This document shows positions 1-29,955 of a stretch of 29,955 nucleotides of DNA, one piece after another. Position 1 is the first letter of the stretch. Each line of letters starts with the position of its first letter. Position numbers and translations under genes: made by a program. The stretch lies in IMG/VR virus record IMGVR_UViG_3300042691_018971, positions 1 through 29,955 of that record; one strand, 5' to 3'. The DNA comes from a virus. The notes below the pieces were generated by a model. The model did not search any database. It was given only the letters and a program-made list of their open reading frames with translations, and had not been told where the DNA came from.

Positions 1-2
1 AG

Positions 3-374
3 GCTGCCATGCGGGCTTTGACACCGGAAATCGTAAAGCCCTTCTACAAAAAGATGTACTGGGACAAGATTAAAGGTGACGATTTGCCATCCGGCGTGGA
101 CTATGCGGCCTACGATTTGGCAGTCAATTCTGGCACGGGCCGGGCTGCCAAATACCTCCAAGAGATCGCTGGCGTCCCTTCGGACGGCATAATTGGGCCC
201 AAAAGCCTCGCAGCCATTCAGGCTTGCCCTGCCAACGAAATGGTGGACGCTCTCTGCGACATGCGGCTGGATTTTCTTAAGCGGCTGCCGACTTGGGACA
301 CTTTTGGCAAGGGGTGGGGGCGTCGGGTGGCAGACGTGGAGGAAAAGGCAACCGCTATGGCAAAAAGCGCGTGA
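3..374 (+). CDS. Endolysin, GH108 N-acetylmuramidase-like, C-terminal part (5' truncated)
   Basis: Peptidoglycan-degrading lysis enzyme, cut by the left window edge; the frame is open before the ATG at 9, so that Met is probably internal. The visible part has the second half of the glycoside hydrolase 108 fold (YWD...GDDLPSGVDYAAYDLAVNSG) followed by the family's C-terminal peptidoglycan-binding segment (LQEIAGVPSDGIIGPKSL, then FGKGWGRRV). The catalytic Glu of this family lies near the N-terminus in an EGG-type motif and would be outside the window, so activity cannot be judged. No holin is seen beside it. Its position just upstream of virion genes is common in short-tailed phages. Confidence 0.85.
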   Translation, partial: AAMRALTPEIVKPFYKKMYWDKIKGDDLPSGVDYAAYDLAVNSGTGRAAKYLQEIAGVPSDGIIGPKSLAAIQACPANEMVDALCDMRLDFLKRLPTWDTFGKGWGRRVADVEEKATAMAKSA

Positions 375-386
375 TGCCAGTATAAT
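358..386 (+). promoter_or_regulatory. Candidate promoter before the virion genes
   Basis: A perfect -10 hexamer TATAAT lies at 381-386, 17 bp after a poor -35 (TGGCAA, 358-363) that overlaps the end of the endolysin gene, and 24 bp before the adaptor start. It would drive the rightward virion operon. The weak -35 leaves the call uncertain. Confidence 0.3.
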
Positions 387-409
387 GCGCTGACAGCGGA
401 GTTGGCAAA

Positions 410-1144
410 ATGACAACGGGCCTTTCATACAATGGATCGGTGGCAGGGACGAATAGCTATGTCCAGCAAATTGCCACTATGGCCGTCGTTGAGCCGACAA
501 ACCCGGAGTACCTGATCATCCTGCCACAGATGATCACCTATGCCGAAAACCGCATGTATCGCGATCTGGACTTTCTCTTTACGTCCATCGCCACAACGGC
601 ATATGGTCTTACGGCAGGAAATAGGCAAATAGCTGTCCCTACTGGCGTTTTTGTCGTTCCAGAGCAAATCAACGTGCTGGTTGGTTCGTCAAATCCTGAC
701 ACAGCAACGCGCCAGACGCTGACACCCACAACCAAAGAGTTCTTGGACTCGGTCTATGGTTCGGGCGCTTCTGCCAATCGCGGATTGCCACAGTATTTTT
801 GCCCGTTTGATGACTACACCTTCTTGGTTGGGCCATACCCCGACCAGAATTACACATGCGAATTGATTGGCACTTATCGCCCTGATAGCTTGTCTGCCAC
901 CAACACAACGACTTTCATCAGCTTGTATCTGCCCGATTTGTTCATCATGGCATCTATGATCTACATCTCGGCCTATCAGCGCAACTTTGGCCGGGCCAAC
1001 GATGACCCGCAGATGGCTGTGACATATGAGGGCCAGTATCAGGCTTTGCTGAAATCGGCTCTTATGGAGGAAAACCGGAAGAAGTTTGAAGCGGCTGCTT
1101 GGTCTTCGCAGTCTCCGTCTCCGGTCGCAACTCCAACGCGGTGA
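410..1144 (+). CDS. Phage head-tail adaptor protein
   Basis: A 244-aa virion protein resembling the adaptor family of podoviruses (SU10-type adaptor), which forms a ring below the portal and links it to the tail. The recognisable part is near the N-terminus (LPQMITYAENRMYRDLDF, about residues 38-55), where this family has a conserved amphipathic helix. The middle carries short beta-rich segments (residues 95-160) and the end is helical and Gln/Glu-rich. A GGAG ribosome site lies about 9 bases before the ATG. It is followed after 6 bases by the gp10-like gene, the usual order of adaptor then nozzle/hub. The family call is from motif and order, not from a search. Confidence 0.72.
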   Translation: MTTGLSYNGSVAGTNSYVQQIATMAVVEPTNPEYLIILPQMITYAENRMYRDLDFLFTSIATTAYGLTAGNRQIAVPTGVFVVPEQINVLVGSSNPDTATRQTLTPTTKEFLDSVYGSGASANRGLPQYFCPFDDYTFLVGPYPDQNYTCELIGTYRPDSLSATNTTTFISLYLPDLFIMASMIYISAYQRNFGRANDDPQMAVTYEGQYQALLKSALMEENRKKFEAAAWSSQSPSPVATPTR

Positions 1145-1150
1145 TAAGAC

Positions 1151-3244
1151 ATGCCGCATCAGTCATTCAAAATTCTTCCCGGTGTTGACCAGAACAAAAC
1201 TCTGGCTTTGAACGAGGCTGCTGTCTCTATCAGCCAGCTTATTCGGTTTATCCCAGATAGGACTATGGGCGGCTTGGTGCAAAAACTTGGCGGCTGGTCC
1301 AAATATTATCCGAACACAGTAGGTTCAATTGTTCGCTGTCTTTGGGCATGGGAAGACACAAATGCTAACTCTTATCTTGGAGTTGGCGCGGAGGGTATCC
1401 CTGCGGGCGGCGGTGGCTCTCTTCAAGTGATTGAATCTGGTGGCGCAACTGACATTACGCCTCAAAAGACGACTGTAAACATTGCGGTTAGCTTCTCAAC
1501 TACCTCCGGTAGCAATGAAGTTACTATCACGGACACTGGGCGCAACGCTGACAACTATGATGTCGTTGACATCCAGACACAGGTGAGTGTCGGCGGTCTT
1601 ATATTGTTTGGGCAATATCAAGTCTTCAATCCCGGCGGGTCTGCCAATACATATAAAATATATGCGACAAACATTCTTGGAGCCCCTGCGCTTGCTACTT
1701 CAACGGTGGCAAATGGTGGCGCGGTTCCTGACTTTGACACTACTAGTGGCAGCGATTTTGTTGATGTGACGCTCGCCAATCATGGATATTTTGTTGGCGA
1801 TACGTTCCCAATTCTTGTAGCCACATCAGTCGGTGGCGTGACCCTTTACGGCAATTACATTGTTGTTGCCGTCACATCTACCAGCGTATTCCGCATTTCT
1901 GCATCCACTTCTGCGACATCAACCACCAGCGCCTTTATGAACAGCGGCAATGTCCGGCTTGTTTATTATAATGGTATTGGCCCCCTTCCTCCCGGCACTG
2001 GGTACGGAATTGGCGGATATGGTTTGGGTGGATACGGCACAGGCATTCCCCCTATCGCCGGGACTGGAACACCAATTAACGCCACAGATTGGACAATGGA
2101 CAATTGGGGCGAAGTCCTTATTGCATGTCCTCTTGATGGACCGATTTATCGCTGGAACCCAACTAGTGGCGATCCTGTTGCGCTTAACATTGCAAACGCA
2201 CCTCCTGTAAATGACGGGATGTTTGTCGCGATGCCGCAGCGTCAAATCGTTGCGTGGGGCTCAACATTCACCGGGATCAAAGATCCGCTGCTCATCCGCT
2301 GGTGCGATGTTGACAATTACGATGCGTGGGTTGGAACTGTTGTCAATCAAGCAGGCAGCTATCGCGTTCCTAAAGGTTCGCGCATCGTCCAGTGCATTCA
2401 AGGCCCGCAGCAAAGTTTGGTTTGGACTGATCTTGGCGTGTGGGCAATGCAGTATGCTGGCCCTCCTTACGTCTATCAGTTCAACGAAGTTGGCACGGGC
2501 TGCGGCCTGATTGGAAGAAAGGCGGCTGGTTCAGTAAATGGCGTCATTTACTGGATGGGACAAAGCCAGTTCTTCCGTCTTTCTGGTGGCGGTGTTGAGC
2601 CTATTCGTTGTCCTGTTTGGGATGTGGTTTTCCAAGATTTGGATACGACAAATCTGGACAAGATCAGGATTGCTCCCAATAGCCGTTTTGGCGAGATTAC
2701 TTGGTATTTTCCGACCATCAGCAACGGCGGTGAAAACGAAGGCTATGTCAAATACAACTTCGTTCTTGACCAGTGGGATTACGGCTTCAACAGCGCAGAA
2801 AACCCTTACGTTGCTCGCTCGGCATGGATCAATGAGTCTGTTCTTGGGCCGCCAATTGGCGCAGGATTAAACCGTTATATCTTCCAGCATGAAACGTCTC
2901 AGAATGCTGACGGCGTGGCAATGAACTCATACTTCCAGACGGGCTATTTCGCTTTGAGCGAAGCCGATGTGAAGATGTTCATTGATCAGGTTTGGCCTGA
3001 CATGAAATGGGGATACTTTGGCGGCATTCAGGAAGCCAACATCAACATGACATTCTATGTCACAGATTATCCGGGCCAGACTCCGTTAACATATGGACCA
3101 TTCACCCTGACGCAGGCGACGACGTTTATCACGCCCCGTTTTAGAGGTCGCCTAGTCTCAATTCGTATTGAGAGCAACGACATTGATTCATTCTGGCGTC
3201 TCGGTAACTTCCGTTATCGCCTGCAACCAGATGGACGTTTCTGA
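1151..3244 (+). CDS. P22 gp10-like / tail nozzle (DNA-stabilisation) protein
   Basis: A 697-aa structural protein likely to form the tail hub or nozzle that plugs the portal channel after packaging. The first part sets up a propeller-like fold (FIPDRTMGGLVQKLGGWSKYY), followed by a Thr/Ser/Gly-rich beta region (residues 90-270). A GYG repeat (GYGIGGYGLGGYGTG, about residues 283-297) leads into blocks typical of this family: DNWGEVLIACPLDGPIYRW, IRWCDVDNYDAW and IYWMGQSQFFRLSGGGVEPI. Position directly after the adaptor fits. The final bases overlap the next start (TGATG), indicating translational coupling. It could instead be named simply a packaged-DNA stabilisation protein; the biochemical role is inferred. 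Confidence 0.65.
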   Translation: MPHQSFKILPGVDQNKTLALNEAAVSISQLIRFIPDRTMGGLVQKLGGWSKYYPNTVGSIVRCLWAWEDTNANSYLGVGAEGIPAGGGGSLQVIESGGATDITPQKTTVNIAVSFSTTSGSNEVTITDTGRNADNYDVVDIQTQVSVGGLILFGQYQVFNPGGSANTYKIYATNILGAPALATSTVANGGAVPDFDTTSGSDFVDVTLANHGYFVGDTFPILVATSVGGVTLYGNYIVVAVTSTSVFRISASTSATSTTSAFMNSGNVRLVYYNGIGPLPPGTGYGIGGYGLGGYGTGIPPIAGTGTPINATDWTMDNWGEVLIACPLDGPIYRWNPTSGDPVALNIANAPPVNDGMFVAMPQRQIVAWGSTFTGIKDPLLIRWCDVDNYDAWVGTVVNQAGSYRVPKGSRIVQCIQGPQQSLVWTDLGVWAMQYAGPPYVYQFNEVGTGCGLIGRKAAGSVNGVIYWMGQSQFFRLSGGGVEPIRCPVWDVVFQDLDTTNLDKIRIAPNSRFGEITWYFPTISNGGENEGYVKYNFVLDQWDYGFNSAENPYVARSAWINESVLGPPIGAGLNRYIFQHETSQNADGVAMNSYFQTGYFALSEADVKMFIDQVWPDMKWGYFGGIQEANINMTFYVTDYPGQTPLTYGPFTLTQATTFITPRFRGRLVSIRIESNDIDSFWRLGNFRYRLQPDGRF

Positions 3245-3597
3245 TGACAGCTTCTCTTAGTGACATTCTCACTACTCAGAAGAATGGCGTTGTTGGTATA
3301 AACGGCATCGCGCAAGCAAGTCTTCGCGCTCTTGGGTCTATTACATCTGAAACTATAACTGCTGAAACTGTAATTTTCACTGGTGGCGGGTATCTGGTTA
3401 ACTTTTCGGTTGTAGTGGCCGGAACCACAGCAGGGAAGATTTCAAACGCCTCTGCTGTATCGCCAGTCGCGAGTACGGCTTTGTGTGCTGTTCCAACGAC
3501 TCTTGGCGTGTTCAAAGTAGGACAAGTATTCACCTCTGGCATTGTCGTTACTCCCGGAACCGGGCAGTCCATCAATGTCACTTACTCGCCGGGTTAA
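3244..3597 (+). CDS. Small beta-rich virion-associated protein, unknown
   Basis: A 117-aa protein, rich in Ser, Thr, Val and Gly with almost no charged residues after residue 15, as in minor capsid decoration or tail proteins. The second half reads as regular beta-strands (ETVIFTGGGYLVNFSVVVAG, TTLGVFKVGQVFTSGIVVTP). No signal peptide or membrane segment is evident. It starts in a TGATG overlap with the gp10-like gene and sits between it and another small protein, so a structural or assembly role is likely. I do not recognise the family. Confidence 0.6.
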   Translation: MTASLSDILTTQKNGVVGINGIAQASLRALGSITSETITAETVIFTGGGYLVNFSVVVAGTTAGKISNASAVSPVASTALCAVPTTLGVFKVGQVFTSGIVVTPGTGQSINVTYSPG

Positions 3598-3600
3598 GCC

Positions 3601-4194
3601 ATGCCGCTGAAAAAAGGTTCTTCTCAGAAGACGGTTAGCTCCAACATTAGTGAGCTAGTCCATTCTGGCCGCCCGCAAAAACAGGCTATTGCGATTGCTC
3701 TGAAAACGGCTCGCGAGACATCTCGTGCCAAAAAGGCATTTGGTGGCGCACCCCCTAAATTTGTCATGTCACCGGCAAAGCCAAAAATGCCATCGGTTTC
3801 GATGCCAAAACCCCATGTGGGGCCGATCCATTCTCCGGTTGCTGGCCGGACTGACCATCTTCCGATGCACGTTCCGTCAGGCTCCTACGTCATCCCGGCT
3901 GACATCATTTCAGCTATGGGCGAGGGAAATACGATGGCTGGGTTCAAGATAATGAACAGCATCGTTGAAGAATATGGAGAGCTACCAAAGGCTTACGCGG
4001 AAGGTGGTTTTACAGGCGATCTTGTGCCAATTGTTGCCGCAGGCGGTGAATATGTCATTTCGCCAGAATCTGTGACAGCGATGGGCGACGGTGACATAGA
4101 TCATGGGCATCAAGAGTTGGATGAGTTTGTGAAGAAGATGCGGGCGAAGACAATTCAGACATTGAAAGGTCTTCCCGGCCCAAAGCGTGATTAA
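3601..4194 (+). CDS. Conserved phage protein with duplicated YVI...AMG(E/D)G motif
   Basis: A 197-aa protein of unknown function. The N-terminus (residues 1-45) is basic and carries an SxxIxxLVHSGRPQKQAIAIALKTA helix, a segment seen in small virion-associated proteins of many phages. Residues 50-85 are Pro/Lys-rich and likely disordered. Two copies of one motif follow: SGSYVIPADIISAMGEGN (about residues 98-115) and GGEYVISPESVTAMGDGD (about 143-160). Such GG(E/S)YVI repeats also occur in tail and ejection proteins of related phages. No strong ribosome site is visible, and the gene starts 3 bases after the previous stop, so coupling is likely. Confidence 0.6.
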   Translation: MPLKKGSSQKTVSSNISELVHSGRPQKQAIAIALKTARETSRAKKAFGGAPPKFVMSPAKPKMPSVSMPKPHVGPIHSPVAGRTDHLPMHVPSGSYVIPADIISAMGEGNTMAGFKIMNSIVEEYGELPKAYAEGGFTGDLVPIVAAGGEYVISPESVTAMGDGDIDHGHQELDEFVKKMRAKTIQTLKGLPGPKRD

Positions 4195-4205
4195 GGGGGA
4201 ATTTT

Positions 4206-4697
4206 ATGTCCGAAGAATCGGGGATTCGGATCGGTGGGCATGAAGATGTTCACAAAATGATGGAATTAGCGTTGTCGGCTTGTGAGGAAAACGGGTTTGT
4301 TGACCCCAATCCTCAAAAGCTACTGAGTGAAATCTGGTCGGCGTTAAATCTCGATAATGGCCTTGTTGGTATTATTGAGGGTAGCGACGGCACTTTTGAG
4401 GGGGCTGTGCTTCTCAGGGTTGGCGACATGTGGTACTCTGACCGTCAAATCCTTGAGGAAAAAGCGATTTTTATCCATCCTAACTTTCGCAGTGCAAAAG
4501 GAGGCCGTGCCAGACGGCTTTGTGAGTTCTCGAAAAAGGTGGCTGATTCGCTTGAGCTTCCCCTAATCATAGGGGTGCTGTCTAATCATCGGACGGAAGC
4601 GAAAATCCGTCTTTATGAGCGTGTATTTGGAAGGGCCAGCGGGGCTTTTTTCCTGTATAATGCTCGTACAGGCGGGTGGAAGGAAGCTGCGGAGTAG
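4206..4697 (+). CDS. GNAT-family N-acetyltransferase
   Basis: A 163-aa protein with the GCN5-related acetyltransferase layout. The segment KAIFIHPNFRSAKGGRARRLCEFSKKVAD (about residues 86-114) matches motif A: a beta-strand, then an R/Q-x-x-G-x-G/A type loop that grips the pyrophosphate of acetyl-CoA, then a helix. The C-terminal strand-helix (LPLIIGVLSNHRTEAKIRLYERVFG) fits motif B. The substrate is unknown. A strong AAGGGGG ribosome site precedes the ATG. Acetyltransferases embedded among virion genes occur in several podoviruses and could modify host or virion proteins. The loop is a variant (RSAKGGRA), so activity is likely but not certain. Confidence 0.75.
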   Translation: MSEESGIRIGGHEDVHKMMELALSACEENGFVDPNPQKLLSEIWSALNLDNGLVGIIEGSDGTFEGAVLLRVGDMWYSDRQILEEKAIFIHPNFRSAKGGRARRLCEFSKKVADSLELPLIIGVLSNHRTEAKIRLYERVFGRASGAFFLYNARTGGWKEAAE

Positions 4698-4702
4698 CAA
4701 GA

Positions 4703-7700
4703 ATGGGCGGCAAAAGCACAACCTCCACGCAAACAATTAAAATTCCGCCCGAAGTCATGGCGCGGTATAAAGCCGTCAATGAACGCGCTGAAAAGGTCGC
4801 TTCTGAGCCGTTCCAAAAATACGAAGGCCAGTTTGTCGCTGGCCTGACAGATCAGCAAAAGGCTGGCATGGCTGGTGTTACCGCTGCCGCCAATATGGCC
4901 CAGCCATACCTGTCTACCGCCGCTGACATGACAAAAGCCGGGTCTCAGGCTGTCGGCCCGCTCACCGCAGAGCAGATCAAACAATACGAAAATCCGTATA
5001 CTCAGTCTGTCGTCGACACGACCATGAAGGCAATGCGTCAGCAGCAGGGTCAGGATCTGGCCCAGCAACAGGCGCTGGCTATTAAGTCTGGCGGGTTTGG
5101 TGGGGATCGCGCTGGTATTGCCCGTGCGGTGTCTATGGGCCAGCAAGATTTGGCACGAGCGCAGGCTGAAAGCGGCTTGCGGTCAAAAGGCTATGAGCTT
5201 GGCCTGCAAACGGCGGTCGGGCAGCAGGGCGTTCAGGCTGCCAATCTTCAGCGTTTGCTGGGTGCGGGTCAGCAATATGGCGCACTTGGCACGGCAGCAC
5301 AGCAGGCAGCATTGCAGGGTGCGCAGGCGCAGATCGGCGCTGGCACTCTGGAGCAGCAGACTCAGCAAGCTGATTTGACAGCCAAGTATCAGCAGTTCTT
5401 GCAAGAGCGCGGGTTCCCGTATCAGCAGGCTCAGTTCCTTGCCAATATCGCGATGGGTACTGGTGCGCTGTCTGGTTCTACGACCACGACCACCCAGCCC
5501 GGCGGCTTCTTCTCTGACGAGCGTCTCAAGGACAACATTGAGCCGATTGGTCAGACTTATGATGGTCAGCCAATCTATCGCTATGATTATGGCGATGGCA
5601 AAACGCAGATCGGCCTCATGGCTCAAGACGTTCTTGAGAGCGGCAGGCCCGGTGTCGGTCTTCACCCTAGCGGCTATCTGACAGTTAATTATCGCGATGC
5701 GACTGATGACGCCGCAGCGATGGCCTCTATGGGCGGCGCTGTGACAGAGCCGGGCGAATACGCTCGTGGCGGATATGTTGCCGGTGGTCTTGTGGCAAAC
5801 GATGACCTTCGTGCCATTTTGCAATCGCAGGCGCAGGCTTTCGGCCCGTTCTCTACAGAAGGGCTGTACGGTGGCAAGGGTGCTGGAGCCGCACCTCCCG
5901 GCGCAACGGGGATCATTCCTCCTGCAAATCTTCCCGTGCCAAGAATGCTTACGGCTGGTGCGCTGCCTCAACAGCAGTCGTCTGGCGCGTCTCAGGCGAT
6001 GTCGATTGGCAAGGGGATTGCTGATCTCTATTCGGCAGGCAAGAGTCTCAAGTCTGAGTTTATGCCCAGCGACTTGGAAAAGGCTGCAAAGCTCAAGCGC
6101 GAAGACGAACTCAAGACATACCTTGAAAAGGTTCGGAAACCCAGCGCTCACGGCGGCCTGATCCCTCATTATGCTGATGGCGGTGCTGCCGACACTGATG
6201 ATGTCATGCCATACGGCCAAGATGCTATGGGTGGCAACCAAGACATTCTTGGTGATGTTGTCAAAGCTGGAACAATGAATCCTCAAAGCCTGCCAAAGCC
6301 GGGCGACCTTCCTAGACAGCGTTCTGGGCTGGAGGATGTGAAGGATATTGTTTCTATCGGAAGCAGCATTGCCAGCATTGCTTCAATGCTGCCGTTCTCT
6401 GACGAGCGCCTGAAGCACAACATTGAGCCGGTTGGCGAGACCTTCGACGGCCAGAACATCTATCGCTATGACATGGGCGATGGCCGCACCAAGATTGGCC
6501 TGATGGCACAGGAAGTCCTTCAGCGCCGTCCTGATGCTGTGGGCGAGCGCGATGGCTACCTGACGCTGGATTATGACCGCGCCACTGAAGATGCAGCCTC
6601 CCCGTTCGCCTATGGCGGCGTTGTCCCGCGTCAAGGCTACGCCGATGGCGATAAGGTTGAAGAGCCTCCGGTCCCTCCGGCTGACATCCCGGAAGATTTT
6701 GAAACCCGCCTTAATAAAACAATGTCGGCTTTGAGCCGCATTGAGAGCGGTGACAGATATGACATCACAGGGCCAACATCGCGCAAAGGCGATAAGCCTT
6801 ATGGCAAATATCAAGTCATGGGTGCGAATATCCCATCATGGACTGAAGAGGCGCTTGGTCGCCGCCTGACGCCGGAAGAGTTTTTGGCAGACAAAGACGC
6901 CCAAGACGCGACAGCGCGGCATCGCGCTGGTCTGTATCTGAAGCAGTATGATGACCCGCGTCAGGTCGCATCAATGTGGCTTTCAGGCCGTCCGATTGAG
7001 AAGGCCGGTAGCGACAAAGACGTTCTTGGCACGGATGTCCCTAAATATCTGTCAATGTTTGACAAATATTATGGCGGCGCTGAATCTCGTCCTCGCGGTC
7101 TTGTTGTTGATGCTGACAAGCCAGCGCCTAAAGCCAAAGAGGCACAGTTCCGTTCTGAGGAGCCAAGCTTCCTGTCTTCTCTTGGTGAGAAGGCAACATC
7201 TGAGCGTTACATGGTTCCCGCGCTTTCGTTTTTGGGTTCCATGCTTGCGTCCAGAAGCCCGTTCTTGGGGCAGGCAATTGGCGAGGGTCTTGTTGGCGGC
7301 GTTGCTGGCTATCAATCCATGCAGAAACAGCAAATGGAGATGGCTAAGAACATCGTTGACATGGTTGGCAATCGCTTTGAGCGCGTCCTTGTCGGTAGCC
7401 CACCTCAACTGACATACCGCAATAAATTGACGGGTGATACATATCGTCCCGAACAGATGAGCGGCATGGTTTACGGCGCACTTAAGTCTGCCGGTATTCC
7501 GCCTGAAATGTACGGCGTAGCAAAACCAATTCTTGGCGGTGCTGCCGTTCCGTCTGGTGCTGCTGCTCCGGCTGGCGCTGGCGCTCAACCCGAAAAGGGT
7601 GCGGAGGGTGTTGCCGCTGCGCCTGTTGCTGGTGCGGCTCCTGCCGCTGGTGAGCCCGCAAAAGCTCCTGCTACTCAAAAAGCTATTGAGGACATGAGTA

Positions 7701-8713
7701 AGGGCGAGCTTAAACTGTATTTTGAAAAGAATCCTGCCGCCGCAGGGTTTGAGCCGAACGATCCAAACAATCCGCAGATTTTGCGCCGTAATATCATTGC
7801 AAATCAACAGCGTGAACAGGCTGCAATTGAAGCTGGTTTGACGGATGAAGCGGCTAAAGCCCAAGCACAGGTCAAAGAGGACCAAGCTAGGCTGCGGGAT
7901 GTCCTGAACGATGCCGCAGAAATGCAGGCAAAGATCAACGAAAAGCGCGGTGAACTTACAACTGTTAGGGCTGACAAGTACATCTCAGAAATCGCTCCTC
8001 GTTTGGCGCGCGTAAAGTTCCTTCAAGGAGAAATGGCACGACTTGGTGACATTTATTCTGAATTTACACCGGGCCGCGCAGAAGCCTTCAAGACAGCAAT
8101 GATTGACTGGGCGAATGGTCTAGGTGTTGGTAACTTCTCCGACACGCTTCAGAAGAAGTTGGCGAATGTCAGCAAGTATGACGAAGCCACCAAAATCACG
8201 ATGGATGAAGTTTACAAAAACGTGGTTTCTGAAGGTCTTGTCAGAGCGCCTGCTGCTTCGGCTGCCGGTCTTTCAAAGACAACTCCCAGCCCAGACATTG
8301 GGGCGGGCGCTGTTTACGCGCTTATTGGCCGTATGGTCGGTGAGAGTGAATACGTTCGCAAACGCGATGAAGCGTACCTTGATGCCCGTCCGGGAACTGA
8401 TCCAACGCGCTTCATAAATGACTATGAAAAGAAAGATCCGTATGGCTTGAAGAAAGAAGTCGCTCGCGGGCTTTCAATGGTTCCGTTGCCAAAAGATCCG
8501 GCAATTCGGGCTCAAGTGGACAGCCTTTACAAGACTTATGGCCCGTATGGCTACAAGCCTATGGGTACGGAGGAAGCTGGCGCTGTCACTCAGGGTTCGG
8601 CTATCCCAGAGCCGCTTCGTGGCACGGAAGGTTTGCTGTATAGCCCTAGCCGCAATCAGTATCGCGATGCGCAGGGCAACATCTATGATGCAACTGGCAA
8701 GCGGGTGCAGTGA
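4703..8713 (+). CDS. Large virion (probable ejection) protein with two S74 motifs and a lysozyme-like domain
   Basis: A 1336-aa multidomain protein. The ATG at 4703 is chosen over 4676 because GGAG lies 8 bases upstream of it. Residues 1-265 are Gln/Ala-rich helices. Residues 270-336 and 565-632 are two copies of an S74 intramolecular-chaperone motif (SDERLK(D/H)NIEP...IYRYD.GDG.T.IGLMAQ), each keeping the Ser and Lys (S271/K276, S566/K571) that form the self-cleavage dyad in endosialidase chaperones. Residues 674-790 look like a lytic transglycosylase/lysozyme (E681-S-G, then YGKYQVM from 700, then a helical domain). An Ala/Pro linker (about 945-990) leads to a coiled coil (about 1030-1120). 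Likely delivered with DNA to open the cell wall; function inferred. Confidence 0.7.
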   Translation: MGGKSTTSTQTIKIPPEVMARYKAVNERAEKVASEPFQKYEGQFVAGLTDQQKAGMAGVTAAANMAQPYLSTAADMTKAGSQAVGPLTAEQIKQYENPYTQSVVDTTMKAMRQQQGQDLAQQQALAIKSGGFGGDRAGIARAVSMGQQDLARAQAESGLRSKGYELGLQTAVGQQGVQAANLQRLLGAGQQYGALGTAAQQAALQGAQAQIGAGTLEQQTQQADLTAKYQQFLQERGFPYQQAQFLANIAMGTGALSGSTTTTTQPGGFFSDERLKDNIEPIGQTYDGQPIYRYDYGDGKTQIGLMAQDVLESGRPGVGLHPSGYLTVNYRDATDDAAAMASMGGAVTEPGEYARGGYVAGGLVANDDLRAILQSQAQAFGPFSTEGLYGGKGAGAAPPGATGIIPPANLPVPRMLTAGALPQQQSSGASQAMSIGKGIADLYSAGKSLKSEFMPSDLEKAAKLKREDELKTYLEKVRKPSAHGGLIPHYADGGAADTDDVMPYGQDAMGGNQDILGDVVKAGTMNPQSLPKPGDLPRQRSGLEDVKDIVSIGSSIASIASMLPFSDERLKHNIEPVGETFDGQNIYRYDMGDGRTKIGLMAQEVLQRRPDAVGERDGYLTLDYDRATEDAASPFAYGGVVPRQGYADGDKVEEPPVPPADIPEDFETRLNKTMSALSRIESGDRYDITGPTSRKGDKPYGKYQVMGANIPSWTEEALGRRLTPEEFLADKDAQDATARHRAGLYLKQYDDPRQVASMWLSGRPIEKAGSDKDVLGTDVPKYLSMFDKYYGGAESRPRGLVVDADKPAPKAKEAQFRSEEPSFLSSLGEKATSERYMVPALSFLGSMLASRSPFLGQAIGEGLVGGVAGYQSMQKQQMEMAKNIVDMVGNRFERVLVGSPPQLTYRNKLTGDTYRPEQMSGMVYGALKSAGIPPEMYGVAKPILGGAAVPSGAAAPAGAGAQPEKGAEGVAAAPVAGAAPAAGEPAKAPATQKAIEDMSKGELKLYFEKNPAAAGFEPNDPNNPQILRRNIIANQQREQAAIEAGLTDEAAKAQAQVKEDQARLRDVLNDAAEMQAKINEKRGELTTVRADKYISEIAPRLARVKFLQGEMARLGDIYSEFTPGRAEAFKTAMIDWANGLGVGNFSDTLQKKLANVSKYDEATKITMDEVYKNVVSEGLVRAPAASAAGLSKTTPSPDIGAGAVYALIGRMVGESEYVRKRDEAYLDARPGTDPTRFINDYEKKDPYGLKKEVARGLSMVPLPKDPAIRAQVDSLYKTYGPYGYKPMGTEEAGAVTQGSAIPEPLRGTEGLLYSPSRNQYRDAQGNIYDATGKRVQ

Positions 8714-11112
8714 TGGCTGATGACTGGGCTCCGGTAGGCGCAGCGCCGAAGAAAGAAGCTACAGATGATTGGGCTCCTGTTGGTGTCTCTACCGCCCGAA
8801 AAGCCGTCGCCGTCACGCCGGGTGAAAGGCAATTTGAAGAAGACAAGCGCCTCGTTGAAGAGGCTGCTGGGGTTGTGCCGGGCGGCCTGAAGGCTGCCAC
8901 ATATTCCGGTGTTAATGCGCTTCTTTTGAACGCTCCTTCTCATGTGATTGCCAAGTACACGGCGTTGAAAGAAGGGAAGTCATACGAAGACGCCTTTAAG
9001 GAACAGAAACGATATGAAGAAGCTCTTGAACGTCAGTATCCAAAGTCTTCAATGGCTGGGACGGCGGCTGGTATTGGGGCTGGCCTACTTGTCCCAATGG
9101 GGGCAGTCGGTCAAGCTGGCCGTGCGCTCAAGGCAGGAACGTCTGCAAAACTGGCTGGCACGGCTGCGCCAGAAGTAGTCAAACGAGGCGCTGCATCTGC
9201 TGCTGAAGCACTGCCAATGGCAGGCGTTGCCGGTGGCATGACAGGCGTGTCATCTGCTCTTGAGCGTCCTGTCACAGACATTGATGCTGGCAAAGCTGTC
9301 ACGGATGCTGCAATTGGCGCTGGCATTGGTCAGGCCGCTGGCATGGCATTGCCTGCTCTGTCACGGTATTTTACCAAGTTCCCGGACCCGCTGGATGCGG
9401 CTGGCAATCTGAAGCCTGAAGCTCAAGATGCCGTACGAAAGGCATTTGAGGGAAGAATTTCCCCAGCCGACATGGATACCTTCAAGGATCAGCTTGCTGA
9501 TGTTTTCCGTCGCAAGGGCATTTCGGAGGCGGGTGCGGTTGAAGCCCTCGCCATGAAGGAAGGCGCTCCGACTGTTCGATCCGTTGTAACTGGTCAGCGC
9601 CCAACTGCTGAAGCCTCAGACATCGCTGAGAGAGGCATTCTTGGCACACGCGACGTGTTAGAAGATGCACGCGCCAGAATGACACCATCTGGTGTTACGC
9701 CAACTGCGGGCGCGGAAGCTGTACATACCGCGTTTCTTGCTGATAAGGCAGGCGTGAGGCAGGCGTATGAAACTGTAGAGCAGGCTCGCGGAGCGTTTAA
9801 GGCTCCTGCTTTTGACTACTTCATGCCAGCCATTGAGAAGCAGCTTCTTTCTCAGAAGATGCCAACATCATTTGAGGGAACTGAAAAACTGTTTCCCAAG
9901 TCTGCGGAAGCAATGAAGTTTCTTCAGGAAGGCATTGGCTCTGGCAATCTGCCAAATGCCAATCAACCTTTTAACTTCATGAATGTTGAGCTTGTCAGGA
10001 GAACCCTGAACAAGCTGGCGCGTGAAGCATCTCCAGAGGATGCCCGCAACATTGAAGCCATGAAGGAAGGTCTCTTTAAAGGCATTCAAGGCGCGGTTAA
10101 TGACGGCCTGTTCACTGGGAACGGGAACGCTGTCATTCGCGATCTTCTGAGCGCCCGCCAACTTTCCACTGAGTTCAAAAACAAGTTCTTTGACTCCAAA
10201 GGCGAGGGTGGCAAAGAATTTAGGGCTTTGATGGGCAAAATGGTCGATCAAACGACCCAGAACATCGGGCAAAATCTGCCTCTTGAATCCAGCCTTGCGG
10301 CTCAACGTGTTCTTGACACGAGCCTTCTCAGCAAGAATGGCGGTCTTGCCATGTACAATCGGCTTGAGCGCATTCTTGGCCCTAATTCGACTGAGATGAA
10401 TGCAATTAGAGAGCAAATCATGACCCGCGTTTTTAACACGGGTGGGGATTTGAAAACTCTTCCAAAAAGCATTGACACGTTTTTGAAAGAGAATGGACCG
10501 ATAGCTCAGAGGGTTTTTAACGGGCAGGGTGGCAATCCATCCATATCTGATCTTCGCCGTTTGTCAGAACTGGCAAAACGACTTGAAAAAGCAAAAATGC
10601 CAAACGATCAGAAAGAAGGCATTCTTGTTAAGTCGGCCATGCAGGGCAGCAATCTCTTGGCGGGCTTCTTGGTCGGAAACATTCACGGGATGTTTGCTGG
10701 AACGGCTGCTTATCTTGGCGCGACTGGCCTGAAGGCTGGCGCTGAGAAACTGCTTGGCGCAAGCCGCAGAGGTGCTGAAGAGTTTGGCGCTCCGATGCTG
10801 GAGCGTAAGGCTCCTGAGTTCGCTAGGTTCCTTGACCAGCCGTATGCGCCAGACGCTCCTGTCAGGAATATCCAGCCGCTCCTTGAAGAGGATCAGACGG
10901 TTATGGGCTATCAGGAACCCAGACCTCTTGGCGGGGCTCGTCCCGGCAGGAAGGCGGGCGGCAGGATCGGTCAGAAACTGTCTGATCGTCTTGTGCTTGC
11001 TGCTGACCGTGCCAAGAAGAGCATCAATAATGACACGAAGGCTATTCTCAATGTAGATGATAGCCATGTTGCGAAAGCACTTGAAATCGCCAACCGTAAT
11101 CTTGAGGGCTGA
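8713..11112 (+). CDS. Probable internal virion / DNA-ejection protein
   Basis: A 799-aa protein encoded directly after the lysozyme-containing protein in a TGATG overlap; the ATG at 8713 is preferred over the GTG just before it. The N-terminus carries two copies of DDWAPVG (residues 4-10 and 18-24). Several long Gly/Ala-rich hydrophobic helices follow (SSMAGTAAGIGAGLLVPMG, DAAIGAGIGQAAGMALPAL, and near the C-terminus LLAGFLVGNIHGMFAGTAAY), separated by charged helical stretches. This composition is typical of podovirus ejection proteins that insert into the host envelope to form a DNA conduit. There is no enzymatic motif. Family recognition is by composition and context only. Confidence 0.6.
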   Translation: MADDWAPVGAAPKKEATDDWAPVGVSTARKAVAVTPGERQFEEDKRLVEEAAGVVPGGLKAATYSGVNALLLNAPSHVIAKYTALKEGKSYEDAFKEQKRYEEALERQYPKSSMAGTAAGIGAGLLVPMGAVGQAGRALKAGTSAKLAGTAAPEVVKRGAASAAEALPMAGVAGGMTGVSSALERPVTDIDAGKAVTDAAIGAGIGQAAGMALPALSRYFTKFPDPLDAAGNLKPEAQDAVRKAFEGRISPADMDTFKDQLADVFRRKGISEAGAVEALAMKEGAPTVRSVVTGQRPTAEASDIAERGILGTRDVLEDARARMTPSGVTPTAGAEAVHTAFLADKAGVRQAYETVEQARGAFKAPAFDYFMPAIEKQLLSQKMPTSFEGTEKLFPKSAEAMKFLQEGIGSGNLPNANQPFNFMNVELVRRTLNKLAREASPEDARNIEAMKEGLFKGIQGAVNDGLFTGNGNAVIRDLLSARQLSTEFKNKFFDSKGEGGKEFRALMGKMVDQTTQNIGQNLPLESSLAAQRVLDTSLLSKNGGLAMYNRLERILGPNSTEMNAIREQIMTRVFNTGGDLKTLPKSIDTFLKENGPIAQRVFNGQGGNPSISDLRRLSELAKRLEKAKMPNDQKEGILVKSAMQGSNLLAGFLVGNIHGMFAGTAAYLGATGLKAGAEKLLGASRRGAEEFGAPMLERKAPEFARFLDQPYAPDAPVRNIQPLLEEDQTVMGYQEPRPLGGARPGRKAGGRIGQKLSDRLVLAADRAKKSINNDTKAILNVDDSHVAKALEIANRNLEG

Positions 11113-11114
11113 TC

Positions 11115-12269
11115 ATGGCTTCTTCGTTTACCACCAACAAGATTCTTGAGAAGCCCGGCAACGGTGATTACGTCGATACATGGAACGTCCCGGTCAACGG
11201 CGATCTGGATATTATTGATCAGGCGTTCGGTGGCGTTACGGCGCTCAACGCGACTGGCGGCTCTGCCACGTTGACGGATGCTCAATATCGCTCCCTGATT
11301 CTTTCTATTACCGGCGCTATCAGCGCTAATGTCACCTATACCATCCCGTCTGGTAAAGGTGGTCAGTGGATTGTTCGTAATTCCACGACAGACGCGTCCG
11401 GTGGCCCGTGGACCATTACCATTGCCTCTGGTGGCGGCGGTACTAGTGCTGTAATCGCCAGAAATGCTCCAATTGGAATTTACTCTGATGGTACAAACAT
11501 TAGAGTTTTTTCTAATTTGGGCACGGTGACTAGCGTTGATGTTTCCGGTGGTACAACCGGACTGACTACTAGTGGCGGTCCCGTAACTTCATCTGGAACA
11601 ATCACTCTTGCTGGAACACTTGCGGCTGCCAACGGCGGCACAGGTTTAACATCTCCGGGCTCTAATGGGAATGTTTTGACAAGCAATGGAACAGCTTGGG
11701 TCAGCAGCCCACCGGTATCGGGCGGCGCTTTAATTCGTGCGCCACAAATTCTTACATCTGGGACAAGCTATACAACCCCTGCCAGCTGCACCAAAATCTA
11801 TGTTGAAATTGTCGGCGGTGGGGCTGGTGGCGGTTCTGCCGCTAACGGTGCTGGCGGCGGCGCGGGTGCATACTGTGCGAAATACTTCACAGTTACAGCC
11901 TCAACTGCGTATACGTACGCAATTGGTCAGGGCGGCGCATCTGATAACGCAGGGACATCTACTACTTTTACTGTAGGTGGCACGACTATTACTGCTGGAG
12001 GCGGCAGTCAGGGGGCAAATGGCCTAAATGCGTCTGGCGGCGCTGGTGGCACAGCTACTAACGGTGACATAAATGTCGGCGGCGGTGGCGGTCAAAGTTC
12101 AATGCAGTATTCAACTAGCTACTTCGGTGGCGTTGGCGGCGCTTCGTTCTTTGGCGGTGGTGGCAAATCTCCGGGCGGCCCTGCGCTTGCTTATGGCGCT
12201 GGCGGTGCGGGTCAAGGTAGCTCCGGAACTGGCGCTAACGGTGTTATTCGGATTTGGGAATACACTTAA
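11115..12269 (+). CDS. Glycine-rich tail fibre / receptor-binding protein
   Basis: A 384-aa probable adhesin. The N-terminus (SSFTTNKILEKPGNGDYVDTWN...GDLDIIDQAFGG) is a common virion-attachment start in phages of this type. The middle contains the widespread fibre repeat TVTSVDVSGGTTGLTTSGGP and LAAANGGTGLTSPGSNGNVL. From about residue 225 onward a poly-glycine domain (GGGAGGGSAANGAGGGAG, INVGGGGGQSS, FFGGGGKSPGG) ends in VIRIWEY, as in glycine-rich adhesin tips built of polyglycine-II helices whose loops contact the receptor. Such tips evolve fast. The 3' end overlaps the converging glycosyltransferase gene by 26 bp. Confidence 0.82.
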   Translation: MASSFTTNKILEKPGNGDYVDTWNVPVNGDLDIIDQAFGGVTALNATGGSATLTDAQYRSLILSITGAISANVTYTIPSGKGGQWIVRNSTTDASGGPWTITIASGGGGTSAVIARNAPIGIYSDGTNIRVFSNLGTVTSVDVSGGTTGLTTSGGPVTSSGTITLAGTLAAANGGTGLTSPGSNGNVLTSNGTAWVSSPPVSGGALIRAPQILTSGTSYTTPASCTKIYVEIVGGGAGGGSAANGAGGGAGAYCAKYFTVTASTAYTYAIGQGGASDNAGTSTTFTVGGTTITAGGGSQGANGLNASGGAGGTATNGDINVGGGGGQSSMQYSTSYFGGVGGASFFGGGGKSPGGPALAYGAGGAGQGSSGTGANGVIRIWEYT

Positions 12270-12990
12270 AAAGTTCGCTGAACAGGCAGTCGTTCTTTTC
12301 AGTCCATTCTGGCGTGATGTCTTTAATGATGTCACGCCAAAACGTCTCAAAGACATGGATGGCATCTGAACCCTTAACTTTTTCTTTTGCCTTTTCCTTT
12401 AGGGATGGGTCAAACATCCAGTTTCTTGACAGATCCAAAGGGCAGCACATTTGATTGCTCCATAATACAAAATTGCTTTTGAGAAACGGGTTCAAAGATA
12501 ACTCATACGGCAAAACCACCCCACCATAGGCCCACGTTGGATTGCTCATAGCTTCAGGCATATGGTCCAGCCACACTTTGATAAAAGAATTGTTTGGCGG
12601 CGCAGCCATCATCGCGTTTGAGACTGAATTTTCGGCTTCTGTTTCAAAAGAAAAGTTGAGGCAGTCGTCACACAGTGTCTCAAATTTCTTAAGAGATATG
12701 ATGTCGGTATCCATATAAATGCCACCCCAATCCAGAAGGATCTGGAGCCGCATCACATCGGACACATATTGCGGCCATTCAATATTGACACCACCAACCT
12801 GTGTCGGAAGGGCGCATTTCCTGACAGTGACACCCAGCAAGGGCACTCTTGTAGGCGAGTTGGTCCAAACAATGATCTCATGATCTGGATAGTGTTTGAC
12901 TGCTGATCTGACAGCCAGCGTATTGACCAAAGACCACTCGCGCGTTCTTTCGGTGTAAGGGTAAATGAAGTGTATGACTTTAGGTATCAT
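12244..12990 (-). CDS. Glycosyltransferase with DXD motif (OCH1 / Gly_transf_sug type)
   Basis: A 248-aa sugar transferase, GT-A fold. The N-terminal strand is IPKVIHFIYPY (family: IPKIIHQIW). SDVMRLQILLDWGGIYMDTDII (about residues 77-98) is the diagnostic block: Asp and Arg for nucleotide-sugar binding, the GGIYxDxD segment, and the DTD metal site at 94-96. It likely transfers a sugar from a nucleotide donor onto a host surface glycan, phage DNA or a virion protein; the sequence does not say which. It is the last gene of the long leftward operon, coupled by an ATGA overlap to a 36-aa membrane protein. Its 3' end runs into the tail-fibre gene. The C-terminus repeats host-like motifs of the family (AIHVFETFWRD). 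Confidence 0.82.
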   Translation of the reverse strand: MIPKVIHFIYPYTERTREWSLVNTLAVRSAVKHYPDHEIIVWTNSPTRVPLLGVTVRKCALPTQVGGVNIEWPQYVSDVMRLQILLDWGGIYMDTDIISLKKFETLCDDCLNFSFETEAENSVSNAMMAAPPNNSFIKVWLDHMPEAMSNPTWAYGGVVLPYELSLNPFLKSNFVLWSNQMCCPLDLSRNWMFDPSLKEKAKEKVKGSDAIHVFETFWRDIIKDITPEWTEKNDCLFSELFKCIPKSE

Positions 12991-13097
12991 TTTTTACCCC
13001 TTATAAAGAAGAACAGGAATAGCGCACAATAAGAGATGGCCCAGCCAGTGGCGGCCCCAAGAATGACATTGATGACTTCTTGCAGTCCGTTGTTCAT
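12987..13097 (-). CDS. 36-aa single-pass membrane protein
   Basis: A short gene: a 36-aa product with a polar N-terminus (MNNGLQEVIN), one hydrophobic segment of about 21 residues (VILGAATGWAISYCALFLFFF) and a basic tail (IRGKK), which predicts a single inner-membrane helix with the C-terminus in the cytoplasm. It is joined by ATGA overlaps on both sides, to the upstream 88-aa gene and to the downstream glycosyltransferase, which is strong evidence that it is translated. A membrane anchor for the transferase, or a holin-like protein, are both possible; size alone cannot decide. Confidence 0.65.
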   Translation of the reverse strand: MNNGLQEVINVILGAATGWAISYCALFLFFFIRGKK

Positions 13098-13360
13098 TTC
13101 TGAGTCATGATTTGTGAAAGCGGCATGAGCTTAGAGAAGGAGATGTACTTTTCTCCTGTCTCAGCATCTTCACGACAGACCATGTGAGCATACTCGGAGT
13201 GGCCCTTGTAAGGGGTGTAGATCCGGTCTCCGTCCGGGCTTTCGTAGCAATAGCAATGCTCAAAGACACCGGGCTCAGTTTCCATCTCCTGATCCCAGTC
13301 TCTCATGCGCTGCATCCCATATGTCCAATGCCAGCCCATTGAGACGATCCTATCCTTCAT
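13094..13360 (-). CDS. Hypothetical protein, 88 aa
   Basis: Unrecognised protein. The start is set at the ATG at 13360 because a GGGAGGGG ribosome site lies just upstream and the gene before it ends within 11 bases. The product is acidic and rich in Met, Tyr and Trp (MGWHWTYGMQRMRDWDQEM), with three Cys (HCYCYES..., HMVCRED) and no membrane segment. The second half (GDRIYTPYKGHSEYAHMVC) looks like a small beta-sheet domain. It sits in the leftward early operon between two other short unknown genes. Confidence 0.6.
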   Translation of the reverse strand: MKDRIVSMGWHWTYGMQRMRDWDQEMETEPGVFEHCYCYESPDGDRIYTPYKGHSEYAHMVCREDAETGEKYISFSKLMPLSQIMTQK

Positions 13361-13556
13361 TGTCGCCCCTCCCGAACGTGATGTTTTTATCAGCCCTGAT
13401 GTCCTGATTCCGCCATGTCCAGCATTCTCTATTGTCCTGAAACACGACCCAAAGCAGATCGTGTTCCGCGCCATAGTCTATTAGGATTTGAGCAAGACCC
13501 TTCCCTGCCGGTGTCATGACAGGAATGGGTGGGTTTAGTTGTAGCATCTGTGTCAT
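13350..13556 (-). CDS. Conserved phage hypothetical protein, 68 aa
   Basis: A small soluble protein with a pattern I recall from many phages of Proteobacteria: LNPPIPV.TPAGKGLAQILIDYG.EHDLLWVVFQDN.ECWTW.N.DIRA.KNITFGR. The biochemical role is unknown to me. It starts in an ATGA overlap with the upstream gene and ends 11 bases inside the next one. The tryptophan and aromatic residues suggest a compact beta fold. Conservation across phages supports it as a real early gene. Confidence 0.7.
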   Translation of the reverse strand: MTQMLQLNPPIPVMTPAGKGLAQILIDYGAEHDLLWVVFQDNRECWTWRNQDIRADKNITFGRGDNEG

Positions 13557-14044
13557 TGCCTGATCCTCATAGGCTTGAGGGCTTTTTCAGGTACAAACCA
13601 AGATTCTTGAGAGCCGCCGTGATTGGCACGGTATTGGGGAAGCATGACATCTTTGCCGCGAACCCAACCTCTGACACAAAACTTTGGGCCATATCCCGTG
13701 ACAAGAACATAGATGTGTTCAGGGTTGTCATCGTCGCGAATGATCAAATCCCAATCGTGCATAGTGCGAAGCCTGACTTGAACATCTTTTCCAAGATCAG
13801 CCTCCTTGAAGTTATTAACGGTTGGGAAGAAGTAAGTGTTTCTTACTTTTGACACGACAAGCTCCCCAAGCGCACCCTCTATGTGAGCGGCGATGGGGCT
13901 CTTCGCGATCTTGAAAAAACGTTCTCCCAGCGCACGATTGGCTGTCTCAGCCTCGTGATGCCTGATGATTCCGATATTCCCGCAATGAAGCATTTCGGAC
14001 AGGGTGAGCGTTACCCACACCCTGCCACCTTCTTGCTCCATCAT
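13553..14044 (-). CDS. Conserved phage hypothetical protein, possible nuclease-like fold
   Basis: A 163-aa protein with the pattern HIEGALGELVVSK...D.GKDVQVR....HDWDLIIRDDD....YVLVTGYGP.F.VRGW.RG (about residues 53-130) that I recall from phage genomes without assigned function. A helix with Glu (GALGE), then Asp and a strand with QVR, is the arrangement seen in PD-(D/E)XK nucleases, though the usual Lys is replaced by Arg. That reading is speculative. The start is in an ATGA overlap with the gcrA-like gene, so the two are probably translated together. Confidence 0.65.
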   Translation of the reverse strand: MMEQEGGRVWVTLTLSEMLHCGNIGIIRHHEAETANRALGERFFKIAKSPIAAHIEGALGELVVSKVRNTYFFPTVNNFKEADLGKDVQVRLRTMHDWDLIIRDDDNPEHIYVLVTGYGPKFCVRGWVRGKDVMLPQYRANHGGSQESWFVPEKALKPMRIRQ

Positions 14045-14550
14045 GATTTGTACCTCTGTCGGCTAGTTGGCTCAACGTAGCAGAGCTTATGATGCTCTTC
14101 GCAATACACGCGCTTGTAAACATCCTTGCCACAGAACATGTGGACAGGAGAGGTTTCATCGCTGACGGCGTATTTGCACATGCCCATATCAAGCTCCATG
14201 AGCGTGACAGGTTCACCGTTATGAATGCGGGTGGGCTTGATAAAGACAGGTTCCTGCCTGTCCCTGTTCTTTATCTTGAAGACAAAAGGAACGCGGCCCG
14301 GTCTGTTTTCAATTGTTGGCTTTAGCCTCTTCTCAACAGGCTTGTAGTCCACAGCCTTTTTTTGGGTCTCAACTCTTTTGGTCTGTACTTTGTAGTCAAC
14401 AAACCCTTGCTTGCGCAGCCTGTTCAGCTTGCCAAGAACGGCGTTTCTCGTTTTGCCAATTTGCTCGCCTATCTGGCTGCCAGTGAATCCCTTTTCCCAC
14501 AGGTCAAGGATCATCTTCTCTTGTTCATTTAGATTGGTAGTGTCGGTCAT
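14041..14550 (-). CDS. gcrA: GcrA-family cell-cycle transcription regulator
   Basis: A 169-aa homologue of GcrA, which in Alphaproteobacteria binds sigma70-RNA polymerase and activates genes with CcrM-methylated GANTC sites. The N-terminal helix-turn-helix shows the family signature (LWEKGFTGSQIGEQIGKTRNAVLGKLNRLRKQGF, about residues 16-49). A basic linker follows, and the C-terminal domain keeps the CKYAVSD...MFCGK...YCEEHHKLCYV pattern (family: CrWPiGdp...FCG...YCehH). The ATG at 14550 is preferred over 14559 because AGGA lies 8 bases upstream. A phage copy could redirect host RNA polymerase or mimic the host cell-cycle state. Strong evidence for an alphaproteobacterial host. Confidence 0.9.
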   Translation of the reverse strand: MTDTTNLNEQEKMILDLWEKGFTGSQIGEQIGKTRNAVLGKLNRLRKQGFVDYKVQTKRVETQKKAVDYKPVEKRLKPTIENRPGRVPFVFKIKNRDRQEPVFIKPTRIHNGEPVTLMELDMGMCKYAVSDETSPVHMFCGKDVYKRVYCEEHHKLCYVEPTSRQRYKS

Positions 14551-14596
14551 AATAGTCATCCTAGAGTGGTGGGCGGCACATGGCCGCCCTTTTCAG

Positions 14597-14992
14597 TCAC
14601 GGATTTGGAACTGGCTTAAACTTTTCGGCCAGTTCTTTGATTTCTTCAACAACGTCCTTTGGCATCTCTCCAATTCCCATATCGGGAATCTTTGTCTTTG
14701 CCACCTTTACAGGAACGGGGACAGGATTTTTAGCTTGTGCAAATTGAGCCATGAACGAGATATAATTGATGGTGTCGATGTAGTTGTCGGCAACCTTCTG
14801 ATCAAACCTCATCCGTGCCAGCTTTAGGCAAACCATGAACGCATTTGCCTCAAACGGGGTCAGGCTTTGCCCCGTCAGCAAATTGTACATGGCGCAAGCT
14901 CGTTCAAAAAGAACTTCTTCTGACCCGTAAAGGTCCGCGCGGTCCGTCAGTGTTGAAACGGCTGACTGTAGAACTTCCTTGTGATTCATCAT
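14597..14992 (-). CDS. DUF6378-like phage protein
   Basis: A 131-aa protein matching the DUF6378 pattern: VLQSAVSTLTDRADLYGSEEVLFERACAMYNLLTG..LTPFEANAFMVCLKLARMRFD...DNYIDTINY. This helical family is common in phages; function unknown. The C-terminal 45 residues are a Pro/Val/Lys-rich tail (NPVPVPVKVAKTK...) and a charged helix. The start is set at 14992 because AGAGGAG lies 7 bases before it (14989 and 14998 are alternatives). It overlaps the 3' end of the upstream gene by about 90 bases. Confidence 0.7.
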   Translation of the reverse strand: MMNHKEVLQSAVSTLTDRADLYGSEEVLFERACAMYNLLTGQSLTPFEANAFMVCLKLARMRFDQKVADNYIDTINYISFMAQFAQAKNPVPVPVKVAKTKIPDMGIGEMPKDVVEEIKELAEKFKPVPNP

Positions 14993-15251
14993 TTCCATGC
15001 TCCTCTGCCATGTCAAAGTATTCTTGGATTTTGCCGATATGGTGTGTGTTGATTATGATGTCGCCCCTATCTTCCCAATAGGGTTCGCCGTTCAAGGATC
15101 TACGGCGATACCACTGACGAAAGATGATAAACTCTTCATCGTTTATGGCATCGCATAGATGCAGGACTGACTCGGAGGGATGCTCAAGAGTCAGTTGATG
15201 CACGAGCGATCCGCTTGCGCTTGGCATATTAAGCGTTACGAGAAACCTCAA
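14904..15251 (-). CDS. Conserved phage hypothetical protein, TTG start
   Basis: A 115-aa protein; the natural start appears to be TTG at 15251, overlapping the HNH gene's TGA stop (TTGA) with AGGAG 6 bases upstream. The pattern (M/L)RFLVTLNMPSASGSLVHQLTLEHPSESV...EFIIFRQWYRRR.....YWEDRGDIIINTHHIGKIQEYF resembles short early proteins of other phages. It looks like a small alpha/beta domain of unknown role. The last 30 residues, encoded where the DUF6378 gene overlaps, are polar and probably disordered. Confidence 0.6.
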   Translation of the reverse strand: MRFLVTLNMPSASGSLVHQLTLEHPSESVLHLCDAINDEEFIIFRQWYRRRSLNGEPYWEDRGDIIINTHHIGKIQEYFDMAEEHGNDESQGSSTVSRFNTDGPRGPLRVRRSSF

Positions 15252-15595
15252 GGCTCTCTCCTGACTACGGTTCCGTCCATCTTCCTTTTCCACTTTGAGC
15301 GTTTACCGCCGGGCAGAGGGCTTTTGGACTGTTTGGCTCCGATATGGCGCTGGTGAATGCGTTTTACTTTTGCAATCAACGGCGCGTCTACCGTAGCAGT
15401 ATGTTTACGATGGCAAGTGCGATGAGCGACAAGCCAATTACTGGCATCGTCAGCGCCTCCTGCTTCAAGCGGTATTTCATGCGATACATCCCAATCTTGG
15501 CCCGGCACTACCTTCATTTGACACATGTGGCAGACGCCACCGTGCCGCATGAAGATGTCAGCCCGCATTTTAGCGGTAATACGGACGCGCTTCAT
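15248..15595 (-). CDS. HNH endonuclease
   Basis: A 115-aa free-standing HNH nuclease. A Cys pair (C22-x2-C25) and a CHRKH element (C61, H62, H65) make the structural zinc site. The HNH core is DVSHEIPLEAGGADDASNWLVAHRTCHRKH (about residues 36-65), with the SHE histidine at 39 as probable general base, Asn at 53 and His at 62. It would nick or cut double-stranded DNA. Small HNH proteins in phages serve in packaging or as selfish nucleases; being inside the recombination operon rather than beside terminase favours a DNA-processing or homing role. The C-terminus is Lys/Arg-rich. It starts in an ATGA overlap with the gene before. Confidence 0.85.
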   Translation of the reverse strand: MKRVRITAKMRADIFMRHGGVCHMCQMKVVPGQDWDVSHEIPLEAGGADDASNWLVAHRTCHRKHTATVDAPLIAKVKRIHQRHIGAKQSKSPLPGGKRSKWKRKMDGTVVRREP

Positions 15596-15861
15596 TGTAC
15601 AGAATCATTCCAATTGCACATGCGAGCAGCGTCACAGGCCTTTATTGATTCCGCCATTGATATAGAAATGCCAGCGACAGTTTCCAGAGCAGAAGACTTG
15701 CTTGGCCCCGTTCTGACTATGACCTCAATCATAGCTGACATAAGAGCCATGATAATTTTGGTGGTGTCTTCCATTTCTACTTCATTCAAAATGCGGTCTT
15801 TAATTTCAATGACCTCATTTGGCATAAGTTCAAATACGTCAGCATCTTCGTTGTTAGTCAT
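15592..15861 (-). CDS. Hypothetical acidic helical protein, 89 aa
   Basis: An unrecognised small protein, acidic at the N-terminus (TNNEDADVFELMPNEVIEIKDR) and with a hydrophobic amphipathic helix in the middle (TTKIIMALMSAMIEVIVRTG), too polar overall for a confident membrane span. ATGA overlaps at both ends tie it into the leftward operon between a coiled-coil protein and the HNH nuclease. No catalytic motif. Confidence 0.6.
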   Translation of the reverse strand: MTNNEDADVFELMPNEVIEIKDRILNEVEMEDTTKIIMALMSAMIEVIVRTGPSKSSALETVAGISISMAESIKACDAARMCNWNDSVQ

Positions 15862-16175
15862 AGTTTCATCTCCGCTCTTTTAGTAGCTTCGCTTGATTGC
15901 CATTCACTGAATTTCATACGGATATATTCAAGTTTGACCTTGAGAAGCGCAGCCTTTTCCCGCGCCTCTACCATTTTAGTTACGAACTCACGCCACTCGT
16001 CAGAGGCTTTGACATTCATCTCAGCCCGGCTAACCGGCATGTCGCCCTGATCAGCCATCATTCTGGCAAGGACGGCAGACTTTGTTTCTTCCAAGAGTGA
16101 GGCGGCGGCATCGGCGTCAACCCAGCTTTTGGCAACAACTCGGTATTGTTCAGAGATAGGTAGATCGCCGTTCAT
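15858..16175 (-). CDS. Coiled-coil early phage protein, 105 aa
   Basis: A mainly helical, highly charged protein with heptad-like spacing (WREFVTKMVEAREKAALLKVKLEYIRMKFSEWQSSEATKRAEM), probably a coiled-coil dimer. I recall similar short helical proteins beside ERF and exonuclease genes in phages but know no function. A good GAGGTGAG ribosome site precedes the start. It directly follows the SSB-like gene and may belong to the recombination set. Confidence 0.65.
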   Translation of the reverse strand: MNGDLPISEQYRVVAKSWVDADAAASLLEETKSAVLARMMADQGDMPVSRAEMNVKASDEWREFVTKMVEAREKAALLKVKLEYIRMKFSEWQSSEATKRAEMKL

Positions 16176-16183
16176 AGCTCACC

Positions 16184-16429
16184 TCAAAAAGGGATTTCGT
16201 CGTCTGTGATCTTTGATATGGGGCGCGTGTCAGCTTCTTGCTTTGGCTGCTTCTCTTTGAAGCCCAAGCTGATCCACTTGTCGCCATTCTTATCGACTTT
16301 GACCCAAGCGTTGACCCAGACTTCTTTGCCGAAGATCATGGCTGACCCTGTAAGCTGGGGGCTTGTGTCACGGTCGCGGCGGTTGTTCTTGAAAACAGAC
16401 CCGCTCATGTCACGAATTTCGTATGCCAT
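16184..16429 (-). CDS. SSB-like small protein with acidic DDEIPF tail
   Basis: An 81-aa protein. The body (GSVFKNNRRDRDTSPQLTGSAMI..KEVWVNAWVKVDKNGDKWISLGFK) follows a pattern widespread in phages: a short beta barrel-like sequence with aromatic residues. The last residues are TDDEIPF, which copy the acidic C-terminal tip of single-strand binding proteins (DDDIPF) that docks repair enzymes. I infer a minimal single-strand DNA-binding or SSB-mimic role next to the exonuclease and annealase genes. It starts in a TAATG overlap with the exonuclease gene. It is far shorter than bacterial SSB, so the fold is unproven. Confidence 0.65.
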   Translation of the reverse strand: MAYEIRDMSGSVFKNNRRDRDTSPQLTGSAMIFGKEVWVNAWVKVDKNGDKWISLGFKEKQPKQEADTRPISKITDDEIPF

Positions 16430-17061
16430 TACTCTGCATCCTTCTTGTAGAGTTTGTTGAGGGTAGAAACTTTGTCTTCAAGCTCGCTGAGAAACTTCTC
16501 AACTTCCCGTTCAAGCTCAATGATGATCTCGTTGTCACGATGTACCCGGAAAATGAACAACTGCATGTGTTCAGGCATACGGGGATCATAGCTTACGAAG
16601 TCGCACCACTTGCGGTCTGTACATGCCATTTGCCACTGCATCTGTGTCACGTACTTGGATGGGGCAGAATCAGAGAGGAGGGTGTCGATGTGAGTCGCCG
16701 TGTTAGGGCATTTGATCTCCACCAAGCCATCCTCGCCAACAAAGCCATCAGGCGATGCGCCAGCGTTCTCAATTGTCGGGTGGGGAATAAACCCTACTTC
16801 CTGCACCAGATCAGCCAAACGAGACTCGTAGGCTTGTCGGGCAAAAGGTTCGGTGTTTATCCCCCACACCATTGCGGCATTCTGATAGGAGTCCCCCTGT
16901 AATCCTGTCAGACGCTCGCACACCAGTTCAGCCATATAGTTGGCTCGGCTGGTGCTATAGCCGCTTTTGGTCTTGGCAATGATGTCGGCAACGCGAGACG
17001 CGGTGACCTTGCCAAGACGAGCGGCAAACCATTCGGGAGAGCGCTGTTCCATATCAGCCAT
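16429..17061 (-). CDS. YqaJ / lambda-type exonuclease (viral recombinase nuclease)
   Basis: A 210-aa 5'-3' exonuclease of the PD-(D/E)XK superfamily. From the ATG at 17061: R-x-x-G...TAS motif (SPEWFAARLGKVTASRVADI, residues 8-27), E71 in GINTEPFARQAYE, and the catalytic core GASPDGFVGEDGLVEIKCPN with D105, E115 and K117. It degrades one strand at double-strand ends to give 3' tails for the annealase, as lambda exo does for beta. The start was chosen because it sits in an 8-base overlap with the upstream stop and begins just before the conserved motif; the frame stays open further upstream. The annealase partner lies three genes upstream. Confidence 0.9.
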   Translation of the reverse strand: MADMEQRSPEWFAARLGKVTASRVADIIAKTKSGYSTSRANYMAELVCERLTGLQGDSYQNAAMVWGINTEPFARQAYESRLADLVQEVGFIPHPTIENAGASPDGFVGEDGLVEIKCPNTATHIDTLLSDSAPSKYVTQMQWQMACTDRKWCDFVSYDPRMPEHMQLFIFRVHRDNEIIIELEREVEKFLSELEDKVSTLNKLYKKDAE

Positions 17062-17290
17062 CGCTCTCACGCATAAACGCATCACCAATTTCACGGGCGG
17101 CGCTGGCGATTCCATCAGTGCTGCTATAATCGCCGTCTGCCAGCAATCCGTTGAGCGCAGCAAGGGCAGCCTTGTCACGCATAGACAGGTCTTCCATTGC
17201 CAGAAGGTTGGTGTTCCCAGCAATCTCAGCAAGGCTTTCAGCGATTTGCTTAAGAATGATAATGAGTTCTGTTCCTTGATCTTCAGTCAT
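17054..17290 (-). CDS. Hypothetical small helical protein, 78 aa
   Basis: A short acidic protein with two helical segments (ELIIILKQIAESLAEIAGN and ASAAREIGDAFMRE), the second like an IAxAMLxE C-terminus often found in tiny phage proteins. The start at 17290 is fixed by GGAGGG 7 bases upstream and by the previous stop one base away. No function known. Confidence 0.6.
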   Translation of the reverse strand: MTEDQGTELIIILKQIAESLAEIAGNTNLLAMEDLSMRDKAALAALNGLLADGDYSSTDGIASAAREIGDAFMRESDG

Positions 17291-17291
17291 A

Positions 17292-17477
17292 TTAATACCC
17301 TCCTTCAAGTACGTTGGTTAAGTGAGTCACGAGAGCCAGAGCAGCATTGGCTTCTGGCCCGTCAGGTCCATCAACCGTGTCACTGTACTGGTCAATGAAG
17401 TCTATGGCTTCTTGCAAAGCCCCCATAAGTTCATAGAGCTTCTTGTTGTCGTGGGACAGTTCTGCAACGCGGCCCAT
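17292..17477 (-). CDS. Hypothetical small helical protein, 61 aa
   Basis: A 61-aa acidic protein, probably two helices (LSHDNKKLYELMGALQEAIDFIDQY and EANAALALVTHLTNVLE). The ATG at 17477 lies in a TGATG overlap with the ERF stop and follows GGAGGGG, so it is preferred over the GTG codon just before it. Translation should be coupled to ERF. No family recognised. Confidence 0.6.
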   Translation of the reverse strand: MGRVAELSHDNKKLYELMGALQEAIDFIDQYSDTVDGPDGPEANAALALVTHLTNVLEGGY

Positions 17478-18085
17478 CACAGCCCCTCCGTGCTAGGGTC
17501 AATGTTTGCGGCCATCGCCTTGAGATCATCAAGGAAAGCAGAAGCCGCAGCCCTCTCATCAACGGAAATGGTTTTATACCATTCGCGAAGGGATTCCGTG
17601 CCTTTCTTGGCTTTTGTTTCACCAGCAACACGAAGCGCGGCCAGATCGACCTTAGCAGCTTTCTTGGCAGGGGCGGCGGTAGGGACAGGCCCAGCTTGCA
17701 CAGCGCCATTGCCATCGTCATCGTCAGAAGCGACACAGAGGACAGCAGAGAGGCCATAGCGACGGCCATATGTAATGCCAGAGCCGATGCCGTGCGCGTC
17801 CCACTTGTGGACAGGCATGAAGAGAGTTTCGGACATGAACTCGCCAGACTTGTGAACGAGCATGGTTTCTACCTCAACGCCCTTGCCTTCCACCGTGCGG
17901 GGAAACTGCATGATTGCAAGATCGTTTTTGGCAAGGGGTTCACGGATAACAGCGCGAATCGCAGCCAGATCGGCATACTTGGATTTGAAGACAGGATTGA
18001 GCCCCGTCTTCGTTGCGTCATCAATCTCAGCTTGTGCCTTGCACAGAGCGGAAGCGATTTCAGTAATTGTGTCGGACATTTTCAT
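17477..18085 (-). CDS. erf: ERF-family single-strand annealing protein
   Basis: A 202-aa recombinase. The ERF signature fills residues 10-125: NPVFKSKYADLAAIRAVIREPL, QFP....GKGVEVETMLVHKSGE, ETLFMPVHKWDAHGIGSGITYGRRYGLSAVLCVASDDDDGN. ERF proteins form rings that anneal complementary single strands during phage recombination and concatemer formation. After an Ala/Pro linker (about 130-145) the C-terminal part is helical. An AAGGAG site lies 8 bases before the ATG. With the YqaJ-type exonuclease and the SSB-like protein downstream, it makes a complete Red-like recombination set. Confidence 0.92.
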   Translation of the reverse strand: MKMSDTITEIASALCKAQAEIDDATKTGLNPVFKSKYADLAAIRAVIREPLAKNDLAIMQFPRTVEGKGVEVETMLVHKSGEFMSETLFMPVHKWDAHGIGSGITYGRRYGLSAVLCVASDDDDGNGAVQAGPVPTAAPAKKAAKVDLAALRVAGETKAKKGTESLREWYKTISVDERAAASAFLDDLKAMAANIDPSTEGL

Positions 18086-18097
18086 AGTAGTGGCTCC

Positions 18098-18403
18098 TTA
18101 CCATCTATCTTTATCGTACTGGATAGCGCAATCCTCGCCAATGCTATCAAGCAGCTTGGCGTCTGCATTCATGATCTTGAGCAAAGTAGCCTTGAAAGCA
18201 GCAGGAATGTTGCTGTTAGGCTTCTTCTCAGCAGGGAAAGCAATGTCTGCTATGTATGGTTCATTCGCCGTGTGGTCGATCTCAATATCAAGATCAGCCT
18301 CAACGATAAAGATGCCGTCCATACCAGCGGGCTCATACTCCTCAAGGAGATATGTGATTGGCGATAGGCCAACATGTTTTGCGTCTGGATTGTTGTAGCT
18401 CAT
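18098..18403 (-). CDS. First gene of leftward early operon, unknown, 101 aa
   Basis: An unrecognised soluble protein. The ATG at 18403 follows AGGGAG by 9 bases and is preferred over an upstream TTG. An alpha/beta pattern is visible: an acidic strand (FIVEADLDIEIDH) followed by a helix (NIPAAFKATLLKIMNADAKLL). It is the promoter-proximal gene of the operon that leads into ERF, 12 bases upstream of it, so it is probably made early and abundantly. Confidence 0.6.
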   Translation of the reverse strand: MSYNNPDAKHVGLSPITYLLEEYEPAGMDGIFIVEADLDIEIDHTANEPYIADIAFPAEKKPNSNIPAAFKATLLKIMNADAKLLDSIGEDCAIQYDKDRW

Positions 18404-18471
18404 TAGTGGATACTCCCTAGTTTGGGACAATCAACATCTAACATCGCTGCAAAACAAAATCAAGCCTTAAG

Positions 18472-18500
18472 TTGACTTTTTATCTGGGGCTAGGCATAGT
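18472..18500 (+). promoter_or_regulatory. Rightward promoter, probably giving a leaderless transcript
   Basis: TTGACT (18472-18477), a 17-bp spacer and CATAGT (18495-18500) make a good sigma70-type promoter. Transcription would begin about 7 bases further on, at or beside the ATG of the Cro-like gene at 18507. No ribosome site precedes that ATG. It lies in the 103-bp gap between the divergent leftward and rightward operons, where an early switch would be expected. Confidence 0.5.
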
Positions 18501-18506
18501 GGCAAA

Positions 18507-18701
18507 ATGAGGAAAGACAAGCCGCCAATTCTGTATGTTGTGTTTCGCGCCTATGGCAATGCCAGCAGGCTTGCGGAATCTCTTGGCATATCAAAGCAGG
18601 CGGTTGCTCACTGGCAAGTTGTGCCCCTTCGCCATCTAAAAACTATCTCGGAGGTGACAGGCATCTCCAGACGCAAGTTGAGGCCCGACCTCTATGATTA
18701 A
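18507..18701 (+). CDS. Cro / YdaS-like helix-turn-helix regulator
   Basis: A 64-aa DNA-binding protein, nearly all one HTH domain: FRAYGNASRLAESLGISKQAVAHWQVVPLRHLKTISEVTGISRRKLRPDLYD. The pattern (GSASRLAxxLGIxxQAVxxW..VP......IExxTGIxRxxLRPD) is that of YdaS/Cro-type repressors from prophages. It probably binds the 18404-18506 control region and represses one or both divergent operons. It is the first gene of the rightward early operon and ends in an ATGATTAA overlap with the next gene. No partner CI-type repressor with a protease domain is seen in the window. Confidence 0.8.
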   Translation: MRKDKPPILYVVFRAYGNASRLAESLGISKQAVAHWQVVPLRHLKTISEVTGISRRKLRPDLYD

Positions 18702-18930
18702 GCGTGACTTTCGGAGCAAGAAGCCTGCTCAAGAAGCAGTTGTCATGTTTTGGCAATTGGGTCTGGACACTTATGACATAGCTTCCAGAATGGGGGCGAC
18801 TGAGGCTGCGGTCTATAATGTCTTGGCAGCATGGCGAGAAAAGAAACATGATTCAGATTATTTTGCCATTCCCTCCCAGCGTGAACAGGCTTTGGAAGAC
18901 GAAGAAAACTGGGGGGATGTATCGCTCTGA
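18694..18930 (+). CDS. Small helix-turn-helix protein, 78 aa
   Basis: The N-terminal 50 residues form an HTH of the kind used for non-specific or promoter DNA binding (AQEAVVMFWQLGLDTYDIASRMGATEAAVYNVLAAWREKK). The last 28 residues are acidic and are encoded in the stretch that overlaps the rusA gene in another frame. It starts inside the stop of the Cro-like gene. Its target is unknown; a second early regulator is plausible. Confidence 0.65.
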   Translation: MIKRDFRSKKPAQEAVVMFWQLGLDTYDIASRMGATEAAVYNVLAAWREKKHDSDYFAIPSQREQALEDEENWGDVSL

Positions 18931-19207
18931 AGAGTATTCAGGGTGGAGAAAACACGCCATGTGGGCCATCGCGGCCCAGATAAAAGGCGCAAAGATCAAG
19001 GGAGAGTACACTCTGGATGTTCAGGCAAAAAAGCCTGACAAGAGACGCCGTGACATTGGCAATCTGGAAAAAGCCGTCAGTGACATATTGCAGGCTACTG
19101 GGGTCATAGAAGACGATTGCCTGTGTCAGGACTTGAGAATGCGTTGGGTCGATTTTGGCCCGGAGTTTCTAATCACTATAAGGCCACACAATGGGGAAAC
19201 GGTCTGA
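18848..19207 (+). CDS. rusA: RusA-family Holliday junction resolvase
   Basis: A 119-aa resolvase that cuts four-way junctions formed during phage recombination and replication. From the ATG at 18848 it begins at the family's conserved IILPFPPSVNRLWK and keeps RSEEYSGWRKHA, then the catalytic block KRRRDIGNLEKAVSDILQATGVIEDD with acidic residues at D69, D79 and D89/D90. The frame is open further upstream, but the conserved region starts here. Its 5' end overlaps the HTH gene by 83 bases and its 3' end overlaps the methyltransferase by 17. Confidence 0.9.
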   Translation: MIQIILPFPPSVNRLWKTKKTGGMYRSEEYSGWRKHAMWAIAAQIKGAKIKGEYTLDVQAKKPDKRRRDIGNLEKAVSDILQATGVIEDDCLCQDLRMRWVDFGPEFLITIRPHNGETV

Positions 19208-19706
19208 CTTTGAACACAAGCCGATGATGTATTATGCGACCCCCAGAGAGGCGGTCGCGCCCTTGCTGCCATATCTGCCACCGGAGTGCTGGTATTGCGA
19301 GCCATGTGCTGGCGAGGGCATCCTGATCGGGCATCTTCATGCTGTGGGGCATCATTGCGTGTCAGCTTTTGACGCTGGCTTGGGGCCATTCCCGCGCCAT
19401 GACGCATCCTTCATTGAGGAGGCTGATCTCAACGGGGCTGATTACATTATTACCAATCCCCCGTGGGATCGCGCTCCTCTTCACCAGATCATAGAGCGGT
19501 GCGCCCGGCTGCGGCCCACATGGCTCCTCTTTGACGCCGACTGGATGCACACCCGTCAGGCCAGCCCTTATCTTGATATTTGCCATATGATCGTGGCAGT
19601 GGGCCGTATCAAATGGTTCGGTGGCACGAGCGGCAAGGATAACTGCTGCTGGTATCTGTTTGATGCCAAGTCTAAGCCGGTCAATACGCTGTTCGTGGGT
19701 CGCTGA
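19191..19706 (+). CDS. SAM-dependent DNA methyltransferase (NPPW, probably adenine-N6)
   Basis: A 171-aa class I methyltransferase. Motif I is CEPCAGEGILIGHL (residues 36-49, SAM binding); motif IV is NPPW at 89-92, which marks amino-methyltransferases acting on adenine (or cytosine N4). It has no target-recognition domain, so its specificity is not readable. It lacks the DPPY motif and length of CcrM. Such small phage methyltransferases usually protect phage DNA from host restriction or alter regulatory sites. Translation is coupled to rusA upstream and to the following gene by TGATG. Confidence 0.82.
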   Translation: MGKRSDFEHKPMMYYATPREAVAPLLPYLPPECWYCEPCAGEGILIGHLHAVGHHCVSAFDAGLGPFPRHDASFIEEADLNGADYIITNPPWDRAPLHQIIERCARLRPTWLLFDADWMHTRQASPYLDICHMIVAVGRIKWFGGTSGKDNCCWYLFDAKSKPVNTLFVGR

Positions 19707-19960
19707 TGTCAAAGATTGGGTTGAAGGAGCAGATCGCAGGCTTGGAGCGGTCGATCTGTAATTTGCGTGACACGATTGCCAAGCTACAGGACATGGCACG
19801 GATGAAGCGGGCTGATCCTGTAATGGTCCTTAGCCGGGAGCGGCACTTGGACGAGCTAGAAGCTGCCCTGAAGACACTGGTATGGCTTCAGGGCAACGAG
19901 GATAGGATCAAAGTTGCTCTTCGTGATCTGGCATCGCCGCCACTTCGCACTGACGCTTGA
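19706..19960 (+). CDS. Short coiled-coil protein, unknown
   Basis: An 84-aa helical protein with heptad character throughout (LKEQIAGLERSICNLRDTIAKLQDM ... RERHLDELEAALKTLVWL). It starts in a TGATG overlap with the methyltransferase, so it may be a partner of it or simply the last gene of the operon. Its 3' end overlaps the converging leftward gene by 53 bases. No family recognised. Confidence 0.6.
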   Translation: MSKIGLKEQIAGLERSICNLRDTIAKLQDMARMKRADPVMVLSRERHLDELEAALKTLVWLQGNEDRIKVALRDLASPPLRTDA

Positions 19961-20165
19961 TCTGGTCAAAGCCGGTGGTGAAGATGGGTGTGAGTTGAAT
20001 TTCCCACCCCTTCTCAGCGCATAGCTCAATCAGCTTTGCTGTCTCATCAGGGTGGACAAAGAAAGTCTGCCAGTCCCAGAATTTAACAAAAGTGGGGAGT
20101 GCTGCGACGGTCTTGTCGCCAACTAATTCTTTACGAGCGTGGTAGGAAATAGTGACTTCAATCAT
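19908..20165 (-). CDS. Hypothetical protein, 85 aa, strong ribosome site
   Basis: A single leftward gene among rightward ones. A near-perfect AAGGAGG lies 5 bases before the ATG, which argues that it is real. The product (MIEVTISYHARKELVG...FVKFWDWQTFFVHPDETAKLIELCAEKGWEIQLTPIF) looks like a small alpha/beta domain with an N-terminal strand. It would be transcribed from the 20166-20296 control region, opposite the HTH regulator gene. Its role is unknown; the divergent arrangement suggests regulation by that protein. Confidence 0.65.
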   Translation of the reverse strand: MIEVTISYHARKELVGDKTVAALPTFVKFWDWQTFFVHPDETAKLIELCAEKGWEIQLTPIFTTGFDQIKRQCEVAAMPDHEEQL

Positions 20166-20184
20166 AGTTGCCTCCTTTGGCGCT

Positions 20185-20277
20185 CAATATATGGCATAGG
20201 GCCAGGATTATTGCAAGCAAACTTTTCGCTTGCCGGTGGCTTATCGCCATATTATGGTGGCGGTTCGCCATATATTG
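20185..20277. promoter_or_regulatory. Operator cluster between divergent genes
   Basis: This gap holds CAATATATGGC (20185-20195) and its exact inverted copy GCCATATATTG (20267-20277), plus a perfect 11-bp palindrome CCATATTATGG (20247-20257). TCGCCATAT occurs at 20244 and again at 20265, exactly 21 bp (two helical turns) apart. The left element overlaps a leftward -10-like TATATT. The arrangement suggests cooperative binding of a small regulator, most simply the HTH protein encoded next door. Confidence 0.5.
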
Positions 20278-20296
20278 GGGCGTTGGAGAATTAATC

Positions 20297-20479
20297 ATGA
20301 CTCAGGAACAGATCGCTCAGAAGTTGCTGGAAATATGCAACAAGAGCGGCAAAACGCGGCTGGAAATATCAGAATGGTTGGGGGTCCACGAGCGGACTCT
20401 GTATCGCTGGTTGTCTGGAGAAAGCCCTGTGCCCGTATCGGTTATGCGGGCCATAGAGTTGCTTGGTAAGGGCGGTTGA
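20297..20479 (+). CDS. Small Cro/C1-type HTH regulator, 60 aa
   Basis: The start at 20297 is set by GGAG about 7 bases upstream; the frame is open further back. The whole protein is one HTH domain (QKLLEICNKSGKTRLEISEWLGVHERTLYRWLSGESPVPVSVMRAIELL), a minimal lambda-repressor-like fold. It sits directly beside the operator cluster and in front of the replication genes, so control of replication-gene expression or autoregulation is likely. No oligomerisation or protease domain. Confidence 0.78.
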   Translation: MTQEQIAQKLLEICNKSGKTRLEISEWLGVHERTLYRWLSGESPVPVSVMRAIELLGKGG

Positions 20480-20493
20480 GATATAGTGTCTGA

Positions 20494-20616
20494 ATGAGCG
20501 AAGCCCCAGAGGGCGTGACACCTCTGAGGCTTCTGGAATCAACACGCGGTGAGGCGCGAGTTGGACTTGACGGATTTAATATCCCGTTTTTTCCAATTCT
20601 GCAAGTCACCCCCTAG
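20494..20616 (+). CDS. Possible 40-aa leader peptide
   Basis: An open frame encodes MSEAPEGVTPLRLLES followed by 24 more residues ending in a Phe/Pro-rich FNIPFFPILQVTP. No strong ribosome site is visible. Its interest is its position: its stop codon at 20614-20616 falls inside the loop of a hairpin that covers the ribosome site of the next gene, so translating it could open that site. It could also be chance. Confidence 0.3.
   Translation: MSEAPEGVTPLRLLESTRGEARVGLDGFNIPFFPILQVTP
20501..20532. repeat. Inverted repeat, 12-bp arms
   Basis: AAGCCCCAGAGG (20501-20512) and CCTCTGAGGCTT (20521-20532) pair over 12 bp with one mismatch around an 8-base loop. No T-run follows on either strand, so it is not a standard intrinsic terminator. 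It lies downstream of the HTH regulator gene and upstream of the replication genes; attenuation, transcript processing or protein binding are possible. Confidence 0.6.
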
Positions 20617-20626
20617 CAATTGGGGG
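20609..20626 (+). promoter_or_regulatory. Hairpin masking the ribosome site of the HTH/GIY-YIG gene
   Basis: CCCCC (20609-20613) can pair with GGGGG (20622-20626). The G-run is the apparent Shine-Dalgarno for the ATG at 20631. The short five-GC stem would hide it until opened, for example by ribosomes finishing the upstream 40-codon frame. Confidence 0.4.
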
Positions 20627-20630
20627 CATT

Positions 20631-21305
20631 ATGTCATTTCAAGCTATGGCTTGGGCCATTACTCAGGATATTCCGAGAACATCTGAAAAGTTTTTGCTGG
20701 TCATGCTGGCAAACTACGCGGATAAAAGCGGGTATTGTTACCCCTCCATTGAGCGTCTTGCGCTGGAGCTTTCCCAAAACCGAAAAACGGTTATCAAGTC
20801 TATTAAGTCATTGATTTTGGCTGGGTTGCTACGTGACACGGGTCGCCGTGTTGGGCGCACAAAATCAGTTATTGTCTATCAATTAATGGGCATCCCATCT
20901 GCATCTCAATTTCATTATGTCTATCGAATTGAAAACCCTGAAACGGGCGAATATTACATTGGCACGAGGTCAACCAACGTCCTGCCTCAAATGGATGAAT
21001 ATCGCGGAAGTGGTGAGTGGTGCAGAGAAATTGCAGAAAAAAATATTTTTACAGTTCGTGAGATTATAAAAATTTTCCCATCAGCGGAAGAATGTCGAGC
21101 GTACGAAGCACGATTTTTTAGAAGCATGGACTACGATGATGGGCTTTGCAAAAATAAGCAAACGCGATTTCACATGCAGAGGGTTGGTCGCGAGCAGCAT
21201 CAGCAATTTCTAATCAAAATGGAAGCGGATCGTATCAAACTGCCGCCAGAAAAATTTCAATTTCTGTACGGTGGCGAAGATGAAGATGTCCCGTTTTTGG
21301 GCTGA
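20631..21305 (+). CDS. HTH_36-type replication protein fused to a GIY-YIG endonuclease
   Basis: A 224-aa two-part protein. Residues 1-88 are an HTH_36-type winged helix common in phage replication genes (SFQAMAWAITQ...KFLLVMLANYADKSGYCYPSIERLALELSQNRKTVIKSIKSLILAGLL). Residues 96-165 are a GIY-YIG nuclease: VYRIENPETGEYYIG (motif as VYR...YYIG), Y.GSGEW, and E159 in YEARFF as the metal-binding Glu. The nuclease part is encoded by clearly more A/T-rich DNA. In-frame sequence after the stop looks like the lost tail of the HTH protein. The nuclease was therefore probably inserted into the gene. The HTH half likely acts with the helicase and primase downstream. Confidence 0.8.
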   Translation: MSFQAMAWAITQDIPRTSEKFLLVMLANYADKSGYCYPSIERLALELSQNRKTVIKSIKSLILAGLLRDTGRRVGRTKSVIVYQLMGIPSASQFHYVYRIENPETGEYYIGTRSTNVLPQMDEYRGSGEWCREIAEKNIFTVREIIKIFPSAEECRAYEARFFRSMDYDDGLCKNKQTRFHMQRVGREQHQQFLIKMEADRIKLPPEKFQFLYGGEDEDVPFLG

Positions 21306-21365
21306 AGCAGTTCCAATTTTGGATCTAAGCAGTACCAAAACTGGATACCAAACCTAATAGTTTAA
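21306..21365 (+). pseudogene. Probable remnant of the HTH protein's C-terminus
   Basis: Directly after the TGA at 21303-21305, and in the same frame, 19 codons run to a TAA. They read SSSNFGSKQYQNWIPN and four more residues. Ser/Asn/Gly-rich text with KQ.QNW is what I recall for the low-complexity tails of HTH_36 phage proteins. It is best explained as the original end of the gene, cut off by the nuclease insertion. It is short, so chance similarity cannot be excluded. Confidence 0.4.
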
Positions 21366-21381
21366 CCATCCATATAAACCA

Positions 21382-21407
21382 AGATTCCTAGCCAACAGTA
21401 GGAATCT
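21382..21407. repeat. Perfect 9-bp inverted repeat before the helicase gene
   Basis: AGATTCCTA (21382-21390) and TAGGAATCT (21399-21407) flank an 8-base loop. It sits 21 bases before the helicase start, upstream of its AGAGGG ribosome site. There is no T-run, so a terminator is unlikely; an operator or RNA processing site is possible. Confidence 0.55.
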
Positions 21408-21428
21408 CTATAGTAAGGTAGAGGGACT

Positions 21429-22907
21429 ATGAAACTCAGGGACTATCAGGAAGACACCATCGCCAACCTTCGCCGGGCACTGGCAGCGGGTTACAAGCGG
21501 CCAGTCGTTCAGGCTCCAACAGGGGCGGGCAAGACGGTCATCGCGGCGGCTATCATTGAGATGGCGCGGGAGAAGGGCAAGAAGGTCATTTTTGCCGTGC
21601 CAGCTTTGACGCTGATCGATCAGACGGTAGAGCGATTCCGACAAAATGGCATACGGGAGATTGGGGTTATTCAGGGTCAGCACGAAATGACTGACTACAC
21701 CCAGCCGATCCAGATTTGCTCTGTCCAGACTTTGGCACGGAGGAATATCCCAAAGGTCGATCTGGTGATCATCGATGAATGCCACCTGATGTTCAAAATA
21801 TACGACACATGGATGAACCTTCCCCAGTGGAAGGATGTTCCCTTTGTCGGCCTGACAGCGACTCCGTGGTCGCGCGGTATGGGGGCGAAGGGACGCTGGG
21901 ATCACCTGATCGTGGGGACGACCACCAGCGACCTGATTGAGAAAAAGGCTCTGTCAGATTTCAAGGTTTATGCGCCAGCCCATCCAGATCTGTCAGGGGT
22001 CAAGACGGTGGCAGGAGACTATGAGCTTCGCGCTCTTGGCACGGCAATGGATCAGGGCAACCTCGTGGCCGATATTGTCTCGACATGGCTTGAGCGGGGC
22101 CAGAACAGGCCGACGCTCTGCTTCTGTGTCAACAGGGTCCATGCCAAGCATGTTCAGGAGCAATTCAAGCTCGCTGGCGTCGAAGCCGAGTACATGGACG
22201 CCTACACCGATCTGGACAAGCGGGGTCAAATTTTTGACAGGTTCAAGGCAGGGGATGTCAAAGTTCTGTGCAATGTCGGTGTTTTGACAACTGGGTTTGA
22301 TGCAGACGTTCGGTGCATCATTCTGGCCCGGCCTACTAAGTCAGAAATTCTCTACACTCAGATGATTGGTCGCGGCCTCCGCACTGCTAAAGGCAAAGAT
22401 CACTGCCTGATCTTGGATCATTCTGACAGCACGCTGCGGCTTGGTTTTGTCACGGACATTCACCACAACGAACTGGATGACGGGAAGGCAAAGCGGTCTC
22501 TTTCTGAGAAGAAGGTTCCTCTGCCAAAGGAATGCCCCAAGTGTACGTTCGTGAAGCCGGTCAAGGTTCACATCTGCCCTTCGTGTGGTTTTAAGCCAGA
22601 GCCAAAAGTGAAGGTGGAGACTGTCAGCGGCGATCTCTATGAGTTGTCACGAAACAAGTCGATCAAGCCGCATCATTGGGATCACAGCGCCCGGCAGGAG
22701 TTCTACAGTCAGCTTCTCCTTCATGCGCACTTGCGTGGCTACAAGGAGGCTTGGGCCTATTACGCCTTCAAGGATAAGTTCAAGGAGCCGCCTAGTCGGT
22801 CGATCAGGAAGGTTCCTGCCAAAATGATTTCGCCTGTGGTCGATAGCTGGATCAGGGCGCGGAATATCAGAAACGCAAAATCAAAAAATAACGGGAGAGC
22901 CGCATGA
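21429..22907 (+). CDS. Superfamily 2 DEAD/DEAH-type helicase (SSL2-like)
   Basis: A 492-aa ATP-dependent helicase for phage replication or repair. Visible motifs: Q-like start LRDYQEDTI; Walker A APTGAGKT (29-36); Walker B with DECH (116-119); motif III-type TATP (143-146); motif V TTGFD (287-291); motif VI QMIGRGLR (311-318). A four-Cys zinc ribbon follows (C369, C372, C383, C386), then a helical C-terminal region. The order HTH protein, SF2 helicase, zinc/TOPRIM primase is a recurrent phage replication cassette. The stop overlaps the primase start (ATGA). Confidence 0.93.
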   Translation: MKLRDYQEDTIANLRRALAAGYKRPVVQAPTGAGKTVIAAAIIEMAREKGKKVIFAVPALTLIDQTVERFRQNGIREIGVIQGQHEMTDYTQPIQICSVQTLARRNIPKVDLVIIDECHLMFKIYDTWMNLPQWKDVPFVGLTATPWSRGMGAKGRWDHLIVGTTTSDLIEKKALSDFKVYAPAHPDLSGVKTVAGDYELRALGTAMDQGNLVADIVSTWLERGQNRPTLCFCVNRVHAKHVQEQFKLAGVEAEYMDAYTDLDKRGQIFDRFKAGDVKVLCNVGVLTTGFDADVRCIILARPTKSEILYTQMIGRGLRTAKGKDHCLILDHSDSTLRLGFVTDIHHNELDDGKAKRSLSEKKVPLPKECPKCTFVKPVKVHICPSCGFKPEPKVKVETVSGDLYELSRNKSIKPHHWDHSARQEFYSQLLLHAHLRGYKEAWAYYAFKDKFKEPPSRSIRKVPAKMISPVVDSWIRARNIRNAKSKNNGRAA

Positions 22908-23830
22908 GTCACGCGGGCGATATGGCGAGAGGGAATTGGCAGCACCTACTCCCTGCGCTGGGGGTGGATTCCAAGTTCCTTCAAAACAAGCATGGCCCGT
23001 GTCCTATGTGCGGGGGCGCTGACAGGTTTAGGTGGGATGATCAGAACGGGGGCGGTGGCTTCATCTGCAATCAGTGTGGGGCCGGAGACGGGTTTGATCT
23101 GGCGCGGCGTGTCACGGGAAAATCATTCCGAGACATTGCCGATCAGATCTCAATGATCATGGGTCAACCGAAAGATCAGTATCGCAAGGCTTACGATCCA
23201 GAAGAGGAGAGGCAGCGCCGCGCTATGGCTTCTCTCTGGAATGAAGCCGGGTCGATCACCGACTATGAGAACTGCGTTCAGTATTATCTCATGAACCGCT
23301 GCGCCACCTATTGGCGATCCTCTTTCATTCGGGTCCACCGTGAGCGCCGTCTAATGGTTTCCAAAATAGTGTCTCACAGCGACAGGGCAGTGAACCTACA
23401 TATCACCTACCTGACTGATGACGGCAGGAAGGCTGACGTGACACCAGCAAAGAAGGTGATGCCCGGAAAGCTCCCGGATGGCTGCGCGATCAGATTGTCA
23501 AAAGCCGCTCCTGTCATGGGTGTGGCGGAGGGGATTGAGACTGCGATCTCTGCATCTGTCATGTTTGACATCCCGGTGTGGGCCTGTGTCAACGGAACGC
23601 TGCTGTCAAAGTGGATGCCACCTGAAGTGGCGGAGCAGATCACAGTGTTTGGTGACAACGATGCAAACTACACCGGCCATGCCAAAGCATATCATCTGGC
23701 AAACAGGTTAGAGGTTCAGTTCAAGCGGCGTGTCAATGTCATGATCCCGCCAGAGCCCGGCACTGATTGGAATGATTTTCATGTAGCGAACCGCGCAGAG
23801 GATCGACCGATCTTGAGGGTGGTAAAATGA
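22904..23830 (+). CDS. DNA primase with zinc ribbon and TOPRIM domain
   Basis: A 308-aa primase that lays down RNA primers. The N-terminal zinc ribbon has CPMC (C33, C36), the DRFRWDD block and CNQC (C55, C58), and would recognise the priming site. The TOPRIM domain begins with VAEGIETAISA (E209 as catalytic Glu) and has FGDNDAN (D251, D253) for metal binding, followed by GTDWNDFHVA. No helicase domain is fused, so the SF2 helicase upstream or a host helicase must assist. It is the last gene of the rightward replication operon and ends 5 bases before a terminator hairpin. Confidence 0.92.
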   Translation: MSHAGDMARGNWQHLLPALGVDSKFLQNKHGPCPMCGGADRFRWDDQNGGGGFICNQCGAGDGFDLARRVTGKSFRDIADQISMIMGQPKDQYRKAYDPEEERQRRAMASLWNEAGSITDYENCVQYYLMNRCATYWRSSFIRVHRERRLMVSKIVSHSDRAVNLHITYLTDDGRKADVTPAKKVMPGKLPDGCAIRLSKAAPVMGVAEGIETAISASVMFDIPVWACVNGTLLSKWMPPEVAEQITVFGDNDANYTGHAKAYHLANRLEVQFKRRVNVMIPPEPGTDWNDFHVANRAEDRPILRVVK

Positions 23831-23854
23831 AAAAGGCCGGGAGTGATCCCGGCC
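23830..23854 (-). terminator. Intrinsic terminator for leftward transcription
   Basis: GGCCGGGA (23835-23842), loop GTGA, TCCCGGCC (23847-23854): a perfect 8-bp GC stem. Read on the minus strand it is followed by a T-run (complement of 23830-23834), the standard intrinsic signature. It ends the 24922-23910 operon and protects the primase gene from antisense reading. On the plus strand the hairpin lacks a T-run but may still slow polymerase. Confidence 0.85.
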
Positions 23855-23909
23855 AAGTCTAGCTTCGTCAAAAGCGATGCAAACGGCTCATTCCGTCTAC
23901 TTGATTAAG

Positions 23910-24143
23910 TTACCACCACGCGACGGTTTTAGCAACGCCGATAAGCCCGACAACGAACCCCAGCGCACAAATGATGCCGTAAAGAAAGCCAGTCTTTCGC
24001 GCGTGAACTACAGCGAAGTCAGTGAACTCAACGAACAGATTTTCTTCAATGAAAAATCTCGTTGAATTGCTACCTTCACCTTTTGAGCGAAGGTTTGCGA
24101 ATTGCGCGAACTGTTCTTTTGTTTTGACAAGTACGTTAGCCAT
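23910..24143 (-). CDS. Small C-terminally anchored membrane protein
   Basis: A 77-aa protein with a polar N-terminal region (ANVLVKTKEQFAQFANLRSKGEGS...) and one C-terminal hydrophobic helix (FLYGIICALGFVVGLIGVAK). The ATG at 24143 is preferred over 24152 because AAGGA lies 8 bases upstream and the previous stop intervenes. The cytoplasmic-domain-plus-tail-anchor layout is seen in superinfection-exclusion and lysis-control proteins, but nothing here identifies the function. Last gene of its leftward operon. Confidence 0.6.
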   Translation of the reverse strand: MANVLVKTKEQFAQFANLRSKGEGSNSTRFFIEENLFVEFTDFAVVHARKTGFLYGIICALGFVVGLIGVAKTVAWW

Positions 24144-24144
24144 A

Positions 24145-24399
24145 TCAGTCATCCTTCTTTTCTAAAAACTTCAGCTTTGGCAGTGTGACAGGTTTTCTGG
24201 TCGATCTGAACTCATGATACTGATCGCCTATTTTCTTCTGACTGTGTTCGTCGGCAGCTTGCCAAATTTCTTCGTCCCACAGTTTCTTTTTGCCACGATA
24301 GTTTTTCATAGCGCCTTTGTTTTTGACTTTGCTTTTCTGGATCAGCTTCAAGGCTTCTACTTCGTCATGAGCAAGTCTGAACCGAGCTTTACTAAGCAT
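24145..24399 (-). CDS. Hypothetical basic protein, 84 aa
   Basis: A Lys-rich protein (KLIQKSKVKNKGAMKNYRGKKKLWDEEIW) that could bind nucleic acid; no family recognised. A GAAGGGGGG ribosome site precedes the ATG. Codons 4-7 (AAA GCT CGG TTC) coincide with one copy of the 11-bp repeat of the neighbouring array read in reverse, so the repeat contributes to its N-terminus (SKARF). Confidence 0.55.
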   Translation of the reverse strand: MLSKARFRLAHDEVEALKLIQKSKVKNKGAMKNYRGKKKLWDEEIWQAADEHSQKKIGDQYHEFRSTRKPVTLPKLKFLEKKDD

Positions 24400-24411
24400 A
24401 TGCGCCCCCCT

Positions 24412-24708
24412 TCAGTGATAGTTTTCAAGCACCCAAGTCTTTGCAGACTCCAGAGAGTAGCAGTGCTTGATCTCATGGTGAATAGTCGTCGCGCGATAAA
24501 TTGGCTGCGAACCGTTATTCCTTGAACCGATCTTATCGATATAACCAGCCGGTGAACCGAACCGATTGACGGTCCACATTCCATCTTCGTCTTGAACCAA
24601 GTCGATTGGCTTTGTTTCGGTTTGTTCTCTTGTGATTGTTGTGCGTCGCGTTCCTTCAATGAGAATGCCGCACAGGTCTGCAATGGCGCGGGGGAGTGTG
24701 TCAGTCAT
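24412..24708 (-). CDS. Hypothetical protein, 98 aa
   Basis: A soluble protein with an aromatic beta segment (DEDGMWTVNRFGSPAGYIDKIG) and a helix containing CYSLESAKTWV. The ATG at 24708 overlaps the upstream stop (ATGACTGA); an in-frame TTG two codons earlier is less likely. The gene contains a perfect copy of the array repeat (24524-24534) that encodes part of the KIGS region. Function unknown. Confidence 0.55.
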   Translation of the reverse strand: MTDTLPRAIADLCGILIEGTRRTTITREQTETKPIDLVQDEDGMWTVNRFGSPAGYIDKIGSRNNGSQPIYRATTIHHEIKHCYSLESAKTWVLENYH

Positions 24709-24922
24709 TTTCAATCGCCTTCATTTGCATGTTTTCAATTACAGTGAGTGAGATAGTCCGCTTGATTGGGCCTTGCCCATAAGCCTCGTTCATGTGGTAA
24801 ATTGTCAGCAAGGCTCCGCGCAGCCGCTCTATTTCGTCATGCGCCCCATCAAGAATGCACTGCCGAATGTGAGAGTTGTAACCCTCATAGTTCTCTAGCA
24901 TGTTGAGAATGTCGTCTTTCAT
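24701..24922 (-). CDS. Hypothetical protein, 73 aa
   Basis: First gene after the leftward promoter at 24958-24986, with a GAGG ribosome site. The product is mostly helical (IRQCILDGAHDEIERLRGALLTIYHMNEAYG), with no motif that I recognise. The helix DEIERLRGAL resembles short phage proteins predicted to form coiled coils. Coupled to the next gene by an 8-base overlap. Confidence 0.55.
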   Translation of the reverse strand: MKDDILNMLENYEGYNSHIRQCILDGAHDEIERLRGALLTIYHMNEAYGQGPIKRTISLTVIENMQMKAIEND

Positions 24923-24957
24923 AGTGATTTTCCTCGCTCATTAGTGAGAGCATTATT

Positions 24958-24986
24958 TTCATATCATGGCGTCACGCCATAGTCAA
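24958..24986 (-). promoter_or_regulatory. Leftward promoter with a palindrome in its spacer
   Basis: On the minus strand: TTGACT (24981-24986), 17-bp spacer, TATGAA (24958-24963). Most of the spacer is the perfect inverted repeat ATGGCG-TGA-CGCCAT (24966-24980). A repressor bound there would block RNA polymerase directly. It would drive the four leftward genes 24922-23910. A second small inverted repeat, CTCA(TTAG)TGAG, lies just downstream at 24937-24948. Confidence 0.65.
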
Positions 24987-24994
24987 CTTTCATA

Positions 24995-25144
24995 AACCGA
25001 GCTTTATAGAACCGATCTTGAACCGATCTTGATTCGTGAACCGATCCTATGAACCGATCTTATAGGGGCTCGTGAACCGATCTCGTGAACCGATCTTAAA
25101 GGGGCGCGTGAACCGATCTTATGAACCGACCTTGAACCGATCTT
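24995..25144 (+). repeat. Iteron-like array of GAACCGATCTT
   Basis: Ten copies of an 11-bp repeat (GAACCGATCTT or one- to two-base variants) in the same direction, starting at 24995 (AACCGAGCTT), 25009, 25020, 25038, 25051, 25074, 25087, 25110, 25123 and 25134. From 25038 they form a higher-order 36-bp unit (13 bp then 23 bp, the 23-bp half ending in A(T/A)AGGGG) that repeats almost exactly. Further copies lie at 24379, 24524, 25277, 25325, 25339, 25351 and 25374. The region codes for nothing that I can see. Likeliest roles: replication origin iterons or a multi-site operator. Confidence 0.85.
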
Positions 25145-25159
25145 AAAGGGGGAATGACA

Positions 25160-25363
25160 ATGGCAGATGAGCTTGTGATGTGGACCGTGTTCGCGGTCAT
25201 TCTTGGCGTTCCGGCTGTCCTGATTGGCTGGGCCATTGGCAAGGCGGCCTATGACAACCGCAACGCTGACACTGATGAACCGACCTTATGGGGCTGTCAT
25301 GACATCGACCAGCGGGCGGCTCATGAACCGACCTTTAAGAACCGACCCTTGAACCAACCCTAA
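25160..25363 (+). CDS. Small membrane protein with repeat-derived tail
   Basis: A 67-aa protein. The N-terminal half is one membrane helix (MWTVFAVILGVPAVLIGWAIGKAAY); the rest is a polar tail. The ATG at 25160 is favoured because AAAGGGGG, itself the end of the last array repeat, sits 7 bases before it (25154 is an alternative). The tail DEPTLWG...HEPTFKNRPLNQP is translated from four further copies of the array repeat, so the array has spread into or shaped the gene. It is the only rightward gene between two leftward operons. Function unknown. Confidence 0.6.
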   Translation: MADELVMWTVFAVILGVPAVLIGWAIGKAAYDNRNADTDEPTLWGCHDIDQRAAHEPTFKNRPLNQP

Positions 25364-25402
25364 CCCGTGACATGAACCGAGCTTTAATCGTGTCATGACA
25401 CG
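25295..25402. promoter_or_regulatory. Paired TGTCATGACA palindromes
   Basis: The 10-bp palindrome TGTCATGACA occurs at 25295-25304 and at 25391-25400, the second inside a perfect 14-bp palindrome CGTGTCATGACACG (25389-25402). The first is within the small membrane-protein gene. Related TGACATGACACG text appears near 25600. They look like binding sites for a dimeric regulator. Confidence 0.4.
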
Positions 25403-25509
25403 CCGGGATTGTAGTTAGTTACAGACATCGGGTGAATTTTGTCACGGACAACGAAAAGGGCGGCCCCGTTAGGAACCACCCCTTGTCACCGTGTCACGAT
25501 TGACTCTTG
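25385..25509. other. Non-coding stretch between convergent genes
   Basis: No open frame of note. It contains the 14-bp palindrome, several GTGTCA/TGTCAC words and the leftward terminator described separately. I see no good promoter. Confidence 0.5.
25454..25484 (-). terminator. Intrinsic terminator of the AAA+/VWA-like operon
   Basis: On the minus strand, AAGGG..GGTTCC, loop TAAC, GGGGCC.CCCTT forms a stem of about 11 pairs (two G-U) with a small internal loop, followed by TTTT. It lies 26 bases beyond the stop of the last gene of the leftward 28821-25510 operon. Confidence 0.65.
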
Positions 25510-25809
25510 TCAATATTCATCTGGCAGCAGCAGCGTTGTCACGCTCCGGTCTCGCTCTGTAATAATCCAAAGAACTTCGCCACCGACTAGCTTGTAAACT
25601 GACATGACACGATGGCCATGCTGGATGGCGTCCTCGTTTATTGCCTTGTCCTCTTCGCATGTGTCGCCACTGTCACCGGATAAGTGCCGCGCCAAGAGCA
25701 TGGCGGCTAGTTTCATGTCACCCTGCAATAGCTCATTGGCTCCGGGCGTGGCGGCAATGAAACCGGGCTTAAAGCGTGGGCGTAGGGCAATGGTTGAATC
25801 GTTTGGCAT
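25510..25809 (-). CDS. Conserved protein of plasmid/accessory type, 99 aa
   Basis: The pattern PGFIAATPGANELL...LLARHLSGDSGDTCEEDKAINEDAIQHGHRVMSVYKL...LWIITERDRSVTTLLLPDEY matches a small protein that I recall chiefly from proteobacterial plasmids and integrated elements, of unknown function. Its presence suggests this module was shared with plasmids. An AAAGGTG ribosome site precedes the ATG. Last gene of the leftward, G+C-rich operon. Confidence 0.75.
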   Translation of the reverse strand: MPNDSTIALRPRFKPGFIAATPGANELLQGDMKLAAMLLARHLSGDSGDTCEEDKAINEDAIQHGHRVMSVYKLVGGEVLWIITERDRSVTTLLLPDEY

Positions 25810-25896
25810 GTTTCACCTTTCCTGCATGGGGATAGAACCCCGCGAATAGGGCCGAACCCTAGCACGGGCGCGACCCTATCTTGCGCGACTCTTCGC

Positions 25897-26082
25897 CTAG
25901 CTATGGCAATAGCCGTCTGTCTCAATTGCAAGCCACATTCCGGCCCACTGGATGACTAAAGCCCCGTCCCCACAAATCATGGCACGGGCTTTGCGGCGGA
26001 ACGATAGGAAGGATTCGCTTGGGGCTTCGCTCCGGCTGTAAACACGGAACAGGGCGCGTGATTGTGCTTTCGTGATTTTCAT
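25897..26082 (-). CDS. Conserved small protein (GALVIQWAGMWLAIETDGY type)
   Basis: A 61-aa protein of a pattern that I recall from phages and plasmids: MKITKAQSRALFRVYSR...SFLSFRRKARAMICGDGALVIQWAGMWLAIETDGYCHS. The function is unknown. Basic N-terminus, then a beta hairpin with Trp and aromatic residues. AGAGGA lies about 9 bases before the ATG. Confidence 0.7.
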   Translation of the reverse strand: MKITKAQSRALFRVYSRSEAPSESFLSFRRKARAMICGDGALVIQWAGMWLAIETDGYCHS

Positions 26083-26096
26083 GGCGTGGATTCCTC

Positions 26097-26318
26097 TTAT
26101 CGCTTCGAATCTTCGGCATATGCGCGGAACATGGCCGCAAGCCCCGACACGGCCCTAAAATCGACGGGATCACGCGCGGCACGTGCTTCGGCGTCTAAGG
26201 CGTCCGCCACCCGCACAAGCGTTGCGGCGGGATAGATTCCGGCCTTTGCGGACAGGTCCAGTGCAAGGTGATAAAGATACGCATCAAGGCCCGTGAGGGC
26301 GTCCCCGTGCTTAGGCAT
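26097..26318 (-). CDS. Hypothetical helical protein, 73 aa
   Basis: A protein of mainly alpha-helical composition (GLDAYLYHLALDLSAKAGIYPAATLVRVADALDAEARAA). Its start KHGDALTG resembles the KHGDALTA segment inside the AAA+ ATPase of the same operon, though the similarity is short. The AGGAG ribosome site lies in the last codons of the preceding 55-aa gene, so the two are coupled. Confidence 0.6.
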   Translation of the reverse strand: MPKHGDALTGLDAYLYHLALDLSAKAGIYPAATLVRVADALDAEARAARDPVDFRAVSGLAAMFRAYAEDSKR

Positions 26319-26321
26319 GGC

Positions 26322-26489
26322 CTAGACTCCTTTTCGTTTGGATTTGCCATGAGTCCACATGGCCGGAATAGAAACGGCCCTGCGGCCTTTACGGGGGCCG
26401 CTGGCGGCCTTTTCGGCGTAGCTTGGCGGCGGGATAGCGGGGCGGCCTATCAAGCGGACAGGCGGCCCTTTTAGGGGCTTTTCTGGCAT
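26322..26489 (-). CDS. Short basic Pro/Gly-rich protein, 55 aa
   Basis: A 55-aa product (MPEKPLKGPPVRLIGRPAIP... ending MWTHGKSKRKGV), strongly basic and Pro/Gly-rich, likely disordered; nucleic-acid or protein binding is possible. AGGAG lies 8 bases before the ATG, and its end provides the ribosome site for the next gene, which supports it being real. No family recognised. Confidence 0.55.
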   Translation of the reverse strand: MPEKPLKGPPVRLIGRPAIPPPSYAEKAASGPRKGRRAVSIPAMWTHGKSKRKGV

Positions 26490-26531
26490 TGGTTAGACTC
26501 CTAGTAGGGGGCGCGTCATAAGCCCCGCGAT

Positions 26532-26555
26532 AGGGGCGGCCCGTAGGCCACCCCT
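26532..26555 (-). promoter_or_regulatory. GC-rich hairpin with UACG tetraloop downstream of the VWA-like gene
   Basis: AGGGGCGGCC, loop CGTA, GGCCACCCCT: 10-bp arms with one mismatch. In the leftward transcript the loop is C(UACG)G, a very stable UNCG-type tetraloop. It lies 12 bases past the stop of the VWA-like gene. No T-run follows, so it may protect or process the mRNA, or partly terminate, lowering expression of the small genes beyond. Confidence 0.5.
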
Positions 26556-26566
26556 ACTGGCGGGAC

Positions 26567-27430
26567 TCACGCCGCTTCGGCGGGGGTGCAATCCATCTCC
26601 GCAAGCTTGGATTCGATCCATGCTTCTGGATTTTTGTGGATTTGATCGTCCGAATGCGCGGCGGGGACGCAAAGCATGTCCGACACGTGGGGGAAGGCGT
26701 CCGCAATCATGTCCCGGAACATTGTCCGCGATATGGTATGAGACCCATAAGGCCAGTGCCCGTCAAAGCCGTTCCGGGCGCGTGAAAGGCCATAGCATAG
26801 CTGGCGGGGGAAGGCCGCCCCTACCATGACAAAGGCCGCCCGTGCCAGATCCAGCGGGGCCGTCTCAATACGCGCCAGAGTCACACTGGCATTTTTGCGA
26901 CTGTCCGCATCCGTTGCGCATCCCGCCCATAGCTCGACGGGACGCCGCGCGGACAGAATGCGGACAAGCGCCAGAATAGCTGCCCCCCGCCGCTCCAAAT
27001 CCGAAGCATCGATATTGCTGGATGACGTTAGGTCAACAATCACAGCCAGCGGGGCCGCCGCATCCTGAATCTTGATGCGGCGGCGCATGGCAAGGGGATG
27101 ACCCGCCAAAAAGGCCGGGACGTTTGGCACGGCCCCTGTCACGTCATCCACCCACGCGCGGCGGGGGGCTTCAAAGCCGAAGCGTTCAAAGCGTGACATA
27201 AGGGCATCGGACGGGGCGACACGATCCAAATCCCCCATGTTAGACCGGCGGACGGCTTCGGCGGGGGAAAGCCCCCCCGCCCATGATTCCGCCCCTCTGA
27301 CACGTCCGCCAGCAAGGGCGGCCTCCGCCAGCGCACCGGGAGAGTCAAAAAGGTGAATGTGAGTCGTGGCTTTGCGGCCCAATGCTTTTTGAATTGAGGC
27401 CGGGACGGGGCGCGCGATTGTGCGGGACAT
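26567..27430 (-). CDS. VWA-like partner of the AAA+ ATPase (DUF7192-type)
   Basis: A 287-aa protein. It carries the block W.DDVTGAVPNVPAFLAGHPLAMRRR (about residues 93-118), then a strand with PLAVIVDLTSSSNI (D133), resembling a VWA metal site (DxSxS, here DLTSS), and RGAAILALVRILSARRPVELWAG, the helix and strand that follow it in VWA domains. I recall similar phage proteins (DUF7192) beside MoxR-like ATPases. MoxR/CobS ATPases act with VWA/CobT-type partners to remodel or load metal into target proteins, so a two-component chaperone is inferred; the target is unknown. It starts in a TAATG overlap with the ATPase gene. Confidence 0.6.
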   Translation of the reverse strand: MSRTIARPVPASIQKALGRKATTHIHLFDSPGALAEAALAGGRVRGAESWAGGLSPAEAVRRSNMGDLDRVAPSDALMSRFERFGFEAPRRAWVDDVTGAVPNVPAFLAGHPLAMRRRIKIQDAAAPLAVIVDLTSSSNIDASDLERRGAAILALVRILSARRPVELWAGCATDADSRKNASVTLARIETAPLDLARAAFVMVGAAFPRQLCYGLSRARNGFDGHWPYGSHTISRTMFRDMIADAFPHVSDMLCVPAAHSDDQIHKNPEAWIESKLAEMDCTPAEAA

Positions 27431-28821
27431 TAGCGGCCCCCTTCAACAATAGCGGCCTGATCGGCGGACAGGTTTGCCAGATAGGTGGCGGCGGCGGCTT
27501 CGGCTTCCGTCATCCCGTTGGCAATCAAGGCCGCACCGGCTTGCGATGCGCGGGGGTCAATAATCACCTTAAGGCCAGCGGCCCTTGCACGTTCACGCGC
27601 CGCAATCACGCGCCGCGCAAAGGATTCATTCCCTGAAATGGCAATCTCAAGGGCCGTGTCATAATCCCAAGCGATGCGGACGGGGAAGCGTGACAAGAAG
27701 GCCGCATCGATCTTGCTCCGCCCCACATAATCAGCCGTTGCGCCAAGCCCCCACGTGTTCGCGCTGGCAAGGATTATGCAATCGGGATGACGCTCCACAC
27801 GCTTGTGCGGGAACGTGGCAAAGCCGTTGGCGAGGGCCGCATTTAGGGCCAGCAAGGCCGCATTGTCCGCCCCGTCGACTTCGTCAAACATGTACACGCC
27901 GCCCTTTTCATAAGCCTCCCAAAAGGGCGTGGCATGATACGTGCCAGCGGCATCGATAAAGCCCAACAATTCATGGGGCATTGATATTGCGCCATTCAAT
28001 TGAAAGGGAAGGCCAAGAGCGTCCGCCAGCATCTTGCCAGCATGAGTCTTGCCCGATCCGGCGGGGCCGCTAATCCAGATATTGGGGGCAAAGCCGTTCG
28101 CCATGCGGGACGTGGCGGCTTTCAAGAGCGTGGCAAATTTAGGATGACGGTGGCCTTTCAATTCCCGCAATTCGCCGTCGAATCCTTTCAATTCAATGCG
28201 GACGCTTGGGACGCTTGCGAGGGCGGCCTTGATGCGCGAGTCGACAATCTCCGCGATTTGTTCCGCATTCACGGCTTGCCCCGCAATGCTGGCAAGGAGG
28301 GCGGCCAATTGCGAAGCCGTGTCGCCATTGGGGGCGGCGGCCTTCGGGGCTTCGGCGGCTTCTTTTATCGCGCCCCATGCGGACTCGCTGGCGGCTTGCG
28401 CTTTGCCTTCGGATGCGGCGCGGCGCTTATATTCCGCGCGGCCTAGCATGTCGAAAACCGTGTCAAATTGTTTGGCCGTCAGGGCGTCCCCGTGCTTTGC
28501 CCCGTCCGCAAATATGTCGGCCAGATAGTCGCATTGTGCTTCGGACAGGTACGCCGCTAATTCGGATGCGCGAGCCTTGAGCGAGGCCGAAGCATGGGGG
28601 CGCGGCTTCGGGACAAAGCCCCCGCTACGCTTTCCGCCCTTCGGCGTCCCGAATATGTCAAACGCAATGCCAAAGGCCTTTGCGGCCTCTTCTAAATCGT
28701 CAACGGAAAGGGAAGAGGAGGAGAGGCCATTGCGCTGGCGATAAGCATCCCAAAGCGGGGATGACGTAACAGCGGCGCGAAGGGCGGAACGATTGTCAGC
28801 AGTGTAGCGATATTGTGCCAT
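27430..28821 (-). CDS. MoxR/CobS-like AAA+ ATPase
   Basis: A 463-aa ATPase. The ATG at 28821 is chosen because GAGGA lies 7 bases upstream. Residues 1-200 are a helical, Ala-rich N-terminal region with no known domain. The AAA+ core follows: Walker A GPAGSGKT (about 252-259), Walker B GGVYMFDEVDGAD (about 307-319), sensor 1 ILASANT (about 350-356), and GRSKIDAAFLSRFP with the arginine finger, all typical of the MoxR/CobS clade. It probably forms a hexamer that remodels a substrate with the VWA-like protein encoded next. First gene of a distinct G+C-rich leftward operon. Confidence 0.88.
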   Translation of the reverse strand: MAQYRYTADNRSALRAAVTSSPLWDAYRQRNGLSSSSLSVDDLEEAAKAFGIAFDIFGTPKGGKRSGGFVPKPRPHASASLKARASELAAYLSEAQCDYLADIFADGAKHGDALTAKQFDTVFDMLGRAEYKRRAASEGKAQAASESAWGAIKEAAEAPKAAAPNGDTASQLAALLASIAGQAVNAEQIAEIVDSRIKAALASVPSVRIELKGFDGELRELKGHRHPKFATLLKAATSRMANGFAPNIWISGPAGSGKTHAGKMLADALGLPFQLNGAISMPHELLGFIDAAGTYHATPFWEAYEKGGVYMFDEVDGADNAALLALNAALANGFATFPHKRVERHPDCIILASANTWGLGATADYVGRSKIDAAFLSRFPVRIAWDYDTALEIAISGNESFARRVIAARERARAAGLKVIIDPRASQAGAALIANGMTEAEAAAATYLANLSADQAAIVEGGR

Positions 28822-28865
28822 AGGTGAGTCCTCATAGTGAATCGGGGGCATGATTGCCCCGCCCC

Positions 28866-28894
28866 TTTATGCCATTGCGCCATATATATGCCAA
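28866..28894 (-). promoter_or_regulatory. Leftward promoter of the AAA+/VWA-like operon
   Basis: On the minus strand: TTGGCA (28889-28894), 17-bp spacer, CATAAA (28866-28871). The spacer holds ATATGGCG and GGCGCAATGGC. A near-copy of GCCATTGCGCCA (28871-28882) occurs 36 bp away as GGCATTGCGCCA (28907-28918), placing one likely operator over the promoter and one just upstream. Confidence 0.55.
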
Positions 28895-29144
28895 GCGATT
28901 TGTCGTGGCATTGCGCCACTAAATTAACAGGGGGGCTTGTGCTATCATGGGGCGAGGCGGCAGGGTTGTGCCGCATGGCAGAACGTCAGCTAAGGGCCAT
29001 AGGAAGGCCACTGACTGGCTTTATGCCATGTCGGGTGTAATCATCCCGGAGGGGTCCGACTTTGCCGCCTGTGACGTTTTCATGTTTTGTTCTCATGTGG
29101 TATGAGACAAAAATCCTATCGATCGGCTTGGCAAGGGGCGGGAC
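28895..29144. other. Non-coding control region before small terminase
   Basis: No gene that I can support. A 52-codon frame from 28947 and a 21-codon frame from 28975 are open on the plus strand but lack ribosome sites and recognisable products. It contains the second TTGCGCCA element, a TATCAT (-10-like, 28943-28948) without a convincing -35, and the hairpin at 29085-29112. Being next to the small terminase, it may include the packaging site. Confidence 0.4.
29085..29112. repeat. Inverted repeat upstream of small terminase
   Basis: TTTTGT-T-CTCAT, loop GTGGT, ATGAGACAAAA: 11 paired positions with a single bulged T. It lies 32 bases before the small-terminase ATG. An operator or a packaging-site element is possible; it is not a canonical terminator. 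Confidence 0.5.
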
Positions 29145-29955
29145 ATGACGGAAGAAACAGAAGAGCGGAAAGGCCCGAAGGCACGGGCGAAGGAACGGGG
29201 CGGGAAGACTAAGCGGACGGCCTTAGCGGCGGAGCGTGTCGGGGATGCGTTCAAAGCCCCGAAGCCGGGACACTATTGGGATGGATCGGACTGGATTCCG
29301 ATTGCGGACGCTTTGAACGGGGATTCAATTGTTCCCGATTTGGACGCGCCCCGCCGGGAGCGGAAAGCGCTTGGCACGGCTTATCGGGCGGCGGAGGAGC
29401 AACGCTTAGTCAAAGCAGTAGGGGAAAGGGCCGATAAGAGTGTGGCAAAGCTAGGAAGGCCGCCTATCCCGTATGACGAAACAGTAGGGGCGGAGATATG
29501 CCAGCGCTTGGCTAAGGGGCAATCATTGGGGGCAATATGTGATTTAGAACATATGCCAAGCATCCCGCTTGTGTATCGATGGATACGAGAGGAGGCCTCT
29601 TTTTGCCAAAGCTACATGCGTGCCCGCGAAGAGCAGGCTCATACGCTCTTTGATGAATGCTTAGACATTGCGGACGATGCCAGCGATGACACGCGCACCG
29701 GCGATGACGGGACTGTCACTGTCAATACGATAGCCGTGACACGTGCCAAGTTGCGGATCGACACGCGCCTGCGCATGGCAGCAAAGCTATCGCCAAAAGT
29801 TTACAGCGAGCGCAGTGAAACGCTTGGCATAGGCGGGGGCAATACTGTCAACGTGCAAGTGAATGCCATGACAATTGACGCGCGTTCTCTTGACAGTGAG
29901 CAGCGTGACAACTTGCGCCGCCTATTGCTGGAGGCAAAGGGCACGATCATTGACG
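29145..29955 (+). CDS. terS: Terminase small subunit, Sf6-type, with N-terminal extension (3' truncated)
   Basis: The frame is open to the window's end, 270 codons so far. Residues about 105-215 match the Sf6-like small terminase: GRPPIPYDETVGAEICQRLAKGQSLGAICDLEHMPSIPLVYRWIREEASFCQSYMRAREEQAHTLFDECLDIADD, then LRIDTRLRMAAKLSPKVYSER. The HTH half binds the packaging site and the oligomer feeds DNA to the large terminase, whose gene should follow. The first ~100 residues are an extra basic region (KARAKERGGKTKR) plus HYWDGSDWIPIADALNGD, not usual in this family. The ATG is supported by AAGGGG 6 bases upstream. Confidence 0.85.
   Translation, partial: MTEETEERKGPKARAKERGGKTKRTALAAERVGDAFKAPKPGHYWDGSDWIPIADALNGDSIVPDLDAPRRERKALGTAYRAAEEQRLVKAVGERADKSVAKLGRPPIPYDETVGAEICQRLAKGQSLGAICDLEHMPSIPLVYRWIREEASFCQSYMRAREEQAHTLFDECLDIADDASDDTRTGDDGTVTVNTIAVTRAKLRIDTRLRMAAKLSPKVYSERSETLGIGGGNTVNVQVNAMTIDARSLDSEQRDNLRRLLLEAKGTIID

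Follow-up and report, generated by a model that had tools for sequence, protein, structure and literature searches.

Clusters of direct repeats serve packaging and partition roles in phages, and in alphaproteobacteria the LexA (SOS) boxes are pairs of the form GAAC-N7-GAAC. Iteron origins are recognised by direct repeats beside replication genes, by a regular helical spacing of ~20-22 bp and by repeats that co-vary with their initiator. Cluster A mycobacteriophages have stoperators throughout their genomes, and the immunity repressor reads them (PMC9283540, PMC6550527). T7 primase is reported to start at 5'-(G/T)2GTC (PMC12839067). Here we set beside these systems an array of short direct repeats in a 29,955-base window, by which we mean the whole stretch of viral DNA that was analysed, together with the arrays of related phages. 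Our leading reading, to which we give somewhat less than an even chance, is that the array is a clustered operator or activator array for a divergent promoter region; it is probably not a replication origin.

The motif of the array, TGAACCGA-N-CTT, is present in 17 copies, or 20 if near variants are counted, and every one of them is on the + strand, in the interval 24379-25384. Its core GAACCGA is invariant, with 17 occurrences on one strand within ~1 kb and none elsewhere on either strand of the record. The most frequent 7-mer in the window is found 17 times within 1 kb, while none of 100 dinucleotide shuffles gave more than 7, and matches to the 11-mer with up to two mismatches number 26, against 7.4 +/- 2.5 expected. 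As originally predicted, ten same-direction copies occupy a 150-bp non-coding stretch; they start on the + strand at 24994 (AAACCGAGCTT), 25009, 25020, 25038, 25051, 25074, 25087, 25110, 25123 and 25134. The predicted spacings from 25038 onwards (13, 23, 13, 23, 13 and 11 bp) and the 36-bp unit were likewise reproduced, with TRF returning 2.8 copies of a 36-bp unit at 25034-25133 and a second repeat search the same 36-bp family. The extent of 24995-25144 that had been assigned to the array corresponds to a real block but is incomplete, as the motif recurs outside it at 24379-24594 and 25277-25374 (Table 1).

Alignment of the copies yields seven fixed positions, a free position 8 and then CTT, between flanks of low information. 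Nine of the 20 copies lie inside the flanking genes, in different reading frames by their coordinates, which argues for selection on the DNA (or RNA) and not on a peptide. Spacing is irregular, 11-23 bp and up to 143 bp, with no helical phasing. The combination of a seven-base core, a free eighth base, uninformative flanks, irregular spacing and in-gene copies is the mark of a recognised site, and the same constraint on core, free position, flanks and frames speaks against plain slippage.

The dense block lies between the start of a leftward ORF (24922) and that of a rightward ORF (25154), ~1.2 kb beyond the primase stop. The position first proposed for it, by the replication block and between a leftward promoter and a rightward gene, holds: P_L, the ORF at 25154 and the primase were all located. 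On its left are the replication block (winged-HTH initiator-type protein, helicase and primase) and four small leftward ORFs; on its right are the small rightward ORF, for which several relatives have similar short ORFs at the equivalent place, leftward ORFs, one of them for an AAA ATPase, and the small terminase gene. The AAA ATPase segment (26000-29000) has ~60% G+C, compared with ~50% elsewhere in the window, and is coding sequence with repetitive word use. The first array copy lies 8 bp upstream of P_L, a promoter absent from a stricter scan because its -10 box is without the final T. The palindrome in the P_L spacer is probably a repressor operator. A fold search with gp24 gave no match in the PDB. 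The phage-encoded GcrA-type regulator, homologues of which occur in many relatives, suggests an alphaproteobacterial host.

Table 1. Positions of the array and of neighbouring features in the window
Feature	Position	Strand	Remarks
GcrA-type cell-cycle regulator	14041-14559		Pfam PF07750, E 1e-19
Winged-HTH initiator-type protein with GIY-YIG part	20631..21305	+	Array similarity does not track this protein
Two 22-bp repeats (CAGTTCCAATTTTGGATCTAAG, CAGTACCAAAACTGGATACCAA)	21308..21351	+	Just behind the HTH gene; candidate initiator-binding origin
Primase	22904..23830	+	T7-type zinc ribbon, Toprim; query for collecting relatives
Left outliers	24379..24600	+	Motif at 24379, 24524, 24554, 24559 (GAACCAA at 24594), within leftward ORFs
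gp24	24412..24714	-	Conserved 100-aa protein of the P_L operon; array copies within the gene in several phages
First ORF of the P_L operon	24701..24922	-	73 aa, no family found
Leftward promoter P_L	24958..24986	-	TTGACT (24986-24981), 17-bp spacer, TATGAA (24963-24958); layout recurs in relatives
15-bp palindrome ATGGCGTCACGCCAT	24966..24980	.	In the P_L spacer; palindromes likewise placed in several relatives
Dense block	24994..25144	+	Ten copies of the 11-mer GAACCGATCTT or close variants, 36-bp higher-order unit, non-coding
Small ORF	25154..25363	+	One hydrophobic stretch (read from sequence); array copies in 3' part, in two frames
Right outliers	25277..25384	+	25277, 25325, 25339 (GAACCAA at 25351) within the small rightward ORF; 25374 behind it

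Relatives were gathered by their primase, first 11 and then 80 viral loci, plus 13 loci in bacterial genome records. A megablast of the sequence matched no close named phage, and tblastn gave only matches below 60% for primase and helicase and two weak matches for gp24. Nearly all relatives with gp24 and enough flank carry a dense short repeat at the equivalent spot, mostly on one strand; in L032 and L062 an array was looked for and none was seen. The equivalent site in relatives was where the original prediction had staked its claim, and arrays are indeed present there, though without a common motif. Scanning for the motif of the window brought in only single matches (L115-L118), and units differ by lineage: GACCGA, TGACCAAT, AACCAACC, TTGGTCCA, CCACC[AG]A (e.g., CCACCAA), TGGTCA, GTGGCA and others. 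Further phages with GAACCGATCTT pairs (L001-L011) were set aside as unrelated viral contigs with mostly coding repeats, their 27-bp-period 11-mer being most likely a coding nine-residue repeat.

Beneath this variety lies a short common element. Of the 31 arrays, 27 are enriched in ACC[AG] or its complement and 22 in GACC (GACC/GGTC), with L021 and L028 lacking the core, and ACCRA is the most often clustered of 512 NNN[R/Y]N patterns (17 of 25 loci), though such locus counts are non-independent because the loci are related by descent. As a promoter-side array would have it, the sites adjoin a promoter: the distance between the best leftward -35 box and the first array copy is at most 8 bp in 19/31 loci and at most 40 bp in 27/31, proximity figures that are favoured by hand-set array edges. 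The distance from the array to the start of gp24 varies widely; the contact with the promoter stays.

Functionless repeats, expanding through slippage or local copying where the genome tolerates them, would account for part of this picture. Copy number shifts between the close relatives L033, L035 and L037, some arrays are pure 4-bp tandems (e.g., GACCGACC, CCAACCAA), and the motif differs between near relatives while no compared protein follows. On the other hand, what the window copies have in common is a 12-bp site, not flanks or spacing; they are separated by up to 600 bp and occur inside genes. An array occupies the locus in nearly every relative, with the ACC core in common. We regard neutral repetition as unlikely.

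Other repeats occur in the same neighbourhood. A second family of palindromic CCCAAAATGGG-like words lies to the right of the array in L031, L049, L053, L060 and L063. Roughly 5-7 kb to the right of the primase, near or behind the small terminase gene, there are further short repeat clusters, of TGGGTCCC in L021, L040, L041 and L049 and of AACTAAAC or its complement in L033, L035, L037 and L059. In L021 (5420-6210) and L027 (5660-6510), ~800 bp of apparently non-coding, partly alignable sequence has GG every 5-6 bases (GGCAGGCAAGGTTCGGG...).

The HTH protein encoded at 20631 had been put forward as the initiator that binds the array, which would make the array an initiator-type origin. Neither proposal finds support in the comparison across 25 loci: array similarity does not follow the similarity of the HTH protein (Mantel r 0.10, p 0.07), whereas that of the gap behind the HTH gene, where the 22-bp repeat element lies, does (Mantel r 0.58, p 0.0005). 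The HTH proteins of L028 and L043 are 98% identical and their arrays unrelated, and the same holds for L056 and L058; conversely, L026, L027 and L030 have GACCGA arrays in common and three different HTH proteins. One exception to the tracking of the gap is the pair L033/L037, with similar HTH proteins and dissimilar gaps. In relatives the protein has no GIY-YIG-type part and is often only 88-93 aa long; the version in the window is possibly a homing-endonuclease fusion.

Several relatives have 21-22-bp-spaced repeats in this gap, with GGGTCTAATAGACCCCC twice in L043 and CAGGGTCTATTAGA twice in both L056 and L058, and further along many gaps have ACCTATCA-like words and CTAGCCA. The layout of the window, which combines the 22-bp repeats with a ACCTAATAG word and CTAGCCA at 21308-21428, is conserved in relatives. 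Since the gap tracks the HTH protein and the array does not, the element at 21308-21351, ~3.7 kb from the array, appears on sequence grounds to be the more likely candidate for the origin proper. The array could still be an origin or origin-accessory element of iteron type, recognised by a different initiator from the 20631 HTH protein, as it adjoins the replication genes and consists of iteron-like direct repeats with P_L alongside. We consider this doubtful, given that the array does not track the winged-HTH protein while the 22-bp element does, that its spacing is irregular, and that GC skew, with no consistent switch, does not point to an origin at the array.

Which protein might read the array was approached by asking which one varies with its motif. 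Within the compared region of +/-10 kb, variants of Cro-like and XRE-like proteins do not follow the motif. The winged-HTH protein was rejected on close pairs with different motifs and distant pairs with the same motif, and gp24 on L021 and L024, where it is similar (0.83) and the arrays are unrelated. The GcrA homologue has a similar helix across motif groups and is also found in relatives in which no array was detected. The small terminase was rejected as well, as the AACCAACC and TGACCAAT groups each combine the same motif with different terminase HTH types. Among the compared phage proteins, none of these appears to explain the array motif.

The terminase result also bears on the array as a packaging (pac) or partition site, a role that the small terminase gene ~4 kb to the right would make attractive. 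Same-motif phages with different small-terminase HTH types argue against packaging, and no ParA/ParB-like protein was recognised among the scanned proteins, which argues against partition; we therefore hold this to be the least probable of the readings considered here.

The primase is a more complex case. Array similarity correlates with primase similarity (r 0.42), the phage primase has a T7-type zinc ribbon, GACC/GGTC is the tetramer enriched in most arrays (22/31, with ACC[AG] in 27/31), and T7 primase is reported to start at 5'-(G/T)2GTC (PMC12839067). The arrays might be places at which the phage's own T7-type primase begins synthesis in one direction (template YGGT/GGTC, primers from ACC). 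Against this, the L027 and L028 primases are 94% identical and their arrays differ, with L028 (like L021) having no core; five loci have the strand reversed relative to P_L; the window units are mostly GGTT and not GGTC; and gp24 correlates equally well, both values falling at r 0.4-0.5, as physical linkage would give. Priming at the array is accordingly improbable. A looser version, in which dense one-strand repetition around an ACC/GGT core is the cis-acting feature read by a conserved replication factor (e.g., the primase) and the rest of the motif is free to turn over between phages that keep the same DNA-binding proteins, seems to us slightly less improbable, while still unlikely.

Action at the RNA level, for instance if a rightward transcript bound a protein or loaded Rho at the array, would fit the single orientation of the copies and the presence of the ACC form in the sense strand of the small ORF in most phages that have it. 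It fits poorly with the window copies inside gp24, which sit to the left of any rightward promoter for the small ORF, and with arrays that are not uniformly C-rich in base composition. Folding is unremarkable on both strands, and searches for RNA structure, Rfam families and tRNAs found nothing. We judge action in RNA to be highly improbable.

Returning to the operator or activator array, we infer that it binds protein and regulates P_L, and that the binder may be either a host factor or a protein that the phage encodes beyond the compared region. The TGAACCGANCTT sites would be asymmetric DNA targets of a sequence-specific protein; the dense block, directly upstream of the -35 box, would serve as a platform for control of the divergent promoter region of P_L and the small membrane-type gene, and the outlying copies on both sides would increase occupancy in the neighbourhood. 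A separate repressor site would be formed by the palindrome in the P_L spacer, and the origin proper, more likely, by the 22-bp repeat element at 21308-21351. Several points count against this reading. A large part of the array falls within gp24 in L027 and L043, on the downstream side of P_L, and in L021 and L024 most of the array follows the small ORF; its strand is reversed relative to P_L in L034, L053, L056, L060 and L063; spacing is without helical phasing; and no protein in our sequence comparisons appears to be the binder.

Should the array prove to be a platform for binding, exchanging it between relatives would be a way to find the binder, since nature has already supplied over eight variants of the motif at a single position in this clade. 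Two repeat elements that are easy to confuse are also told apart by our comparison: the origin-like element tracks its initiator, and the promoter-side element does not. What we find notable is the rapid turnover of the motif at a fixed locus, in direct-repeat binding arrays of an otherwise familiar type; the open-access literature yielded no description of such an array.

Among known systems, LexA boxes are matched by two 11-bp-spaced pairs in the window (GAACN7GAAC at 25009 and 25123), but the remaining copies are spaced otherwise and GAACN7GAAC is absent from the array blocks of relatives, so we rejected the array as a set of SOS boxes. With the recognition sites of T7 primase (PMC12839067), most of the arrays share a GGTC/ACC core alongside a primase with a T7-type zinc ribbon; they differ in their longer, lineage-specific units and in that near-identical primases go with different arrays. 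Like the iteron origins of plasmids and lambda-type phages, the array gathers several short direct repeats in a small region by replication genes, but it departs from them in its irregular spacing, its in-gene copies and a motif that does not co-vary with an initiator-type protein. Stoperators, finally, are dispersed where the window copies all fit into 1 kb, and the compared +/-10 kb yielded no repressor that tracks the motif; yet the array resembles them (PMC9283540, PMC6550527) in its asymmetric, short, one-orientation sites and in a motif that varies between related phages.
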